Assembly: GCF_008327825.1 (NCBI RefSeq)
Contig: NZ_AP019827.1
Coordinates: forward strand, 1,426,001 to 1,490,000
DNA from: Leptotrichia shahii
GTDB taxonomy: Bacteria; Fusobacteriota; Fusobacteriia; Fusobacteriales; Leptotrichiaceae
Direction of reading: 5' to 3'
DNA length: 64,000 nucleotides
Below, piece by piece: positions 1 to 64,000 of this stretch. Made by a program: the position numbers and the translations under genes. The notes under the pieces are model-generated. The model was given only the letters and a program-made list of their open reading frames with translations, searched no databases and was not told the DNA's origin. Each line of letters opens with the position of its first letter. The stretch's first letter is position 1.

Positions 1-718
1 AATACCAGTCGCCAAATTTTGTAATATATTTCACAACAGTTCCATTATCCATTTTTGAAACAATTTTTGATTCTTTTGTCGGTTTTTCACGCAAATTCGC
101 ATATCCATCCTTTGAACTCACTTCATATTTTTTTAAATCAAAAGGTTCATTCGGATCTGTAAATTCTTCTTCCAAATCCTTTGATTTTTTCGTTTTAACT
201 TCAGTAATTTTCGATTTCGCACCATCAACTCTCTTTAATTCTGTAGCATAAGCGTAAACAGTCGTAAAATCACATTCTGTATACGGCAAAACCTTTTTTA
301 TCTTAACTGTCGCTGGAACTTCAAATTTCCCTTTACTAATTTTTTGCATTTTTTTGTACTCTTCTGGAAAACTTTTCTTCAATGTTTCAGTTATAATTTT
401 CTCATCCTTAGCTGCTTCCTTTTCATAATCCACATTCACATCTGGATTATTATAGTCAAAATCTCTAAGCCTCAAAACTAACGGTTTCCCATTCACAATA
501 TCCTTATTTTCAGGATAAAACAGCATTTCGCCATATCCAGTACCCGAGCAAGGCACCTCTGGATCACTTTTATCCCAATCCATCTTAAAAATCCCTCTTA
601 AATTCAAAATTACATCGTTATCAGTCAATAAAATTTCTTGAGCATTCGTATTTTTTCCAAAACTAATTACAGAAATTAATAGTAAAAATACAAAAAATAA
701 ATAATTTTTAAATTTCAT
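1..718 (-). CDS. Secreted SH3-domain protein (3' end outside window)
   Basis: The frame is open from an ATG at 718 down to base 1, about 239 codons, and the stop lies outside the window. The N-terminus is a signal peptide: a basic start (MKFKNYLF), a hydrophobic stretch, and a likely cleavage after ISFGK/NTNA. The middle is acidic and lysine-rich without a domain I recognise. From about residue 195 the sequence reads GYANLREKP followed by SKIVSKMDNGTVVKYI and GDWYW, which is typical of a bacterial SH3-like domain (peptidoglycan or wall binding in many families). A ribosome site (AGAGGTGGGAAAG) precedes the ATG. It probably acts in the periplasm. The function beyond the SH3 domain is unknown. 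Confidence 0.7.
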   Translation of the reverse strand, partial: MKFKNYLFFVFLLLISVISFGKNTNAQEILLTDNDVILNLRGIFKMDWDKSDPEVPCSGTGYGEMLFYPENKDIVNGKPLVLRLRDFDYNNPDVNVDYEKEAAKDEKIITETLKKSFPEEYKKMQKISKGKFEVPATVKIKKVLPYTECDFTTVYAYATELKRVDGAKSKITEVKTKKSKDLEEEFTDPNEPFDLKKYEVSSKDGYANLREKPTKESKIVSKMDNGTVVKYITKFGDWY

Positions 719-757
719 CTTTCCCACCTCTTTTTTTATTTAAGAAAATACAAAAAT

Positions 758-1423
758 TTAATATCCAGAACCTTCGTTCTCAGCCCCAGTCACAATCGCA
801 ATTCCAGAACTTGTTCCTAATCTTTCAGCACCCAGTTCAATATATTTTTTCGCAGTTTCAAAGTCTCTCACTCCACCACTTGCCTTAACCTTAGCTTTAT
901 CTCCAACTGCTTTTTTCATAAGTTCCACATCATCAAATGTAGCCCCTCCAGTTCCAAAACCTGTCGAAGTTTTCACAAAATCAGCATTCGCATTAACAGC
1001 CAATTCACACGCCTTCACTTTTTCCTCATCAGTCAAATAGCAAGTTTCAATAATCACTTTCAAGATATTTTTTCCAATCGCTTCTTTAATTCTTCTAATT
1101 TCGTTTTCCACCAAATCGTAGTCCTTATCTTTCAATGCTCCAACATTAATAACCATGTCAATTTCTGAAGAACCATCTTCAATCGCCTTTTTCGCCTCGA
1201 ATACCTTTACATCAGTCGCCATAGCCCCCAAAGGAAACCCAACTACTGCTGCAACCTTTACATCACTATCCTTAACTTGACTAAAAGCATACTCAACATT
1301 TGCCCCATTCACGCAAACTGAATAAAATCCATATTTTTTAGCCTCTTCACATAATTTTTTTACATCTTCTCTCGTAGCACTCGCCTTCAAAATTGTGTGA
1401 TCGATAAATTTGTTTATTTCCAT
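758..1423 (-). CDS. deoC: Deoxyribose-phosphate aldolase
   Basis: DeoC splits 2-deoxyribose-5-phosphate into acetaldehyde and glyceraldehyde-3-phosphate, the last step of deoxynucleoside catabolism in the cytoplasm. The TIM-barrel hallmarks are present: the N-terminal IDHTILK, the Schiff-base lysine in FVKTSTGFGTGGAT and the second lysine in VKASGGVRD. The length, about 221 aa, is normal for the family. I prefer the ATG at 1423 (MEINKFIDHT) because AAAGGAAA lies about 8 bases ahead of it; the in-frame ATG three codons upstream nearly overlaps that site. The partner nucleoside phosphorylase is not adjacent but lies at 53.2 kb in this window, so the pathway is split over two loci. Confidence 0.95.
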   Translation of the reverse strand: MEINKFIDHTILKASATREDVKKLCEEAKKYGFYSVCVNGANVEYAFSQVKDSDVKVAAVVGFPLGAMATDVKVFEAKKAIEDGSSEIDMVINVGALKDKDYDLVENEIRRIKEAIGKNILKVIIETCYLTDEEKVKACELAVNANADFVKTSTGFGTGGATFDDVELMKKAVGDKAKVKASGGVRDFETAKKYIELGAERLGTSSGIAIVTGAENEGSGY

Positions 1424-1510
1424 TATTATCATTTCCTTTCTTTAATTTGTTATTTGTTGTTTTTATTCCATTACTACTATAAGTATACCGACTTTTTAAC
1501 CTTTTAGCAA

Positions 1511-2218
1511 CTACCTTTTAGCAATTGCCGTAAAAGTAAATTTATCAGGATGATAAGTTATTGTTTCGTATTGAAAAAGATTTCCGTTGGATAAATAGGC
1601 GTAAGTTTCAATAACTACAACTCTGTCAATATTTTCCAGATTTATATACCGTCTTTCTTCATCTGTTGCACTTCTGAACTTTATTTCCCGCCTTGAATAC
1701 GATATTTTTAAATTCAGTTCATTTTCTAGATATTCATAAATAGATTTGCTGGCTATTTCATCATTGAGATAGGTTACTATTTTTCTATCAAAATAAGAAG
1801 TGGCATACTGCACAACTTCGCCATCTAAGGAATAAGTACGTACAACTTTGTAAAAATCAGCAGTTTTAGAAACATTAAATTTTTCCATCAGTTCCTCGAC
1901 ACCTTGTACTATATATAGACTAACTAAATTTGCCTTGACATCTATATTTTTTATCTTATTCAATTCCTGAAACGTCTGTATCGAAGTAAGCGAAATATTT
2001 TTCAAATCCCCTTTTTCCAGCACAATCGACTTTTTTCCCTTTATTTTTTGAATATATCCCTCAGACTCCAATAATGCAAGTGCCTTTCTCACAGTAAGCA
2101 CCGAACAGGAATAATCTATCGCCAAATCAGCCTCACTTTTTAGATAGTCTTTTGACTTTAATTTTCCATCTTTTATTTGTTTTTTTATATTTTTATAAAC
2201 TTCCTTATATTTACTCAT
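1511..2218 (-). CDS. GntR/HutC-family transcriptional regulator with UTRA domain
   Basis: The protein has an N-terminal winged helix (roughly residues 1-70: KYKEVYKNIKKQI, then LTVRKALALLESEGYI with the recognition helix) followed by a C-terminal UTRA-type ligand-binding domain ending in YETITYHPDKFTF. Members of the HutC subgroup usually sense a sugar phosphate or amine and repress nearby genes. The chosen start at 2218 (MSKYKEVY) has AAAGG nine bases upstream; the longer frame back to 2281 adds a non-homologous tail. It is transcribed divergently from the SDR gene at 2394, and the shared region carries inverted repeats, so control of that gene, of itself, or of both is likely. The ligand cannot be told from sequence. 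Confidence 0.85.
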   Translation of the reverse strand: MSKYKEVYKNIKKQIKDGKLKSKDYLKSEADLAIDYSCSVLTVRKALALLESEGYIQKIKGKKSIVLEKGDLKNISLTSIQTFQELNKIKNIDVKANLVSLYIVQGVEELMEKFNVSKTADFYKVVRTYSLDGEVVQYATSYFDRKIVTYLNDEIASKSIYEYLENELNLKISYSRREIKFRSATDEERRYINLENIDRVVVIETYAYLSNGNLFQYETITYHPDKFTFTAIAKR

Positions 2219-2284
2219 TTCACAATACCTTTCCATAGTAATTAATATATTATACTTTAATTTATTTAAAATAACAACCACAAT

Positions 2285-2342
2285 ATATCTTTTTCATTTT
2301 CTAAAACATCTATATATATGTATTGACTTTTTAAAAAGATAT
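2285..2342. promoter_or_regulatory. Inverted repeats between gntR-type regulator and SDR gene
   Basis: Two arms, ATATCTTTTT at 2285-2294 and AAAAAGATAT at 2333-2342, are exact reverse complements 38 bases apart. Between them ACATCTATATATATGT (2306-2321) is a near-perfect palindrome just upstream of the -35 box. The second arm lies in the -35/-10 spacer of the SDR promoter. Placement between a GntR regulator and a divergent gene suggests operator sites; this is inference. Confidence 0.4.
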
Positions 2343-2350
2343 GTTATAAT
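2323..2350 (+). promoter_or_regulatory. Sigma-70-type promoter of the SDR gene
   Basis: TTGACT (2323-2328), a 16-base spacer and TATAAT (2345-2350) give a near-consensus promoter 44 bases ahead of the SDR start codon. A strong ribosome site AAAGGAGATG follows at about 2379. Confidence 0.75.
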
Positions 2351-2393
2351 AAGTTTGTAAGAAAAATTAATTACTCAAAGGAGATGATTTAAA

Positions 2394-3137
2394 ATGGCTG
2401 TTAAAAACAAAGTCGTTATCGTTACAGGAGCTTCTTCAGGAATTGGAAAAGCTACTGCAAAATTATTAGGGGAAAGTGGAGCAAAAGTCGTACTTGCTGC
2501 AAGAGATAAGGAAAAATTACAGCAAGTTGTTGCTGAAATAAAGGAAAAAGGAGGAGAAGCCACTTACAAAGTGACAGATGTGTCAAAAAGAGAGGAAGTA
2601 AAAGCATTGGTTGATTTTACAATTTCTAAATATGGAAAAATAGATGTTATTTTCAATAATGCAGGATTAATGCCAAATGCACCATTGTCTGAACTAAAGA
2701 ATAGCGAATGGGACGAGATGATTGATGTAAATTTAAAAGGTGTCCTAAACGGCATAGAAGCTGTACTTCCTCATTTTATAAAACAAAAATCTGGACACGT
2801 TATTAGCACATCTTCTGTTGCTGGATTAAATACATATCTTGGAGCAGGAGTTTACTGTGCCACAAAACATGGTGTAAAAGCTCTAATGGAAGTGCTTAGA
2901 AAAGAAAGTGCCAATGAAAAAATGAATGTCCGTACAACAACATTATATTTAGGAGCATTTAAAACTGAACTTGCAACACGTATCACAAACAAAGCAATCA
3001 AGGAAAGAATTGAATTTCTTTACGACACAATTGGAGCAGATCCTATAATAGTTGCCGAAGCTGTAAAATTTGCGATTGACTTGCCTGAAGAAGTAAGTAT
3101 GAATGAAATCACACTTTATCCAACAGCACAATTATAA
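2394..3137 (+). CDS. SDR-family NAD(P)-dependent oxidoreductase
   Basis: A classical short-chain dehydrogenase of 247 aa. The Rossmann nucleotide motif TGASSGIGKA is at residues 12-21, NNAG lies near residue 90, a catalytic serine is in STSSVAG and the YCATK (YxxxK) pair is near residue 155. The ARDKEKL segment after beta-2 suggests NADP(H) preference, but this is weak. Close relatives are generic cytoplasmic oxidoreductases (YdfG-like) with 3-hydroxy acid or alcohol substrates; the actual substrate is unknown. The start has AAAGGAGATG eight bases upstream and a near-consensus promoter. It stands alone on the plus strand, divergent from a GntR regulator that may control it. Confidence 0.85.
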   Translation: MAVKNKVVIVTGASSGIGKATAKLLGESGAKVVLAARDKEKLQQVVAEIKEKGGEATYKVTDVSKREEVKALVDFTISKYGKIDVIFNNAGLMPNAPLSELKNSEWDEMIDVNLKGVLNGIEAVLPHFIKQKSGHVISTSSVAGLNTYLGAGVYCATKHGVKALMEVLRKESANEKMNVRTTTLYLGAFKTELATRITNKAIKERIEFLYDTIGADPIIVAEAVKFAIDLPEEVSMNEITLYPTAQL

Positions 3138-3164
3138 ACTTATTTAAACTTTTTCTTAAAAGAA

Positions 3165-3292
3165 TACTTTGATTGATAAAGTTATTTGTTTTGATTTAAT
3201 TTAAAATATTTCTTGAAAATATGTTATTAGTTTAAATGTACAGTTTTTTAAATAGACTATTCTTGATTTAAACTAAATATTATTCTTTTGAC
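3165..3292. other. Gene-free stretch resembling joined fabV flanks
   Basis: This intergenic DNA (3138-3452) contains no ORF worth calling. From about 3165 to 3252 it aligns well with the region just upstream of fabV (38418-38519), including a long shared block around TTTAATTTAAAATATTTCTT and then TTTAAATGTA. From 3253 to 3292 it aligns with the sequence just after fabV (39795-39833), sharing TATTATTCTTTTGA. The two similarities abut directly, as though a fabV-like locus had lost its gene. The downstream similarity is partly shared with another terminator at 53.1 kb, so it is less specific than the upstream one. Confidence 0.5.
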
Positions 3293-3340
3293 TGCACCTC
3301 TAATCTTGTTTATATCCAAAATTTTAGGTGCAGCTTATTT
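3292..3340 (+). terminator. Putative terminator after the SDR gene
   Basis: CTGCACCT (3292-3299) and AGGTGCAG (3326-3333) form an 8-bp stem with a long 26-base loop, followed by CTTATTTTTT. The long loop makes it less typical. Confidence 0.5.
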
Positions 3341-3452
3341 TTTCAACATTTATTTAATCTTACAATAAATTTTCATTATAGATTTTTTCACTAATTAAAT
3401 ACAAATCTTAATATTGCGGGAAAATTTTTTTGTTTTATACTACATTTATATT

Positions 3453-4358
3453 TTACAAAACTTTCTTTTTCAAATATTTCCACAAAACTATCATTAATAC
3501 TGTCATTATTATAAAAATTATTACTAATGCCCAAAATCCTGTATCCTGAAGCGGTAATTTCACATTCATTCCATAAAAGCCAAAAATCATATTTGGAACT
3601 GTAATTAATATTGTCGCTGCAGCTAAAACTTTCATTGTGATATTCATATTATTGCCAATGTATGAAGAGTATGTTTCCCGTGTTGTTTTACAAATTTCAC
3701 AATACGAAGACGACAAATCAAGTGTAAAATTTATTTCTTGTAAAATTCTCGTCATGTATTCCTCAAATTGCTGAAATTGCTCATCTTCTTTCAAATTCTC
3801 AACAACATAATCCAAGTTTCTCATTGCAATATTGTAAACATAAAAACCTTGCTCCACTTCCGAAAGTGAAATCAGTTTCTCATTACTTTGCTGCTCCCTC
3901 AAAACCGTTTCAATCTTGTCGTGTTCTCCAATTAAAATTCGTACATATTTATACAAACTTTGAGAAACTTTATGAAGCATATTTAGAAAAAAACGATTTT
4001 CTTCAAGAATCTCATCTCTTAACTCAGCATATTCCTCAACAAAATCATAAAAATCTTCATAATAATCATCATCTAAAATGACAATCTTATTCTCTCTCAT
4101 ACAAATTACAATTGGATTAATTTCGTAAGATGTAACCTCTTTATCTATCACAGGTTTCTTCACAGTCGGATAATACAATTTATAAATTTCCCAGTCTGAT
4201 TTTGAGATCCTTGGAGTAAAAATTTCTTCATCAATTACATTTTTTATTTTTTCCTCATCCATCTCCAATCTTTCAGACACAATTCTATAATCTTCATCTT
4301 TTAAATTATACACATAAGAAATTGTTTTCCCGCTTTTCGTATTTATTTTTTTTATCAT
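3453..4358 (-). CDS. corA: CorA-family divalent cation channel
   Basis: A CorA-like membrane protein of about 301 aa that would carry Mg2+ (or Co2+/Ni2+/Zn2+) across the inner membrane. A long cytoplasmic N-terminal region rich in charged helices ends in two C-terminal membrane helices. The signature YGMN lies in the loop after the first helix (IFGFYGMNVKLP), and the basic tail KYLKKKVL follows the second. I chose the start at 4358 (MIKKINTK), where AAAGG precedes the ATG by five bases, rather than the ATG five codons upstream. It stands alone between the convergent SDR gene and the ftsL/rsmH pair. The ion specificity is not visible. Confidence 0.88.
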   Translation of the reverse strand: MIKKINTKSGKTISYVYNLKDEDYRIVSERLEMDEEKIKNVIDEEIFTPRISKSDWEIYKLYYPTVKKPVIDKEVTSYEINPIVICMRENKIVILDDDYYEDFYDFVEEYAELRDEILEENRFFLNMLHKVSQSLYKYVRILIGEHDKIETVLREQQSNEKLISLSEVEQGFYVYNIAMRNLDYVVENLKEDEQFQQFEEYMTRILQEINFTLDLSSSYCEICKTTRETYSSYIGNNMNITMKVLAAATILITVPNMIFGFYGMNVKLPLQDTGFWALVIIFIIMTVLMIVLWKYLKKKVL

Positions 4359-4464
4359 AATTACCTTTCCCACTATTTTTAAAATTTTTATTCATGCTTA
4401 GATTACATCAAATCTGTAATTAAAAAAATATAACACGATTTATTATGTTATATTTTCTTAATTA

Positions 4465-4884
4465 TTATTTTTGTAAATCTATATATGTTGGGTTATTTGG
4501 AATAGAAAAACCTTTTTCTTTTGCTTTCTGTTCTTGACTTTTCAAATCGTCACTATTGATAAATTTATTATCTAATCTTTCAACTTCTTTTTTTAATTCC
4601 TTTAATTCAATTTCTTTTTTTTGTATTTTTCTACCTAAACTTACCACATCATATCCTGCAAAAGATCTTAATAATGCTACCGCTGTTACAATCATAACAT
4701 AAAACATAACGGTCTTTATAAGTTTTTTGTCTAGTCCTGCAGTTCTGGAAAGTTTTCTTTTAACTTCTGTAGGAGCTACTATTTTTTTTCTTTTTGATTC
4801 TTCATGTGATCTTGCTGTATTTGTAATTTTTGGAACATTTAATATTTCCATATGCATTTTTTTATTTTTAGATACACCATTCAT
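4465..4884 (-). CDS. ftsL: FtsL-like cell division protein
   Basis: A small bitopic protein (139 aa): a basic N-terminal cytoplasmic tail of about 58 residues, one hydrophobic helix (about 60-76, VMFYVMIVTAVALL) and a C-terminal periplasmic coiled coil (IQKKEIELKELKKEVERLD). This architecture, and its position directly behind rsmH with a gap of only six bases, match FtsL of the division and cell wall cluster, which recruits FtsB/DivIC and FtsQ/DivIB to the septum. The primary sequence is poorly conserved in this family, so the name rests on topology and synteny. The ribosome site sits very close to the ATG at 4884, so an internal start at 4857 is possible. Confidence 0.7.
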   Translation of the reverse strand: MNGVSKNKKMHMEILNVPKITNTARSHEESKRKKIVAPTEVKRKLSRTAGLDKKLIKTVMFYVMIVTAVALLRSFAGYDVVSLGRKIQKKEIELKELKKEVERLDNKFINSDDLKSQEQKAKEKGFSIPNNPTYIDLQK

Positions 4885-4890
4885 ACTCCT

Positions 4891-5817
4891 TTATTCACTC
4901 CTTTCAAAAATTCTCAATTTTGCCGAATGTGCCCTGTTATTTTCTTCTAATTCTAATGTCTTAGCAATTATCGGCTTTCTTGTAATTATCTTTCCTAAAC
5001 TTTTTTTATTACATACACAAATTGGTATATCCTTTGGACAAGTACAAGGATCTTCATATTTACGAAATTTTTCTTTTACAATCCTATCTTCCAAAGAATG
5101 AAAAGTAATTACCAAAAGTCTGCCATTTTTATTAAGTAATTTAACTGCCTTATCCAACGTTTCACTCAAGACTTCAAGTTCTTTATTTACAAAAATTCTA
5201 ATTGCCTGAAACGTTCTTTTAGCAGGATGCCGTTTCATACTTTTCCCTATTGACTTTATAACAATATCTACAAGTTCTGTCGTAGTTTCAATAGGCTTAT
5301 TTTTCCTATATTCTACAATTTTTTTTGCAATTCGTCGAGATTTTGGCTCTTCACCATATTTGTAAATAATATCAGCAATCTCTTTTTCAGAAAATTCATT
5401 GACAACTTCATAAGCACTTATTTTTAAATTGCTATCCATCCGCATATCCAATCTTGCCTCGAATCTGTATGAAAAACCTCTTTTAGCGTTATCCAGCTGA
5501 TTTGAGGAAACTCCTATATCCATCAGTATTCGATCTACTTTTTCAAACCCTCCAAGATAAACAGCCGTATCAATATTTTTAAAATTATCCTGAAATATCT
5601 GAAGTTTATTTCCAAATTTTTCTAGTCTTGTTTTAGCAAATTCAATAGCCTGCATATCTTGATCAATTGCAATAACATTTGAATTTTCAGAAGAATTTTC
5701 TAGAATACCTTGTGTATGCCCACCGCCGCCAAGCGTACAATCAACATAAACTGCATCCCTATCTGTTATTATATTGTCCATTACTTCGTCAAACAGCACA
5801 GGCTTATGATATTCCAT
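4891..5817 (-). CDS. rsmH: 16S rRNA (cytosine-1402-N4)-methyltransferase RsmH
   Basis: RsmH (MraW) methylates N4 of C1402 in 16S rRNA at the P site. The SAM-binding motif VDCTLGGGGHT is at residues 25-35, GVSSNQLD and the RGFSYRFEARLDMRMD block follow, and the family markers VITFHSLEDRIVK and the tail AHSAKLRIFER are present. The length (308 aa) is normal. The gene begins at ATG 5817 (MEYHKPVLFDEV) after a GGAGG site. It is followed by the ftsL-like gene six bases later, the usual order at the head of the division and wall (dcw) cluster. The remaining dcw genes (pbp, mra, mur, ftsQAZ) are absent here, so this is a short fragment of that cluster. Confidence 0.96.
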   Translation of the reverse strand: MEYHKPVLFDEVMDNIITDRDAVYVDCTLGGGGHTQGILENSSENSNVIAIDQDMQAIEFAKTRLEKFGNKLQIFQDNFKNIDTAVYLGGFEKVDRILMDIGVSSNQLDNAKRGFSYRFEARLDMRMDSNLKISAYEVVNEFSEKEIADIIYKYGEEPKSRRIAKKIVEYRKNKPIETTTELVDIVIKSIGKSMKRHPAKRTFQAIRIFVNKELEVLSETLDKAVKLLNKNGRLLVITFHSLEDRIVKEKFRKYEDPCTCPKDIPICVCNKKSLGKIITRKPIIAKTLELEENNRAHSAKLRIFERSE

Positions 5818-5992
5818 ATACTCCTCCCTCCTAATATTTTTAAAATTTCAAATTTTGTACATTGCAATTAAATTAGCAATTTGTAATCTAGTTAATTATC
5901 AAAGCATTTTATTTCTTTTACAATTACTGAAACATTTTATCATACTTTTCTTATTTTTTCCATATAACTTTTTAAATTTTTTATTTTTTATT

Positions 5993-6553
5993 TTAAAGCA
6001 CAATTTCCTTTGCAATTCTTTCAGCCGCTTCTTTCCCTAAAAGTTCGTTAATAATCACAAGTGAAAAATCCATTGCAGTCCCAGCACTTCTACTAGTTAT
6101 AATGTTCCCATCCACAACAGCTCTTTCATTTTTCAATAATGCCTTCCCCTTTAACAAATCATCTTCACAAGCTGGGAAGCACACCGCATTTTTTCCTTCC
6201 AAAATTCCAAGGTTCGATAACACTGTTGGAGCAGCACAAATAGCAGCAACTCTTTTATTTTCAGTATCTTTTGAAAATTTCAAAATATTATCCAAAAGAA
6301 GCTGTGATTTAAAATAATTTTCCGTTCCTGGTCCACCAGGCATTACAAGCATATCATAGTCTGAAAACTCAATTTCTCCAATAACTTTATCAACTAGTAT
6401 TCTCACTTTTCTTGCGCTTTCCACAAGATTATCATCTGTAATTGAAACCGTATCCACATCAATTCCAGCTCTTTGAAGCAAATCAACAGGTGTTATTGCC
6501 TCAATTTCTTCAAATCCATTTGCTAAAAATACTGCAACTTTTTTTTCTTTCAT
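5993..6553 (-). CDS. DJ-1/PfpI-family protein (YajL-like)
   Basis: A class I glutamine-amidotransferase-like protein of about 186 aa. It has the glutamate of the N-terminal NGFEEIE, the strand VMPGGPGTE and the nucleophile elbow AAICAAP with the conserved reactive cysteine, then SRSAGTAMDF near the end. Family members act as protein/nucleic-acid repair, chaperone or glyoxalase-type enzymes; the true activity is disputed for the group. I use the ATG at 6553 because GGAG lies 11 bases ahead; a GTG four codons upstream overlaps that site. It is a single gene with its own ribosome site. Confidence 0.85.
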   Translation of the reverse strand: MKEKKVAVFLANGFEEIEAITPVDLLQRAGIDVDTVSITDDNLVESARKVRILVDKVIGEIEFSDYDMLVMPGGPGTENYFKSQLLLDNILKFSKDTENKRVAAICAAPTVLSNLGILEGKNAVCFPACEDDLLKGKALLKNERAVVDGNIITSRSAGTAMDFSLVIINELLGKEAAERIAKEIVL

Positions 6554-6701
6554 AATATTTTTCACTCCTTCATTGTATTATTTAATTTATTTGATGACAA
6601 TAAGTTTTACTTCTTAACAAAAAATTATAAAAATTTATTAATAAAAAATAACATTAATAATTTTTATTTAAAAAAACAAATAAAATTATAAAGACAAAAA
6701 A

Positions 6702-6724
6702 GGCTAATAAATGTATCACTAGCC
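6702..6724 (-). terminator. Terminator after ptsI
   Basis: GGCTA and TAGCC (6702-6706 and 6720-6724) form a stem flanked by A and T runs on both sides, so it could work in both directions; on the minus strand it is followed by TTTTTT just beyond the ptsI stop. Confidence 0.7.
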
Positions 6725-6736
6725 TTTTTTTATCTA

Positions 6737-8443
6737 TTAAACTAATTTTTCTATAACACCTTCAGGTGTATCTTGTTGCAAAATTAAATCTCTAAATTTT
6801 TGTGCATCAGCGTAACTACTATTTCTAATTATTTTTTTAACAGTTAAACCAGATGAAGCACTCATACTGAATGAATCAAGCCCCATTCCTAAAAGTAATT
6901 TAGTTGCTCTCTTATCTCCTGCAAATTCTCCGCACATACTTACACTTATATGAGCTCCATGTGCAGCATCAATTACCTTTTGAATTGCTTCCAATACAGC
7001 AGGGTTAAATGAATTATATAAATTTGAAACCATTTCATTTCCTCTGTCTACTGCTAAGAAATATTGAGTCAAGTCATTTGTTCCAATTGAGAAAAAGTCA
7101 ACTTCTTTTGCAAATTTATAAGCAATAATAGCTGTTGAAGGAGTTTCAACCATTATTCCAACTTTTATGTTTCTATCGTAAATTTTTCCGATTTCATCAA
7201 GTTCTTTCTTACATTCTTCCAAAATGGCATTTGCTTTTCTGATTTCATTAATTGAACTTATCATTGGATACATAATTTTAATTTGTCCATATTGAGATGC
7301 TCTCAAGATAGCTCTTAACTGAGTTTTGAACATATCTTTGTTTTCCAATGAGATTCTAATTGCTCTGTATCCTAAGAATGGATTTAATTCTTTTGGCAAG
7401 TCTAAATATGGTAATTCCTTATCTCCACCAATATCCATTGTTCTTATTGTTACAGGCTTTCCTTGCATTTTTTCAGCAACTACTCTATATGCTTGATATT
7501 GTTCTTCTTCAGTTGGGAAGTGATCAGAATTCATAAATAGGAATTCTGTTCTGTATAATCCAATTCCAGTTGCTCCAGATTCAATTACAGCATCAACGTC
7601 ATTAGGACTTCCAATATTTCCCCAAATATCAACTTTTCTTCCATCAAGAGTAATTGCATCTTCATGAATTAATTTTCTTAATTCTTCTTTTTCTTTTTTT
7701 AATGCTTCTTGTTTTTTAACATATTCATTAACCAGTTCATCAGATGGTTCTAGGTATAGTTCTCCTGTTTCTCCATCCATAACAACAATTTCTCCATCTT
7801 TAACTTCTTTCAGAATCCCTTTTACTCCAACTACTGCTGGTAATTCAAGTGATCTTGCCATAATTGCTGAGTGAGCTGTTTTTCCTCCAACTTCTGTAAT
7901 AAACCCAATACAGTTTTCTAAATCCAATTGAGCTGTATCAGATGGAGTCAAATCTTCAGTTACAACAATTGTTCCAGATTCCAAGTTACTTAAGTCATGA
8001 ATTTTCATACCTAGTAAATTTTTAAGCCATCTTTTACCTATATCTTTCAAATCAGCAGCTCTTTCTCTTAAATATGGATCATCCAATTGTGAAATCATAT
8101 CACAATATTCATTAATTCCATCATGCAATGCTTTTGCAGCTGGAAGTCCATCTTCTTTAATTTTATCTTCAACTTCCGTAATCAAATCATCATCTTCAAG
8201 AAGCATAATATGACCATCAAAAATTGCTGCTTTATCTTCACCCATTTTCTCTTTTACTTTTTCTCTAATTGCGATTAACTGAGTTTTAGATTTTTTTAAT
8301 CCATTTTCCAATTTTGCAAGTTCAGCTTCAATTGTTGAATTTTCATCCTTAGTTTCCGGTACAACAATTTCCTCTGTTATAAAAAGTAATACTTTACCTA
8401 TAGATACTCCTTCAGAAGCACCAATTCCTGTCATTCTTTTCAT
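6737..8443 (-). CDS. ptsI: PTS enzyme I (phosphoenolpyruvate-protein phosphotransferase)
   Basis: Enzyme I takes phosphate from PEP and passes it to HPr, starting sugar uptake by the phosphotransferase system. All domains are present in 568 aa: an N-terminal HPr-binding region, the phospho-histidine in GGKTAHSAIMARS (about residue 190) and the C-terminal PEP-binding barrel with MYPMISS, VGIMVETPS, DFFSIGTNDLTQY and the cysteine of VSMCGEFAGD. The start at 8443 has AAGGAG six bases upstream. In most bacteria ptsH sits next to ptsI; here no HPr gene is adjacent, and the next gene upstream is an ankyrin protein 73 bases away. Other PTS parts in the window are an EIIA (19.2 kb) and DhaM (47.3 kb). 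Confidence 0.97.
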   Translation of the reverse strand: MKRMTGIGASEGVSIGKVLLFITEEIVVPETKDENSTIEAELAKLENGLKKSKTQLIAIREKVKEKMGEDKAAIFDGHIMLLEDDDLITEVEDKIKEDGLPAAKALHDGINEYCDMISQLDDPYLRERAADLKDIGKRWLKNLLGMKIHDLSNLESGTIVVTEDLTPSDTAQLDLENCIGFITEVGGKTAHSAIMARSLELPAVVGVKGILKEVKDGEIVVMDGETGELYLEPSDELVNEYVKKQEALKKEKEELRKLIHEDAITLDGRKVDIWGNIGSPNDVDAVIESGATGIGLYRTEFLFMNSDHFPTEEEQYQAYRVVAEKMQGKPVTIRTMDIGGDKELPYLDLPKELNPFLGYRAIRISLENKDMFKTQLRAILRASQYGQIKIMYPMISSINEIRKANAILEECKKELDEIGKIYDRNIKVGIMVETPSTAIIAYKFAKEVDFFSIGTNDLTQYFLAVDRGNEMVSNLYNSFNPAVLEAIQKVIDAAHGAHISVSMCGEFAGDKRATKLLLGMGLDSFSMSASSGLTVKKIIRNSSYADAQKFRDLILQQDTPEGVIEKLV

Positions 8444-8516
8444 TTTTTTCTCCTTATATATAAAATTTTTTTAAGTAAATTTAAAATAGCTTCCGATAAG
8501 CTAATAATATTTAATT

Positions 8517-9281
8517 TTAATGATACTTACTTCGGTTAGCTTTTATATGATCTCTCAATATTTTAACGATTTCCCCTTTTCCAAATTTTACCGCCATATC
8601 CATTGGAGTCCCGCCATGCTTGTCAGTAATTGTTGGATTAGCTCCATACTGTAACAGTATTTTCACAATTTTTACATTTGCTTTTAATGTTGCATCTTCA
8701 AGTGGAGTCCATCCGTCTACCGTACTTCCAATATTTGCAAGTTTAGGATCTTTTTTTAAAAGCATTTCCACTGCTTCTTCATTTTCATAATACGCAGCTG
8801 TTCCGACAGTTGTTCTATTAAAAATTGGATGTCTTTCATATAAATTTGCTCCATTTTCAATCAAGAGCTTTAAGATTTCATGATTTTTTGCTTCAATAGC
8901 AACAACAATCGGCGTATATCCATCCTGACTCTTAGAATTTATATCAACTAATCTGCCATCTCCCTCAATTAATGATGATTCACTTAAGTTTACTCCGTAT
9001 ACTCCTGCAGACCTATTTATATATTTATCTGTCAACATTTTACGAGTTCTAATATTTTTTTCCGTTGCAAGATAAAACTGCACATATTTATTATTATGCT
9101 TTCGGATAGCCTCAAATAGCAATTTTATTTGTTTTTCTCTCGCATCTTCCTCTTTTTTTTTTATTACTAAATTTTCTCCCGTATTGTATTTAAAAGTTAT
9201 AGGGAATATCATTTGGCTGAAAAGTAGCAAAATTATAACAAAAATTATTTTATTTCCTTTAAATAAAAAAAAATTAATCAC
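8517..9281 (-). CDS. Secreted ankyrin-repeat protein
   Basis: The protein (254 aa) starts with an uncleaved anchor or signal peptide (hydrophobic residues about 11-29) and then carries ankyrin repeats from about residue 112 to 250: DGYTPIVVAIEAKNHEILKL, a degenerate one around TTVGTAAYYENEEAVEMLL, GWTPLEDATLKANVKIVKIL and GGTPMDMAVKFGKGEIVKIL. Ankyrin repeats bind other proteins; no catalytic domain is visible. The start is a GTG at 9281 with GAGGT seven bases upstream. It lies just upstream of ptsI on the same strand, and cotranscription is possible (73-base gap). The periplasmic partner is unknown. Confidence 0.75.
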   Translation of the reverse strand: MINFFLFKGNKIIFVIILLLFSQMIFPITFKYNTGENLVIKKKEEDAREKQIKLLFEAIRKHNNKYVQFYLATEKNIRTRKMLTDKYINRSAGVYGVNLSESSLIEGDGRLVDINSKSQDGYTPIVVAIEAKNHEILKLLIENGANLYERHPIFNRTTVGTAAYYENEEAVEMLLKKDPKLANIGSTVDGWTPLEDATLKANVKIVKILLQYGANPTITDKHGGTPMDMAVKFGKGEIVKILRDHIKANRSKYH

Positions 9282-9432
9282 TTTTTATACCTCACTGATA
9301 ATATTATACCATATCATTTTAAAAGTGCAAATACTTTTTCCCACTTTACTATAATTTTTTTAGTATTTTTATATTTTTATTGCACTTAATCTCACTAATA
9401 TTAAATAATAAAAAAAGGCTGTCCCATTAAGA

Positions 9433-9552
9433 TATTATACTATTTTCCATTAAACCGCAGACCAGTCATAATTTCTTTGCAAGGGGTCTTGATCCCTTGT
9501 TATCAAATAATATAAAACATGATTTCTATTTTTTAAATGGATTTAGTATTAA
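9433..9552 (+). repeat. Palindromic MITE-like element, copy a
   Basis: The gap 9282-9794 has no gene. At its centre is the core CAAGGGGTCTTGATCCCTTG (9480-9499), flanked by ends that are imperfect inverted repeats: ATTATACTATTTTCC on the left against GGATTTAGTATTAA on the right. The right half is nearly identical to the copy at 54.5 kb. Outside the element, GGCTGTCCCATTAA (9419-9430) and TTTATGAGACATCC (about 9661-9674) are also roughly complementary, so the whole 260-base block may fold as one hairpin. No transposase gene is present in the window. Confidence 0.65.
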
Positions 9553-9794
9553 AACTACCAGATTATATATATTTATTATTTTTATAAAACTAAAAAAATC
9601 ATATTTTTTAATTTTTAAAAATATATAATATTTATTTATAGTAGTAAAATTATTTTTAATTTATGAGACATCCTCAATTTTTTATAATATATTTTATGAT
9701 AAATAAATATGTTTAATAAAATAGATTAAAGCCTCCTATAATAAACATATTTAAACAAATTTCTAAAAATTTTCAAAATAAACCAACACTTATT

Positions 9795-10580
9795 TTAAAA
9801 TATATCCTTATCAGACAGTTTTGCATCTTTTGTTCTAAACATTTCAAGCAGTTTTTCTACTGTCAATTTTTTCTTTTCTTCACCTTTTATATCAAAAATC
9901 ACTTCTCCTGCATGAAGCATGATTAATCTATTTCCATAAGTTATGGCATCTTGCATATTATGTGTTATCATTAGGCTTGTTATGTTATTCTTTTCAATAA
10001 TTTCCTTTGTTTTTTCAAGAATTATTTTAGAAGTTTGAGGATCAAGTGCCGCTGTATGTTCATCTAGCAGTAATATATCTGGACGGTTTAAAGTTGCCAT
10101 TATTAATGACAGACATTGCCGTTGACCACCTGATAGAAGTCCTACTTGTGTAAATAGCTGATTTTCTAGTCCTAATCCTAAACTTGCCAACTGCTTTTTG
10201 TAAAATTCTATATTCTTTACATCCAGTCCAAATGTAAAATTGAACCGTTTACCTTTATTTTTAGCCATTGACAAATTTTCCAGCACTGTCATCGAGGGAG
10301 CTGTTCCCATTGTTGGGTTTTGGTAAACTTGTGAAATCCATTTTGCTCTTTTGTGCTGAACGACATTTGTTATATCATTTCCATTTAAAATCACGTTTCC
10401 GCCATCTGGGATAATTTGCCCGTTTAATACATTTAAAAGAGTAGATTTTCCTGCACCATTACTTCCGATAATCGTTATAAAATCCCCATCATTTATTGTA
10501 AAGTTTAATCCTTTAAATACCTGCTTTTCTGTTCCTAATTCAGAGAAGAAAGTTTTATATAAATTTTTTAATTCTATCAT
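9795..10580 (-). CDS. ABC transporter ATPase of TrpXYZ-type importer
   Basis: This 261-aa protein is the ATP-hydrolysing subunit. It has the Walker A motif GSNGAGKST (residues 38-46), the signature LSGGQRQ, Walker B DILLLDEHTAALDP and the switch MITHNM. It begins within two bases of the stop of the permease gene, showing tight coupling. With the permease and two binding proteins upstream it forms an importer of the TrpXYZ group (ABC_sub_bind family), whose known substrates in other bacteria include tryptophan and tyrosine; the substrate here is not proven. It is the last gene of the operon. Confidence 0.88.
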   Translation of the reverse strand: MIELKNLYKTFFSELGTEKQVFKGLNFTINDGDFITIIGSNGAGKSTLLNVLNGQIIPDGGNVILNGNDITNVVQHKRAKWISQVYQNPTMGTAPSMTVLENLSMAKNKGKRFNFTFGLDVKNIEFYKKQLASLGLGLENQLFTQVGLLSGGQRQCLSLIMATLNRPDILLLDEHTAALDPQTSKIILEKTKEIIEKNNITSLMITHNMQDAITYGNRLIMLHAGEVIFDIKGEEKKKLTVEKLLEMFRTKDAKLSDKDIF

Positions 10581-10582
10581 TA

Positions 10583-11725
10583 TTATGCTTCTCCCTTCTC
10601 AATTAATTTTACCTTTTTCTTACCTTTTTTAGATTTATTAATAAGTTCATTCCACAAAATTGCAGCCAAAATTACCGCTGTTATTAATTTAACATCTGTC
10701 GGCTTAACTTCGAGTATCTTTATAACATTATCACTAAAGTGAAGACTTTCATAAATACTTCTTGTCCAGCTATTTGACATTAATGCCAAGTTTATTATAA
10801 AGTAATACATAAGCGATCCTATCGTAACAATTGAAACTTCATTTATTACACGAGATTTTTTTAATACTCCAAGTCCAAGAATTATAGCCGCAAGACCAAT
10901 AACAATCGTTCCAACTCCCGACTGTAAATCCGCAACTTTAATATTTTGTGCAAATAACGCCCCAGACAATGCGACAACTCCATTTGCAAGCATTAGTCCA
11001 AATATTTTCAATCTTTTTTCATTTACCCCAAGACTCACTACAAGCTGCTCATTATTTCCCAATGCCCTTAGTGCAAATCCAAATTTAGAAGTAAGAATAT
11101 AATCAATTACCATTTTTATAATAAATGCAATCAATACTGTAAGCATGAGTTTTACATCTTGTGTTTTTACTACATAAATTATCAATGCAATTGTAAAAAT
11201 TATATAGACAGAAAGTGTTCTAATCATATATTTATTTTCTTTAATTTTATAGTCATAGAGCCCTTTTAATATAAGTAAAATTAAAAATGCAATTACAAAG
11301 GGTATAAAATCCTTTTTATATGAAACTATTTCATATATACTTCTGTCTGGCGAAATAAACACATTCGGCATCCCAACAATTCTGGAATTTATACTATACA
11401 GCCCTGTCATTACCAAAATACCCGAAAGAAGTCCATTAATTTTTAAATAAACATGTAATGCTCCAGTCACATATCCCGCAACCATTCCACAAATAACAAC
11501 AAGAATTAATCCCATGACAGGATTTGTTATTCCAAAAAATCCATTTTTGGAAAGTGCAAATGAAGCAAATACAAACCCACCGAGCGGAAACGTTCCGTCT
11601 ACTGACATATCAGGAAAATCCAGTATTTTATAAGTTAAATAAACTCCCATTACCATTATTGAATATATAAATCCTGTTTTAAAAGCCTCAGGAAGACTCT
11701 GTAAAAATACTAATAACTCATTCAT
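10583..11725 (-). CDS. ABC transporter permease of TrpXYZ-type importer
   Basis: A polytopic inner-membrane permease of 380 aa, related to the branched-chain amino acid permease group. Hydrophobic segments run through the protein: the first block carries DFPDMSVDGTFPLGGF near residues 34-49, and the conserved loop around ALRALGNNEQLVVSLGV (about 216-232) contacts the ATPase. The tail is very lysine-rich (KSKKGKKKVKL). The ATG at 11725 has AAAGG close upstream. It sits between the binding protein gene (120 bases upstream) and the ATPase. It is longer than many relatives because of an extra hydrophobic stretch around residues 160-210. Confidence 0.86.
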   Translation of the reverse strand: MNELLVFLQSLPEAFKTGFIYSIMVMGVYLTYKILDFPDMSVDGTFPLGGFVFASFALSKNGFFGITNPVMGLILVVICGMVAGYVTGALHVYLKINGLLSGILVMTGLYSINSRIVGMPNVFISPDRSIYEIVSYKKDFIPFVIAFLILLILKGLYDYKIKENKYMIRTLSVYIIFTIALIIYVVKTQDVKLMLTVLIAFIIKMVIDYILTSKFGFALRALGNNEQLVVSLGVNEKRLKIFGLMLANGVVALSGALFAQNIKVADLQSGVGTIVIGLAAIILGLGVLKKSRVINEVSIVTIGSLMYYFIINLALMSNSWTRSIYESLHFSDNVIKILEVKPTDVKLITAVILAAILWNELINKSKKGKKKVKLIEKGEA

Positions 11726-11844
11726 CTACCTTTTTCTCTCTTTCTCTAAAAATTTATTAAATCTATTTAGCAACTTTTTTATTATCCCTATAAATAGTGG
11801 TTCATTATAAGTTCTTTAGGAATTTTTGCTAAACAGTATTTATT

Positions 11845-12816
11845 TTATTTTCCTACAAACTCAGCTCCATTAAATGCAGGATTTTTTACATCCAATCCCA
11901 ATGCTTGTGCTGTTTTACTATTTACATAAAGTTTCATTTGTTTTGAAGTTTCAAAAGGAATTTGAGAAACAGGTTTTCCTTTAAGAATTTCAATTGCCAT
12001 TTCTCCAGTACGTTTTCCAAGTGCATAATAATCTAATCCCATTGTAAACAACGCTCCTTCTTTTACTGAAGAATTTTCACTTACAACTACAGGTTTTTTT
12101 GCATTAACAGCTTCTGAAGCAATCAAATTCATTCCAGACACTACAAGATTATCTGTTGGCAAATACAATGCATCAGTTGATCCTAATAGATTTTTAGTAG
12201 CTTGTGCCAGTTCACCAAAATTATTTATCCCTTGCAATACAACTTCTATATTTTTTTGTTTAGCAATTTTTTGAATCTCTTGAACTTGAACTACCGAATT
12301 TTGTTCTGATGGATTATATAAAACTCCAATTTTTTTAACTCCAGGCTTTATTTTTAACAGCAAGTCAAGTTGAGCTGCAACGTTTTCCAATTTATCACTT
12401 GTCCCTGTAACATTTGAATTTAAAAGTTTTGCACTTGCAGGATCAGTTACAGCTGAAAATAGTACTGGAATGTCTGAAATATTATTTACTAATGCTTGTG
12501 CTGATGGCGTAGCAATACCAAATACAAGATCTTTTTTATCTGCCTTATAATTTGTAGCAATTAAATTTGCATTCGTTACTTCTCCATTTGCATTTTTTTC
12601 ATCAAATTCAGCATTAATACCTGCTTCCTTAAATGCAGCCTTGAATCCTTCCTTTGCCAAGTTAAGCGATGGATGTTCCATAAATTGAGTTATCCCGATT
12701 TTATAAACCTGCTTATTTTCAGAATCCTTTGAATCCTTTTTCCCATTAACAGTATCATTGCTGTTTCCACATGCCAACATTAACATGCTCATCATTATTA
12801 ACAGTATTTTTTTCAT
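11845..12816 (-). CDS. ABC substrate-binding lipoprotein, TrpX-like (second copy)
   Basis: A periplasmic binding protein (323 aa) of the ABC_sub_bind family. The N-terminus is a lipoprotein signal with lipobox LMLAC (Cys16). The mature part starts with KIGITQFMEHPSLNLAKEGF and ends with conserved VNSKTAQALGLDV. It is paralogous along its length to the gene upstream (12969-13937), with a nearly identical DNA block covering AAFKEAGINAEFDEKNANGE. Tandem binding proteins in one operon usually widen or tune substrate range. The 152-base gap to the first copy contains a degraded palindromic repeat (12893-12912). Confidence 0.88.
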   Translation of the reverse strand: MKKILLIMMSMLMLACGNSNDTVNGKKDSKDSENKQVYKIGITQFMEHPSLNLAKEGFKAAFKEAGINAEFDEKNANGEVTNANLIATNYKADKKDLVFGIATPSAQALVNNISDIPVLFSAVTDPASAKLLNSNVTGTSDKLENVAAQLDLLLKIKPGVKKIGVLYNPSEQNSVVQVQEIQKIAKQKNIEVVLQGINNFGELAQATKNLLGSTDALYLPTDNLVVSGMNLIASEAVNAKKPVVVSENSSVKEGALFTMGLDYYALGKRTGEMAIEILKGKPVSQIPFETSKQMKLYVNSKTAQALGLDVKNPAFNGAEFVGK

Positions 12817-12892
12817 TCTATTTCCTTTCTCTCCAAATTACATTTCTTTAGTTACACTTTTACAAAAATGCATTTTGATAATCTTTTTTCGA

Positions 12893-12912
12893 CAAGAATT
12901 CAAAACCCCTTG
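12893..12912. repeat. Palindromic repeat core, degraded
   Basis: CAAGAATTCAAAACCCCTTG matches the right half of the repeat core found elsewhere in the window (CAAGGGGTCnnGACCCCTTG) and keeps the outer bases of the left half. It lies between the two TrpX-like genes. Confidence 0.45.
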
Positions 12913-12968
12913 CCATTATAATTTAAAATTTGAATAAATTATTAAATTTATGATTATATTTTTTAATT

Positions 12969-13937
12969 TTATTGAATCATTTTAGCTTTAGACTTCACAT
13001 CTTCAGGCAATGAAATTCCAAGTGCCGCAAGTGTCTTTTCATTTACTTCAATTTCACTAAGAGGCATTGTCTTAAATTTAATTTCGCTTGGCTTTTTACC
13101 ATTTTTCAAAATCTCAATCGCCATTTTACCAGCTTCTTTTCCAATTTCATAATAACTTACACCTTGTGTAATCAATGCTCCGCCTTTAACGTGAGCCGCT
13201 TCCGCACCAAATACTATTTTTTTAGCTGCAGTTGCCTTTTCTGTAATCAAACTCACAACTGAAGCCACAAGATTATCTGTCGGCAAATAAATAGCATCTG
13301 CTTCTCTCACTAAATTATCCACTGCTTGAGGTATTTCATTTGCTTGTACAACACTTTTTTCAACAATATTCAATCCCAATTCCTTTGCAGCCTTTTTCAA
13401 ATCTTCCACTTGGATTTTTGAATTTTGTTCTGATGAATTATAAATTACACCAACATTTTTTGTATTTGGAGCTATTTTTTTCAATAATTCAAGCTGCTGC
13501 TTTACATCCATTCTATCACTTACACCAGTTACATTATTCTTCAAAATCCCTGCAGACTGTGGATCTGTAATTGCCGCAAACACCACAGGTATATCATTCG
13601 TAGCTTGTGAAGCCGATTGAGCCGCATTTGTCGCAATCGCAAATATCAAATCTTCCTTTGAACTGACAAAATTATTAGCAATCAAATTTGAATTAGTTGT
13701 TTCTCCATTTGCATTTTTTTCATCAAATTCAGCATTAATACCCGCTTCCTTAAATGCAGCTTTAAATCCTTCTCTCGCACTATCAAGTGCTGGATGTGAT
13801 ACAATCTGCGTAATTCCAATTCTATACTTCTTAGAGCCTGTCCCAGCATTTCCGCTACTCTTACTCTCACTTCCAGAATTCCCGCAACTCAAAACCATAA
13901 GCATCAAAGTGCTTGCCAAAATCAACAATTTTTTCAT
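12969..13937 (-). CDS. ABC substrate-binding lipoprotein, TrpX-like (first copy)
   Basis: A 322-aa binding protein with lipobox LMVLSC (Cys18), then a low-complexity Gly/Ser linker and the ABC_sub_bind fold: YRIGITQIVSHPALDSAREGF, NDIPVVFAAITDPQSAG, and DAIYLPTDNLVAS shared with its paralog downstream. It is the first gene of the importer operon and is preceded by a good promoter and a leader of about 180 bases. The start at 13937 (MKKLLILAS) follows GAGAGGAAAAATTT. Substrate by family: an aromatic amino acid or similar small molecule, unproven. Confidence 0.88.
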   Translation of the reverse strand: MKKLLILASTLMLMVLSCGNSGSESKSSGNAGTGSKKYRIGITQIVSHPALDSAREGFKAAFKEAGINAEFDEKNANGETTNSNLIANNFVSSKEDLIFAIATNAAQSASQATNDIPVVFAAITDPQSAGILKNNVTGVSDRMDVKQQLELLKKIAPNTKNVGVIYNSSEQNSKIQVEDLKKAAKELGLNIVEKSVVQANEIPQAVDNLVREADAIYLPTDNLVASVVSLITEKATAAKKIVFGAEAAHVKGGALITQGVSYYEIGKEAGKMAIEILKNGKKPSEIKFKTMPLSEIEVNEKTLAALGISLPEDVKSKAKMIQ

Positions 13938-14127
13938 AAATTTTTCCTCTCTTTCCTACTATCCTACAATTTTTTCACTATACTTGAACATTTAACAAAG
14001 AACTTTAGCCTCATTTTTATATTACCTATTAACTGCAGCAAAAACTGCTCCACTTGTAAAAATCAGATATTTCTTGTTAATATTCGTTAAAATGATATAG
14101 CGAATAATATTTCCTTCTGCAATAAAA

Positions 14128-14156
14128 ATAATACCATTTTTTTTGCTTTAAATCAA
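14128..14156 (-). promoter_or_regulatory. Promoter of the TrpXYZ-type operon
   Basis: Read on the minus strand, TTGATT (14151-14156), a 17-base spacer and TATTAT (14128-14133) make a plausible sigma-70 promoter about 190 bases before the first binding-protein gene. The leader holds a small GCAG/CTGC hairpin near 14035-14052, but I could not recognise a T-box or other known riboswitch in it. The rest of 13938-14384 holds one repeat core (14258-14277) and otherwise nothing I can name. Confidence 0.5.
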
Positions 14157-14257
14157 ATTATTATTTTCTTTTTTATTACTTTTTTGATTATTTTTTATTC
14201 TCTAAATCTTTTTTCACTAAACTAAACTCTATAAAAGCTATACTTGTTATTTGGAAA

Positions 14258-14277
14258 CAAGGGGTCTTAACCCCTTG
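14258..14277. repeat. Palindromic repeat core
   Basis: CAAGGGGTCTTAACCCCTTG is nearly a perfect palindrome and matches the core of the dispersed element. The flanks are only weakly like the full-length copies. Confidence 0.6.
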
Positions 14278-14384
14278 CATAATAAATTTATTATTTAAAT
14301 TTTAAAATTTTATGTATACATATTGAATAAATAGTCTCAACTTTTTGCATATTAAATCTATTATTTTAAATAATATAAAATACA

Positions 14385-15083
14385 TTAAAATTGTATTGTT
14401 GGCAGAATCATATTAAATTCACCATTTTCAATTTTATATTTATAAGTAGCTAAATTAGCTAGTTCCAGACTATGAGTAACTATTATTATTGATTGGTTTC
14501 TCTCTTTATTTATCTTCATAAACAGTTTATTTATAATATTACTTGTTTCCGTATCTAAATTTCCAGTTGGCTCATCAGCTAGTATTATATCAGGATCATT
14601 AATCATCGCCCTTGCTATTGCAACTCGCTGCTTTTCTCCTCCTGAAAGTTCCATTGGCTTATGTTTTATCCGCTTTGCAAGCCCTACAAGTGCCAGCAGT
14701 TCCTTTGCTTTTTTCTTTATTTCATTTTTATTCATATTTTTATTAATAAGTGCAGGCATCATAACATTTTCCAGCGCTGTAAACTCATTTAGGAGATAAT
14801 GAAACTGAAACACAAATCCTATTTTTTTATTTCTTATAGCTGTTTTAGCCTTCTCATTCCTATAATGGATTTTTTCTCCATTAATATAAATTTCCCCATC
14901 AGTCGGCTCATCTAAAAGTCCTAATATATTCAAAAGTGAAGTCTTACCACTTCCAGATTTACCTTGAATCGAAATAAAATCTCCTTTATTAAAAGCCAAA
15001 TTTATATTTTTTAAAATATGGATATTTTCAACTTTTGTCTTATAAATTTTATTGACATTTTTTAATTCTATTATTTTATTCAT
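14385..15083 (-). CDS. lolD: ABC transporter ATPase, LolD/MacB-type
   Basis: A 232-aa ATPase of the LolD/MacB/FtsE clade: Walker [10 protein letters not shown] (about residues 40-48), signature [15 protein letters not shown], Walker [14 protein letters not shown] and [10 protein letters not shown]. Its start overlaps the end of the permease gene by eight bases, so the two are translated as a pair. Together they resemble the LolCDE machine that releases lipoproteins from the inner membrane toward the periplasmic carrier LolA. A LolA-like gene is 5 kb upstream in the same direction. An export role of MacB type is the alternative; the four-helix permease fits LolC/E better. Confidence 0.75.
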
Positions 15084-16239
15084 ATTTCAATGCCTCCACA
15101 GGTTTTAGTTTAGCTGCCCTTGCTGCCGGGAAAATTGTTGATAGAAATACAACGACAAATGTTACTCCATAAATAATCAAAAGTTCCTTTTGTGAAATAT
15201 ACAGCGGCAATTCTTCCAAATAATAAGTTCCACCTTTCATATACATCTTAAACAAACTTTTTAAAGCTATCAAAACAAGTGGCGAGATTCCGCTTGCTAA
15301 AATCATTCCAAAAACACCAATTATTAAACCTTCTATTGTAAAGATTTTCCGAACATTATTATTTGTATAACCAATTGATTTTAAAATTCCAATATCCTTT
15401 ATTTTTTCCCTTACAATCATATTTAAAATTACTGATACAGCAAAACTTGCAATAATCAATAGTAAACTTAAAATAGCAATTAATACAAACCTTTCAAATT
15501 GTAATGCCTTTAATAAATTTTGATTAATTGTTTTCCAGCTTATTACACTATATTCCTTGGGATTTACGGTATTTCTTACTTGACTTAATATTCCTTCAAC
15601 TTTTTCAGGATGTTCAACTTTGATTCCAATTTCTGTTACCACTTTTCCTTGATCTGATAAAATTTGCATTGTTTCCAAAGGTACAATTGCAAGATTTGAA
15701 TCGTAATCTAAAAATCCTGTCTTAAAGATTCCTCTTACAATAAGTTTTATTTCCTTATTTTCAGCCGATACAAGACTTATTTCTTTTCCAACTTTTAGAT
15801 TCATTTCAGTAGCCAGCTGTTCACCAACTAAAACTGAATTAAGCTCTGAAATATTGTTATTTCCATCTACTATTTTCAAGTTAAGTCCGTCTTTTACATT
15901 CTCAGGACTAATTCCATCGACTAATACACCTTTTGCTAGACCATTGCCTTTTAATATCGACTGGCTGTTCATTTGCGGAATAACAGCTTTTATTCCTTTA
16001 ATTTTTTTTACATTTTCTACAGTTCCATCATAATTTTCAAAAAATTTTGATTTTTTATTTTTTACAAGAATATGCGGACTCATCGTCAATAATGAGTTTA
16101 CCATATTTTTTCCCAGTCCATTTGAAACAGTTAATGAAACAATAAAAACTGTTACTGCAATAGCTACTCCAAGTACTGAAAATATACTTTGAAATTTTCT
16201 TTCAATAATATGCCTAAACGCAATAAAAAATTCTACCAT
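15076..16239 (-). CDS. LolC/LolE-family lipoprotein-releasing permease
   Basis: A 387-aa FtsX-like permease: one N-terminal membrane helix (residues about 17-40), a large periplasmic MacB-PCD-type domain, then three C-terminal helices (about 250-275, 300-330, 350-372), ending [18 protein letters not shown], the typical tail of this family. FRHIIERKFQSIFSVLGVAIAV at the start is the usual LolC/E head. It overlaps the downstream ATPase gene and would form a homodimeric Lol-type complex, as in bacteria with only one such permease gene. It lies about 50 bases downstream of the S1C protease gene. Confidence 0.78.
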   Translation of the reverse strand: MVEFFIAFRHIIERKFQSIFSVLGVAIAVTVFIVSLTVSNGLGKNMVNSLLTMSPHILVKNKKSKFFENYDGTVENVKKIKGIKAVIPQMNSQSILKGNGLAKGVLVDGISPENVKDGLNLKIVDGNNNISELNSVLVGEQLATEMNLKVGKEISLVSAENKEIKLIVRGIFKTGFLDYDSNLAIVPLETMQILSDQGKVVTEIGIKVEHPEKVEGILSQVRNTVNPKEYSVISWKTINQNLLKALQFERFVLIAILSLLLIIASFAVSVILNMIVREKIKDIGILKSIGYTNNNVRKIFTIEGLIIGVFGMILASGISPLVLIALKSLFKMYMKGGTYYLEELPLYISQKELLIIYGVTFVVVFLSTIFPAARAAKLKPVEALKYE

Positions 16240-16287
16240 AGTTACTTTCTTATTCTCCTCTGCTTTAAATTTTTCAACTTAAAATTT

Positions 16288-17739
16288 TTATTTTATGTCA
16301 TTTGACATTTCACGTGAAATATTATAATTTTCCATTAATGCTTCTCTTTGAGTTTTCACTTCAGCCACATCTAACACAATTTCATTTTTTTCTTCATCCT
16401 CAAAAATAATAAATTCACTATTCGTATTTCTAACTTTTTTTACAAAATCATTAAAGTCCTTATACTTTTCTCCATTAACTTTTGTAATAATTCTATTTTC
16501 TAAATCTGAATATCCTAAGTTTACATCAAATGGAAGAACTCTTACTAATATAACAAGTCCATCATAATTTTCAAATAATTCCTCTCTATCATAAATCGCA
16601 GGCAAAGTATCTGTTGGATGCTCTTGTGAAACTGATGTGATATAATTTGTTGTAAGCGGTTCAAAAACCAGTCCTCCATAAATATAATATGAGGGAGCTT
16701 CCTGCAACTTTGCACTTTTTACAACGCTATATTTTATATCTGTCTTTTTCAACGTAATTTGACCCTTTTCAATTTTTTTATCTCTTATAATTTCATAGCT
16801 TAAACTTTGCCCATATTTTTTTTCTTGATTTACAAAGTTAAAATCTGTCTTTTCATTTTTACGAAATTCTACTGTCCCATCTGATTCGATATCTTTCCCA
16901 TCTAATTTTAGCAATACGTCATTTCTTTTTAAAACTCCATTAAATGGTGAATTTTGAAAAACTTTTTTTATAATGATACCCTTTGAATCATTTTTTAATC
17001 CCAACATTTTACGTTGCGATGTACTTTCCAATTTTGCCCACTGTATTCCTAGTTTTGGAGGTCCGTCATAATTTCCATCTCTTATATCATCCAAAAAGTT
17101 ATTAAGTATATTAACAGGAATAAAATATCCAATGTTATCAGCTTGTGTAAGTCCAGCAAAAGCGACTCCCACAACTTTCCCATTATTTAAAACTGGTCCT
17201 CCGCTATTTCCACTATTAATCGCAGCATCCGTCTGCCCAATCAAAAATTTCTGATTTGTCAAAGTATATGTATTATGCTCCATTCTCGAAACAATTCCTC
17301 TAGTCGTACTAAGTTTATCCCCGCCAAGCGGATACCCATAAACTGTAAGACTATCTTCAATCCTTGGCAATATTCCTAATTTCAATGTAGTCGTTCCATT
17401 AAAAAATGCCTTATCTTCTACATCAATCAACGCCAAATCATATTCTTCCGAAACAAATTTAACATTTGCCTTGTATTTTCTAGAATCTCCTTCTTTTCTG
17501 ACTTGCAAAAATTTTTCATTCAATACTGCATGAGCATTTGTAATAATTCTATTCCCGTCTATAATAAACCCTGTTGCTGTTGAATTAAAATCCTGCCCAT
17601 TCTGCCATGGCGAAGCATAATTAAACATCTGATGTGCGGCATAAACTTTAACGAGTGCCTTTTTTACTGAACTATCATCGGCAAAAATAAATCCACACAA
17701 AAGCAAGTTTATTATAAAAATTATTTTTTTTATATCCAT
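16288..17739 (-). CDS. Periplasmic S1C (DegP/HtrA-like) serine protease with PDZ domain
   Basis: A trypsin-like protease of 483 aa. A signal peptide (residues 1-20, ending GFIFA) is followed by the catalytic triad His70 (ITNAHAVL), Asp101 (DLALIDV) and Ser179 (NSGNSGGPV). After residue 210 a PDZ domain follows (SPFNGVLKRNDVLLKLDGKD), and the C-terminal 200 residues include a second, divergent PDZ-like part (LENRIITKVNGEKYKDFND). This arrangement resembles plant and bacterial Deg proteases more than classical DegP. It would degrade or refold damaged periplasmic proteins. It starts at ATG 17739 after AAAGG. Confidence 0.85.
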   Translation of the reverse strand: MDIKKIIFIINLLLCGFIFADDSSVKKALVKVYAAHQMFNYASPWQNGQDFNSTATGFIIDGNRIITNAHAVLNEKFLQVRKEGDSRKYKANVKFVSEEYDLALIDVEDKAFFNGTTTLKLGILPRIEDSLTVYGYPLGGDKLSTTRGIVSRMEHNTYTLTNQKFLIGQTDAAINSGNSGGPVLNNGKVVGVAFAGLTQADNIGYFIPVNILNNFLDDIRDGNYDGPPKLGIQWAKLESTSQRKMLGLKNDSKGIIIKKVFQNSPFNGVLKRNDVLLKLDGKDIESDGTVEFRKNEKTDFNFVNQEKKYGQSLSYEIIRDKKIEKGQITLKKTDIKYSVVKSAKLQEAPSYYIYGGLVFEPLTTNYITSVSQEHPTDTLPAIYDREELFENYDGLVILVRVLPFDVNLGYSDLENRIITKVNGEKYKDFNDFVKKVRNTNSEFIIFEDEEKNEIVLDVAEVKTQREALMENYNISREMSNDIK

Positions 17740-17762
17740 ATTTCAAACCTTTCTTGAATACT

Positions 17763-18290
17763 TTAAATATTCATTTTTTCTCCAATTTGATTTTGTATTA
17801 ATTTTAAAAATAATAATTCATTATTTATATTCAATCTAATTTGTATTTTTTTCTTATCTTTTGTTATTATTTCCAAAAATTTATCCACTTTACTTGAATT
17901 TATCCTTATCATTTTTACACTTGCACTTTCAATATTTTCCATGCTAATTTGTATTTTTTTCAAAAATATTTCATTATTTTCAATTACAATCTTAAAATTA
18001 AACAAAAGAAATGTAGCCCCAGCAACATATCCAAAAAGAATCACGATAAGTGTAATCTTTAAGGGTGTAAATTTTTCAATCCCGCTAATTCCCTGATAAA
18101 GTGAATATCCAGCAATAGCAGCAATTATTATAAAAAAAATAGATGACGAAATCATATATTTAGAGTTTGCTCTAAAAATATACTTATTTTTCTCATCTTC
18201 TATTTTATAATTATCAAGTTTATTTTTAAAATTTTCTATATTAATAAAATTGTTCATCATTCTATAACTTAAAAAATTAAAGTTTAACAA
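17763..18290 (-). CDS. Small membrane protein of unknown function
   Basis: The protein has about 175 aa with two hydrophobic helices (about 48-70 and 78-100) and a C-terminal soluble part rich in beta-prone residues (IVIENNEIFLKKIQ, KFLEIITKDKKKIQIRLNI), which resembles bacterial PH-like membrane proteins, though I cannot assign it. The longest frame starts at a TTG (18290); the double ATG at 18260/18257 is an alternative and neither has a strong ribosome site. Its start lies about 12 bases after the DivIC-like gene, so translational coupling is likely. Confidence 0.55.
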   Translation of the reverse strand: MLNFNFLSYRMMNNFINIENFKNKLDNYKIEDEKNKYIFRANSKYMISSSIFFIIIAAIAGYSLYQGISGIEKFTPLKITLIVILFGYVAGATFLLFNFKIVIENNEIFLKKIQISMENIESASVKMIRINSSKVDKFLEIITKDKKKIQIRLNINNELLFLKLIQNQIGEKMNI

Positions 18291-18301
18291 TAAAAAATAA
18301 C

Positions 18302-18571
18302 TTATTCTGTAATTTTATAAGTTTCTTCTCCTTCTTTTTTTAAATTTAAATTATTTCTTGCAAATTTTTCAGTCTTTTCATCTTCATCTGAATTTTTTTC
18401 CTGATCTAGCAACTTATTTTTTTTATTTGTAAGTTCTTTTATCTCTGCATCTGTATTAGCTAAACTAGTTTGCATAGTCCTTTTTCCCAAAAATACGTTT
18501 ACACTTTGACCAACAAAATAAACTACCAAACTAAAAAATATAATATTTCCTATGAAGCGTAACTTTTTCAT
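18302..18571 (-). CDS. DivIC/FtsB-like septum formation protein
   Basis: An 89-aa bitopic protein: one membrane helix at about residues 7-24, a coiled coil (ANTDAEIKELTNKKNKLLDQE) and a C-terminal EKFARNNLNLKKEGEETYKI segment, the hallmark of the DivIC/FtsB family (RxxLxxxxPGE-like). These proteins bridge FtsL to FtsQ/DivIB at the septum. The FtsL-like partner is encoded elsewhere in the window (4.5 kb). The ribosome site GGGAGG is strong. It follows nrdR by 21 bases. Confidence 0.78.
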   Translation of the reverse strand: MKKLRFIGNIIFFSLVVYFVGQSVNVFLGKRTMQTSLANTDAEIKELTNKKNKLLDQEKNSDEDEKTEKFARNNLNLKKEGEETYKITE

Positions 18572-18592
18572 TATTCCTCCCGTTTTTATTTT

Positions 18593-19081
18593 TTATTTCT
18601 CTTTTATTCCTTGTTCTGTATTTAATTTTCTATCTTTTCTTATTTTTTCTATTTCTTTTACAAAACTATCCAAACTATCAAATTTTTTATAGACAGAAGC
18701 AAATCTGACATAAGCAATTTCATCCAAGTCTATTAAGTACGAAAGTATCTTCTCTCCCAGTTCACTAGATTTTATTTCACCTGAATATCCTGTTAATATC
18801 TCACGTTCAATCTTATCTATTGTTTCTTCAATTTTTTCAGTATTAATATTACGATTTTCAAATGCCCTAACAATTCCATTATAAACTTTTTCCCTTGAAT
18901 AAGGTTGCTTTTCTCCGCTTTTTTTTATTACAATTAATGACAGCTCAGCAACTTTTTCATGAGTTGTAAATCTTTTACCACATTTTTCACACTCACGTCG
19001 TCGTTTAATTGAGTTTCCTTCAAAATAGGAACGACTGTCTATAACTTTTGTGTTTTCATAACCGCAAAATGGACATCTCAT
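18593..19081 (-). CDS. nrdR: Transcriptional repressor NrdR
   Basis: NrdR represses ribonucleotide reductase genes in response to ATP/dATP. The N-terminal zinc ribbon is clear: MRCPFCGYENTKVIDSR with CxxC, then RRRECEKCGKRFTTHE with the second CxxC. An ATP-cone domain follows (VIKKSGEKQPYSREKV to about residue 140). I set the start at 19081 (MRCPFCG), the invariant family start; the longer frame adds an eleven-residue basic extension with a poor ribosome site. About 162 aa, slightly longer than many NrdR proteins because of the charged tail. No nrd genes are in the window. Confidence 0.95.
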   Translation of the reverse strand: MRCPFCGYENTKVIDSRSYFEGNSIKRRRECEKCGKRFTTHEKVAELSLIVIKKSGEKQPYSREKVYNGIVRAFENRNINTEKIEETIDKIEREILTGYSGEIKSSELGEKILSYLIDLDEIAYVRFASVYKKFDSLDSFVKEIEKIRKDRKLNTEQGIKEK

Positions 19082-19204
19082 AACTTTTACCCCTATCTTT
19101 TTGAATCTCTTCACTTCTTTATTTCAATTAGCAAAACTCACTATCAACTAACCATTCACAAAATAATTACTGATTTATTATTTTTATTCTATTCTCATTT
19201 CTAA

Positions 19205-19675
19205 TTATCTGCTTGTTTCTTCATTCCGAATAATTTCAATAATTTCTTCATTTGATTCAGCCTTCAACAGATTATCTACAAATCTGTCTTCTCTTATTAA
19301 TCTTGATATTCTTGCCAACACTTTTAAATACTCCTGTGTTTTATTTTTTGGACATAGAAACATAAAAAAAATATTCACATTCTCGTCATCTAATGAATCG
19401 TAAGCTATCCCATTTTTTGAAATTCCAAAAGTCGCTATCAGCTCATCTACTGCACTTGTTTTAGCATGTGGCAATGCAATTTTTCTTCCGATCCCAGTTG
19501 ATCCCATTTCTTCTCTTGAAAAAATATCACTTAATCCCTGTTCTTCATCTTTTATTAAATTTGTCTTTTTTAAATTATTATACAGCTCTTTAATTACCGC
19601 ATTTTTATTTTTTGATTCTAAATTTAGATCTATCGTATTTACTTTAATATAATCAGCGATATTTTTAGTTTCCAT
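19205..19675 (-). CDS. PTS EIIA component, fructose/nitrogen (PtsN-like) type
   Basis: A stand-alone EIIA of 156 aa from the mannitol/fructose family. The phosphorylation site is His70 in GRKIALPHAKT, following the typical GSTGIG stretch. There are no EIIB/EIIC domains or neighbouring transporter genes, so a regulatory role like EIIA-Ntr is more likely than sugar uptake. Its start overlaps the last 11 bases of recO, indicating coupled expression. The ribosome site GGAGGAATTTT is within recO. Confidence 0.85.
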   Translation of the reverse strand: METKNIADYIKVNTIDLNLESKNKNAVIKELYNNLKKTNLIKDEEQGLSDIFSREEMGSTGIGRKIALPHAKTSAVDELIATFGISKNGIAYDSLDDENVNIFFMFLCPKNKTQEYLKVLARISRLIREDRFVDNLLKAESNEEIIEIIRNEETSR

Positions 19676-20360
19676 AAAATTCCTCCATAATAAATTTCTT
19701 TATTTTTATTTCAGTTTGTAAATTTCTATTTACAAAATTTTCAAAAATTATAACTATTTTTTTTAAAAATCCTGTATAATTTTCCATTTTTTCCTGAGTT
19801 TCAGTTATACATGAACTATTTTTTGAAATTTTCAAAATTTCTTTATATTTTTGTATGTTTTCTTTCCTATCCTTTTTTAATATCAGACTAATCTCATTTA
19901 TATCATAAATTCCATTTTCTAGCATTATTCTTCTTAAAAATGATAACACAACATAATATTTATACCCTTTTTTTATATATGGAAGAGCATCAATAAAATT
20001 TAATATTTCTACCAATTTATCAAAAAAATTGCCATTTTCCTCAGTCATATAATAAATTTTATCTATACTATCAAGTATATACAATGATATTTCCAATTTT
20101 TCAATATTTTTCAAAATATTTTTGAAATTTTTTATAATTTCTATATCTTTTATAATATAGTAATTATTTTTTTGAAAAAGTGTAATTTCAATTTCATTCA
20201 GTGGATTTAAAGAAACAGTATTTCTTTTTTTAGATTTTCGGATTCCATAAGCAGTTGCCATAATTTTCCCATAATTTTTGCTAAAAAGTGTAACTAATAA
20301 ATCCGCCTCTTTCATTTCTTTTTTTTTCAAAACAATACAGTTTGTTTTTATTATTTTCAT
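19665..20360 (-). CDS. recO: DNA repair protein RecO
   Basis: RecO works with RecF and RecR to load RecA on single-stranded gaps. The N-terminal OB fold is recognisable (IVLKKKEMKEADLLVTLFSKNYGKIMATAYGIRKSK; quoted in part by its elements KEADLLVTLFSK and GIRKSKKR) and the helical domain follows. There is no clear CxxC zinc motif in the C-terminal half, as in several other bacteria. The length of 231 aa is normal. It overlaps the EIIA gene downstream and is preceded by a 160-base gap with a short GC-rich palindrome. Confidence 0.88.
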   Translation of the reverse strand: MKIIKTNCIVLKKKEMKEADLLVTLFSKNYGKIMATAYGIRKSKKRNTVSLNPLNEIEITLFQKNNYYIIKDIEIIKNFKNILKNIEKLEISLYILDSIDKIYYMTEENGNFFDKLVEILNFIDALPYIKKGYKYYVVLSFLRRIMLENGIYDINEISLILKKDRKENIQKYKEILKISKNSSCITETQEKMENYTGFLKKIVIIFENFVNRNLQTEIKIKKFIMEEFYGN

Positions 20361-20425
20361 ATTTCACATTTTTCTTATTTTTAGTTTTTTAAATATGTCC
20401 ATCTCTTAAATATTTTTTGTTTAGA

Positions 20426-20444
20426 AAAGGGGGTATCCCCCTTT
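20426..20444. repeat. Short G/C palindrome
   Basis: AAAGGGGG, three bases, then CCCCCTTT form a perfect 8-bp palindrome between the LolA-like gene and recO. It resembles the centre of the dispersed repeat, but the TCnnGA middle is missing; it may be a relic or a weak transcription barrier. Confidence 0.45.
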
Positions 20445-20520
20445 ATCTAGTTTACTATCATTTTTAATATATAGTTATGAACAAGTTTATCGTTATACCT
20501 TAATTTCTATAAACACTAAA

Positions 20521-21060
20521 TTATCTAAAATTCGATAATCTATAAATTATTTGTGAACTTCCATCTTTTACAGAAATTTTTGTTGGAAAATAATATCCGT
20601 TTGAAGATTTGTAGTCACTAAAGTTTACAGTATTTCCACTGCTTTTTATTGAAGTTAACCAATTATTTGAAAATGTAAATGTATCTCCATTTTTAGTTTG
20701 TGTTTTTTTAGAAGTTATACCTGTTAACTTATTAAACACAGACAATATGCTTGCTTCACTTTTTTCAACTTTTTGAGTAACAGTTTGTTTTAATTTTGGA
20801 TAATAAATTGTTTTTTTACTTCCGCTAAAAGTATAAATTTCTCCTTTATTTATACTTGGTGCTGTAATTGTCAGCTTCATTGTCCCCGAATTATATGCCA
20901 TCACATAGCTTTTACTTCTTTTTCTCCCATTAATTGTCGCATCTTCAGTAACATTTACCGTAAAGCTTCTTTTTTCCCAAAAATCCTTAGAAAATGAAAA
21001 TACCGATACCAATAAAAATAATAATATAACTTTTTTTGTTGCTGTTAATTGTCTTAACAT
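20521..21060 (-). CDS. LolA-like outer-membrane lipoprotein carrier
   Basis: The protein (about 179 aa) has an N-terminal signal peptide (LRQLTATKKVILLFLLVSVF, cleavage near FSFS/K) and a beta-rich body with MKLTITAPSINKGEIYTFSG and KKTIYYPKLKQTV, which resembles the half-barrel of LolA/LolB-type sorting proteins. LolA carries lipoproteins across the periplasm from LolCDE to the outer membrane. The start at 21060 is preceded by GAGGTGAG about ten bases upstream; an upstream GTG overlaps that site. A LolC/LolD-like pair lies downstream in the same direction, consistent with a shared pathway. The family call is from fold-level similarity only. Confidence 0.6.
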   Translation of the reverse strand: MLRQLTATKKVILLFLLVSVFSFSKDFWEKRSFTVNVTEDATINGRKRSKSYVMAYNSGTMKLTITAPSINKGEIYTFSGSKKTIYYPKLKQTVTQKVEKSEASILSVFNKLTGITSKKTQTKNGDTFTFSNNWLTSIKSSGNTVNFSDYKSSNGYYFPTKISVKDGSSQIIYRLSNFR

Positions 21061-21138
21061 AATTAAACTCACCTCTTTATTTATTTTTAAAATAATCTAT
21101 ATATTAATACTATTTTGTATATCTTAATACAACTTTCT

Positions 21139-22053
21139 TTAATTTATTTGTGAATTCTCTTTATTTTGTTGTTCCTCTTCAGCCTTTACCTGATTTTGTA
21201 TCTGATTATTAATCACATCATTAACACTCCATTTGTAAACTAATACACTTTGAACATCAAATATGTTAAAATTTGGATTAAATTTTAATTCTTTAACCTT
21301 ATTAAAATCATTTAAATTTTTTATTTTAAAACTTCCTATTTTTATTCCTCTTGGCAAAATATCACTTACTCCTGAAGTTTCTATGTTAAATACTGTATTT
21401 TTTTCAACTTTTCCCTCGTTATAATTTAGAATAGAGAAAGTTCCATTCCCATTTCCACGTAAAATTTGCTGATCGGTTCCATTTAGTACAACACTTAATT
21501 TTGAAGTTTTACTTGTCAATAACGTTACTTCCGAATATTCATCACTTACTTTAGAAATTTTCCCAATAAGGTATCCGTTAAACATTACTGGTAAATTTAT
21601 TTTTATGCCTTGGGCAGCTCCCTTATTTATATACATTTTTTCCGATGAATTTCCGTTTTCCACAAGTGCTACGTCTGCCGCTATAAACTCAGACGGATTT
21701 TTTTGACGCATTTCCAGCATTTGCCGCAATTTCTCATTTTCTTCCTTCAAATATGCAAACTCCATATTTTGAACTTTATTTTTTTGTAATTCAAAATCTC
21801 TATTTTTGTTATTTTCAACATATTCTCCGATATAACCAATATCATTAACTCTCGATTTCAATTTCAAAACTTGAGTGTACAACATACTTTTTACTTTTAC
21901 TAACCTAAAATTCACCGCCTGAGTCACTCCATCTAAAAATGTAAACGAACTTGTAATTCTATTTTTAAATGCAAATAATATTATTATTATAATTATTAAG
22001 ATCAAAACTGTTCTACCTGTGCTTTTTTTTTCAGAAAAATCATCTAATTTCAT
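21139..22053 (-). CDS. mreC: Rod shape-determining protein MreC
   Basis: MreC links the MreB cytoskeleton to the elongation wall machinery. It has a short cytoplasmic tail, one membrane helix (VLILIIIIIILFAF, about residues 16-30), a coiled coil (ENEKLRQMLEMRQKN) and the beta domain with INLPVMFNGYLIGKISKV, VTLLTSKTSKLSV and GDILP-like SDILPRGIKIG. At 304 aa it is normal. mreB and mreD are not adjacent. The tail after residue 275 is Gln/Glu-rich. It heads the long minus-strand run through recO and nrdR. Confidence 0.9.
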   Translation of the reverse strand: MKLDDFSEKKSTGRTVLILIIIIIILFAFKNRITSSFTFLDGVTQAVNFRLVKVKSMLYTQVLKLKSRVNDIGYIGEYVENNKNRDFELQKNKVQNMEFAYLKEENEKLRQMLEMRQKNPSEFIAADVALVENGNSSEKMYINKGAAQGIKINLPVMFNGYLIGKISKVSDEYSEVTLLTSKTSKLSVVLNGTDQQILRGNGNGTFSILNYNEGKVEKNTVFNIETSGVSDILPRGIKIGSFKIKNLNDFNKVKELKFNPNFNIFDVQSVLVYKWSVNDVINNQIQNQVKAEEEQQNKENSQIN

Positions 22054-22278
22054 TATTATTTTAATCCTCTCATTTTTTTATTCTAAATAAAGTTTCCAAA
22101 TATAACGTATGATTATTGTAACTAATCAAATTGCCTCAAAATTAAATTATAACAAGAAATTTTTCAACAATAAAAGTATATAAATTCAATTTTAAAGCGA
22201 TATTATTATAATATCATATAACATATATTATATCAAGTATTTTTATAATTATTTTTTTTAATCTAAAAATATTTATTT

Positions 22279-22402
22279 TAATACTGAATCCTGTCTAAAA
22301 AAATTAAAGATAATATTTTATATTAATTGCTGACAAGGGAACTTGACTCCTTGTAGAGAAATTCATAACCATCCCGCTATTTAAATGGGAAATAATAGTA
22401 TT
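22279..22402 (-). repeat. Palindromic MITE-like element, copy c
   Basis: The gene-free gap 22054-22469 holds this full-length copy in inverse orientation: core CAAGGGAACTTGACTCCTTG (22334-22353) with ends TTAATACTGAATCC and GGGAAATAATAGTATTA that are imperfect inverted repeats. The rest of the gap is AT-rich DNA without features I can name, apart from the terminator at 22431. Confidence 0.6.
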
Positions 22403-22430
22403 ACCTATTAATTTATTTTTTTGAACAAAA

Positions 22431-22460
22431 AAAGGTACTCATTATTATTAAGTACCCTTT
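22431..22460 (-). terminator. Terminator after the 22.5-kb small gene
   Basis: GGTACT and AGTACC (22434-22439, 22451-22456) form a stem with an 11-base AT loop and a run of seven Ts on the minus strand, ten bases after the stop codon of the 116-aa gene. Confidence 0.75.
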
Positions 22461-22469
22461 TTAGAAAAT

Positions 22470-22820
22470 TTATTCTTGACCAACAACAGCTCTGTAGTGT
22501 TTTTCAAGTTTTTGAAGTTTTTCAGGATTATTTCTTAAATAAAAATTCACTTTTTCAATCACATCTGCTGTAGCCTGTGTTCCGCTTTCTACAACATCAG
22601 CATCTGCTGAATTCCCATCCTCAGCAGGCATTTCAGAAACTCCAGTAGAATCTACATTATTTTTTCTGATAGATTCTTTTTTAGATCTTTCCTTAATTTC
22701 TTTTCTTGATTGTTCTTGAAGAGCTGATTTTCTATATTCTTCAAGTATTTTTTTCGTATTCACATCAGCAGAAGCCATTATTGAAATAGCTGCAATTCCA
22801 ATTAAAATAAACTTTTTCAT
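22470..22820 (-). CDS. Small secreted protein of unknown function
   Basis: A 116-aa protein with a clear signal peptide (MKKFILIGIAAISIMASA, cleavage after ASA) and a very hydrophilic mature part: a charged helical stretch (residues 22-52), a low-complexity Asp/Ala/Ser stretch and a final helix (VNFYLRNNPEKLQKLEKHY). I do not recognise a family; similar small exported proteins are common in fusobacteria. It has its own ribosome site (AGAAAGGAAT) and terminator, so it is a single-gene unit divergent from the NlpC/P60 gene. Confidence 0.7.
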   Translation of the reverse strand: MKKFILIGIAAISIMASADVNTKKILEEYRKSALQEQSRKEIKERSKKESIRKNNVDSTGVSEMPAEDGNSADADVVESGTQATADVIEKVNFYLRNNPEKLQKLEKHYRAVVGQE

Positions 22821-22999
22821 ATTATAAATTATTCCTTTCTAAAAATTTCTTTAATATCTTTATTTATATTATACCAATATATGTTAAAAACTTCAAGGAA
22901 AAATTCAATTAATTAAAAATTAAGTTAAATAAAATTGAAATAAAAGTAATTATTGCTATAATATATTTACCAAAGTTCAAAGGTAGATTGGAGGTTATA

Positions 23000-23542
23000 A
23001 TGAAAAAAATATTGATGCTAGCTGGAGCTTTAATTATATCTGCTGTATCATTTGCAGATTTAGAAAGCACAATCAAAAATCACTATAGTAACAAAACTAT
23101 AGATTTAACTGTTGTATCAAAACCAAGACAAGAGGTGACAAGTAGTGGAGCTGCTTCTACAGCTATAAGAGATCAAATTATCTCGTTTGCACAAACAAAA
23201 TTAGGTTCACCATATGTTTGGGGAGCAACTGGTCCAAACACTTTTGATTGTTCAGGCTTCGTTGGTTATGTATTCAAAAAAGCTGCTAATGTAAGCTTGC
23301 CTAGAGTTTCAAGCTCACAAGCGACATTTAAACCAAGAATTTCATCAATGAATATGACGAAAGGCGATTTGGTATTTTTTGAAACAACTGGAAAAGGTCG
23401 TATTTCTCACGTAGGTATCTATATGGGTAATAGACAGTTTATTCATGCTTCTTCTGGAAGTAGAAGAGTAACAGTTTCTAGTTTAGACAGTAATTTTTAC
23501 AACAAGACATTTAGATGGGCAATTAATCCATTTAGTAGTTAA
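23000..23542 (+). CDS. NlpC/P60-family peptidoglycan endopeptidase
   Basis: A secreted wall hydrolase of 180 aa. After a signal peptide (residues 1-19, ending SFA) and a short linker comes the NlpC/P60 domain (about 55-178) with catalytic Cys84 (TFDCSGFVGYVF), His137 (RISHVGIYMG) and His149 (FIHASSG). These enzymes cleave stem peptides between D-Glu and the diamino acid. The start at 23000 has GGAGG five bases upstream; the TTG four codons earlier is inside that site. There is no SH3 or LysM targeting domain. A strong terminator follows at 23651. Confidence 0.92.
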   Translation: MKKILMLAGALIISAVSFADLESTIKNHYSNKTIDLTVVSKPRQEVTSSGAASTAIRDQIISFAQTKLGSPYVWGATGPNTFDCSGFVGYVFKKAANVSLPRVSSSQATFKPRISSMNMTKGDLVFFETTGKGRISHVGIYMGNRQFIHASSGSRRVTVSSLDSNFYNKTFRWAINPFSS

Positions 23543-23650
23543 TTACTACAATTAATTTCTTATAAATAAATATATTCTTTACATAAATTCTTGTATAAAC
23601 AAGAGATATTAAAATCATAAATTGATTAAAAAATATAAAAACTTTGGAAC

Positions 23651-23692
23651 AAGGAGTTTTATCTCAGTTGAGGAGATATTGCTCCTTTTTTT
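23651..23692 (+). terminator. Terminator after NlpC/P60 gene
   Basis: Nested stems AAGGAG/CTCCTT (23651-23656, 23682-23687) and ATCTC/GAGAT (23661-23665, 23673-23677) are followed by TTTTTTTC. Confidence 0.75.
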
Positions 23693-23701
23693 CTATTTTT
23701 C

Positions 23702-23823
23702 CATGTTATTCTCTCATCTAAATAATAAATTTATTATAAACTTTTTGGCAAGGGAAAGGAACGAGTCTACTTGTCATCAAAAAATAAAATACAATTTTTG
23801 TTTTTTAATAGAATTTAATACCA
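23702..23823 (+). repeat. Palindromic MITE-like element, degraded copy
   Basis: The second half of the gap 23543-23848 resembles the dispersed element: TTATTATAAACTTTTTGG, then CAAGGGAAAGG...GTCTACTTG as a broken core (23749-23773), then TCATCAAAAAATAAAATAC and TTTTTTAATAGAATTTAATA as the right end. The core palindrome is interrupted, so this is an old copy. Confidence 0.45.
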
Positions 23824-23848
23824 CATTAGTTAAGGAGCTTAAAATATT

Positions 23849-24742
23849 ATGAAGATTAATAGATTATTTGAAATTTTATATCTGTTGCTTGAAAAAAAGA
23901 CTATTACTGCTAAAGAACTTGCTGAACATTTTGAAGTATCCGTCAGAACAATCTATAGAGATATTGACATTCTCTCTTCTGCTGGTATTCCAGTATATTT
24001 TCAAAGGGGAAAATCTGGCGGAATAAAGCTAATGGATAACTACGTCATAAATAAATCGCTACTTTCACAAAACGAGCAAAATGAAATACTTTATGCCCTG
24101 CAAAGTTTAAATGCTACTAATTATCCAAATAATAATAAAACTCTTTCAAAATTAAACGCTATTTTTAACAAAAAGTCAGACAATTGGATAAAAATAGACT
24201 TTTCCAGATATAATTGCGATGATAACACTCTATTTGAAAAAATTAAGGAGGCAATATTAACTAAACAAACCGTAAAATTTAATTATTTTAACACAAAAGG
24301 TGAACATTCTGAAAGAATAGCAGACCCTTTAAATTTATGGTTTAAAGAAAGAGCATGGTACTTATTTGCCTATTGCCACAAAAAAAGCGATATTCGTCAA
24401 TTTAAAATAACAAGAATCAAAAATCTAATCTTAACAGACAAACATTTTGAAAAATCCGTAGAAAATTTTAAGATTAATGATAAAAAAGATAAGATAAAGA
24501 ATGTAAAAATTATAGTCGAAATAGACAAATCACAAGCATACCGTGTCTACGATGAATTTTCTGAAGAGAATATAAACAAAATGGAAAATGGAAATTTTGA
24601 AATTGTAATGGAATATCCTGAAAATGAATGGGTTTATGGTTATCTTCTATCCTTTGGAGAACATTTGAAGATAAAGGAGCCAGAGAGAATAAAGAAAATT
24701 TTGTTTGAAAAAATTGAAAAAATGAAGAAGAATTATAAATAA
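23849..24742 (+). CDS. HTH_11/WYL-domain transcriptional regulator (YafY type)
   Basis: A 297-aa regulator. The N-terminal winged helix (residues 1-60) shows KTITAKELAEHFEVSVRTIYRDI DILSSAGIPV-type sequence, quoted as ELAEHFEVSVRTIYRDID, followed by the GKSGGIKLMDNY hinge. A WYL ligand-binding domain spans about 140-215 (DPLNLWFKERAWYLFAYCH), followed by a WCX-like C-terminal extension. WYL regulators sense small molecules or nucleic acid pieces. It lies upstream of two GyrI-like genes with a palindromic site before them, so local control is likely. The ribosome site TAAGGAG is 11 bases from the ATG. Confidence 0.87.
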   Translation: MKINRLFEILYLLLEKKTITAKELAEHFEVSVRTIYRDIDILSSAGIPVYFQRGKSGGIKLMDNYVINKSLLSQNEQNEILYALQSLNATNYPNNNKTLSKLNAIFNKKSDNWIKIDFSRYNCDDNTLFEKIKEAILTKQTVKFNYFNTKGEHSERIADPLNLWFKERAWYLFAYCHKKSDIRQFKITRIKNLILTDKHFEKSVENFKINDKKDKIKNVKIIVEIDKSQAYRVYDEFSEENINKMENGNFEIVMEYPENEWVYGYLLSFGEHLKIKEPERIKKILFEKIEKMKKNYK

Positions 24743-24803
24743 GAAAATATTTTTCAAAGTTTTTTTCAAGAATAAAATGTCATAATCTTCTAAAATATTA
24801 GAA

Positions 24804-24941
24804 ATGAGAGAAATGGAAAACAATATCAAAGTATATGTAAAAAAATATCCGGATACATGGGGAGTAATTCAAGATTACACCATAAATAATGCTATTTTCA
24901 AATATCTTGGTTTTGGTTATGATTCAGAACTGATGAGATAA
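24804..24941 (+). CDS. Short ORF, possibly the 3' remnant of a lost gene
   Basis: A 45-codon frame with protein-like composition (VYVKKYPDTWGVIQDYTI, then IFKYLGFGYDSEL) ends 18 bases before a strong terminator. It has no ribosome site before its ATG (24804). The reading looks like the C-terminal end of a larger protein rather than a free-standing gene, and the terminator supports a former or present transcript here. I do not recognise the family. Confidence 0.35.
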   Translation: MREMENNIKVYVKKYPDTWGVIQDYTINNAIFKYLGFGYDSELMR

Positions 24942-24958
24942 ATTATAAAAATTAATAA

Positions 24959-24988
24959 ATATGGCAATATCTTATTGTCGTATTTTTT
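24959..24988 (+). terminator. Intrinsic terminator
   Basis: An 11-bp stem with two wobble pairs (ATATGGCAATA, 24959-24969; TATTGTCGTAT, 24973-24983) and a run of Ts follows the short ORF. Confidence 0.7.
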
Positions 24989-25037
24989 ATTTTGAAAAAT
25001 TTACTTAATTTTTATAAATCAAAATTTTATTTTTTAA

Positions 25038-25073
25038 TATGACATACTCTTGTCATATTATGACTGCTATAAT
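25038..25073 (+). promoter_or_regulatory. Palindromic operator with extended -10 promoter
   Basis: TATGACA (25038-25044) and TGTCATA (25051-25057) are perfect 7-bp inverted arms six bases apart. Ten bases further TGCTATAAT (25065-25073) is an extended -10 element, and no good -35 exists; the palindrome occupies the -35 position. This layout is typical of an activator or a repressor site. The nearby WYL regulator is the obvious candidate binder, by position only. Confidence 0.6.
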
Positions 25074-25110
25074 TGATTTAATAAAAATTGAGAGAAAAGG
25101 TGGTATAATT

Positions 25111-25584
25111 ATGAAATATGAAATAGTAGAAATTAAAGAAAAAACTCTTGTTGGATTTAAAGCACGAGTGAAAGATGACGAAACAATGTCTGAAAAAATT
25201 TCAAATTTATGGGAAAAACTGTATTCTAAAAAAGGTGTCCAAAATATAAAGGACAGAATAAATGATAATGCTATCGGTGTCTATTATAACTACAGTAATG
25301 AAAATGACTTTGAGTACGACTGTCTTACAGGCTGTGAAGTGAAAAATAAAATTGATGAAATTCCTGAAGATATGACAAGGCTAGAAATTCCACAAGGAAA
25401 ATATGCAAAATTTGTGATTTTTGGTGATCCTGTAAAGGCTGTTGGAGAATTTTGGTATAAATTTTGGGAAGAATTTGGGAAGGAAAAATCTAATATAAGA
25501 AATTATACCTATGATTTTGAAGAATATATAGCAGGTAATGATTATGAAAATACAGAAATTCACATTTATATTAGCATAAAATAA
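25111..25584 (+). CDS. GyrI-like effector-binding domain protein
   Basis: A free-standing AraC effector-binding (GyrI-like/SHS2) domain of about 157 aa without a DNA-binding part. The start MKYEIVEIKEKTLVGFKARV, the central GVYYNY and CLTGCEV strands and the late IPQGKYAKFVIFGDP with a conserved glutamate region (GEFWYKFWEEF) are typical. Such proteins bind drugs or other hydrophobic cations; some hydrolyse toxins. I chose the ATG at 25111, where AAAGGTGG lies ten bases upstream, over the open frame back to 25039 that runs through the operator. It is followed by a second GyrI-like gene 19 bases later. Confidence 0.82.
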   Translation: MKYEIVEIKEKTLVGFKARVKDDETMSEKISNLWEKLYSKKGVQNIKDRINDNAIGVYYNYSNENDFEYDCLTGCEVKNKIDEIPEDMTRLEIPQGKYAKFVIFGDPVKAVGEFWYKFWEEFGKEKSNIRNYTYDFEEYIAGNDYENTEIHIYISIK

Positions 25585-25603
25585 TAACTAGGAGATGATA
25601 ATT

Positions 25604-26236
25604 ATGGCATTTGATTTTAAAAAGGAGTTTAAAAAATTTTATAAACCGTCGGGAAATCCTGAAATTATAGAAATTCCTAGAATGAATTTTATAGCAGTGC
25701 GAGGGAAAGGAAATCCAAACGAAAAAGATGGCGAGTATCAGAAAGCAGTTGAAATGCTATATGGAGTTGCCTACACTCTTAAGATGAGCTATAAAACAGA
25801 ATACAAAATTGAAGGATTTTTTGAATATGTTGTTCCGCCACTAGAAGGACTTTGGTGGCAGGAAAATGTAGAGAATAAAAATTATTTGTTAAACAAGGAA
25901 TTATTTAACTGGATTTCTTTAATTAGAGTGCCTGATTTTATTAAAAAGGAAGATGTGGAATGGGCTATAAAGTGTGCTACTGAAAAAAAGAAAAAGGATT
26001 TTTCAAAAGTTGAATTTTTCAGCTATAATGAAGGGCTTTGCGTACAATGCATGCATATAGGAAGCTACAATGATGAACCCAAAACTATTCAAAGAATGAA
26101 TGAATTTGTACAAGAAAGTGGGTACAGTATTGATTTAACAGATAAAAGACATCATCATGAAATTTATTTAAGTGACCCAAGAAAAGCAGATATGAATAAA
26201 ATGAAGACAGTAATACGACAACCTATTAAAAAATAA
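25604..26236 (+). CDS. GyrI-like small-molecule-binding protein
   Basis: A 210-aa protein of the larger GyrI-like group. The start MAFDFKKEFKKFYKPSGNPE, IPRMNFIAVRGKGNPNEKDG and the aromatic-rich PPLEGLWW are characteristic, and the C-terminus carries HHHEIYLSDPRK. These proteins form a two-repeat SHS2 fold with an aromatic pocket; the natural ligand is unknown. The ATG at 25604 has GGAG nine bases upstream; an ATG three codons earlier touches the site. It forms a two-gene unit with the preceding GyrI-like gene and ends at a good terminator. Confidence 0.82.
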   Translation: MAFDFKKEFKKFYKPSGNPEIIEIPRMNFIAVRGKGNPNEKDGEYQKAVEMLYGVAYTLKMSYKTEYKIEGFFEYVVPPLEGLWWQENVENKNYLLNKELFNWISLIRVPDFIKKEDVEWAIKCATEKKKKDFSKVEFFSYNEGLCVQCMHIGSYNDEPKTIQRMNEFVQESGYSIDLTDKRHHHEIYLSDPRKADMNKMKTVIRQPIKK

Positions 26237-26291
26237 GGAAAAATTAAAAGAAATTCTAAAGTTTTACATAAACTTAAAATATAATTATAGC

Positions 26292-26322
26292 ACAGGATGA
26301 TAAAATTACCATCCTGTTTTTT
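26292..26322 (+). terminator. Terminator after the GyrI-like pair
   Basis: ACAGGATG and CATCCTGT (26292-26299, 26310-26317) form a perfect 8-bp stem followed by seven Ts. Confidence 0.85.
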
Positions 26323-26353
26323 TATTCTTCCTTAAAATATATAAAAATTATTT

Positions 26354-27934
26354 TTAAAAATGTGCATAAGTGAAATCTGCAATTCCAGTAACACTTCTTC
26401 TCACAACATCTTTTATCTTTGGATTTCTGTAATGATTTTCTACTGAAAAATATAGTGGCGAAATTACATTCTCATCAATCAGTATTCTCTCAGCTTCATT
26501 TATTTTTTTATCTCTTTCTTTAGAAGACGGTATTTTTGAGATTTCTGTTACTAATGCATTGTATTTAGCTTTAGACCAGACATTCATATTTAAGTTATCA
26601 TCTTTTTTCCATCTATCTAAATAAGATAAGGCATCATCGTATTTTGGCGACCATGTATTCAATACTGTATCATAATCTCCAGATCTAGTTTTTGATAATC
26701 TTTCTTTAAATGGTACAGTTGAAATATCTGTCTCCAGTCCTAATTTTGTTCTCAATTCCTCTTGAATGAACTGTATTTCCTTTACTTCTGGATCTGAGTT
26801 TCCTGATAACAATCTTAATCTTAATCTATTAACTCCAAGTTCTTTTAATGCTTCTAAATACAATTTTTTAGCTGTTTTAATATCATTATCTTTAAAATAA
26901 TCTTTATCTGGATAACTTTCCCTATATTTTTTACTATATCCTGAAATTTCGTTACTTATAATTGATTTTGCAACAATTGATCCATCTTTCTTAATTTCAT
27001 TTACATATTTCTTTCTATCAATGACTATCGAAATAGCTTTTCTCAATTTAGAATTTTTCAAATATTTATTGCTTAAATTAAAATCAAGATACCAGACTCT
27101 TCCATTAAAATATGTATCTAAAACCTTATTTTTCTTATATTTTGACAGACTATAAGGCTCAACTCTTGACATATCAATTTCTTTATTTTTAATTAAATCA
27201 TCAACTACTCTAAAGTCTTTTGAAATAACATATTTTATTTTTGGAATTTTTATATTTTTAGCATTCCAATAATCCTCATTTTTTTCTAACAAAATCTCTT
27301 CTTCCTGTAATTTTGTTATTTTATATGGTCCATTAAACAAGAAGTCATCCAGCTTTACTGCATATTTATTTTCTCTAGATTCATAAAACTTTTGATTTAG
27401 AGGTACTGAAATTGGCAAAGTTAAAATATATTTGAAATAAGCTGTAGGATACTCTAGTTCTATTTCCAGTGTCTCATCATCAATTGCCTTAACTCCCAAA
27501 GCGTCTGCCCCAACTTTTCCGTTATAATACTTTTCCGCATTTTTTATAGGAAACAGCATCTCAGAAAATTGAGCTGCGACCTTAGGATTTAAAACTCTTT
27601 TAAATGCAAAGACAAAATCATTCGCTACTATCTTTTGACCATTGCTCCATTTTGCATTGTCTCTCAATTTGAATATCAATTTATTACCATTTTCCTTAAA
27701 GCTCTTGGCAACTCCTCCCGTATAATTCCCTTTTTCATCCAATCTCAATAATCCTTCATATATGCTTGAATCAACTTGAACTGCTATCATCTCTGTAAAT
27801 AAATGCGGATCCAAAGTATTGTAATCACTTCCAAGATTAAAGACTACTGTTTCTTTATTATCCTTGCTGTTCTTAGAACACCCCGCTAATAAAAATACAA
27901 ATATTATCAACGTAAAAAATATATTTTTTTTCAT
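26354..27934 (-). CDS. Oligopeptide ABC transporter substrate-binding lipoprotein (OppA-like)
   Basis: A family 5 extracellular binding protein of 526 aa. The lipobox LLAGC (Cys19) anchors it to a membrane. NLGSDYNTLDPHLFTEMIA and VDSSIYEGLLRLD near the N-terminus, ANDFVFAFKRVLNPK and KLRKAISIVIDRKKYV are hallmark segments. Relatives deliver peptides to OppBCDF or DppBCDF; the permease and ATPase genes are not in this window, so it is an orphan binding protein. The ribosome site (GGCAGGA) is very close to the ATG, so expression may be modest. Confidence 0.9.
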   Translation of the reverse strand: MKKNIFFTLIIFVFLLAGCSKNSKDNKETVVFNLGSDYNTLDPHLFTEMIAVQVDSSIYEGLLRLDEKGNYTGGVAKSFKENGNKLIFKLRDNAKWSNGQKIVANDFVFAFKRVLNPKVAAQFSEMLFPIKNAEKYYNGKVGADALGVKAIDDETLEIELEYPTAYFKYILTLPISVPLNQKFYESRENKYAVKLDDFLFNGPYKITKLQEEEILLEKNEDYWNAKNIKIPKIKYVISKDFRVVDDLIKNKEIDMSRVEPYSLSKYKKNKVLDTYFNGRVWYLDFNLSNKYLKNSKLRKAISIVIDRKKYVNEIKKDGSIVAKSIISNEISGYSKKYRESYPDKDYFKDNDIKTAKKLYLEALKELGVNRLRLRLLSGNSDPEVKEIQFIQEELRTKLGLETDISTVPFKERLSKTRSGDYDTVLNTWSPKYDDALSYLDRWKKDDNLNMNVWSKAKYNALVTEISKIPSSKERDKKINEAERILIDENVISPLYFSVENHYRNPKIKDVVRRSVTGIADFTYAHF

Positions 27935-28050
27935 TCCTGCCGAATATCTTATACTCGATTCTTCAGATATCTTTTAACAACATTTTAGAAATCAATTTAT
28001 CCAGTATAAATATCCCTTTCTCTCCTCTCATTTATATTTTCCAAAATTAA

Positions 28051-29202
28051 TTATAATAATTCTTTCTTTAGTTCTTCAACTTTATCTAACTTTTCCCAAG
28101 GTAAATCAATATCAGTTCTTCCAATATGACCAAAAGCTGCTAAATCTTGATATCTAAATGATGGCTTTCTTAAATTCAATGATTTTTGGATTCCGTTTGG
28201 TGTTAAATCAAATAATTTTGCAACAGCTTCTTCAATTCTTATTTCTTCAACTGTTCCAGTTCCAAATGTTTCTACACGAATTGATACTGGTTCTACGACA
28301 CCAATCGCATAAGACAGCTGAACTTCACATTTTTGGGCAAATCCTGCCGCAACTACATTTTTGGCAATCCATCTCGCTGCATAAGCTGCCGATCTGTCAA
28401 CTTTCGACGGATCTTTTCCAGAAAATGCTCCTCCACCATGTCTAAAGTATCCACCATAAGTATCAATTATAATTTTTCTTCCTGTAAGGCCAGAATCTCC
28501 ATGAGGCCCTCCAATTACAAATCTTCCAGTTGGATTAATATGAAATTTTCTAACATTTTCAATATTCAAGTTATATTTTTCCAATACAGGTTTTATCACA
28601 AGTTCTTTCAAGTCCTTTTCAATTTGTGCATTTGTAACATCTTCATTATGTTGTACAGACAAAACTACTGTATCAACATTTAATAATTTCCCATTTTCAT
28701 CGTAAGCTAATGTAACTTGGGCTTTTGCATCGGGTCTAGCCCATACGAGTGTCCCGTCCCTTGTAATCTTAGTTAATTTTTGAATGATTCCACGTGATAA
28801 TACAAGTGCTAAAGGCATTAATTCTTCAGTTTCATTAACCGCTCCACCAAACATAATTCCTTGGTCTCCAGCACCGCCTGTATCTACTCCCATTGAAATA
28901 TCAGGCGATTGAGAGTGAATAGTATTTAACACTCCACAGTCAGAGTCAAATCCCATTCCCGGACGATATCCAATCTCATAAATCTTATCTCTAACAATTT
29001 TTTGTACATCCACATAAGTCTTAGTCGTAATTTCTCCTCCAACAACTACAAGCCCAGTAGTTGCAAATGTTTCACAAGCTACTCTTGCAGTTTCATCATC
29101 TGCAAGACAAGCATCTAATATTGAATCTGAAATCTGATCACAAATCTTGTCTGGATGTCCTGGTGATACAAATTCCGATGTAAAGTAAATTTTTTTAGTC
29201 AT
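28051..29202 (-). CDS. metK: S-adenosylmethionine synthetase
   Basis: MetK makes S-adenosylmethionine from ATP and methionine. The conserved blocks are all present in 383 aa: [20 protein letters not shown], the [12 protein letters not shown] loop, [20 protein letters not shown] and [19 protein letters not shown]. The ATG at 29202 follows AGGAGG. It is a single gene preceded by a SAM-I riboswitch with its own terminator (29286-29425), so the product's own metabolite turns the gene off. Confidence 0.98.
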
Positions 29203-29285
29203 TTATTTCCTCCTAATTTCCTTTTTTATTTTATCAATTTTATAAAAGTTTCAATTTTTCAAACTTAAAATTTATATTATTATCT

Positions 29286-29425
29286 AAAAAAAAACTCTTC
29301 CTATAAGGAAGAGAATTAAAATTCTTATCCTTATCTTTGCATCTTTTATGCCGGATTTAGCACCTTGTATTTACAGGTTGCTGGATACTTAAAACGGGCC
29401 GTTCCCTAATATCTCTCTTGATAAG
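29286..29425 (-). promoter_or_regulatory. SAM-I (S-box) riboswitch with terminator upstream of metK
   Basis: Read on the minus strand, the aptamer runs from CTTATCAAGAGAG (29425) to GATAAG (29330), which pair as P1. Between them are conserved S-box parts: AGGGAACGGCCC, CCAGCAACC, AAGGTGCTAAATCC and the GATGCAAAGATAAG end. It is followed by the terminator stem CTCTTCC/GGAAGAG (29295-29313) with nine Ts (29286-29294). By family knowledge, SAM binding stabilises P1 and lets the terminator form. A -10-like TTTAATAT lies just upstream, about 29430-29437. Confidence 0.93.
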
Positions 29426-29559
29426 TTTATATTAAACTGTTTTATAAAATTTTAAATTTGATTTTCAAATAACTTTATTATAAAATTAGTATATAATATT
29501 TTCTTTAAAATGTCAATATATAAAAAATAATTTTTTATTGCATTTTATTTAATTATATT

Positions 29560-30765
29560 CTATTTATTATATTCAGCTGCTTTTTTCTTCATAATTTCAT
29601 CTATATTTATTTCCGAGGACTTTTCAGAAGGTTTTGCTGTTTGCGCTTTTGGTTGATTTTCTTCTGGCTTAGTTTCAGTTTTTATAGATTCTTCAGCTTT
29701 ATTTTTACTTTTTACATCATTAAGCGTACTTTCTGTAAGACTTTGAGAAGAGTTATTATTTCCTAGGAATGTTTTTACTCTTTTTTCATTTGATTTCTTC
29801 TCATCAATAACTCCACCTTTTTCAATTCTTTCTACTGTAGCGGCGGCATTTTTATCTCCATTTTTAGCTGCAATCTTGTACCATTTCAAGGCTTCTGACA
29901 TATTATTCTGTTGATGGTATGACATTGCGATTGGCATTGCTAAAGCCTTGTTTCCGGAATTATACGCCTTCAAAAGATATGGACGTGATTCTGATTGCTT
30001 TCCACCATCGTATAAAATAGCTCCGATCTCATAATTTGCTTCCTTTACACCACGATTTGCGGCTTTTTGAAACCATTTCACAGCTTCAGAATCATTTTTT
30101 AATTCCTTATTTAAAAGTGCCACACGAATGTCAGCTTCTTTTATTCCAGCATTATAGGCTTTCTCAAATTCGATTTTAGCTTCTTTATATCTTTTAGCTT
30201 TTATTAAATCAACTCCTCTATTATACGCTTCGGCACCTGGACGCATTCTTATTTGACGTACTCTTTGTCCTCCAGCTACTCCAGCACCTCCAGTACTTGT
30301 TACAGCACCTCTTGGAAGTCTTGCAATTAATTTATTAGCTTCAGCTGTATTTCCCTCTTGTTTTAAAATTACTGCTAAATTATACATAGCTTCTGGATAA
30401 TTTCTATCAACACCATATTGTAAAATTTGTTTTACTTTATCCATATTTTTCAAATTATAATATAATTGCGCAAGCGACATAATTGCTTCCTTATCTCCAT
30501 TTTGTGCCTTTGTCAATGCTTCTGACACTTTTGAAGGATCAATTTGATTGTCAATTAAATTTTGTTGTTCTTCAGGACTTAAATTTTTTATGTTAGGATT
30601 TCCTTGCGCTTGTCCCCCAAGATTAAAAATATCTGTATTAATATTTGCACTTTGCTGTTGTTGTGTTTGAGTATTTTTTTTCTTATCTTTTTTCTTATTA
30701 AAACAAGATACTGACATCATTCCAATTGCTAAAATTACAACTACAAGCATTATTTTTCTTTTCAT
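29560..30765 (-). CDS. Sel1/TPR-repeat lipoprotein
   Basis: A 401-aa lipoprotein: lipobox MSVSC (Cys21), a lysine- and glutamine-rich linker, then helical repeats of Sel1 type, for example KEAIMSLAQLYYNLKNMDK, YPEAMYNLAVILKQEGN, EAVKWFQKAANRGVKEANYE and EALKWYKIAAKNGDKNAAAT. The last 90 residues are disordered and charged. Sel1 repeats scaffold protein complexes, often at the cell envelope; no partner is indicated by the neighbours. Its ribosome site is AGAAAGGA. It precedes metK in the transcription direction but is separated from it by the riboswitch. Confidence 0.82.
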   Translation of the reverse strand: MKRKIMLVVVILAIGMMSVSCFNKKKDKKKNTQTQQQQSANINTDIFNLGGQAQGNPNIKNLSPEEQQNLIDNQIDPSKVSEALTKAQNGDKEAIMSLAQLYYNLKNMDKVKQILQYGVDRNYPEAMYNLAVILKQEGNTAEANKLIARLPRGAVTSTGGAGVAGGQRVRQIRMRPGAEAYNRGVDLIKAKRYKEAKIEFEKAYNAGIKEADIRVALLNKELKNDSEAVKWFQKAANRGVKEANYEIGAILYDGGKQSESRPYLLKAYNSGNKALAMPIAMSYHQQNNMSEALKWYKIAAKNGDKNAAATVERIEKGGVIDEKKSNEKRVKTFLGNNNSSQSLTESTLNDVKSKNKAEESIKTETKPEENQPKAQTAKPSEKSSEINIDEIMKKKAAEYNK

Positions 30766-30844
30766 TTCTGCTCATTCCTTTCTCTTAAATTCTTCTATTT
30801 TTAAACTTTATTTTTTTATTAAATCATAAATTAAGCTTTTCTGC

Positions 30845-32524
30845 CTAAAATGAGCCTAATTGCGTTGCATCTAATATTTTATACATAAAATCCGTACTAG
30901 CCTTTGTAGTCGGCTCATCATCAAAATTAACAGTAAACAGTCCATCTTTATTTTCCCATAATCTATCAAAATATGTGTAAATATCCCTTGTCAATTTAGA
31001 ATCTGCATTTGTCAAAATTCTAAAATTAGCATCCATTATATATCCACGTATATTTTTTCTAATTAAATTAGCTGAACCAGTTTGTATTATAACATTTCCA
31101 TCTGTTTTTTTTATTAGTGTTATCTTTGTATGATATTGCTCATTATTGGTAAAATACCATTTTATCTCTATTTTATTTTTAGTCTTTTTCTTTAACTTTT
31201 TAGAAACTGGCTTATTTGGAAGCCCATTAGTGCTCATTCCAAAGGCATCCCTGCTTCTATCAAAAATAATCCTAATTTTTACTCCACGATTTGACGCTTT
31301 TATTAATCTATCAACAACCCCTCTATCTGCTAGAAAGTACATTCCCATAAGTATCTCGTCCCCAGCTTTCGTATTCTCAATATCCTTATCTAAATGCTCT
31401 CCAATCTTCGCTTCTGTTACAAATTGGAGCTTATACTTATTATTTTCATCATCAAATCTTGTAAGGACATCTCCAACTTTCAAATCATCTTGCTGCTTTT
31501 TATCATTAGATTCTTGACTTTTCTCAGGAAGTTTCCCAGTTTGTGCAAATCTTCTTGTTTCTTCTTCCACAAAATCTTCCTTTTTTTTCTCAATTTCCCT
31601 AACTTTCTTCTCATTTTCATCTTCTAAAAAATTATTTTTTATAGAATTATTCACTAAATTTTTTTCATTCTCAACCAAATTTCCAATTTGACTATTATTT
31701 ATTTGATTTCCTTGCTTTTCATCAATATCAATCTTCCCACCTGAAAACTCAGCCACGTGCTTTAACCCTTGCAAAACATCCTTTACAATTTCACCATTAG
31801 CCGATATTGCCACATTCTCATGAAAATAACTAGGATCATGAATATTTGCACTGGAAATTACAACATTTCCTTCATTCAAAAATATCTTTCTATGATCTGC
31901 CTTTACATTTAAAGCCCTCAACAAATTTCTCAAAGTCAATTTAGGCCACATTGGACCATAAAAATTCCCAATCCAGCCTTTTCCCTGTGGATTTCCATGA
32001 GGTTCTATCAAAGTTCTCCAAATAGGCGAATACCAAGGAAATGTATCTTTTAATTTAAAAATATCCACCACTATGACATCAATTCCCGCTTTTTTCATAT
32101 CTGTAATAAATGGATGCTCAAAAGCCCCATACAAATTATTATTCTCATCTGAAAGCACATACACCTTTAAATCAGGATTTTCCATCTTCTTTTTAATAAG
32201 CCTTCTTGTATATTCCTTAGCAAACTCTGGAAAATGCTCCTTATCCTTATTATAAATGTCATTAAACAAAAACATCTCCACAATCAGATAATCCTTTGCC
32301 TCGTCTACAATCTTATAAGTCGCATCCCAGATTTTTCTATCATACCGAATATTCCCATCCTTGTCAAGATAAGTTAAATCATAATGAAACTCAACATTAT
32401 CACTATCTCGCATCGGACTTTCATAATCTACTCCAAGTGGCGGAGTTTTTATTGTAGAACACGACATTGCAAAGATTGAAAAAATACCAATTAATAAGCA
32501 CTTTTTTCTTCCTGCTAAATCCAT
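30845..32524 (-). CDS. Phospholipase D-like lipoprotein
   Basis: A 559-aa envelope lipoprotein (lipobox FAMSC, Cys22) of the PLD/cardiolipin synthase superfamily. Two HKD-type motifs are seen: HRKIFLNEGNVVISSANIHD (His211) and, near residue 470, YHTKITLIKKTDG followed by QTGSANL. Between them lies an insert of about 90 residues of Asn/Glu/Lys-rich low complexity (about 255-345). The predicted activity is phosphodiester transfer on phospholipids, but substrate choice in such lipoproteins is uncertain. It sits between the Sel1 lipoprotein and a MATE pump, all on one strand with gaps of 40-80 bases. Confidence 0.8.
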   Translation of the reverse strand: MDLAGRKKCLLIGIFSIFAMSCSTIKTPPLGVDYESPMRDSDNVEFHYDLTYLDKDGNIRYDRKIWDATYKIVDEAKDYLIVEMFLFNDIYNKDKEHFPEFAKEYTRRLIKKKMENPDLKVYVLSDENNNLYGAFEHPFITDMKKAGIDVIVVDIFKLKDTFPWYSPIWRTLIEPHGNPQGKGWIGNFYGPMWPKLTLRNLLRALNVKADHRKIFLNEGNVVISSANIHDPSYFHENVAISANGEIVKDVLQGLKHVAEFSGGKIDIDEKQGNQINNSQIGNLVENEKNLVNNSIKNNFLEDENEKKVREIEKKKEDFVEEETRRFAQTGKLPEKSQESNDKKQQDDLKVGDVLTRFDDENNKYKLQFVTEAKIGEHLDKDIENTKAGDEILMGMYFLADRGVVDRLIKASNRGVKIRIIFDRSRDAFGMSTNGLPNKPVSKKLKKKTKNKIEIKWYFTNNEQYHTKITLIKKTDGNVIIQTGSANLIRKNIRGYIMDANFRILTNADSKLTRDIYTYFDRLWENKDGLFTVNFDDEPTTKASTDFMYKILDATQLGSF

Positions 32525-32565
32525 TATATTATTTCTCCTTTATTATCTTAAATTTCCCTCATTTT

Positions 32566-33933
32566 TTAACTTACCAAATTATTTATCCATTTCTTGCTCT
32601 TTAGCCTTAACATACAAGGAACGATCTTTATTACTTCATCACTGCACGAAAGCAAATACACAACTGCAACTGGCAATCCTGAATAAAGTCCAGAAAAATA
32701 TGTAATCGGAATTGCAACGAACCAAAGCGGAATCAAATCAGTAAACATTGTCCAGACTGTATCTCCTCCCGAACGTAAAATTCCAACTAATAATTGCAAA
32801 CTAATTGCCTTTATGAAAATTACAAAAACTTCTGCTTTTACAATTTCCCTTGCCAATGGATAACTTTTTTCATTTACATGAAGCAATATAAATGGACTGA
32901 AAATAAATACAATCGCTCCAATCACAATACCTGAAAGAACTGCCACCTTTAACAATATTATTGAATAATCATAAGCCTTATCTTCTCTTCCAGCTCCAAT
33001 CTCATTACCAATTATAGCTGAAGTCGCACTTGAAAGACCAAATAACAACGTTAATACAAGACTGCTAATTGATTTTACAACTTGAACTGCAGCTGCAAAA
33101 TTTGTTCCCATTCTTCCAAAAATCATTACATACATACTTGCCCCAAGTACCCATAATATTTCGTGAATAAATACAGGAAGCGATATTTTCATAACTTTTA
33201 CAAAAAATTCCATCGACAAATCAAATAATTCATTTATCTTCCCAGCAATTGGCAATTTTAACTTGTAGATTATATAAATGATATAAGAAGTACTTATAAT
33301 TCTTGCAATAACTGTTGCAACCGCAGCACCACGTACTCCCATCGCAGAAAATCCAAAATGTCCAAAAATCAATACATAATTTATAGTTACATTTATCAAA
33401 AGACCAAATACGCTTGAATAAAACGAATACTTTGTTTTTCCGATTGCACGAAGCTGTATATTAAACGCAAATCCCACTCCCACAAGCGGATAAGTCCAAG
33501 CTACTATTTGCAAATATGAAGCCCCTGTTTCTATAACTTTTTTATCATTTGTAAATATTGAAATTACAAGTTTTGGTACAAACAATCCAGCAAAAAGGAA
33601 TAGAAGCGAAAATAAAAAGCCAACAATAACAGTTATTCCAAGACATCTCTTCAAGTTCTTATAATCCTTATTTCCAAAATACTGTGCCGCCAAAATTCCA
33701 CCGCCGCTGTTCATCCCAAAAAGTGATGTCATAAAAATCATAAATACCTGATTAGCAAATCCCAATCCTGCAACAGCAACTGTCCCCAGCCCAAGTGCCA
33801 CAATCTCTTTCCCCACCATAAACATATCAACAAAATTCATAAGTGCATAAATCATATTTTCAATTGCTACAGGCAATCCAATATTGACTACCTTTTTATA
33901 AACTGCTTTTTTATTTAATGTTTTTTCTTCCAT
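32566..33933 (-). CDS. MATE-family multidrug efflux transporter
   Basis: A 455-aa inner-membrane protein with about 12 hydrophobic helices. The N-terminal half begins VVNIGLPVAIENMIYALMNF and FVDMFMVGKEIVALG, and contains QYFGNKDYKNLKR; the second half repeats the fold (MKISLPVFIHEILW, GNEIGAGREDKAY). MATE pumps expel cationic drugs using Na+ or H+ gradients. The start at 33933 has GAAAGGGA upstream. It is the first gene before the PLD-like lipoprotein (41-base gap) and may be cotranscribed with it. Confidence 0.92.
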   Translation of the reverse strand: MEEKTLNKKAVYKKVVNIGLPVAIENMIYALMNFVDMFMVGKEIVALGLGTVAVAGLGFANQVFMIFMTSLFGMNSGGGILAAQYFGNKDYKNLKRCLGITVIVGFLFSLLFLFAGLFVPKLVISIFTNDKKVIETGASYLQIVAWTYPLVGVGFAFNIQLRAIGKTKYSFYSSVFGLLINVTINYVLIFGHFGFSAMGVRGAAVATVIARIISTSYIIYIIYKLKLPIAGKINELFDLSMEFFVKVMKISLPVFIHEILWVLGASMYVMIFGRMGTNFAAAVQVVKSISSLVLTLLFGLSSATSAIIGNEIGAGREDKAYDYSIILLKVAVLSGIVIGAIVFIFSPFILLHVNEKSYPLAREIVKAEVFVIFIKAISLQLLVGILRSGGDTVWTMFTDLIPLWFVAIPITYFSGLYSGLPVAVVYLLSCSDEVIKIVPCMLRLKSKKWINNLVS

Positions 33934-34000
33934 TCATTCCCTTTCTTTTCTATATTATTCGTAGTAAATATCTTTATTAAATATTATTTTAATTGCTTTA

Positions 34001-34882
34001 TTAATCCAAATCTTCCAATGTAGAATATTCTGAAAAAATTAACAGATGATCCGATACATATCTTCTTATTATAGCATAGTTATTATTTTTTATAAAGTTA
34101 TAAACCCCAAAATTTCCAGTAAATTCTTTTGTTTTTTTCAAATTTATAAAAAAATTGTCATAAGAACTTACTAATTTACTGTCTGAAAGTGTTGTTAAAT
34201 TCTCTTCAGGATTCAAAATATATGAAACACCATATTTATCATTCATATTTTTAAAAGCCATATTATCTGCCGATGTATTAAAATCCCCAGCGATAATTAT
34301 ATCATCTTCATCTGTTAATCTAGAAAAATATTCATAAACATTAACATAGCTCGCTGCTTCCAATAATCTCTGCTTTTCCTTATCCCCAAAAACCGAATGT
34401 GCTATAATGTACACAAAATCAAAATTCCCAGCTTTAAAATAAGCCCCATAAGGCTCCCTCATAAACTCATTTTCATCCTTTTCCTTATAAAATCCAATCC
34501 CTCTTGCTTCCAAAAACTTGCTTTTTCTATAAATAAATGCAAAATACTCCCGATAATTCTCACTCCCCACAGAATCTTCCGAAATAATGTAATCCCACTT
34601 TTCCTTAGTCAATTTTTCCAAATATGCCTGTGTTTTTTTAACCCCTTTTTCATTCATAACCTCTTCCAGCCCAATTAAGTCAAACTTTGCCAAAATCTGT
34701 GCAAATGCCTTGTAATCCTTTTGCTTTTCCCCAAGCCTAAGGGCATTAAATGAAGCAACTAAAACTGTATTTTCATCTCGATTTATCCCAGTTTCTTCAT
34801 TTATCTTCCCTTTTTTAAAACAAGAAAATACTCCAAAAACTAAAAATACAAAAAATAATCCTCTAATTATTTTATTTTTCAC
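34001..34882 (-). CDS. Endonuclease/exonuclease/phosphatase-family lipoprotein
   Basis: A secreted EEP-fold protein of about 293 aa. A lipobox-like FGVFSC ends the signal region. Motifs of the DNase I-like superfamily follow: SFNALRLG, LIGLEEVM with the catalytic glutamate, IAHSVFGDK, IIAGDFNTSADNMAF (Asp/Asn) and the final YVSDHLLIFSEY with Asp-His. Relatives cut DNA, RNA or phospholipids outside the cytoplasm. The start is uncertain: AAGGGG precedes a TTG and two GTGs, and I favour the GTG at 34882. It lies upstream of the MATE gene on the same strand. Confidence 0.82.
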   Translation of the reverse strand: MKNKIIRGLFFVFLVFGVFSCFKKGKINEETGINRDENTVLVASFNALRLGEKQKDYKAFAQILAKFDLIGLEEVMNEKGVKKTQAYLEKLTKEKWDYIISEDSVGSENYREYFAFIYRKSKFLEARGIGFYKEKDENEFMREPYGAYFKAGNFDFVYIIAHSVFGDKEKQRLLEAASYVNVYEYFSRLTDEDDIIIAGDFNTSADNMAFKNMNDKYGVSYILNPEENLTTLSDSKLVSSYDNFFINLKKTKEFTGNFGVYNFIKNNNYAIIRRYVSDHLLIFSEYSTLEDLD

Positions 34883-34956
34883 CACAATCAACCCCTTGAT
34901 TTTTTTATTTTTATTTATCTAACAGACCTGTCTGATAATTTAATTTTTTTATTTAG

Positions 34957-34976
34957 CAAGAGTTCAAGACCCCTTG
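34957..34976. repeat. Palindromic repeat core, partly degraded
   Basis: CAAGAGTTCAAGACCCCTTG matches the dispersed core with two changes in the left arm. It lies in the gap between efp and the EEP lipoprotein gene; the rest of 34883-35094 is AT-rich DNA. Confidence 0.5.
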
Positions 34977-35088
34977 TTCCAAAATATTTGCTTTATTAAA
35001 TTTTAAATAAATATAGTTTTCAAACAAGTCTAATAATTAAATTCTATTGCAATAAATTAATATATATTTAATTTTATATCATTTCTTC

Positions 35089-35116
35089 AAAAAAAGCTAT
35101 CGTTCCTTCGATAGCT
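35089..35116 (-). terminator. Terminator after efp
   Basis: AGCTATCG and CGATAGCT (35095-35102, 35109-35116) form a perfect stem followed by six Ts on the minus strand, 35 bases after the efp stop. Confidence 0.85.
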
Positions 35117-35150
35117 ATAATTTATTATTTGCAATTTTAAATTTTTATTA

Positions 35151-35723
35151 TTAATTTGCTCTTTCGATGTATTCACCAGTTCTTGTGTCAATTTTAATTT
35201 TGTCTCCAATTACCACAAATAAAGGTACTTGCAAACTATACCCATTTGCAATTGTCGCAGGTTTTGTCGCTCTTCCGATTGTATCTCCCTTTAATCCTGG
35301 TTCAGTATAAGTTACTTCTCTAATTACTGTGTTTGGAAGTTCTACTCCTACTGGAGTTCCTTCATACATCAACACTTGAATAATCATTTCTTCTTCCAAG
35401 AAGTTTACTGCATCTCCTAAATCTTCTGTTCTTAAAGCAATTTGTTCAAAAGTTTCCTGATCCATGAAGTTATATTCTCCATCAATTTCATATAAAAATT
35501 GCATTTGGTTTCTGTCAAGAATGATGTCATCCATAAGTTCAGTTGCCAAAACTGTAATTTCCTGAATTTTTCCTGAAATTAATTCTTTTGTTTTAAATTT
35601 TACTTCTGCTGCTCTTTGTCTTTTTCCTGATGTTGACTGATGTCTTTCAGCTTTTAGTATTAAATATGGAATGTTATCCTTTCTGTATGTGCTTCCTTGT
35701 CTTAATTCTGCTGCTGGTTTCAT
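35151..35723 (-). CDS. efp: Translation elongation factor P
   Basis: EF-P rescues ribosomes stalled at proline runs. The 190-aa protein shows the KOW-like domain at the N-terminus, the middle FMDQETFEQIAL block, VELPNTVIREVTYTEPGLKGDT and the conserved C-terminal tail VIGDKIKIDTRTGEYIERAN. The loop that is modified in other species (Lys34 in E. coli, Arg32 in Neisseria) reads HQSTSGKRQRAAE here (residues 28-40). It looks about four residues longer than in the Neisseria type and has Lys34 at its tip. No known modification genes (epmA, earP, ymfI) are in the window. The ribosome site is AGGAGG. Confidence 0.95.
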   Translation of the reverse strand: MKPAAELRQGSTYRKDNIPYLILKAERHQSTSGKRQRAAEVKFKTKELISGKIQEITVLATELMDDIILDRNQMQFLYEIDGEYNFMDQETFEQIALRTEDLGDAVNFLEEEMIIQVLMYEGTPVGVELPNTVIREVTYTEPGLKGDTIGRATKPATIANGYSLQVPLFVVIGDKIKIDTRTGEYIERAN

Positions 35724-35812
35724 TAATTTTTTCCTCCTAAATTTTACTTTTTATTTATAATTTGTTTATTTCTTAGATTAAGAAATTATTTTTAAAATAA
35801 ATTTTATTGTAT

Positions 35813-36577
35813 TTAATATTTTATTAAATATGTTGCTGTCACTACTACTCTCATTTTTTTATAAATCTGATTAGATTCATTTTCATTTATTTTTTTCACA
35901 TCTTCCGTATCTTCCAATACTTCAAACTGCCCTTGACTTATATTCTTCACTCCGCCAATTTCATTATTATTTACTTTTAGCATTTCAATCGCTCTTACTT
36001 CAGCATTTCGTGAAGCATCCACAACCATATCTTTTTTATATTTTTCAATATTTGTTATAAAATATTCTGGCTTATCTATCTGAATATTATTGCTTTGAAG
36101 CTTTAATTCTGACAATTTTTCAAAAAAATCTTCAGCCTTGTCAATATTTTTGGTAACAATTGAAATTGTCTCAATTCCATCATAATCTGAAATTTTAGAA
36201 TTTGGCATAACTGTTGCAGAATTTATATTTATCTGCTGTTTTGTATTTGATGAATTTTCAGCATAATTTGGCTGAATTCGTAAATTTCCAATACTGTAAT
36301 CTTCTTCACTAATTTTTAGATTTTTAATCAAATCCGTAGCCAATTTTTCCTTTTCTGAAATACTACTTTTCAATTCATCAATATTTTCACTTTTTTCAGA
36401 AATCACAATATTTATAAGTGCCTTATCTGCTTTTATTCTACGTTCTGACACTCCCTTTACCGTAATTCTATTTCCATCCTTATTTGCCTTATTCATGGCA
36501 TTTGAAATCAATGCCGAAGATATTATTAGCCCAAAGGATAATATTGTAGGAATTATTATAAATTGTATCTTTTTCAA
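35813..36577 (-). CDS. SIMPL-domain (DUF541) exported protein
   Basis: A 254-aa protein with an N-terminal membrane anchor or signal (residues 6-25) and a SIMPL domain: ITVKGVSERRIKADKALINI, SIGNLRIQPNY, IETISIVTKNIDKAEDF and SRNAEVRAIEMLKVNN. SIMPL proteins are periplasmic oligomers linked to oxidative or envelope stress; the mechanism is unclear. The start is a TTG at 36577 with AAAGGAG five bases upstream. It precedes efp by 89 bases on the same strand. Confidence 0.85.
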   Translation of the reverse strand: MKKIQFIIIPTILSFGLIISSALISNAMNKANKDGNRITVKGVSERRIKADKALINIVISEKSENIDELKSSISEKEKLATDLIKNLKISEEDYSIGNLRIQPNYAENSSNTKQQININSATVMPNSKISDYDGIETISIVTKNIDKAEDFFEKLSELKLQSNNIQIDKPEYFITNIEKYKKDMVVDASRNAEVRAIEMLKVNNNEIGGVKNISQGQFEVLEDTEDVKKINENESNQIYKKMRVVVTATYLIKY

Positions 36578-36797
36578 TTTTTACTCCTTTACTGAACTTT
36601 GTAAATTTATTATAATATTCGAGTATCTTAAAATTATGATTCATACACACAAAAGCTCTATCAAATTATAGATTATTTTATAAAAAAAGTCAATTATTAT
36701 ACAAACTTTTTTAGTATTATCGCATGTTAAAATTTTCTCTTTATGAAACTCTCTATTTATTGGGCAAAATAAATAAATTTAATTTTTGTAAAAAAAT

Positions 36798-38333
36798 TTA
36801 TTCTTTCGTACTCTCTTTCTCTTTTGTTTCAATATTATCCTTCTTAATATTATCTAGTACTTTTCCTCCCAAAAATCCTGCAAGCAGTGATTTTATATCA
36901 ATTCCTGCTCCATCAGAAATTCCATCATTGATTCTTCCGATACTTTGAGTAATGTCAGAAATCAATTTGCTTGTATTTCCATCTCCATACATTGTTATTT
37001 TATCAATATTATTTAATGGTGCCGCTACATTTTTTGCAACTTCAGGAAGCGCTTTAAAGTACATTTCTGCAACGGCTGCTTCCCCGTATTTTTTCATTGC
37101 TTCCGCTTTTTTGTCAAGTCCTTCTGCTTCCGCTAATAATGTCTCTTTTTTACCTCTGGCTTCTGCCAACAGCATTTTTTCTTTTGCTTGAGCTTCTGCA
37201 TTACCTCTGGCTTCTATTCCTTCTGCCTCTGCTAACATCTTAATTTTTACTGCATTCGCTTCTGCTTCTGCCTGAATTTTCTTGGCTTCTGCTTCTGCCA
37301 AAGCCTGTAACTTTATTCCTTCTGCTTGTTTTTGCCGTTTATAAAGTTCGGCGTCTGCTTGTCTTTGTTCTTCAACTAATCTTGCTTCAGCGTCTTTTGT
37401 CATATTGTACAATTTTGCATCGGCTTTTATTTGCTGGTCAATTTTAATTTCACTTTCAAGTTTTGCTTTATTTGCACGAATTGCTTGATCTTGCTGCGTA
37501 AAATTAGCATCTCCTATTACTTCTTCATATTCTTTACGATTTTTTTCTTTTTGAATATCGTAAGTTATATCTGCAAGAGCTTGTTTTGTATCACTTTCTA
37601 TTTTTAAATCCGCTTGTTTAATTTTTAGTGCATTTTGTTTTTCTGCGATTTCTTCCTGAGTCTTAATTTCAATATCCTGTGCTTCTTTGAAAGCCTGTGC
37701 TTTTGCAATCGCAACTTCCTTTTCTGAATTAGCTTTTGCAATACTTGCATCTTTTGAAATTTTAGTCGTATTTTCAATTCCTAAGTTATCAATAACTCCC
37801 TTTTCATCAGTAAACGACTGTACATTAAACGATTTTAGCTCAAGTCCCATTTTTCTTAAATCATCAATTACATTTTCTTCGACTTTTTGATTAAAAACTT
37901 TTCGATTCTGAACCATATCTTTCAAATTCATCTGTCCGATAATTTCTCTTAAATTTCCTTCCAATACATCTTTTATCGCATTACTCATGTATTCATGATT
38001 TTTATTCAAAAAATTTTTACTAGCAATAAGCATTATCTCCTGTGCCGTTCCCACCTGCAATTTTACAATCGCATCAGCTTTTATATTAATAAAATCATTG
38101 GTAGGAACAAACTGCTTTGTATCCACATCGACAGAAAATACTGCCAAATCAAGATAATCGACTCTTTCAAAAGCTCTCACATAAAATGCAAGCCTTCCGC
38201 TAACCATTCTTTTTCTAAATCCTGAAATAAACGCCATTTTATCATTTGGCACTCTCACATAAGCAAACAATGATAAAATAATCCCAAGAATAATTACAAT
38301 AATAAGTCCATAAAATATAACTGCTCCCATCAT
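36798..38333 (-). CDS. Flotillin-like SPFH/band 7 membrane protein
   Basis: A 511-aa protein with one N-terminal membrane helix (FYGLIIVIILGIILSLFAY), an SPFH domain (about 30-180, VRVPNDKMAFISGFRKRM, VSVDVDTKQFVPTND) and a long alanine/glutamate-rich coiled coil (about 190-420) with many EAEAKKIQAEAEA-like repeats. This is the flotillin/YqiK architecture; such proteins form membrane rings and organise ordered lipid domains. The start at 38333 follows AAAGGAAATAGG; the upstream TTG overlaps the site. The gene is alone, divergent from fabV. The NfeD partner often found beside flotillins is not present. Confidence 0.87.
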   Translation of the reverse strand: MMGAVIFYGLIIVIILGIILSLFAYVRVPNDKMAFISGFRKRMVSGRLAFYVRAFERVDYLDLAVFSVDVDTKQFVPTNDFINIKADAIVKLQVGTAQEIMLIASKNFLNKNHEYMSNAIKDVLEGNLREIIGQMNLKDMVQNRKVFNQKVEENVIDDLRKMGLELKSFNVQSFTDEKGVIDNLGIENTTKISKDASIAKANSEKEVAIAKAQAFKEAQDIEIKTQEEIAEKQNALKIKQADLKIESDTKQALADITYDIQKEKNRKEYEEVIGDANFTQQDQAIRANKAKLESEIKIDQQIKADAKLYNMTKDAEARLVEEQRQADAELYKRQKQAEGIKLQALAEAEAKKIQAEAEANAVKIKMLAEAEGIEARGNAEAQAKEKMLLAEARGKKETLLAEAEGLDKKAEAMKKYGEAAVAEMYFKALPEVAKNVAAPLNNIDKITMYGDGNTSKLISDITQSIGRINDGISDGAGIDIKSLLAGFLGGKVLDNIKKDNIETKEKESTKE

Positions 38334-38417
38334 TTTCCTATTTCCTTTCAAATTTTCCTATTCTTTTCTCTTCTTTAGTATTTTACCACATAATTTTCTT
38401 TAATCAATACTTCCAAA

Positions 38418-38538
38418 ACTATTTTGATAATCAAAGTTATTTATTTCTGTTTAATTTAAAATATTTCTTGAAAACATGGCTTAAAATATGTTATCATTTT
38501 AAATGTATATGTTTTTAAAAAATAAAAAATGATATAAT
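38418..38538 (+). promoter_or_regulatory. fabV upstream region with -10 box
   Basis: TATAAT at 38533-38538 lies 25 bases before the fabV start codon, with no strong -35. The upstream stretch 38418-38519 is closely similar to 3165-3252, including TTTAATTTAAAATATTTCTT. It might hold the control site of a fatty acid regulator, but no known FapR or FabT motif could be confirmed. Confidence 0.45.
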
Positions 38539-38563
38539 AAATAATTTTAGGAGGAAAAAATAA

Positions 38564-39757
38564 ATGGTTATAAAACCTAGATTAAAAGGTGGTTTAGCAC
38601 TTACAAATCATCCAATTGGAGCAAAGGAATTTGTAAAGAGACAAATTGATTATGTAAAATCGCAAGATAAGTATGAAGGTCCAAAAAAAGTACTAATTAT
38701 TGGTTCTTCTTCTGGATATGGACTTGCAACAAGAATTTCCCTTGCTTTTGGTGCTGGAGCTGAAACTATCGGAGTGGCATTTGAAAAAGGTATCGAAGGG
38801 AAAAGAACTGGATCTGCTGGCTGGTGGAATACAATTGCATTTGATGAAGCTGCTGAAAAAGAAGGACTAAAATATAAAAATTTCATTGGTGATGCTTTTT
38901 CTTTTGAAATGAAAGATGATGTAATAAAATTCATCAAGGAAGAATTTGGCGGAAAAATTGACTTATTAATTTACAGCTTAGCAAGTGCTGTCAGAACTGA
39001 TCCTATTGATGGAGTTACTTACCGTTCTGCCCTAAAATCTACAACAAGAGATATTACAGGACCAACTATTAACTTTGAAAAAGAAATTATGGAAGATACA
39101 ACAATGGGTGTTGCAACTCCAGAAGAAATTAAAAGTACTGTAAAAGTTATGGGTGGAGAAGACTGGAAATTATGGATTGAAGCGCTTGATAAAGGCGGAG
39201 TTCTTTCTGAAGGCTTTAAAACAGTAGCTTACTCGTATTTAGGACCAAAAGTGACTTATGGAATTTATAAGGAAGGTACAATTGGAGCTGCAAAAAGAGA
39301 TTTGGAACATACTTCTGATATTTTGAATGACTTTTTAAAGAAAAGATATAACGGAGAGGCTTATGTTTCATTAAGTAAAGCGTTAATGACAAAAGCAAGT
39401 GCAGTTATCCCTATTTTCCCATTATACGCAGCATTACTTTATAAAGTAATGAAGGAAAAAGGTATTCATGAAGGTACAATTGAACAAAAACATAGATTAT
39501 TAACTAAAATGGTTTATGGAAATGAGCCAGTAATTGACGAAGAAAGGAGATTACGTCCAGATAACTGGGAAATGCGTGAAGATGTTCAAGCTGAAGTAGA
39601 AGCACTTTGGGATAAAGTTACTCCAGAAAACTTTAAAGAAATAAGTGATTACGCTGGAGCAAGGGAAGAATTCATGCAATTAAATGGATTTGACTTTGAC
39701 AACGTAGATTACGATGCTGATCTTGATTTAGAAGAATTGGCAAAATTAAGACCTTAA
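38564..39757 (+). CDS. fabV: Trans-2-enoyl-CoA/ACP reductase FabV
   Basis: FabV reduces the enoyl double bond in the last step of the fatty acid elongation cycle and is the triclosan-tolerant alternative to FabI. Its 397 aa carry the nucleotide-binding IGSSSGYGLATRI, the WWNT region (GSAGWWNTIAFDEAA), DLLIYSLASAVRTDP and the FabV active site Y-x8-K (YKEGTIGAAK, about residues 226-235). The ATG follows AGGAGG. It is a single gene bounded by a strong terminator; other fab genes are not in the window. Confidence 0.96.
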   Translation: MVIKPRLKGGLALTNHPIGAKEFVKRQIDYVKSQDKYEGPKKVLIIGSSSGYGLATRISLAFGAGAETIGVAFEKGIEGKRTGSAGWWNTIAFDEAAEKEGLKYKNFIGDAFSFEMKDDVIKFIKEEFGGKIDLLIYSLASAVRTDPIDGVTYRSALKSTTRDITGPTINFEKEIMEDTTMGVATPEEIKSTVKVMGGEDWKLWIEALDKGGVLSEGFKTVAYSYLGPKVTYGIYKEGTIGAAKRDLEHTSDILNDFLKKRYNGEAYVSLSKALMTKASAVIPIFPLYAALLYKVMKEKGIHEGTIEQKHRLLTKMVYGNEPVIDEERRLRPDNWEMREDVQAEVEALWDKVTPENFKEISDYAGAREEFMQLNGFDFDNVDYDADLDLEELAKLRP

Positions 39758-39795
39758 TTTTAGAGATAATCAGGAAATAAAATAATAAAAAAATT

Positions 39796-39844
39796 AGACT
39801 ATCTTAATTTAGAATAAAAATTATTCTTTTGATAGTCTTTTTTT
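39796..39844. terminator. Bidirectional terminator after fabV
   Basis: AGACTATC and GATAGTCT (39796-39803, 39831-39838) enclose an inner palindrome AGAATAA/TTATTCT. The plus strand ends in TTTTTTT; the minus strand ends in AATTTTTTT, so it can also stop transcripts coming from the small ORF on the minus strand. Confidence 0.8.
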
Positions 39845-39889
39845 ATACTCCGCAGGAGTGAAGAATCAAAGGTGAAATTCTTTTAAAGT

Positions 39890-39955
39890 TTACTTTCTTG
39901 TTATTCTGTAAATAAAGTACAGTAAAACAATCAACACTAATAAAAACTCCAGCAT
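39890..39955 (-). CDS. Hydrophobic micro-peptide (candidate type I toxin-like)
   Basis: An ORF of 21 codons starts at ATG 39955 and ends with TAA at 39890. The peptide begins MLEFLLVLIVLLYFIY and ends RITRK: one membrane helix with a basic tail, the form seen in type I toxins such as Ibs or TisB. The ribosome site is weak (GCGGG). Its 5' region (39969-39994) is complementary in two blocks to a putative small RNA encoded just upstream. I cannot exclude a chance ORF, since short hydrophobic frames are easy to find in AT-rich DNA. Confidence 0.4.
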   Translation of the reverse strand: MLEFLLVLIVLLYFIYRITRK

Positions 39956-39968
39956 CTGACTACCCGCT

Positions 39969-40067
39969 TAAATTGTGATTTTATGAGTTAGCGAAACTCA
40001 TAAATTATTACAAAAAAGACTAGAAAAATCTAGTCTTTCCATCGCTATTTTTTTTAATCACAATTTA
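39969..40067. repeat. Two-block inverted repeat around a terminator hairpin
   Basis: On the plus strand TAAATTGTGATT (39969-39980), eight bases and TAGCGA (39989-39994) are mirrored exactly by TCGCTA (40042-40047), eight bases and AATCACAATTTA (40056-40067). The 8-base gaps have equal length but do not pair. The hairpin at 40015-40038 lies inside. The structure could be a nested leader fold or an RNA-RNA target pair. Confidence 0.65.
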
Positions 40068-40091
40068 TACCCTACGAGGTTTTCCTCTTAG
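40012..40091 (-). ncRNA. Putative small RNA of about 80 nt with terminator
   Basis: A promoter at 40098-40126 would start a minus-strand transcript near 40091. It contains a small hairpin GAGGAAAACCTC (40077-40088), the block that pairs with the micro-peptide leader, and ends in the 10-bp stem AAAGACTAGA/TCTAGTCTTT (40015-40038) followed by six Ts. The terminator stem is the strongest evidence. It could instead be the 3' terminator of the immunity gene or an attenuator in a longer leader. Confidence 0.5.
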
Positions 40092-40097
40092 TAAATA

Positions 40098-40126
40098 TAT
40101 TAAACCATAAAATTTTTAAATTGCAA
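40098..40126 (-). promoter_or_regulatory. Promoter of the putative small RNA
   Basis: On the minus strand TTGCAA (40121-40126), 17 bases and TTAATA (40098-40103) form a plausible sigma-70 promoter 14 bases after the stop of the immunity gene. Confidence 0.45.
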
Positions 40127-40139
40127 TAAAGATTTTTTA

Positions 40140-40577
40140 TTAAATCTCCACCACAATTTCACTTTTTAAATCGAATTCCATCCCCAAAAACTTTTTCCAG
40201 CTTTCCAAAACTTTTTTATACTCTTCAAACTTACAGCTCCACAGCGGATATTCCTCACAAATCCCAAAAATCGTATGCTCAAATTCTACTCTATTTTTAT
40301 TAATTTTATGTTGAAAAGCCTGTCCATCCCAAATAGTTTCCTGCAATTTTTCATTTTCAACTTGTTCCAATTGGGGCAACAGAATATTAATTATTTCCGT
40401 ATCTGGAAAATCTTCCATTATTCCAGTTATTAGATATTTTGTATACTCTGCTTTCTTTTTTTCTAAATATCCACTTTTTTTATTATTTTTTGCTATTTCC
40501 CTTTCAGAAAATTTCACTTCTGGAAATGCAGTCAATCCAAAATCTTCATCGTCGTAATAGCCAAATTTTATAATCAT
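40140..40577 (-). CDS. Putative immunity protein for the EndoU nuclease
   Basis: A 145-aa acidic cytoplasmic protein directly downstream of the EndoU toxin gene (27-base gap) with a strong GGAAAGGAG ribosome site. It has no signal peptide. Residues such as MIIKFGYYDDEDFGLTAFPE at the start and FGICEEYPLWSCKFEEYKKV near the C-terminus give it a distinct but unnamed family appearance. Polymorphic toxins are normally followed by a cognate immunity gene in this order, so the role is inferred from position, size and cytoplasmic location. A lone function unrelated to the toxin cannot be excluded. Confidence 0.65.
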   Translation of the reverse strand: MIIKFGYYDDEDFGLTAFPEVKFSEREIAKNNKKSGYLEKKKAEYTKYLITGIMEDFPDTEIINILLPQLEQVENEKLQETIWDGQAFQHKINKNRVEFEHTIFGICEEYPLWSCKFEEYKKVLESWKKFLGMEFDLKSEIVVEI

Positions 40578-40604
40578 CGTACTTCTCCTTTCCTCAACTT
40601 GCTT

Positions 40605-41216
40605 TTAACGATTTTCATAAACTGGATAGGCTGTTATTCTTGGACTTTTGTAACCACGAATTAAAACTCCGCTTTTGCTGATTCCCTGCCACATATTACT
40701 ATCTCTGCCCTTTAAATCTTTTCTATTTTCCCAGGCTGAATTTATTTCATCAATAATTCTGGCTTCGTCCCAATTTTCTGGAAACATCGTATTTACACCG
40801 CCATTAGAAGTTTTTGCCTGCCAAGTTCCATCTTTTTTCTTTACTTCAATGCTTGCCCGATATACTCCATTTTTAGCTGGACTTCCAATCTTTTTTACAA
40901 TTCTGACATCTCCACGTAAAAGCGAATGTCCTCCCGTAACTTTTCCTTGCGAATTTTCATCCCCGCCAATTACATGTTCATAATCAATTTTATATTTTTT
41001 ATCATTTTGATATTGTTTTTCATTGCTATTTTTCTTATTGTTATTTTTTTTGTTTTCCCATTTAGCAGATTTATTACTTTCTTTATTTTGTGCAACAAAT
41101 CCTTTTGAAAAATTATTTCTCGTTTTATTACTATTTCTTTCAAAATACATTTTTCCAAGTCCAAATAGAACAATAACAATCAGCAGCAATATTTTTGTTA
41201 ATCTATTTTTATTCAT
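40605..41216 (-). CDS. Secreted or membrane-anchored bacterial EndoU-type nuclease
   Basis: A 203-aa protein with an N-terminal hydrophobic anchor or signal (residues 8-22), a disordered Asn/Lys linker (25-75) and a C-terminal EndoU-type domain. Key residues are His81 (EHVIGGD), His97 (VTGGHSLLRGD) and the final RITAYPVYEN (Thr195, Tyr197), with MFPENWDEARIIDEI and WQGISKSGVLIRGY between them. Bacterial EndoU domains are RNA-cleaving toxins of contact-dependent and polymorphic systems. Here the domain is not fused to a large delivery protein. It is cotranscribed with the small gene downstream, probably its immunity gene. The ribosome site is AAAAGGAGA. Confidence 0.82.
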   Translation of the reverse strand: MNKNRLTKILLLIVIVLFGLGKMYFERNSNKTRNNFSKGFVAQNKESNKSAKWENKKNNNKKNSNEKQYQNDKKYKIDYEHVIGGDENSQGKVTGGHSLLRGDVRIVKKIGSPAKNGVYRASIEVKKKDGTWQAKTSNGGVNTMFPENWDEARIIDEINSAWENRKDLKGRDSNMWQGISKSGVLIRGYKSPRITAYPVYENR

Positions 41217-41332
41217 TTTACAAACATCTCCTTTTCATATTTTAATTCAACAGTCATTTGTAAAAGTCTAAAACTTTCAACAAGTACAGTATTTTTTAAT
41301 GTTTTAATTTCTTATTTTTTTCCACTCTCTAA

Positions 41333-41351
41333 CAAGGAGCTTGACCCCTTA
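41333..41351. repeat. Palindromic repeat core
   Basis: CAAGGAGCTTGACCCCTTA, a slightly degraded core, lies in the 368-base gap between the EndoU gene and trpS. The remainder of that gap is AT-rich apart from the trpS promoter. Confidence 0.5.
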
Positions 41352-41464
41352 TGATTTAAATACTGTTTTTATTCAATTTTTATCACTTTTACACTTAACA
41401 TTTTAATTTGAGCATATTATATCAAAGTTATATTTTAAAATCAATAGAACTCTATTCTAAATGT

Positions 41465-41493
41465 TTTACAAAAATTTTTTTTAGTGATATAAT
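41465..41493 (+). promoter_or_regulatory. trpS promoter
   Basis: TTTACA (41465-41470), a 17-base spacer and TATAAT (41488-41493) are close to consensus. The leader to the ATG is about 85 bases; I saw no T-box in it. Confidence 0.7.
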
Positions 41494-41584
41494 AGTTACA
41501 TACTTTTAAAACATATTTTAACTTTTTAAAAATAAATTGATAAGTTTTAAAATAAAAATACTTAAATAAATTATGGAGGTTTTT

Positions 41585-42559
41585 ATGAGAAGTTTATCTG
41601 GTATTCAGCCCAGTGGGATTTTACATATTGGAAACTATTTTGGAGCAATCAAGCAATTCGTAGAACTGCAAAATGATTATGAAGGCTTTTATTTTTTGGC
41701 AAATTATCATGCCCTGACATCTTCGCCAAAAGGAGAAGATTTAAAATCTAATACAATAAACGTGATTCTGGATTATTTAGCTTTGGGGCTAAATCCTAAA
41801 AAATCAACATTATTTTTGCAGTCAGACGTACCTGAACATGCAGAATTATCTTGGATTTTATCAAATATTTCTCCAATGGGGCTATTGGAAAGAGCTCATT
41901 CATATAAAGATAAGGTTGCAAAAGGAATTAAGCCAAATGTGGGACTGTTTACTTATCCGATACTTATGGCAGCTGATATTTTAATGTATTCTCCAGATAT
42001 TGTGCCTGTTGGAAAAGATCAGAAGCAGCATTTGGAAATGACTCGTGATATTGCAACTAAATTCAATGAAACTTATAACAAAGAAATCTTCAAATTACCA
42101 AAAGAAAAAATTGTTGAAAATGTGGCAACTGTGCCAGGAACAGATGGTGACAAGATGAGTAAATCTTATGGAAATGTAATAAATATGTTTGGTTCAAAAA
42201 AAGCATTGAAAAAACAGATTATGAGTATTGTAACAGATTCAACACCTTTAGAAGAACCAAAAGATCCTGACAACAACATCACAAAATTATATGCTCTTTT
42301 TGCAACAGAAACAGAAGTAGAAGCATTGAAAGAAAAATTTAAAGCAGGAAATTTTGGATACGGACATGCCAAAAATGAATTATTTGATAAATTTATGGAT
42401 TATTTCGTACCATTCCAGAAAAAACGTGAAGAGCTAGAAAATAATATGGATTATGTTTATGAAATTTTACATGAAGGTGCAATTAAAGCTAGAAATATTG
42501 CTACTGCCAAGATGGATGAAGTTAGAGATGCAGTTGGACTTTTGAAGAAAAATTATTAA
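41585..42559 (+). CDS. trpS: Tryptophanyl-tRNA synthetase
   Basis: A class I tRNA synthetase of 324 aa that charges tRNA-Trp. The HIGH-like motif is ILHIGNYFG (residues 15-23) in MRSLSGIQPSGILHIG, and the KMSKS motif is DGDKMSKSYGN (about residue 195). DQKQHLEMTRDIA and the tail region ARNIATAKMDEVRDAVGL are typical. The start at 41585 has TGGAGG five bases upstream; the ATG four codons earlier overlaps that site. It is followed 55 bases later by a toxin-antitoxin pair with its own promoter. Confidence 0.97.
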   Translation: MRSLSGIQPSGILHIGNYFGAIKQFVELQNDYEGFYFLANYHALTSSPKGEDLKSNTINVILDYLALGLNPKKSTLFLQSDVPEHAELSWILSNISPMGLLERAHSYKDKVAKGIKPNVGLFTYPILMAADILMYSPDIVPVGKDQKQHLEMTRDIATKFNETYNKEIFKLPKEKIVENVATVPGTDGDKMSKSYGNVINMFGSKKALKKQIMSIVTDSTPLEEPKDPDNNITKLYALFATETEVEALKEKFKAGNFGYGHAKNELFDKFMDYFVPFQKKREELENNMDYVYEILHEGAIKARNIATAKMDEVRDAVGLLKKNY

Positions 42560-42566
42560 AAAATTC

Positions 42567-42595
42567 TTGACAATATATGTTATATCATATAAAAT
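42567..42595 (+). promoter_or_regulatory. Promoter and palindromic operator of higBA
   Basis: TTGACA (42567-42572), 17 bases and TAAAAT (42590-42595) form the promoter. TATATG (42574-42579) and CATATA (42586-42591) are inverted arms within the spacer and the -10 edge, a natural site for autorepression by the antitoxin. Confidence 0.65.
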
Positions 42596-42614
42596 ATAAA
42601 AGGGAGGGGAAAAT

Positions 42615-42974
42615 ATGAGTAAATTTATTGTAGAATTTTTTGAAAAAGGAAATGGAACTTGTCCAGTAAAAGAATTTATTGTTTCACAAGATTTAAAAAT
42701 GAAGACAAGGCTAGTTCGTATGATAAAGTTATTAGAATTAGAAGGTAACAATGTCAGAGAACCGTACTCTAAATCTCTAGGAGATGGAATTTATGAAATA
42801 AGGGTACAACAAGGGAGTAATATAGCAAGAATTCTATATTTTTTTGTAATAAGTAGAAAGATTATTTTAACCAATGGATTTATAAAAAAATCTCAAAAAA
42901 CATCTAAACTAGAGATAAATAAAGCTAAAAAGTTTCGGTTTGAATATTTTAAAAGGAGTGACAAATATGAGTAA
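42615..42974 (+). CDS. higB: HigB/RelE-family toxin (phage-derived Gp49-like)
   Basis: A 119-aa RelE-superfamily endoribonuclease. The fold markers are FIVEFFEKGNGTCPVKEFI at the start, KSLGDGIYEIRVQQG with the key Arg/Gln, ARILYFFV and IILTNGFIKKSQKT with a conserved Lys-rich strand, then EINKAKKFRFEYF. Such toxins cleave mRNA in the ribosome. It precedes and overlaps the antitoxin gene by eight bases, the toxin-first order of higBA. The ribosome site AGGGAGGGG is very strong. Confidence 0.88.
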   Translation: MSKFIVEFFEKGNGTCPVKEFIVSQDLKMKTRLVRMIKLLELEGNNVREPYSKSLGDGIYEIRVQQGSNIARILYFFVISRKIILTNGFIKKSQKTSKLEINKAKKFRFEYFKRSDKYE

Positions 42975-43242
42975 ATATTTTAAAGATTTTTTAAACGAGC
43001 AATTAAAAGATGAAGAGTTTAGAAAAGAATACGAAAGTCTTGAAGCAGAATTTCAAATTATAAAAGAAATTATTGAAGCAAGAAAAGATAAAAATATCAC
43101 ACAAAAGGAATTGTCAGACTTAACTGGGATAACGCAAGGAGATATAAGCAAAATAGAAAACGGAAATGCCAATCCTTCACTAAAAACATTAAAAAAATTG
43201 GCTGCTGCATTTGGTAAAAAATTAGTAATTTCATTTGAATAA
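42967..43242 (+). CDS. higA: HigA-family antitoxin (Xre HTH)
   Basis: A 91-aa antitoxin. The N-terminal part (residues 1-30) is an acidic helix likely to bind the toxin. A Cro/C1-type HTH covers about 35-85: KNITQKELSDLTGITQGDIS and KIENGNANPSLKTLKKLAAA. It overlaps the toxin gene and uses an AAAAGGAGTG ribosome site inside it; the longer frame starting at 42940 has no such site. It would neutralise HigB and repress the pair through the palindrome at 42574. Confidence 0.9.
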   Translation: MSKYFKDFLNEQLKDEEFRKEYESLEAEFQIIKEIIEARKDKNITQKELSDLTGITQGDISKIENGNANPSLKTLKKLAAAFGKKLVISFE

Positions 43243-43264
43243 AAAAATGAAAGGAAATTAATAT

Positions 43265-44131
43265 ATGAAAAAATTAATTATATTATCAATATTATTGACA
43301 ACTCTTTCATACGGTTTAAATAATAAAAGTAATAATGATAAAAAATCAGAAAAAAATTCTGTGAAAAAAGTAAGGACTTCAGAACAAGAAGTAAAAGAAA
43401 TGGTTGAATTATGGAATAAGGCTTCAAGTAATGGAGATTTTACAGTTTTGGAAAATATGCTTGCAGATAAAGTTGAATATTATCAGCAAACAGTTACAAA
43501 GGATTACTATATTAAAGACCAAAAGAAATTTTTTGAAAAGAATCCTATTTACGGGCAAGTGATTAAAGGGAATATTAATATTCAGCAAATTTCAGATACA
43601 CAATATAAAGCAGAATTTGTAAAAGAAGTTACAACTAAAAAAGGAACGAAAGACTATCCATCTTATTTAGTTTTCAAAAAAATAGGAAATGAATGGAAAC
43701 TAATTTTAGAAAGTGATATGGTTTCTGATGCAAATATTGAGAAATCAAAAAAACAAAAAACAGAAAATCCTAATAAATCAACATATTATTATACAAATAA
43801 CCAGACTTTAATTGGAATATTTGACATAAAAAAAATATTTGTAGAAGATGGAGCAGCAAATGAAAATGGGAAAACTATTTATCCATATTTTTTATTTTTA
43901 AGTTCACCAATAAAAGTAGTTCCTTCAGTTGCAAATGATTCTGAGAATGTAGTTGAAACAGGAGTAACTGAATTACATTTAGTTCTTGATGAAAATCTGA
44001 TTAACTATTTAAAATCAAATCAAGCATATGGTAAAAAAGTTAAAATGACAGGAGAGTTATTTCATTCGCAGACTATACATCATCAATCTGCTGTTTTAAT
44101 GGATGTTAAAGATATAGAAATATTAAATTAA
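43265..44131 (+). CDS. Secreted DUF4431-domain protein
   Basis: A 288-aa protein with a signal peptide (residues 1-17). The N-terminal half (about 40-150) looks like an NTF2/SnoaL-type fold (VKEMVELWNKASSNGDFTV, YPSYLVFKKIGNEWKLILES). The C-terminal part (about 190-286) resembles DUF4431: NGKTIYPYFLFLSSPIKV, VTELHLVLDENLI and GELFHSQTIHHQSAVLMDV with its histidine-rich turn. The role is unknown. It follows higBA by 22 bases on the same strand, perhaps through read-through, but otherwise has no link to it. Confidence 0.72.
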   Translation: MKKLIILSILLTTLSYGLNNKSNNDKKSEKNSVKKVRTSEQEVKEMVELWNKASSNGDFTVLENMLADKVEYYQQTVTKDYYIKDQKKFFEKNPIYGQVIKGNINIQQISDTQYKAEFVKEVTTKKGTKDYPSYLVFKKIGNEWKLILESDMVSDANIEKSKKQKTENPNKSTYYYTNNQTLIGIFDIKKIFVEDGAANENGKTIYPYFLFLSSPIKVVPSVANDSENVVETGVTELHLVLDENLINYLKSNQAYGKKVKMTGELFHSQTIHHQSAVLMDVKDIEILN

Positions 44132-44194
44132 TTCATAAAAATATAAAATAAAAAGACTGACTATTAAAAATTAAATAACTACATTTGAAAAAAA

Positions 44195-44316
44195 TTTAAT
44201 ACTATTTTCTATTAGAGCAATGGATTTGTTATAAACTTTATTTAACAAAAGGTCTTGATCCCTTGCAAAAAAACTCATAACCAGTCTGCTATTTAAATAA
44301 AAAACAGTATTATAAA
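44195..44316 (-). repeat. Palindromic MITE-like element, copy f
   Basis: Full-length element in inverse orientation with core CAAAAGGTCTTGATCCCTTG (44247-44266). Its ends TTTAATACTATTTTCTATT and the reverse complement of AAAAACAGTATTATAAA match each other. It fills most of the gap between the DUF4431 gene and the beta-helix gene. Confidence 0.6.
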
Positions 44317-44324
44317 TAAAAAAG

Positions 44325-44346
44325 GCACGCTCAGGTGTCTTTTTTT
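44325..44346. terminator. Terminator between convergent genes
   Basis: GGCAC and GTGTC (44325-44329, 44336-44340) with A and T runs on either side; it can serve both the DUF4431 gene and the beta-helix gene. Confidence 0.6.
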
Positions 44347-44379
44347 GAACTTTAAATTTTTTTACTACTTCTATGTATA

Positions 44380-45423
44380 CTAATTTTTTATAAGACTTGC
44401 ATTAATTATAGCATACAAATTTTTGGCATCTTTTTCAAATTTTACACTATATTTATAACCTTTTTCAGTTTTTTCTATATTTTCAGGCAATTTGTTAAAT
44501 TCAAGTCCATTTTCTGCATTAATTAGAGTAATTTTTAAATTTTTTATATTTTTTGAAGGCTTATTTTGAAAAACTACATTTATATCAAGATTAATTGCTT
44601 TATTTTTTTCAGCCAATATTTTGTCTTTTTCTGTTTCAGATATGTCTGTAACTTTTGAAGAAATTTTTACGATCTCAGGCTTTTCTGGAGCTGCTCCTTC
44701 GCTATTTGTAAGTATCAATATTTTATCATTTTGTCTAGTTTTGTTAGATACTTCAAATACAATTTTTTCAAAATTCTTAATGTCTTTCACTTTAATATTT
44801 TTGGCTTTCAGATCGAGTGTATTTCCAGTTATTACATCAACAGGTTCAGGCTTATTGTCTTTCACATTTATATTACGGCTTCCTCTTCCTCCAAATAATA
44901 TGCTTTCTTTCCCAAACAATACAGAATTACTCTCTATTACGATTTTATTATTTATGACAGAACCTCTGTGGCTGTAACCGCCATAAACATTACCACCAAT
45001 TTTCGAGTCGCCTTTTATTATTATTTCATTATCACTTACTACTGAATTTTGTCCAGCACCACCATAGACACTTCCACCTCTTACTGCTTTCACTCCATCT
45101 TTTTCCCAAAATCCATTTGTTGCCAAAACACCGCCATTAATAATTACCTTGTTATTTTTTATTTCAGAAAATTTATTGTCGTTGTCTTCTACTGCACCAA
45201 AAACACGTTCAAGAGGCTTTCCCCCTGAATTAATATAGACAGTATTTCCTTCAGGACTTGAAGAAATACCAAATGAATTTTCCAATTTTACAAATCCTAA
45301 TGCTTGAGTAGCCTTATTATCTTTTGGATATGTCACCATTTCCTTTGCAGCAAGACTCATACTTAACATTGCAATTCCCGCTAAAATAATTAATCCCTTT
45401 TTTAATTGACTTCCCATTTTCAT
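44380..45423 (-). CDS. Secreted beta-helix (autotransporter passenger-like) protein
   Basis: A 347-aa exported protein with a signal peptide (residues 1-26, ending SLAAK). Residues 80-180 contain beta-strand ladder repeats such as NNKVIINGGVLATNG, GGSVYGGAGQNSVVSDNEII and GNVYGGYSHRGSVINNKIVI, typical of passengers of fusobacterial autotransporter adhesins. However, there is no C-terminal beta-barrel; the last 130 residues look like a separate beta-sandwich module ending in KNLYAIINASLI. It is therefore either a truncated adhesin or a soluble surface/periplasmic protein. The ribosome site is AGGAGG. Confidence 0.7.
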   Translation of the reverse strand: MKMGSQLKKGLIILAGIAMLSMSLAAKEMVTYPKDNKATQALGFVKLENSFGISSSPEGNTVYINSGGKPLERVFGAVEDNDNKFSEIKNNKVIINGGVLATNGFWEKDGVKAVRGGSVYGGAGQNSVVSDNEIIIKGDSKIGGNVYGGYSHRGSVINNKIVIESNSVLFGKESILFGGRGSRNINVKDNKPEPVDVITGNTLDLKAKNIKVKDIKNFEKIVFEVSNKTRQNDKILILTNSEGAAPEKPEIVKISSKVTDISETEKDKILAEKNKAINLDINVVFQNKPSKNIKNLKITLINAENGLEFNKLPENIEKTEKGYKYSVKFEKDAKNLYAIINASLIKN

Positions 45424-45618
45424 AATGCCCTCCTAGAAATAAATTATTTTCAAAATTAAATTTTGAATAAGTTTATATATATTTTACTCCTAATTAGTTT
45501 GATTGTCAATTATTAAGTTAATAAAAATATATTGAGACACATTATACATTTAATTTTATTAATAAAAGAATTTCTGTATAACTATTTTTTTTAATTTGTG
45601 TTTTTAACTTCATATATT

Positions 45619-46374
45619 TTATTTATTTTTTAAATATTTTTTATAAACTTTCTTAAATTCCAAATCCTCATCAATATTCTCCAACTTTTTCTCAAACAAA
45701 TCCATTCTATTTTTCATAGTTTTCTCAATTGAATGAAACTGCCTATATTCATCAATTTTAGCATGATTGCCACTTCGCAATACTTCTGGAACAATATAGC
45801 CATCAATTTCCACAGGTCTTGTATACTGCGGGAATCCCAAAAGCCCGTTATAAAATGAGTCAGTTTCAAAAGATTCCTTTTTTATTACGCCTTCTTTTAT
45901 ACGGATTACAGAATCCATGATTACAAGGGAGGGCAAATCTCCGCTACTTAGCACATAATCACCAATGGAAATTTCTTCATCTACAAATTTATCAATTACC
46001 CTTTGGTCAAGTCCTTCATAACGTCCAGAAATAAGTACAATTTCCTCTTTTTCAGAAAGTTCAGTAACTTTGTTGTGAGTTAATTGTTTTCCCTGTGGAG
46101 ATAAAAAAATTACGTAAGGTTTTTTTGAATTTCCGTTGTTGTAAAATTCATAATTTTCGTAAAAGAAATTCCAGTAGGCTTCTGGCTTTAGAACCATTCC
46201 TGCACCGCCACCAAAGGGAATATCATCCATCTGGCTGTGTTTATTTCTGGCATAATCTCTGATATTTACGATATTAAAATTTATGATATCTTTATCACTT
46301 GCTCTTTTTAGGATAGTTTGTGATAAATATTGCTCAAATAATTCTGGAAATAATGTGAGTACACTAAATTTCAT
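45619..46374 (-). CDS. trmD: tRNA (guanine-N1-)-methyltransferase TrmD
   Basis: TrmD methylates G37 of tRNAs and prevents frameshifting. The 251-aa protein starts MKFSVLTLFPELFEQYLSQT, has the knot motifs FLSPQGKQLTH, LISGRYEGLDQRV and the IGDYVLSSGDLPSLVIMDSV stretch, and a C-terminal helical domain (EVLRSGNHAKIDEYR). The start at 46374 has GGGAG eight bases upstream; the longer frame adds a non-conserved tail. It lies downstream of rimM on the same strand, as in many bacteria, separated by a 304-base gap containing a repeat. Confidence 0.97.
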   Translation of the reverse strand: MKFSVLTLFPELFEQYLSQTILKRASDKDIINFNIVNIRDYARNKHSQMDDIPFGGGAGMVLKPEAYWNFFYENYEFYNNGNSKKPYVIFLSPQGKQLTHNKVTELSEKEEIVLISGRYEGLDQRVIDKFVDEEISIGDYVLSSGDLPSLVIMDSVIRIKEGVIKKESFETDSFYNGLLGFPQYTRPVEIDGYIVPEVLRSGNHAKIDEYRQFHSIEKTMKNRMDLFEKKLENIDEDLEFKKVYKKYLKNK

Positions 46375-46466
46375 TGATTTTACTCCCTTTTTATAATAAT
46401 TTTTATCTATTTGCAAAAGTATAAGAATTCTAATAGAAGTTTGATAATCTAAGTTTTTTATCTATA

Positions 46467-46485
46467 CAAGGAGGCACTCCCCTTG
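46467..46485. repeat. Palindromic repeat core
   Basis: CAAGGAGGCACTCCCCTTG (19 bases) lies in the 304-base gap between rimM and trmD. The remaining bases of that gap are AT-rich and carry no feature I can name. Confidence 0.5.
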
Positions 46486-46678
46486 CTTTAAGATATTTAT
46501 TTTATTATAATAAAACCGATTTAAAACTGAACTCAAAAGCTATGACTATTTTATTCAAATCTTAAATTTATATGTTTTTTAATAGTTTAATTTTAAATAG
46601 GTTCAAGTATAATTTTAAAAAATAAAAATTATATTTTTTTATTTAATGACAGCTCTAATAAAATTACATCAGATTTCA

Positions 46679-47188
46679 TTATTCTCGCATTCCATCAATT
46701 AGAGCTACTTCGATTTTTCCATTTGGAAAGTCAATTTTTGTTACAAATTCATCAATTAATGGAACCATAATTTCTTTTTCTGTATCAATATCTTCAATAA
46801 TTAAGATATTATGAGCAGCGGTTTCCATTACATCAACAATTTCACCAATTTTCTTATTTTCAAAAAATACTTCTAGTCCAAATAGATCTTTTATATAAAA
46901 GTTATCCTCATTTTTTTCTGGCAATAAATCACGTCGAATTTTAACTTTATAGCCATTTAATTCCTTTGCACTATCAACATTGTCAATTCCTTCAAAATCT
47001 AAAATTACTTTTTTGTCGTTTAATCTTTTTACATTTTTTACAACAAGCAATCTTTTTTTATCATTTTTTTCAAGGAGAACACGCTCATTTTGGATAAGTT
47101 CAATGTTTTCAAAAATTGAGTTAATTTTGACGCTTCCTCGTAAATGGTGTGTTCCAACAATTGTTCCTATATTTACTAAGTTTTCCAT
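46679..47188 (-). CDS. rimM: Ribosome maturation factor RimM
   Basis: RimM assists 30S subunit assembly at the 16S 3' domain. The 169-aa protein has the N-terminal beta-barrel (NIGTIVGTHHLRGSVKI) and the C-terminal PRC-barrel (LPEKNEDNFYIKDLFGLEV, VMETAAHNILII, VPLIDEFVTKID), the usual arrangement. The ribosome site is weak. It lies between dhaM and trmD; a repeat separates it from dhaM. Confidence 0.94.
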   Translation of the reverse strand: MENLVNIGTIVGTHHLRGSVKINSIFENIELIQNERVLLEKNDKKRLLVVKNVKRLNDKKVILDFEGIDNVDSAKELNGYKVKIRRDLLPEKNEDNFYIKDLFGLEVFFENKKIGEIVDVMETAAHNILIIEDIDTEKEIMVPLIDEFVTKIDFPNGKIEVALIDGMRE

Positions 47189-47230
47189 TATTTACTATTA
47201 TTTCTCACTTTCTTAATTTTTTCATTTTGA

Positions 47231-47250
47231 CAAGGAGTCAAGACCCCTTG
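47231..47250. repeat. Palindromic repeat core
   Basis: CAAGGAGTCAAGACCCCTTG is a nearly perfect core in the 80-base gap between dhaM and rimM. Confidence 0.6.
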
Positions 47251-47268
47251 CTTTGTTTTTAATTTTAA

Positions 47269-47700
47269 TTAAATTTCCTTTCTTAATTTTGTAAATTTTC
47301 TGCTATCTTCAGCAATTATTTTCAAATCATTCAGGTCAATTCCATCAAAATTACCCGCAACTGCTGAAATTACCCCCTCCAAAAACGGAGCATCTGCAAT
47401 TTTAGCTTCAACTTGCCCTTCCAATTCCTTTATTGCCTTAACTGCATTAAATACGGAACTTCCCATATCTACAAAGACAAGCACTCCTGCCCCCTTGTCA
47501 GCACGGATTATAGCCTGCTTTACATTTTCAACATTTGTTCCATAAACCTCCTTTTTCGCATCACCCCCATTTTCCAAGGCAAAATCCTCTTGCTTGAACA
47601 CTTTTACAAAGTTAATAACTTCTTCTGCAAGTGTATTACTATGACTGACTACTACAATTCCTGCTAATCCTTTATTTTTTGCTTCCATATTTCTGCTCAT
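47269..47700 (-). CDS. dhaM: DhaM-like PTS phosphotransfer subunit (EIIA-Man fold)
   Basis: A 143-aa EIIA-Man/DhaM-like domain. The phosphorylation site is His20 in IVVVSHSNTLAEEV, and GVLVFVDMGSSVFNAVKAI with VAEDAPFLEGVISA-like ADAPFLEGVISAVAG follow. DhaM normally passes phosphate from HPr to the DhaK/DhaL dihydroxyacetone kinase; no dhaK or dhaL is present here, so either they are elsewhere or the domain serves another purpose. The start at 47700 has GGAG only three bases upstream; MEAKNKG four codons in is an alternative. It follows the SPOUT methyltransferase gene by 37 bases. Confidence 0.82.
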   Translation of the reverse strand: MSRNMEAKNKGLAGIVVVSHSNTLAEEVINFVKVFKQEDFALENGGDAKKEVYGTNVENVKQAIIRADKGAGVLVFVDMGSSVFNAVKAIKELEGQVEAKIADAPFLEGVISAVAGNFDGIDLNDLKIIAEDSRKFTKLRKEI

Positions 47701-47737
47701 TCTCTCCTTCTAGATTTTCTATATATTTTTTATTAAT

Positions 47738-48301
47738 TTAATTTTCACCCAGCAGTCTATCTAAAACTATTGAAACGGCACTTCTGACACATAAATGATT
47801 ATATTGGGTTTTTCCACGGATTGGCTCTAAAATTTTGTAGGACAAATCCATAATTTCGCTTGTAAGTCCCCATCCAGTTCCAAATAAAATTAAGTATGGA
47901 GTATCATCTTCAATGATTTCCTTGCCTAAATCAGCATATCCTACAGTATTTGGAAAAATTTTTGCTGAAGTTGTAATAATTTTTGGCTTTTTTCCTTCAA
48001 TTTTCTCAATAGTTTTTATAGAACTTTGGACAGAATCTTCAAGCTTTGTATTTTCAAAGGCTTCATTTCGATTTTTGTTAAATTCTATTCCGTTTCCTTC
48101 AGTCCAGTAGCCGATTATTCTGCCTGTCAGCTCCTTCTGGGCATCAACTGGAGTAATTATGAAATATTTTTTTATATCATAAGTTCTGCAGGTTCTGGAA
48201 ATATCATGTATATCAAAGTTTGTAACTGAAGTCGCTACAACTGCATTATTTTTATTGTATACAGGATAGTGAACAAGTCCTACATATATATTATTTCTCA
48301 T
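47738..48301 (-). CDS. SPOUT-family RNA methyltransferase (Methyltrn_RNA_4-like)
   Basis: A 187-aa protein that belongs to a small family of knotted (SPOUT-like) RNA methyltransferases often encoded beside or fused to trmD. Recognisable parts are YVGLVHYPVYNKNN, VTNFDIHDISRTCRTY, KYFIITPVD and the C-terminal LILFGTGWGLTSEIMD followed by YNHLCVRSAVSIVLDRLLG. The target nucleotide is not known. It lies in a run with dhaM, rimM and trmD, supporting a role in tRNA or rRNA modification. The ribosome site is AGGAAGGA. Confidence 0.85.
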   Translation of the reverse strand: MRNNIYVGLVHYPVYNKNNAVVATSVTNFDIHDISRTCRTYDIKKYFIITPVDAQKELTGRIIGYWTEGNGIEFNKNRNEAFENTKLEDSVQSSIKTIEKIEGKKPKIITTSAKIFPNTVGYADLGKEIIEDDTPYLILFGTGWGLTSEIMDLSYKILEPIRGKTQYNHLCVRSAVSIVLDRLLGEN

Positions 48302-48330
48302 TTTTTTGTTCCTTCCTCATTTTTAATTTT

Positions 48331-49419
48331 TTATTTATTTCGTATTTGTCTATAACCACATATTTTCTCATTTTTTTCCTTATAAGCCAGAGCCATAATG
48401 AATAAAAGTACAGTCTGTACCCAAAAAATCGCAAAATCAGTAAAATTATGAACTACAATTCCAGCAATTAAAGCAATTTTCAAAACATTATTTCTATCGT
48501 TTCTCAAAATATCGTATAAATATCGTAAAAATACAGTAAGTAAAGCTATTGTTCCAATTAATCCGTAGCTCAAAAGCAATTCTACCAATGCATTATGCGA
48601 ATGTGGATACACGTAATTCGTAAATTTATAGTAAAAAAAGTTCCCGTGTCCGTATAAAAGGTTTGTTTTTTTGAAGATTCTAATTGCCATATCAATGATT
48701 TCTATTCTTAACCAAAAATATTCTATTAGCGTACTTTCCCGCAAAAATGGAAAAACTCCTGAAATTACTCCAAAAATATATGACACAAGCATTAAGATTA
48801 ATCCTGCAAAATATCGCCTTTTCAAAAAATAGAAAAAAAGTACAAATACTCCAAGAATCACTGCAATTAGCGATGACCTTGAGCCTGTTATCAGGATTGT
48901 TAAAATATTCATAATAAATATGGCAAAATTGATTTTTGACCTTTTTTCAAAAGTAAAATATAAGTTTATAATTGCCGACATCATCATAATGCTTCCAAGA
49001 TAATTTGGATTAAAATATGCAAAATATCCTACTCTGTTATGCGTGAACAGAAATTCTCCAATTCCGATAAAAAGCGATATTCCAGAAAATTTTGCCATCC
49101 ATTCCAAATTATTTTTTTTAAATTCTACATCTACAATCAATGTATAATAACGTCCAACTATAATGCACAAAAATATTGGAATTGCCATTAATCCCAAAAT
49201 ATTTTTGTAAAAGGCAGATGTTATAAGGGAAAATCCAAGAACGATTCCCACAGTAATAAGTGATTTATCTTTAAATATCTTTTTATATTCTCCAGTTGTA
49301 AAAATATTTATTAATATTAAAATACTAAATAAAATAACCAAAGCATAATGCACAAAAATTGATGCACCTAAAAGTAAATATAATTTTTCCAGATATTTCT
49401 GTCTTTTCTCAATTTCCAA
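48331..49419 (-). CDS. O-antigen ligase-family membrane protein
   Basis: A 362-aa polytopic protein with about ten hydrophobic helices and one large periplasmic loop, the WzyC/WaaL layout. GSRSSLIAVILGVFVLF (about residue 180) and the loop HGNFFYYKFTNYVYPHSHNALVELLL with its His-rich segment are typical of the family. WaaL ligases attach O-antigen to lipid A-core; related Wzy enzymes polymerise glycans. The start is a TTG at 49419 with GGAGG upstream. It is adjacent to the U32 peptidase gene (25 bases), with no other glycan genes nearby. Confidence 0.8.
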   Translation of the reverse strand: MEIEKRQKYLEKLYLLLGASIFVHYALVILFSILILINIFTTGEYKKIFKDKSLITVGIVLGFSLITSAFYKNILGLMAIPIFLCIIVGRYYTLIVDVEFKKNNLEWMAKFSGISLFIGIGEFLFTHNRVGYFAYFNPNYLGSIMMMSAIINLYFTFEKRSKINFAIFIMNILTILITGSRSSLIAVILGVFVLFFYFLKRRYFAGLILMLVSYIFGVISGVFPFLRESTLIEYFWLRIEIIDMAIRIFKKTNLLYGHGNFFYYKFTNYVYPHSHNALVELLLSYGLIGTIALLTVFLRYLYDILRNDRNNVLKIALIAGIVVHNFTDFAIFWVQTVLLFIMALAYKEKNEKICGYRQIRNK

Positions 49420-49443
49420 GGTTCCTCCTTTAATTTTAATAAT

Positions 49444-51765
49444 TTATAAAACTCCCTGTTCAAAAGCGTAAGGAGTATATTTTCCACTTTTTGTATTAAT
49501 ACTTTTTATAATTTTTCTTACTTCATCATCATCTTCAAACGTAAAATCCAGCCTTAATTCATCCAGATCCAGTTCATAAATCTCATCTAATTTGGGTATT
49601 AAGTTCATTGGCTTATCCAAATAAAGTTCGATATTATCCAACTCGTTTTTTACAATTTTATACTTATCGTAAAATTCCCCTTCTAACTCTTTGTAATTCT
49701 CATTAAAAATTTTATGCTCAATATACATTCCTTTTAAATAGCCATAAATTACAAGACCTTTTTTTAATTTATCGGATTTTATATTTTTTAACTGTCGATA
49801 GCTTAATTCTGGCGATAAAAATATAGTTTCTAAATTTTTAAAGTTAGAAAACATTTCAATTGTATGATTATTGAAAATGTTTAAGTTCCAATCTAATGCT
49901 TGTTTTTTTGCTCCAAATTTTTCTCCCATAATTGTCTGATAAAGGTTAGAAACTAAGTTTGTTCCAATTTTTATTTTATCTGTTTTGGACAAGTTCTTTT
50001 CTTTGGCAACATCAAATTGTTTTCGATAAATTTTTGTTATTCCCATTTCACGACAGGCTTTTTCTTGCTCATCATTTGTAACAAGTGCTGAAATAATAGG
50101 CTTTTTCGTGTTTTCTGTATTTCCATTTTCCTTATTTTTAGAATTTTTATTTAATTCAAAATCATATTTTTTTCGCTCAATAGCTGTTCTTTTATAGGAT
50201 TCCAGTAATTTTTCCAAAAGTTCCAGAACACATTCTCTTTTTAAATTTTTCAGTTCACTAAACGGAATAAATGAAGTCCCGTCGTAATCAATCTGAATTT
50301 TTCCAAGCTCAAAAGTTGTATCTCCAAGTTCCCCAATTTTTTCAGCAATTTGCTCTTTTGTAATCAATTTTTTTGCCTCTTGTTCAATAATATTCCCTTT
50401 TTTCGTAACAGAAATTATCTCATTTTTTAAATTTTCAATTTCCAGTGTAAGTTTAATTTCCTGACCTTTTTTTGCAAACAATTTTGCATCAATAGTTGCA
50501 TATCTTTTGGAAATCTTTATATTATGAATAATTCTATCATTAATTTCTTTAGAATAATTTTTATAAATGTACTTTGTCCCTTTTGGTAATTTACCAATGG
50601 AAATAATATCATATTTATAAGCTTTTGAAGTTTTTTCTTCAGTTTTTTTCTTTTTCTTTTCAAAATCTTTTTTTCTAAATTCATTATTTTCTTTCTTTCC
50701 ATTTTCTCCAGCTTCAATAATCCGAATTTTATTTACATATTCTCCGCCAATCTGTTCAAAATTTTTATCTACAAATTGAACTCCATCTCCTAAAATTAAT
50801 TCGTCATCAATTTTAAAGTTATTTGATTCGCCAATTCTCGCACCTAGAAAATATCCGAAATTTGAAGAATATTTAAAGTTCATAAGTTTATCATCTAAAT
50901 AAAAATATCCCTTTGAATACCCACGGTTAAAGAGCTTGTAGCTTTCTGTCGGTCGTGGAGTACCTTTTAAAATATTATCGTAATAACTTACGGTTTCGTA
51001 GACATATTCGCTCGATTTTTTCCGTCCTTCGACTTTTATTGCATCAATTCCAATACTTTTTAACATATTGATTTCCTTTTCCTGCAAAAGCTGGTCGTTT
51101 GGGCTTAGAAAATATGCACTTTTGCCATTTTCATCCGTAAACTTTTTACGGCAAGAATATGCACAGAGTCCACGATTTCCACTTCTCCCCCCAATAAAGC
51201 TGCTTATATAGCAATTTCCAGAGTAGGAAATGCAAAGTGAACCTGAAACAAAGATTTCCAGCTCTATATCCGTTTTTTCACGGATACTTTTTATTTCTTC
51301 AAAGGAAAGTTCTCTCGCAAGACAGACACGAGTTAGACCCAGTTCCTTTAATTTATTGGCTTCTACATGATTTGCCACAGTCATTTGCGTACTTCCGTGA
51401 ATTTTTAAGTTTGGAAAATTTTCCTTTAAAAACTTCACAAATCCCAGATCCTGTACAATCACAGCATCAATTCCATGTTCATAAACTCTTTTGACATTAT
51501 TGTACATACTGTTAATTTCGCTGTCCTTTAAAATCGTATTCAAAGTCATAAGCGTTTTAACCCCACGTGAATGAGCATAGTCAATCCCGTCAAATACCTC
51601 CTGCATAGCCAGATTTTCATTATTCCTTCTAGCCCCAAATCCCTTCAGACCAAAAAATACCTCGTTAGCCCCAGCCTTCACCGCCGCAACCAGTTTTTCA
51701 TAATTTCCTGCTGGTGCCAGAATATTCATTTTTTTCTTTTTATCAAAATCTATTTCCTGTTTCAA
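49444..51765 (-). CDS. Peptidase U32-family protein
   Basis: A 773-aa U32 protein. The N-terminal TIM-barrel-like domain begins ILAPAGNYEKLVAAVKAGAN and carries the family signature VSGSLCISYSGNCYISS, followed by RGLCAYSCRKKF, giving the four cysteines that could bind a [4Fe-4S] cluster; KVEGRKKSSEYVYETVSYY follows. The C-terminal 400 residues include a lysine-rich linker and a second barrel-like part. Characterised members (TrhP, RlhA) hydroxylate tRNA or rRNA bases, so RNA modification is likelier than proteolysis. The start is a TTG at 51765; an ATG twelve codons in is possible. Confidence 0.88.
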   Translation of the reverse strand: MKQEIDFDKKKKMNILAPAGNYEKLVAAVKAGANEVFFGLKGFGARRNNENLAMQEVFDGIDYAHSRGVKTLMTLNTILKDSEINSMYNNVKRVYEHGIDAVIVQDLGFVKFLKENFPNLKIHGSTQMTVANHVEANKLKELGLTRVCLARELSFEEIKSIREKTDIELEIFVSGSLCISYSGNCYISSFIGGRSGNRGLCAYSCRKKFTDENGKSAYFLSPNDQLLQEKEINMLKSIGIDAIKVEGRKKSSEYVYETVSYYDNILKGTPRPTESYKLFNRGYSKGYFYLDDKLMNFKYSSNFGYFLGARIGESNNFKIDDELILGDGVQFVDKNFEQIGGEYVNKIRIIEAGENGKKENNEFRKKDFEKKKKKTEEKTSKAYKYDIISIGKLPKGTKYIYKNYSKEINDRIIHNIKISKRYATIDAKLFAKKGQEIKLTLEIENLKNEIISVTKKGNIIEQEAKKLITKEQIAEKIGELGDTTFELGKIQIDYDGTSFIPFSELKNLKRECVLELLEKLLESYKRTAIERKKYDFELNKNSKNKENGNTENTKKPIISALVTNDEQEKACREMGITKIYRKQFDVAKEKNLSKTDKIKIGTNLVSNLYQTIMGEKFGAKKQALDWNLNIFNNHTIEMFSNFKNLETIFLSPELSYRQLKNIKSDKLKKGLVIYGYLKGMYIEHKIFNENYKELEGEFYDKYKIVKNELDNIELYLDKPMNLIPKLDEIYELDLDELRLDFTFEDDDEVRKIIKSINTKSGKYTPYAFEQGVL

Positions 51766-51982
51766 CTTTAATTTCTCTCCATTTTTTCAAATTTTTTCAT
51801 TTTTTATATTATAGCAAATTTGCTATTTTTTTCCAATTTATTTTTCTTATATATTTCATAAAAAGTGACATTTACACTTTCAATTTACTACTAAAAAAAT
51901 TTTTCAAAAAAATTATTTAAAAATTTAGAAAAATAGGGTATAATTGATTATGGAAAAAATATAAAATTTTTAGGAGGAGAAA

Positions 51983-53023
51983 ATGAAAAGAATTTTAACA
52001 ATTTTTAGTGTAATTTTTGCACTAATGTTAATTGTAGCTTGTGGAAATAAGCCAGCTACTGGAGAGCAGGTAAAAGATGGAAAAACTTTTACTGACTCAA
52101 CAAATTCTAAAAAATCTGTTGCAGTAGTTTACTCTACAGGTGGAAAAGGTGACAAATCGTTTAATGATGCAACTTTTAGAGGATTACAAAAAGCTCAGAA
52201 GGAACTTGGGATTTCTTTTAAAGAATATGAGCCAAAGGACCCAGCGACAGAAGCAAAAAATGCTTTGACACAATTTGCAGAAACTGGTGAATTTGACTTA
52301 ATTATCGCAGTTGGTTATACAATGAAAGATTCGCTAGTTGCAGTAGCCAAAGCCTTCCCAGATCAAAAATTTGCAATAATTGATGAAACTGTAACTGGAC
52401 TTCCAAATGTTGCTTCTATCTTGTTTAAAGAGCATGAAGGGTCATTCCTTGTAGGTGCATTAGCTGGAATGATGGATAAAACAGGAACTATTGGATTTGT
52501 TGGAGCAAATGAATCTGAACTAATTAACAGATTTTATGCTGGATATGCACAAGGAGCAAGATATGTAAAACCTAGCATTAAAGTTTTACCTGTTTACATC
52601 GGAGGAAGCAATTCTTTCAACGATCAAGCATCAGCTAAAGCAAAAACAGAAACTTTAATTCAGCAAGGTGCAGATGTAATTTATCACGCAGCTGGAGCAA
52701 GTGGACTTGGAGTATTCCAAGCAGTTAAAGAAAAAAATGTTTATGGGATTGGTGTGGATTCTAATCAAGATTCCCTATATCCTGGAACAATCTTAACTTC
52801 TATGATGAAATATGTTGACAATGCGGTATTTGATGTTATAAAGACTACTGCTGAAGGAAAATTTGAAGCAAAAGTACAAACTTTTGGAATCAAGGAGAAT
52901 GGAGTAGGAACTACAGACTTTGGATTTACAAAAGATAAAATTGGTGAAGAAAACATCAAACGTCTTGAACAAATCAAACAGGATATTAAAGACGGAAAAA
53001 TTGTAGTAAAATCTTCAATATAG
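51983..53023 (+). CDS. BMP-family nucleoside-binding lipoprotein
   Basis: A 346-aa BMP/PnrA-like lipoprotein (lipobox LIVAC, Cys20). The core shows VVYSTGGKGDKSFNDATFRG, LIIAVGYTMKDSLV, FKEHEGSFLVGALAGMM and VIYHAAGASGLGVFQAVKE, all typical of purine or pyrimidine nucleoside receptors of ABC importers. The next plus-strand gene encodes a nucleoside phosphorylase, which supports a nucleoside ligand. The ABC permease and ATPase are not in this window. The ribosome site AGGAGGAG is strong. Confidence 0.9.
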   Translation: MKRILTIFSVIFALMLIVACGNKPATGEQVKDGKTFTDSTNSKKSVAVVYSTGGKGDKSFNDATFRGLQKAQKELGISFKEYEPKDPATEAKNALTQFAETGEFDLIIAVGYTMKDSLVAVAKAFPDQKFAIIDETVTGLPNVASILFKEHEGSFLVGALAGMMDKTGTIGFVGANESELINRFYAGYAQGARYVKPSIKVLPVYIGGSNSFNDQASAKAKTETLIQQGADVIYHAAGASGLGVFQAVKEKNVYGIGVDSNQDSLYPGTILTSMMKYVDNAVFDVIKTTAEGKFEAKVQTFGIKENGVGTTDFGFTKDKIGEENIKRLEQIKQDIKDGKIVVKSSI

Positions 53024-53084
53024 TTGTTTAATAATAAGTATGTATTAAAATTAATAATGTCTTTAAATTCAAAAAATTACCAAC

Positions 53085-53137
53085 GGCTGTTTTGGAATTG
53101 ATATAAAAATTAAATATCATTCTTTTACAGCCTTTTC
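53085..53137 (+). terminator. Terminator after the BMP gene
   Basis: GGCTGT and ACAGCC (53085-53090, 53127-53132) enclose a 36-base AT loop and are followed by TTTTC. The loop resembles the fabV terminator loop. Confidence 0.65.
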
Positions 53138-53175
53138 TTTATTAGAAAATTTAGAATTAAATAGGAGATGATTTT

Positions 53176-54480
53176 ATGAGAGCTGTGGATATAATTCAAA
53201 AAAAACGTGATAATAACGAACTTTCAGAAACGGAAATTGAATTTTTATTAAATGGGTATTTATCAGGAAATATACCTGACTATCAGATGGCGGCATTTCT
53301 TATGGCTGTTTATTTTAACAATATGACAAAAAACGAATTATTAAAATTTACAATGTTAATGCGAGATTCTGGAGATACTATAAAATTTGATGAAATAAAT
53401 AGATTTCTCGTTGATAAGCACAGCACTGGCGGAGTTGGTGACAAAGTTACAGTTATCCTTTCTCCCATTTTATCAGCACTTGGAATGGGAAATGTAAAAC
53501 TTTCTGGAAAAGGTCTTGGACATACTGGCGGAACAATTGATAAATTTGAATCAATTCAAGGCTTCAAATTTTCAACAACAAAAGAAGAGCTCGTGAAAAT
53601 TGCCAATAAAACTGGAATCGGTCTTATGGGCTACAGTAATAAAATTGTCCCGCTTGACAAAAAATTATACTCTTTACGTGATGTTACAGCAACTGTTCCA
53701 AGTATTCCTCTAATTGCAAGCAGCATTATGAGTAAAAAATTGGCAATTTACTCAGATATCATAATTCTTGATGTAAAAGTTGGGGATGGAGCTTTTATGA
53801 AAAATTTGGATCAAGCTAAAAAATTAGCAGAACGAATGATGGAAATCGGAAAGGGAGCAGGCAGAAAGATTAAAGTTGTGCTTAGCAATATGGATGAGCC
53901 ATTAGGTCATGCAATTGGAAATGGGAATGAAATTATTGAGGCAATAGAATTTCTAAAAGGAAATTGTGCTGATGATGTGAAAGAAGTTGTCTATACAATC
54001 GCAGGTCTTGCATTAAAGGAAAAAGGGGAAATATCAGAACTTTGCGAGGCTTATGAAAAAATTGACAAAGTTATAAAAAATGGAAGTGCATTACAAATAT
54101 TAGCTGAATTTATTGGAGAAAGCGGTGGAAATAAGGAACTTGTAAATAATTACGATTTGCTTCCAAAAGCTAAATATAAAATGGAAATTTTTTCTGAAAA
54201 TGCAGGATATATAAAAAGAATAAAAACAGAAAAAATTGGGAAGGCTGCAATGATTATTGGGGCTGGACGTGCTAAAAAAGGAGATGAAATTGATCATTCG
54301 GCGGGAATAAATATTTTTAAGAAAGTAGGAGAAAAAATTTCAAAAAATGAAAAAATTGCTGAGATTTATTATAATGACGACAAAAATATAAATGAATCCA
54401 AAGATATGGTTTTAGATGCTTTTGAGTTAACTAAAGAAAAAATTGAAAAGCCTAGAGCTGTTTTAGAAATTATCGAATAA
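53176..54480 (+). CDS. deoA: Thymidine/pyrimidine nucleoside phosphorylase
   Basis: A 434-aa nucleoside phosphorylase II-family enzyme that splits thymidine, uridine or deoxyuridine into base and pentose-1-phosphate. The phosphate and substrate motifs are DKHSTGGVGDKVT (about residues 81-93) and GKGLGHTGGTIDKFESI, with the catalytic YSLRDVTATV and SIMSKKLA near residue 180. The length matches Pdp (433 aa) and DeoA (440 aa); which substrate range applies is not visible. The gene follows a nucleoside-binding lipoprotein, while deoC lies at 0.8 kb. The ribosome site is AGGAGATG. Confidence 0.94.
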   Translation: MRAVDIIQKKRDNNELSETEIEFLLNGYLSGNIPDYQMAAFLMAVYFNNMTKNELLKFTMLMRDSGDTIKFDEINRFLVDKHSTGGVGDKVTVILSPILSALGMGNVKLSGKGLGHTGGTIDKFESIQGFKFSTTKEELVKIANKTGIGLMGYSNKIVPLDKKLYSLRDVTATVPSIPLIASSIMSKKLAIYSDIIILDVKVGDGAFMKNLDQAKKLAERMMEIGKGAGRKIKVVLSNMDEPLGHAIGNGNEIIEAIEFLKGNCADDVKEVVYTIAGLALKEKGEISELCEAYEKIDKVIKNGSALQILAEFIGESGGNKELVNNYDLLPKAKYKMEIFSENAGYIKRIKTEKIGKAAMIIGAGRAKKGDEIDHSAGINIFKKVGEKISKNEKIAEIYYNDDKNINESKDMVLDAFELTKEKIEKPRAVLEIIE

Positions 54481-54520
54481 AATAAAAAAACTACACTTCC
54501 TATCTTATTTTTTCAAAGAT

Positions 54521-54640
54521 TTTACACTATTTCCCATTTTAATAGCAAATTAATTGTGAATTTTTTGTAAGGGGTCAAGACCCCTTGTTAGCAAATAATA
54601 TAAAATATAATTTATATTTTTTAAATGGGTTTAGTATTAA
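54521..54640 (+). repeat. Palindromic MITE-like element, copy i (best preserved)
   Basis: The core AAGGGGTCAAGACCCCTTG (54569-54587) is perfect in both arms. The ends TTTACACTATTTCCCATTT and AAATGGGTTTAGTATTAA are inverted repeats. The element is itself flanked by AAAACTACACTT (54487-54498) and AAGTGTAGTTTT (54639-54650), an exact 12-bp inverted pair that may be the terminator stem of the nucleoside phosphorylase gene, with the element inside its loop. Confidence 0.7.
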
Positions 54641-54674
54641 GTGTAGTTTTAATATTAATCAAATACTTTTATTT

Positions 54675-57335
54675 TTACACATTTCTTCTTTCACGTTCTC
54701 TTCTTTCTCTTCGTGAAAGTGGACGTCGTGATTCATTTGTCGCATCATTTGAAACATCGTCGCCAATCATTTCATTTTCATTATGTTCATATTTTACATT
54801 TGAAACTTCTTCATGCGTTAAATTGTTTGTATCTTCTTCACTACGAACTCTTAATTTAAGGATAAATGAACTTGTTTCACGTTTTATTGCATCTATCATT
54901 TCATTATAAATATCATAAGCTACGATTTTATAATCGTGAATTGGGTTTCTTTGTCCATAAGAACGTAATCTTATTCCTTCACGCAATTCTGTCAAATCCT
55001 TCAAATGTTGTCGCCATTTAGAATCTAGTACTTCAAGCATAATATATCTTTCAATTCTTCTAAATACTTCACTTCCAATAGCTTCTTCCTTTTCATCATA
55101 AACTTTTATTAAGTCATCATAAACTTTGTCAGAAATTTCTTCCGCACCTGCATTCTGTAAATTTTCTGAAATTTCATATTCAAATATTTCTTGAAGTTTA
55201 TCTGACAACAGATTAAAGTCTTTTTCTCCATTACCTTCACCAACATAAGCTGAATTTACAATATCATCAACTGTATCTGAAATCATTCCTGTTATCAACT
55301 CTTTAAGATTCTCATTTTTCAAGATAGCATCTCTTTGTTCATAAACAACTTCCCTTTGGGCATTATTTACATCATCATATTCAATAAGACTTTTTCTCGA
55401 TGAAAAGTTTCTGCTTTCAATACGTTTTTGTGCATTTTCTACAGATTTACTGATTTGTTTATGACGAATTTCCTCATCTTCATCAATTTTTAACATTTTC
55501 ATCATTGCTTTTAGCTTATCTCCACCAAACAATCTCATCAAGTCATCATCTAGCGACAAATAAAATTCAGAAGTTCCTGGATCTCCTTGACGTCCAGCCC
55601 GTCCTCTTAACTGATTGTCAATACGTCTGCTTTCGTGCCTTTCAGTTCCTAAAATGAACAGTCCTCCAGCTTCAATAACCCGTTTTTTATCCTCTTCACA
55701 TTCCTTCGCATAAGTTTTATAAACATCTTCATATTCTGGTGTCCCTTTAACTGCAACTTTTGTAGCAAAAGATTCTGCATCTCCACCAAGTTTTATATCT
55801 GTTCCACGTCCTGCCATATTTGTTGCAATTGTTACTGTTTTAAAACGTCCAGCCTGCGCTATGATTTCTGCTTCTCTTTCGTGATGCTTTGCATTTAATA
55901 TTTCATGCGGAATTTTTGCCTTTTTAAGAAGTGCTGATACTTCTTCAGAATGTTGTATTGAAGCTGTACCAACAAGAACTGGCTGTCCTTTTTCATAAAG
56001 CTCCTCTATTTTTCTTGCAATCGCTTTATATTTAGCATTTTTATTCATATAAATTACATCTGGCAGGTCGACTCTCGCTACAGGTTTATTTGTAGGCACT
56101 ACAATAACTTTTAATTTATAAATTTGTTTAAATTCATCTTCCTCTGTTTTTGCAGTCCCCGTCATTCCAGAAAGTTTTTCATACATTCTAAAATAATTTT
56201 GCAGCGTAATTGTCGCAAGTGTTTGATTTTCCCCTGCAACTTCCAGTTTTTCCTTAGCTTCTATAGCCTGATGCAGCCCATCTGAATAACGTCTTCCTTC
56301 CATAAGACGCCCAGTAAATTCATCAACTATAATAACTTCATTATCATCATTAATAATATAATCCCTATCTAACTTGAACAATTCCTTTGCCTTTAATGCC
56401 TGTGTCAAAAAATGTGTCAGTTCAACATATTCTGGCGAGTATAAATTATCAATTTTCAGTATTCTTTCAACACTTTTAATTCCCTTATCAGTAATCGTAA
56501 CCGTATGCGACTTTTCATCAACTTCATAATCTTCCCAGTCTTCATCAGGGATAACTGTATTTTTCTTATCTTTGATTTCTTCAGTTTTGTAACTTCTTTT
56601 AAGTCTTTTAGCAACTTCTGCAAAAGTATTATACCATTCTGTAGTTTCTTCAGCAGCTCCTGAAATAATAAGCGGCGTTCTCGCTTCATCAATTAAAATC
56701 GAATCTATTTCATCGACAATAACATAATTATGCCCACGTTGAACCTTCTCATCAAGTTCTCCAACCATATTATCTCTCAAATAGTCAAATCCAAATTCAT
56801 TGTTAGTTCCATAAGTAATATCACAGTTATACGCATTTTTTCTTTGTTCTGGAGTAATATTCCCAACAACAACTCCCGAAGTTAGTCCTAAAAATTCAAA
56901 AAGTCCCGCCATAATATCTCTATCCCGCTTTGCAAGATAATCATTAACCGTTACAACGTGCACACCTTTCCCTGTCAACGCATTCAAATAGATTGAAAGT
57001 GTCGACATCAGAGTTTTCCCTTCCCCTGTCTTCATTTCGGCAATGCTTCCCTTATGCAAAATCATTCCACCAATAAGCTGAACATCATAATGACGCATTC
57101 CTAATAGTCTTTTAGCAGTTTCTCTCACTGTCGCAAATGCTTCCACTAATATGTCATCAAGCGACTCCTTTGCTAATCTTTCTTTAAATTCTACTGTTTT
57201 ATGCTGCAGCTGCTCATCTGTCAATTTTTCAAAAATCGGTTCAATTTCGTTAATTTTGTTTACTAATTTCTGCATTTTTTTTATTTCTCTGTCATCTGAT
57301 GTACCAAATATTTTTTCTCCTATTTTTTTTAACAT
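54675..57335 (-). CDS. secA: Protein translocase ATPase SecA
   Basis: SecA drives preproteins through SecYEG. The 886-aa protein has Walker A (MKTGEGKTLM, about residues 82-91), GTNNEFGFDYLRDNM, Walker B with VDEIDSILIDEARTPL, GMTGTAKTEEDEF and the RGRAGRQGDPG helicase motif. The C-terminus ends in basic SRRERRERERRNV; the zinc-binding CxC motif and SecB-binding tail seen in many SecA proteins are missing. It is transcribed against the nucleoside phosphorylase gene, with the repeat between them. Confidence 0.98.
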   Translation of the reverse strand: MLKKIGEKIFGTSDDREIKKMQKLVNKINEIEPIFEKLTDEQLQHKTVEFKERLAKESLDDILVEAFATVRETAKRLLGMRHYDVQLIGGMILHKGSIAEMKTGEGKTLMSTLSIYLNALTGKGVHVVTVNDYLAKRDRDIMAGLFEFLGLTSGVVVGNITPEQRKNAYNCDITYGTNNEFGFDYLRDNMVGELDEKVQRGHNYVIVDEIDSILIDEARTPLIISGAAEETTEWYNTFAEVAKRLKRSYKTEEIKDKKNTVIPDEDWEDYEVDEKSHTVTITDKGIKSVERILKIDNLYSPEYVELTHFLTQALKAKELFKLDRDYIINDDNEVIIVDEFTGRLMEGRRYSDGLHQAIEAKEKLEVAGENQTLATITLQNYFRMYEKLSGMTGTAKTEEDEFKQIYKLKVIVVPTNKPVARVDLPDVIYMNKNAKYKAIARKIEELYEKGQPVLVGTASIQHSEEVSALLKKAKIPHEILNAKHHEREAEIIAQAGRFKTVTIATNMAGRGTDIKLGGDAESFATKVAVKGTPEYEDVYKTYAKECEEDKKRVIEAGGLFILGTERHESRRIDNQLRGRAGRQGDPGTSEFYLSLDDDLMRLFGGDKLKAMMKMLKIDEDEEIRHKQISKSVENAQKRIESRNFSSRKSLIEYDDVNNAQREVVYEQRDAILKNENLKELITGMISDTVDDIVNSAYVGEGNGEKDFNLLSDKLQEIFEYEISENLQNAGAEEISDKVYDDLIKVYDEKEEAIGSEVFRRIERYIMLEVLDSKWRQHLKDLTELREGIRLRSYGQRNPIHDYKIVAYDIYNEMIDAIKRETSSFILKLRVRSEEDTNNLTHEEVSNVKYEHNENEMIGDDVSNDATNESRRPLSRRERRERERRNV

Positions 57336-57412
57336 ATTTTATAATTTTTCCTTTCGCATATTAATTTTTTTATTCACAGATTTAATCCATTTTATTATAA
57401 AATATTTAGTTT

Positions 57413-57826
57413 CTATTCACGTACCCTCAAATTATTCTCACTCTTTTTACTAAAAAAAGCATAAATATCTTGAGAATCTCCAGAAATTTTATTATCTCTC
57501 TGATAATTTTTATTCACAAAATAAATAATATCCTGATTCCCTCTAAACAAAAAAAACAAGTTATTATTATTCTTTTCCTTTTCCTTCCTTTTTCCAATCT
57601 TTTCCAGTTCCTGTGCAAATCGCCTATTATCTCTGCTCTTAAACTGATTAATCTTCACAATCAGATCCCTAATATCTTCATGGCTTAAATTATTCTCATT
57701 TACAAAAACACTTAGTTTATGGCTAAAACTAGGCGTCCCTATTAAACTTGAATAAGTCATCATAAAAATAATACATGTCATCACAAGCATTATACTTTTT
57801 CTTCTGTCTATAATCATCTTTTTCAT
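57413..57826 (-). CDS. Small membrane-anchored protein of unknown function
   Basis: A 137-aa protein with a basic N-terminus and one hydrophobic helix (about 12-30, SIMLVMTCIIFMMTYSS). The exported part contains a charged helix with SHEDIRDLIVKINQFKSR and a stretch of Lys/Glu/Asn-rich low complexity. I find no family match. The AGAGGAA ribosome site is adequate. It lies 77 bases upstream of secA on the same strand, so it might be cotranscribed. Confidence 0.6.
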   Translation of the reverse strand: MKKMIIDRRKSIMLVMTCIIFMMTYSSLIGTPSFSHKLSVFVNENNLSHEDIRDLIVKINQFKSRDNRRFAQELEKIGKRKEKEKNNNNLFFLFRGNQDIIYFVNKNYQRDNKISGDSQDIYAFFSKKSENNLRVRE

Positions 57827-57962
57827 TATTATTTTTTATTCCTCTAAATTAAGTTATGTATTTTAGTCAAAATTTATTTATTATATCATTTATTATATCT
57901 TTTGTCTATTATACTTATATTTAATTTTTTTTGTATTTAATTTTAATTATCTAACTTAAAAA

Positions 57963-59149
57963 TTACGACAATCTATTTCTAAAATCCTCATACGTAAATC
58001 TTCTAATAACCTTAACTCCGCCTTTTTCAGTATAAACCACAATCGCAGGTAAATTTATCCCATTAAAAGTATTTGTCTTTACCATACTATAATGTGCCAT
58101 ATCAGTAAAATCAACTTATCTCCCACTTTTACTGCCTCATCAAAGGAATAATCACCAATTATATCTCCAGCTAGGCAAGTAGGCCCTCCCAATTTATAGG
58201 TATATTTTTTTTCATCTGGCATTCCTGAACCAAAAATAAATGGACGATATGGCATTTCAATTACATCTGGCATGTGACAAGAAGCCGAAGTATCCATCAA
58301 TAAAATATCCATTTCATTTTTTGTAATATCCAAAACTTCTGAAACTAAAAATCCTGTATTTAGTGCAACAGCTTCACCAGGCTCCAAATAAACCTCAACA
58401 TCATACTTTTCTTTAATATAATTTATCCATTTTATAAGTTTTTCAATATCGTAATCCGCCCTCGTAATATGATGTCCTCCTCCAAAATTCAACCATTTCA
58501 TATCATACAAATATTTCCCGAATTTTTTTTCAAAAATCTTTAGAACATTTTCCAAGGCATCCGAATTTTGCTCACAAAGTGCATGAAAATGAAATCCATC
58601 TAATCCTTCAAGCTCATCTTCCCTAAAATTTTCAAGTGTCACTCCAAATCTAGAAAATCTTCCCGCTGGATTATAAATTTCTGTTTCAACTTCAGAAAAT
58701 TCTGGATTCAACCTGAGTCCACAACTAATTTTTTTACCATTTTTTTCTTCAAATTCTCTTACTTTATCTTTAAATTTATTCCATTGATTAAATGAATTAA
58801 ATACAATATGATTTGTAATTTCCATTATTTCATCAAATTCATCTTCCCTGTAAGACGGATTAAAAATATGGGTTTCCAGTTTTCTTTCTGTATTTTTTAA
58901 TTCCATTTCCTCATACCCAAGCCTTGCTTCAAACAGCGAACTTGCCGTAGTTCCATTCAAATATTTCCCAATTAGTGGATAAAAGTAAAACATCGAAAAT
59001 CCCTTTTGTGCAAGTAATATTTTACATCCTGTCCTGTCAATTACACTTTTTAGAATTTCAAGATTTTTTCTAAGTAATCTCTCATCCACTATAAATGCTG
59101 GCGTTGGCAAATTTGTTATATCCATATCAATATATTTATTTTTTGGCAT
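57963..59149 (-). CDS. nspC: Carboxynorspermidine decarboxylase, frameshifted near the C-terminus
   Basis: NspC makes norspermidine or spermidine from carboxy-precursors with PLP. The intact frame runs from 59149 (MPKNKYIDM, GGAG nine bases upstream) and carries the PLP lysine in CKILLAQKGFSMF (Lys49), HFHALCEQNSDALE, NFGGGHHITRADY, EPGEAVAL and CHMPDVIEMP. It ends early at 58079 in LLIWHIIVW. Adding one base in the A-run at 58107-58110 restores a family-like tail (DMAHYSMVKTNTFNGINLPA then RFTYEDFRNRLS) ending at 57963. It is either a real one-base deletion or a sequencing error in a homopolymer. Confidence 0.8.
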
Positions 59150-59235
59150 TTTTATCATCTCCTTTTATATTTTTAACTTTTTTTAAATTCTATAAAATTT
59201 TATTACAATATTTCTCAATTTTTATTTTTTATAAT

Positions 59236-59270
59236 CTTTTAAAATAATACTATTTTTTTAATAGGATTTA
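59236..59270. repeat. Fragment of the palindromic element (ends only)
   Basis: AATACTATTTTTTTAATAG followed directly by GGATTTAGTATAA joins a left and a right end with the central core missing. The rest of the 300-base gap 59159-59458 is AT-rich, with the terminator of the MacB operon at its right side. Confidence 0.4.
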
Positions 59271-59361
59271 GTATAAACAATATTAATACAGTAAAAAAAA
59301 TAAAACTATCAATTTACTTAAAAAAATCCAAATACATTATATCATATTTTCTTCAAAAATT

Positions 59362-59398
59362 AAAAAAAAGATTATCCTAATTAACTTTTAGAATAATC
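59362..59398 (-). terminator. Terminator of the MacAB-TolC-like operon
   Basis: GATTAT and ATAATC (59370-59375, 59393-59398) with eight Ts on the minus strand, about 60 bases after the stop of the permease gene. Confidence 0.7.
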
Positions 59399-59458
59399 AA
59401 TTTTTATTTTTACTAAATTTATTTAATAATTATTTAAATTTTAAACTGTAATCAAGCA

Positions 59459-60673
59459 TTAATCAGTCCTTAACGCCTCCATTGGTTCTAATGCCGCTGC
59501 CTTTTTAGCTGGATAAACTCCAAATACAAGTCCAATAATTGTAGAAACAAATATACATACAAGTACTACACCTGGGCTTAATATTGGAGATGTCTTAATA
59601 AATATACCGATTAGAAGTGCCAAAGAATATCCAATTGCAACTCCAATTATACCTCCAAAAAATGTTAAAATTACCGCTTCAATCAAAAACTGCACAAGAA
59701 TGTCCTTTGTTCTAGCCCCCAACGCTTTCCTTAGACCAACTTCCCTTATTCTTTCTGTAACACTGACAAGCATAATATTCATAACTCCAATTCCACCAAC
59801 AAATAATGAAATTCCAGCAACTCCGCTGATAAATAAAGTTACCATATTCAAAATATTATTAAATTGATCTAGTCCAGAACTTTCTGATCTCACGTTATAT
59901 TTGTCAAAAGAGCTTCCTCTTCTTGACATTAAATCTTTAACTTCCGCCATTGCAATATTTAACGAATTTGCAGAAGTTGCCTTTACTTGCAGCTCTTCAA
60001 ACTTATTCTGCTCCCCTCCATTAATAAATACTAAAAACTGATTTGGTATAAGCCCGCTCGACGGGGCACCTCCTCCACCTCCAAAATTTAAACTAGAATA
60101 AGGATCTTTATACACTCCAACAATAACTAACTCATATCTGTTCTTTTTAAAATTTAGAGTTACTTTCTTTCCTATCGGGTTTTCATCTGGATATAACTGT
60201 TCTGCTGTGGAACTGTCGATTATTATAAATCTTCCGTCTTTTTTATATTCACTGGGTAAAAATTTTCTTCCCTTCACTATAGTAAAATTTGATATTTTAA
60301 AGTAATCTTCTGTGACTCCTGTACCCATAAACATTTTTGTATTTCCATCAATTTCAATTCTGGCAAAGGCACTAGAAGTTGGACTAACTGCTTCAACTTC
60401 TTCTATTTTTTTTATGTTTTCAATATCCTTTTCTGTCATCAGATCCTCAGTTTTATAAGTCTGTCCAGGAGAAGTGTCAATTGAAATATTAAAATTTCCC
60501 ACTCCTAGCTTATTTAAATCCCCTGTTATATTTTGCTTCATTCCAGCTCCCAATGACGACATCATAATAACTGCTCCTATCCCAATTATTATACCTAACA
60601 TCGTCAAAAATGATCTCACTTTGTAACTAAGCAAATTGGATAAAGACAACTTTAGTGATTCTAAAAAATCCAT
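59459..60673 (-). CDS. MacB-like ABC permease
   Basis: A 404-aa FtsX-family permease with an N-terminal helix (SFLTMLGIIIGIGAVIMMSS), a large periplasmic domain (about 45-270) and three C-terminal helices. FVGGIGVMNIMLVSVTERIREVGLRKALGAR and the tail YPAKKAAALEPMEALR (quoted in parts) are typical of MacB; unlike E. coli MacB the ATPase is a separate gene. It follows the ATPase with its start right after that stop codon (60674). The operon likely exports an antibiotic, toxin or siderophore-like molecule; the substrate is unknown. Confidence 0.87.
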   Translation of the reverse strand: MDFLESLKLSLSNLLSYKVRSFLTMLGIIIGIGAVIMMSSLGAGMKQNITGDLNKLGVGNFNISIDTSPGQTYKTEDLMTEKDIENIKKIEEVEAVSPTSSAFARIEIDGNTKMFMGTGVTEDYFKISNFTIVKGRKFLPSEYKKDGRFIIIDSSTAEQLYPDENPIGKKVTLNFKKNRYELVIVGVYKDPYSSLNFGGGGGAPSSGLIPNQFLVFINGGEQNKFEELQVKATSANSLNIAMAEVKDLMSRRGSSFDKYNVRSESSGLDQFNNILNMVTLFISGVAGISLFVGGIGVMNIMLVSVTERIREVGLRKALGARTKDILVQFLIEAVILTFFGGIIGVAIGYSLALLIGIFIKTSPILSPGVVLVCIFVSTIIGLVFGVYPAKKAAALEPMEALRTD

Positions 60674-61366
60674 TTACACTCCTCTCCGATTTACAACAAT
60701 CTCATCTTTTTCAATTACGCCGTCTTTTAATCTAATAATTCTTTTACAATGTTCGGCGACATCTTCCTCGTGAGTTACCATAACAATCGTTGTTCCTTTA
60801 TCGTTTAATTTTCTAAAGATTTCCAAAATTTCTTCAGTTGATTTGGAATCTAAATTTCCAGTTGGTTCATCCGCTAAAAGTATATTTGGATTATTAATAA
60901 TGGCTCTCGCAATTGCAACTCTTTGCCTTTGTCCTCCAGACATTTCATTTGGCTTATGATGAATCCTATCTCCAAGCCCTACACTTTCAAGTGCTTCTAT
61001 TGCTCTTTTTATTCTTTCTGACTTTTTCACTCCTGCATAAAGTGCTGGAAGTGCGACATTTTCAACAGCATTCATTTTAGGAAGCAAATTAAAAGTCTGA
61101 AACACGAATCCAATTTTTTCATTTCTCACTTTTGCTAGTGCATCGCCTTTTATTCTAGAAACATCTTGACCATCCAAAATATATGTTCCCGAAGTCAGAC
61201 TGTCAAGACAGCCCAAAATGTTCATAAGTGTGGATTTTCCACTTCCACTTGGTCCCATAAATGCGACGAACTCTCCTTTTTTGACCGATAGATTAAGTCC
61301 TTTTAATACGGTCAATTCTAAATTTCCATTTTTATACGTCTTTACAATATCTTTTACGTCTATCAT
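60674..61366 (-). CDS. ABC transporter ATPase of MacB type
   Basis: A 230-aa ATPase: Walker A GPSGSGKST (about residues 38-46), signature [15 protein letters not shown], Walker [21 protein letters not shown] and MVTHEEDVAEHCKRI. It belongs to the LolD/MacB group. Its genes lie in the order adaptor, ATPase, permease, a standard tripartite export operon. The stop overlaps the ribosome site region of the permease gene. The ribosome site is AAAGGA. Confidence 0.9.
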   Translation of the reverse strand: MIDVKDIVKTYKNGNLELTVLKGLNLSVKKGEFVAFMGPSGSGKSTLMNILGCLDSLTSGTYILDGQDVSRIKGDALAKVRNEKIGFVFQTFNLLPKMNAVENVALPALYAGVKKSERIKRAIEALESVGLGDRIHHKPNEMSGGQRQRVAIARAIINNPNILLADEPTGNLDSKSTEEILEIFRKLNDKGTTIVMVTHEEDVAEHCKRIIRLKDGVIEKDEIVVNRRGV

Positions 61367-61411
61367 AAATTTACAATTCCTTTATCAAATTTTAAATTTT
61401 TTTACATAATT

Positions 61412-62740
61412 TTACATAGGCCCAGGACCTCCTGGTGCTGCCTCACCTGCTGGCACACTCTCTACATCTTGTGATTTTATTATTTTTTTATTGTCTTTTT
61501 TAGGTTTTTTCGGATCGGCAATTTTTATTTTCTGACCATCTTTTAAGGTTTCATCGACAACAGAAATTATGCTTTCTCCCATATTTAAACCTGAAATTAT
61601 TTCATAGTTGCTTTCATCACTGACTCCTACTTTTACTTCTCTTTTTGTAATTTTTTTATCTTTTCCAACCGTAAATACAAAATATTTTTCATTCTCGTTT
61701 ATTACTGCACTATATGGAATTTTTACAACATTTTTTCTTTCTTCATAAAAAATTGTGGCGTTTATCGTAGTTCCAGGTCTTAAATTTTTTGTATCATTCA
61801 TTTTTATAGTGACGGTTGTGTTACTTTCATCCAAATTTTCACTTTTTTTCGCCACTCCAGCAATTTGCGATACATATCCTTCTACTTTTTCCCCCTTAGG
61901 TAGTGCATCTGATGTAATTTCCACTCTTTGTCCTACCTCTATGTCTTTTACTTGCGTATCTGAAAGGCTTACTTCTACTTTCATATTTTTAGAATCCGAT
62001 ACCTTGAACAAAGTCGATTCCGTATTTACTTTATAGTTTTCATCAGCTGTCATTTCTGTGATAACTCCGTCTACTGGACTTGTTATCTCATTTTTTATAA
62101 GCGTCATATCTTCCTGCAATGTCGCCAATTCCAATTTTGCAGTCTTTAGTGCAGTTCTTGCATCTTCTATATTAGTTCTTTCTTCACTGTCAACGGTATC
62201 AGATTCTAGCCTAGAAGTTCTTAATGCTTTTCTCGCATCATCCACATTAACCCTCGTTTCCCCTCCAACTTTATAAAGCTCTTCAGCATTATGCAAATCT
62301 CGTGACTTTTGCTGAATTTCTAAATTTTTAGTTTCTTTTTTTCTTCTAAGTGAACTTTGAGCACTAGCCAAATTTCGCTCATATTTTTGAATTTCCAAAT
62401 TTTTCATCTGTATTTTTCTTAAAGTTTCATTTTTATCTGCTGGATAAAATGTAACAACTACATCTCCCTTTTTTACATTATCACCCGTTTTAAAAAATAC
62501 ATCTTTTACCCTTTGGCTAGAACTCGTATAAACCGACACTACATTATCCGACACAACTTGTCCTGTCTTTGAAACTGAGAGTGAAATATCTCCCATCCCA
62601 ACTCTTGTCACTTCATATTCTGCCCCTTCATCTTTTTTTCCACAGCTAATTAAACAAAATAATAAAATACTAAAAATTGAAAATATTTTTGCAATATTTT
62701 TTTTATCCTTTTTATCTTTTAAAATATAATTTTTCTTCAT
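61412..62740 (-). CDS. MacA-like periplasmic adaptor lipoprotein
   Basis: A 442-aa membrane fusion protein (HlyD/RND family). The N-terminus has a long basic start and a hydrophobic stretch ending in a lipobox-like CLISC (Cys34), so it may be lipid anchored. A lipoyl-like strand pair (SVYTSSSQRVKDVFFKTGDNVKKGDVVVTF, given here only by GDNVKKGDVVVTF and SPVDGVITEMTADENYKV) encloses a helical hairpin (about 110-215). Beta-barrel and membrane-proximal parts follow, and the tail is Pro/Gly-rich (VPAGEAAPGGPGPM). It links the MacB-like pump to the TolC-like channel encoded upstream. Confidence 0.87.
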   Translation of the reverse strand: MKKNYILKDKKDKKNIAKIFSIFSILLFCLISCGKKDEGAEYEVTRVGMGDISLSVSKTGQVVSDNVVSVYTSSSQRVKDVFFKTGDNVKKGDVVVTFYPADKNETLRKIQMKNLEIQKYERNLASAQSSLRRKKETKNLEIQQKSRDLHNAEELYKVGGETRVNVDDARKALRTSRLESDTVDSEERTNIEDARTALKTAKLELATLQEDMTLIKNEITSPVDGVITEMTADENYKVNTESTLFKVSDSKNMKVEVSLSDTQVKDIEVGQRVEITSDALPKGEKVEGYVSQIAGVAKKSENLDESNTTVTIKMNDTKNLRPGTTINATIFYEERKNVVKIPYSAVINENEKYFVFTVGKDKKITKREVKVGVSDESNYEIISGLNMGESIISVVDETLKDGQKIKIADPKKPKKDNKKIIKSQDVESVPAGEAAPGGPGPM

Positions 62741-62770
62741 AAAATCACCTTTTTTTCTTTATTTTTTCTA

Positions 62771-62890
62771 TTTTTACACTACTCCCTATTTAAAAGTAAA
62801 TTTGTTATGAATTCTTTTTCATAAAATATCTAGAATCCCGGTTACAAAATAACTGAAATATAATTTTTAGTTTTTTTATAAAATTTAAGA
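62771..62890 (+). repeat. Degraded copy of the palindromic element
   Basis: TTTTTACACTACTCCCTATTT and GTTATGAATTC match the left half of the full-length copies, and GGTTACAAAATAACTGAAAT resembles the right half. The core is worn down to CTAGAATCCCGG, so this is an old insertion between the TolC-like and MacA-like genes. Confidence 0.4.
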
Positions 62891-62893
62891 ACA

Positions 62894-64000
62894 TTACTTA
62901 TAATATTTTATTTTTTTAGTAAATGCCGCCAATTCATTTTTAGCAGTTTCGTAATCCATTACAGCCTTTTTATAATTATTCCGTTTTTCAACATAATTTG
63001 AATATGTATCGACTCCTAGTTCATATTTTTTTGAATAAATTTCATATTCTCTTTTTTTTATATTCATCGTATTTTCAGCTGTTAATTCATTTGTCTGATA
63101 AGTAGTATAGGTTATCATCTGCTGTCCAACATTTGACATCAGTTCATTCTTTTTCTGCTCGTATTGTAATTTTAACTTATCCGCTTCATTTTTCAAATCC
63201 TCCACTGTGTCATTATATCTCTTAAAAGATTTTGAAACAGAAAGCCCTGCAACAACCGAATGATCTTTTAGTGAATAACCAATATCTCCTGTCAATTTGG
63301 GATACTTGTAATCAATCATTTCTTTCTTTAACTGTTCTGCATTTAGCTGCGTATTCAATTCAATTGTTTCAGCTTCCGACAATCTAAGTCCATAAAAATC
63401 ATCCTTTTTCAGCTCAATCTTTTTCAAATCATCAAGTTTCCCTTTTTCAGGCAATTTTACATTGTAAATCGTAAACTGTTCTCCTAAAATCTGTAATTCC
63501 CTTCCAAGATTTTCATATTTTAATTGAGAATTTTCATATTCATTTTTTGCCAATTCATAATCATATTTTGATGCTGTTCCAACCTCATATTTTTTTGCCT
63601 GAATTGCATAATCCTTTTTTGTATCTTCCATTGTAAGTGCTTCCTGTTCAATTTCCTTTTCTTTATTTTTATAATTTTTATATAAATCAATTAAATCCCT
63701 AATTTCTGAATTTTTAGTAGCTTCATTAGTAATTTTCTGTATATTTCGTGAAATTTGATTTGTTTTTTTATTATAATTATTATCGCTATATCCAAAATAA
63801 TCATTCAAAGTTTTTGAAATTCCAATTTTATTTTGTGTAACTTCTTTACTTCTAAAATTATATCCATTTCGATAATAAAAAATCCCATATTTCACATTAT
63901 TTTCCATAGTAAGTCCATTCGCTTCGCTATGCAATGTATAATTATTGTCCGAATTTACAGTAATCTCATTCCAATCTCCATTTTTTAGAGCTTTATCCTT
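62894..64000 (-). CDS. TolC-family outer membrane efflux protein (5' end outside window)
   Basis: The frame is open from the right edge to a stop at 62894, giving at least 368 residues. The visible part is dominated by long heptad-rich helices (YKNYKNKEKEIEQEALTMED, YDYELAKNEYENSQLKYENLG, TYSNYVEKRNNYKKAVMDYE; each only in part) with a central strand region ITGDIGYSLKDHSVVAGLSV-like LTGDIGYSLKDHSVVAG, the TolC repeat layout. TolC forms the outer membrane exit duct for the MacAB-type pump encoded downstream. The start codon and signal peptide are outside the window. I do not use the internal TTG at 63934 as the start because coding sequence continues past it. Confidence 0.82.
   Translation of the reverse strand, partial: KDKALKNGDWNEITVNSDNNYTLHSEANGLTMENNVKYGIFYYRNGYNFRSKEVTQNKIGISKTLNDYFGYSDNNYNKKTNQISRNIQKITNEATKNSEIRDLIDLYKNYKNKEKEIEQEALTMEDTKKDYAIQAKKYEVGTASKYDYELAKNEYENSQLKYENLGRELQILGEQFTIYNVKLPEKGKLDDLKKIELKKDDFYGLRLSEAETIELNTQLNAEQLKKEMIDYKYPKLTGDIGYSLKDHSVVAGLSVSKSFKRYNDTVEDLKNEADKLKLQYEQKKNELMSNVGQQMITYTTYQTNELTAENTMNIKKREYEIYSKKYELGVDTYSNYVEKRNNYKKAVMDYETAKNELAAFTKKIKYYK

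What the first reader, a model, noticed from the sequence alone, without database searches (positions are those of the whole stretch)
39890..40126. Small RNA plus hydrophobic micro-peptide with matched complementary blocks, directly behind an EndoU toxin unit
Seen: on the minus strand a promoter (40126-40098), an approximately 80-nt segment ending in a 10-bp terminator hairpin with six Ts, then an ORF of 21 codons encoding one membrane helix and a basic tail. The leader of the ORF (39969-39994) and the RNA (40042-40067) share two perfectly complementary blocks of 12 and 6 bases with the same 8-base gap. Established: type I toxin-antitoxin units pair a tiny membrane peptide with a regulatory RNA. 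Inference: either a new type I-like unit or an attenuated leader controlling the peptide. Its position behind the immunity gene may be a coincidence.
Basis: partly seen in the sequence, partly recalled or inferred. Interest (0 to 1): 0.62.

Follow-up and report, generated by a model that had tools for sequence, protein, structure and literature searches.

The report
Tandem RNA-controlled membrane peptide toxin
The spot holds one copy of a seemingly undescribed family of tiny gene pairs in Leptotrichia and its relatives, in which a small RNA sits just ahead of a gene for a 20-residue membrane peptide and matches that gene's message base for base, most likely to keep a toxic peptide switched off.

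Summary
The unit belongs to a multicopy family confined, in everything searched, to Leptotrichiaceae: 61 model hits in 19 of 33 family genomes and none in 65 other Fusobacteriota. Each unit reads promoter, ~75-nt RNA, terminator, extended -10, leader, SD, 18-21-residue hydrophobic peptide. The RNA pairs with the leader at two sites: the loop of a 5' stem-loop and the stretch next to the SD. The blocks differ almost completely between units, but complementarity is kept (cognate duplex mean -19.1 against -8.5 kcal/mol; 0 of 100,000 partner permutations reach the observed total). Where the adjacent RNA does not match, the matching RNA lies elsewhere in the same genome, including a reciprocal swap and pairs split by insertions. 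That argues for action in trans and against a cis attenuator. Broken or missing toxin genes beside a kept RNA are common; an intact toxin gene without a matching RNA was seen once, in an 87% complete draft. Best reading: a new type I-like toxin-antitoxin family with an unusual tandem, same-strand layout. The window copy looks attenuated (SD GCGGG, weak promoter, tail pairing lost), and a sister genome keeps its RNA but has lost the toxin gene. Toxicity and transcription are not shown.

The parts
40099..40126 (-). Promoter of the small RNA (TTGCAA, 16 nt, TTTAAT); the sister genome G003 has TATAAT at the same -10 place
   Evidence: family consensus is TTGACA/TATAAT (mean 10.9 of 12 matches); window copy 9 of 12
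40012..40091 (-). Small antisense RNA (putative antitoxin): 5' hairpin GAGG-AAAA-CCTC, two pairing blocks, terminator
   Evidence: z -5.6; family model R1 matches here at E 8.6e-11 (the window copy is one of the 13 seed sequences)
40056..40067 (-). Pairing block 1 (TAAATTGTGATT), complementary to 39969-39980 next to the Shine-Dalgarno sequence
40042..40047 (-). Pairing block 2 (TAGCGA), complementary to 39989-39994 in the leader loop
40012..40038 (-). Intrinsic terminator of the small RNA (10-bp stem, T-run)
   Evidence: the most conserved part of the family
40004..40012 (-). Extended -10 promoter of the peptide mRNA (TGTAATAAT), overlapping the end of the terminator T-run
   Evidence: Consensus TGTTATAAT; a TG before the -10 in 40 of 44 scored copies
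39981..40003 (-). 5' stem-loop of the peptide mRNA (TTATGAGTT-TCGCT-AACTCATAA); its loop is the target of block 2
   Evidence: 45 of 48 leaders scored have such a loop with at least 3 bases paired to the RNA
39969..39980 (-). Target of block 1, just upstream of the ribosome-binding site
39890..39955 (-). ORF of the 21-residue hydrophobic peptide MLEFLLVLIVLLYFIYRITRK (putative toxin); Shine-Dalgarno AAGCGGG just upstream
   Evidence: purifying selection in relatives
39847..39877 (-). 3' tail: conserved TTTCACC (anti-Shine-Dalgarno in relatives) and short hairpin ACTCC-TGC-GGAGT
   Evidence: in this copy the predicted pairing of SD with tail is lost (P 0.25)
39787..39837 (-). Next intrinsic terminator downstream (GACTATC...GATAGTC, T-run), usable from both strands; likely 3' end of the peptide mRNA in this copy
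   Evidence: Sequence; inference

Best explanation
A type I-like toxin-antitoxin unit with both genes in tandem on one strand. Inferred steps: a strong promoter makes a short RNA that ends at its own terminator; a weaker extended -10 promoter embedded at that terminator makes the mRNA for a single-helix membrane peptide that harms the cell when made in excess. The RNA touches the loop of the mRNA's 5' stem-loop through its 6-8-nt block 2 and zips up over 11-17 nt beside and partly over the Shine-Dalgarno sequence, which blocks ribosome loading and probably exposes the duplex to RNase III. In full-length mRNAs the 3' tail covers the Shine-Dalgarno sequence as well, a possible second lock opened by 3' trimming. 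Shown by computation: the two-site complementarity, its maintenance through near-complete change of sequence, the trans configuration of several pairs, conservation of the frame, SD/tail pairing beyond chance. Inferred: transcription of both RNAs, translation block, toxicity. The window copy is probably weakened: SD GCGGG, sRNA -10 TTTAAT, no SD/tail pairing.
For: 61 loci in 19 of 33 family genomes, 0 in the other 65 Fusobacteriota genomes held. Cognate duplex mean -19.1 kcal/mol, non-cognate -8.5 (sd 3.3); 0 of 100,000 partner permutations reach the observed sum. 39 clean pairs fall into 28 mutually exclusive specificity classes. Swaps: in G002 the RNAs of two units 1.8 kb apart match each other's leaders (-25.1 and -21.6, against -7.0 and -7.5 for the adjacent ones); G008 and G021 toxins match an RNA further upstream rather than the adjacent one; in G026 and G019 RNA and toxin are about 1.4-1.5 kb apart across insertions and still match. 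45 of 48 leaders have a 5' stem-loop with a complementary loop. dN/dS-like ratio 0.20-0.37. SD/tail pairing probability 0.83 against 0.55 with shuffled tails, higher in 37 of 38 units. Promoters: RNA 10.9 of 12, toxin 8.9 of 12 with TGn. Loss is one-sided: 47 of 48 intact toxins have a matching RNA; 16 broken or absent toxins keep an RNA; 6 RNA-less toxin halves are all broken (hand classification; Fisher p 0.003). One unit lies in a prophage.
Against: No expression data: neither transcript nor peptide is shown. Toxicity is inferred from peptide type and loss pattern only. The window peptide has no close homologue, its SD is weak and its sister genome G003 lacks the toxin gene, so this copy may be silent. 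One intact toxin (G032:C124) has no RNA found in its draft. The intact/broken table was classified by hand. Related loci share ancestry, so the permutation count is not a strict p-value. No hit in plasmid or phage records with one query.
Confidence: 0.82

Rival explanations
1. One transcript with an attenuator: RNA and ORF are read through from the upstream promoter, and the complementary blocks pair within the same molecule to control terminator read-through or translation of the peptide in cis.
For: Same strand, terminator between the halves, and the blocks are nested around the terminator, as an intramolecular stem would be.
Against: The conserved extended -10 after the terminator. Four toxins match an RNA that is not the adjacent one, two of them reciprocally swapped 1.8 kb apart; two pairs are separated by insertions of about 1.4-1.5 kb. 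Orphan RNAs with promoter and terminator persist alone.
Confidence: 0.06
2. An antisense-regulated small membrane protein that is not a toxin (a benign regulator of a membrane complex), kept low by the RNA.
For: Small hydrophobic regulators of this size exist (general knowledge); dN/dS-like 0.20-0.37 shows constraint on the peptide; toxicity was not measured.
Against: Up to 9 model hits per genome with mutually exclusive RNA specificities, tandem arrays, a prophage copy, sporadic presence, and frequent loss of the toxin half with the RNA kept fit a selfish or addiction module better than a housekeeping regulator.
Confidence: 0.12
3. The window copy itself is a decaying relic with no present function (compatible with the family being a real toxin-antitoxin family).
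For: SD GCGGG, RNA -10 TTTAAT, lost SD/tail pairing; the sister genome G003 has lost the toxin half; other copies in the same genome are broken (G000:599616, 611672, 903671).
Against: Both pairing blocks, the stem-loop, the extended -10 and the ORF are intact, and the duplex (-19.6) ranks first among 61 RNAs.
Confidence: 0.35
4. Chance complementarity in AT-rich sequence.
For: AT-rich genome.
Against: One site in 64 kb against 0.03 expected; 28 specificity classes; 0 of 100,000 permutations.
Confidence: 0.005

Closest known systems
tisB/istR-1, shoB/ohsC, zor/orz, dinQ/agrB, timP/timR (non-overlapping type I units of enterobacteria)
   Same: Small hydrophobic peptide; short antisense RNA encoded next to, not opposite, the toxin gene; RNA pairs with the toxin 5' UTR
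   Different: Those pairs are divergent (PMC4147584, PMC7667032); here both genes are in tandem on one strand. Those RNAs bind away from the RBS; here the RNA pairs beside and partly over the SD and with a 5' loop. No sequence relation found.
par of pAD1 (fst, RNA I/RNA II) and the Fst/Ldr family
   Same: Two separate pairing segments (there DRa and DRb) that block ribosome binding to a hydrophobic peptide mRNA (PMC4147584)
   Different: par transcripts converge on a shared terminator; no Pfam match of these peptides to any known toxin family
ibs/sib and ldr/rdl repeats
   Same: Multicopy units for very small peptides; three of the ldr repeats are in tandem (PMC4147584)
   Different: Sib and Rdl overlap the toxin gene or its leader on the opposite strand (PMC4147584)
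Type III systems (toxIN)
   Same: Antitoxin RNA upstream of the toxin gene on the same strand with a terminator between; reported in Fusobacteria (PMC4147584)
   Different: Antitoxin here is no array of tandem repeats, the toxin is no RNase, and the RNA pairs with the mRNA
Type I mRNAs locked by their own structure (hok, timP)
   Same: Full-length mRNA predicted to be inactive through intramolecular pairing (here SD with 3' tail)
   Different: Processing is not shown here; the lock uses a 3' tail anti-SD

Membership tests
Type I toxin-antitoxin | Small hydrophobic peptide (mostly one membrane helix) | tested here: met
   18-21-residue hydrophobic peptides in the intact copies, conserved frame
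Type I toxin-antitoxin | RNA antitoxin complementary to the toxin mRNA | tested here: met
   (complementarity; binding itself not measured)
Type I toxin-antitoxin | RNA and mRNA are separate transcripts | tested here: inconclusive
   Promoter and terminator signals for each half, swaps and orphan RNAs; no RNA data
Type I toxin-antitoxin | Overproduced peptide is toxic, RNA relieves it | not testable with these tools
   Only indirect: loss pattern
Divergent type I units (tisB/istR-like) | Divergent gene order | tested here: not met
   Tandem, same strand in all extracted units
Fst/Ldr and other named type I toxin families | Toxin matches the family profile | tested here: not met
   No Pfam or NCBIfam toxin family even at E up to 10; peptides under 20 residues could not be scanned
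Type III toxin-antitoxin | Antitoxin RNA of tandem repeats cut by an RNase toxin | tested here: not met
   RNA of about 75 nt without tandem repeats; 20-residue membrane peptide
Known Rfam families | Match to an Rfam model | tested here: not met
   Only a SAM riboswitch in the window

The most novel reading that the evidence does not exclude
A new family of type I toxin-antitoxin units, perhaps the first in Fusobacteriota, with a tandem layout in which the antitoxin terminator runs into the toxin promoter. Its specificity diversifies quickly and recombines modularly: RNA and toxin halves are shuffled between units while complementarity in trans is kept, and orphan antitoxins may act as protection against other copies.
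Probability: 0.7. Interest if true: 0.74.

Novelty: new variant of a known kind. Interest (0 to 1): 0.67.

Why it matters
A 2025 paper states that type I systems had been found only in Proteobacteria, Firmicutes and Tenericutes, and adds a first cyanobacterial one (PMC12390103); no paper in the held library joins type I toxin-antitoxin units with Leptotrichia. This family would extend them to another phylum and add a gene order (tandem, same strand) that searches of the opposite strand miss. With 28 mutually exclusive specificities in one small family, it offers a natural set of orthogonal RNA pairs and a record of how such pairs change partners without killing the host. It could also give genetic tools for oral bacteria that have few.

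Tried and rejected
Pattern scan of named genomes: 3 Leptotrichiaceae hits are real; the hits in Bacilli that resembled the model are weak (E 0.05 or worse) and the ones read look like leaders of an rpsF-type ribosomal protein gene or like chance. Plasmid and phage records: no match with one unit as query. MAFFT did not keep the blocks in register, so I tested complementarity by cognate/non-cognate duplex energies instead of counting covarying columns. A pairing of the RNA's CCCTAAGGG hairpin with the mRNA's CCCTTAGGG hairpin looked attractive, but by eye the loops do not co-vary in divergent units; I read the 3' hairpin as a short terminator. A link to the EndoU/immunity pair was rejected: the units occur in many contexts. 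Search for the missing partner of G032:C124 by pattern was unsuccessful. The type I database paper (PMC8594479) is not held.

Full report
Observation. On the minus strand the immunity-like ORF ends at 40140; a promoter TTGCAA-16-TTTAAT follows at 40126-40099, then an RNA of about 80 nt (40091-40012) with a 5' hairpin, two pairing blocks and a 10-bp terminator (-22.7 kcal/mol, z -5.6). After an extended -10 (TGTAATAAT, 40012-40004) comes a leader with a perfect 9-bp stem-loop and the ORF 39955-39890. Blocks of 12 and 6 bases in the RNA are exact complements of the leader with an 8-base gap on both sides. In the 64-kb window no other site has this property; Markov shuffles give 0.03.

A family. 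A DNA search of relatives with the 215-base unit found dozens of matches, many of them complete units with the same anatomy. A model of the region from RNA to Shine-Dalgarno sequence (R1) hits 61 loci in 19 of 33 genomes of the family and nothing in the other 65 genomes of the phylum held. A second model of the toxin half (R2) found further units, among them divergent ones in G032. Named hits belong to Leptotrichia hongkongensis and unnamed Leptotrichiaceae; the hits in Bacilli that scored at all are weak and look unrelated. One copy lies in a prophage next to terminase-like and portal-like genes (the gene names are my reading of the translations); plasmid and phage records gave nothing. Some genomes hold tandem arrays with a unit about every 300 bases (G008, G010).

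Pairing. For each unit I compared the duplex of its RNA (terminator removed) with its own leader (SD removed) and with all other leaders. Cognate mean -19.1, non-cognate -8.5 (sd 3.3); no permutation of partners in 100,000 comes near the observed sum. The blocks are nearly unrelated in sequence from unit to unit: 39 clean pairs fall into 28 mutually exclusive classes. In 45 of 48 leaders the second block targets the loop of a 5' stem-loop. These tests do not depend on an alignment fitted to a structure.

Trans, not cis. Four toxins did not match the RNA directly before them, and each has a strong partner elsewhere in its genome: a reciprocal swap in G002 (units 1.8 kb apart), an RNA before the adjacent one in G008, and an orphan RNA in G021. 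In G026 and G019 an insertion puts about 1.4-1.5 kb between RNA and toxin, and the match persists. An intramolecular attenuator could hardly work in these. The RNA promoters are near consensus (10.9 of 12); the toxin promoters rely on an extended -10 that directly follows the terminator (40 of 44 with TG).

The peptide. Two groups are seen: one ending in YRLTR or YSLNR, the other of the type MRILFLFLVFFLLIQKILY. Synonymous changes are enriched between relatives (dN/dS-like 0.20 to 0.37). No Pfam or NCBIfam family matches those of 20 residues or more; shorter ones could not be scanned. By hand classification, 47 of 48 intact toxins have a matching RNA in the genome, 16 loci keep the RNA with a broken or lost toxin (start codon lost, nonsense, frameshift, promoter deletion), and 6 toxin halves without RNA are all broken (Fisher p 0.003). 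This one-sided decay is what a toxin and its antidote would show. The one intact toxin without an RNA found lies on a short contig of an 87% complete draft.

A possible second lock. In 37 of 38 units the 3' tail (TTTCACCTC or CCTC) pairs with the Shine-Dalgarno sequence more than shuffled tails do (0.83 against 0.55). The exception is the window copy. Full-length mRNAs locked by their own structure and activated by processing are described for many type I toxins (abstract of PMC11228461); processing here is unproven.

The window copy. It has a weak Shine-Dalgarno sequence (GCGGG; -9.9 against -13.0 kcal/mol for a typical copy), a poorer RNA promoter and no tail pairing. G003 carries the same RNA (99% identical over 93 bases) behind the same immunity gene with TATAAT as -10, but its toxin half is gone. 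So this copy is probably attenuated or on its way out, although both pairing blocks are perfect. The same genome holds one complete unit with a good SD (G000:585459), an orphan RNA (599616) and toxin remnants (611672, 903671).

Comparison. It works like a type I system. It is not a member of a named family: gene order, peptide profile and Rfam tests fail. Non-overlapping type I units described in the papers read are divergent (PMC4147584, PMC7667032). The antitoxin-terminator-toxin order is that of type III, but nothing else is. A 2025 paper lists Proteobacteria, Firmicutes and Tenericutes as the phyla with type I systems and adds Cyanobacteria (PMC12390103). Library searches for Leptotrichia with type I units found no paper; the library is partial, so novelty is likely, not proven.

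Limits. No transcript or growth data exist here. Related loci share ancestry, so counts are not independent events, and the permutation count is not a strict probability. The mechanism steps after pairing are inference.

Noticed in passing
29328-29427 (-): SAM riboswitch (RF00162, 50.8 bits), the only Rfam match in the window.
   Followed up: no
40605-41216 (-): EndoU_bacteria nuclease (PF14436, 4.7e-26) with an N-terminal hydrophobic segment, followed by a 145-aa ORF without a confident Pfam match, presumably the immunity gene.
   Followed up: partly
39787-39837: Strong stem with T-runs on both strands between the peptide unit and the convergent gene 38564-39757 (+): a bidirectional terminator.
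   Followed up: no
L031 (G002:C1:566000-585500): Reciprocal swap of RNA partners between two units 1.8 kb apart: a natural recombination event between toxin-antitoxin units.
   Followed up: yes
L157 (G019:C1:2222400-2226400): An insertion that looks like an IS element (transposase-like end) sits in the terminator between RNA and toxin; the toxin keeps its -10 and the RNA its pairing blocks.
   Followed up: partly
L144:1618-1746 (-): A unit inside an IMG/VR prophage contig near terminase-like and portal-like genes; the same in the model region as the copy at G026:C1:352670.
   Followed up: partly
L101, L102 (G011:C63, G007:C1:548348): Orphan RNAs at what looks like the same site in two genomes, toxin half lost but RNA blocks kept that match the toxin leaders of G001 and G009 (-22 to -23 kcal/mol): possible anti-addiction RNAs.
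   Followed up: partly
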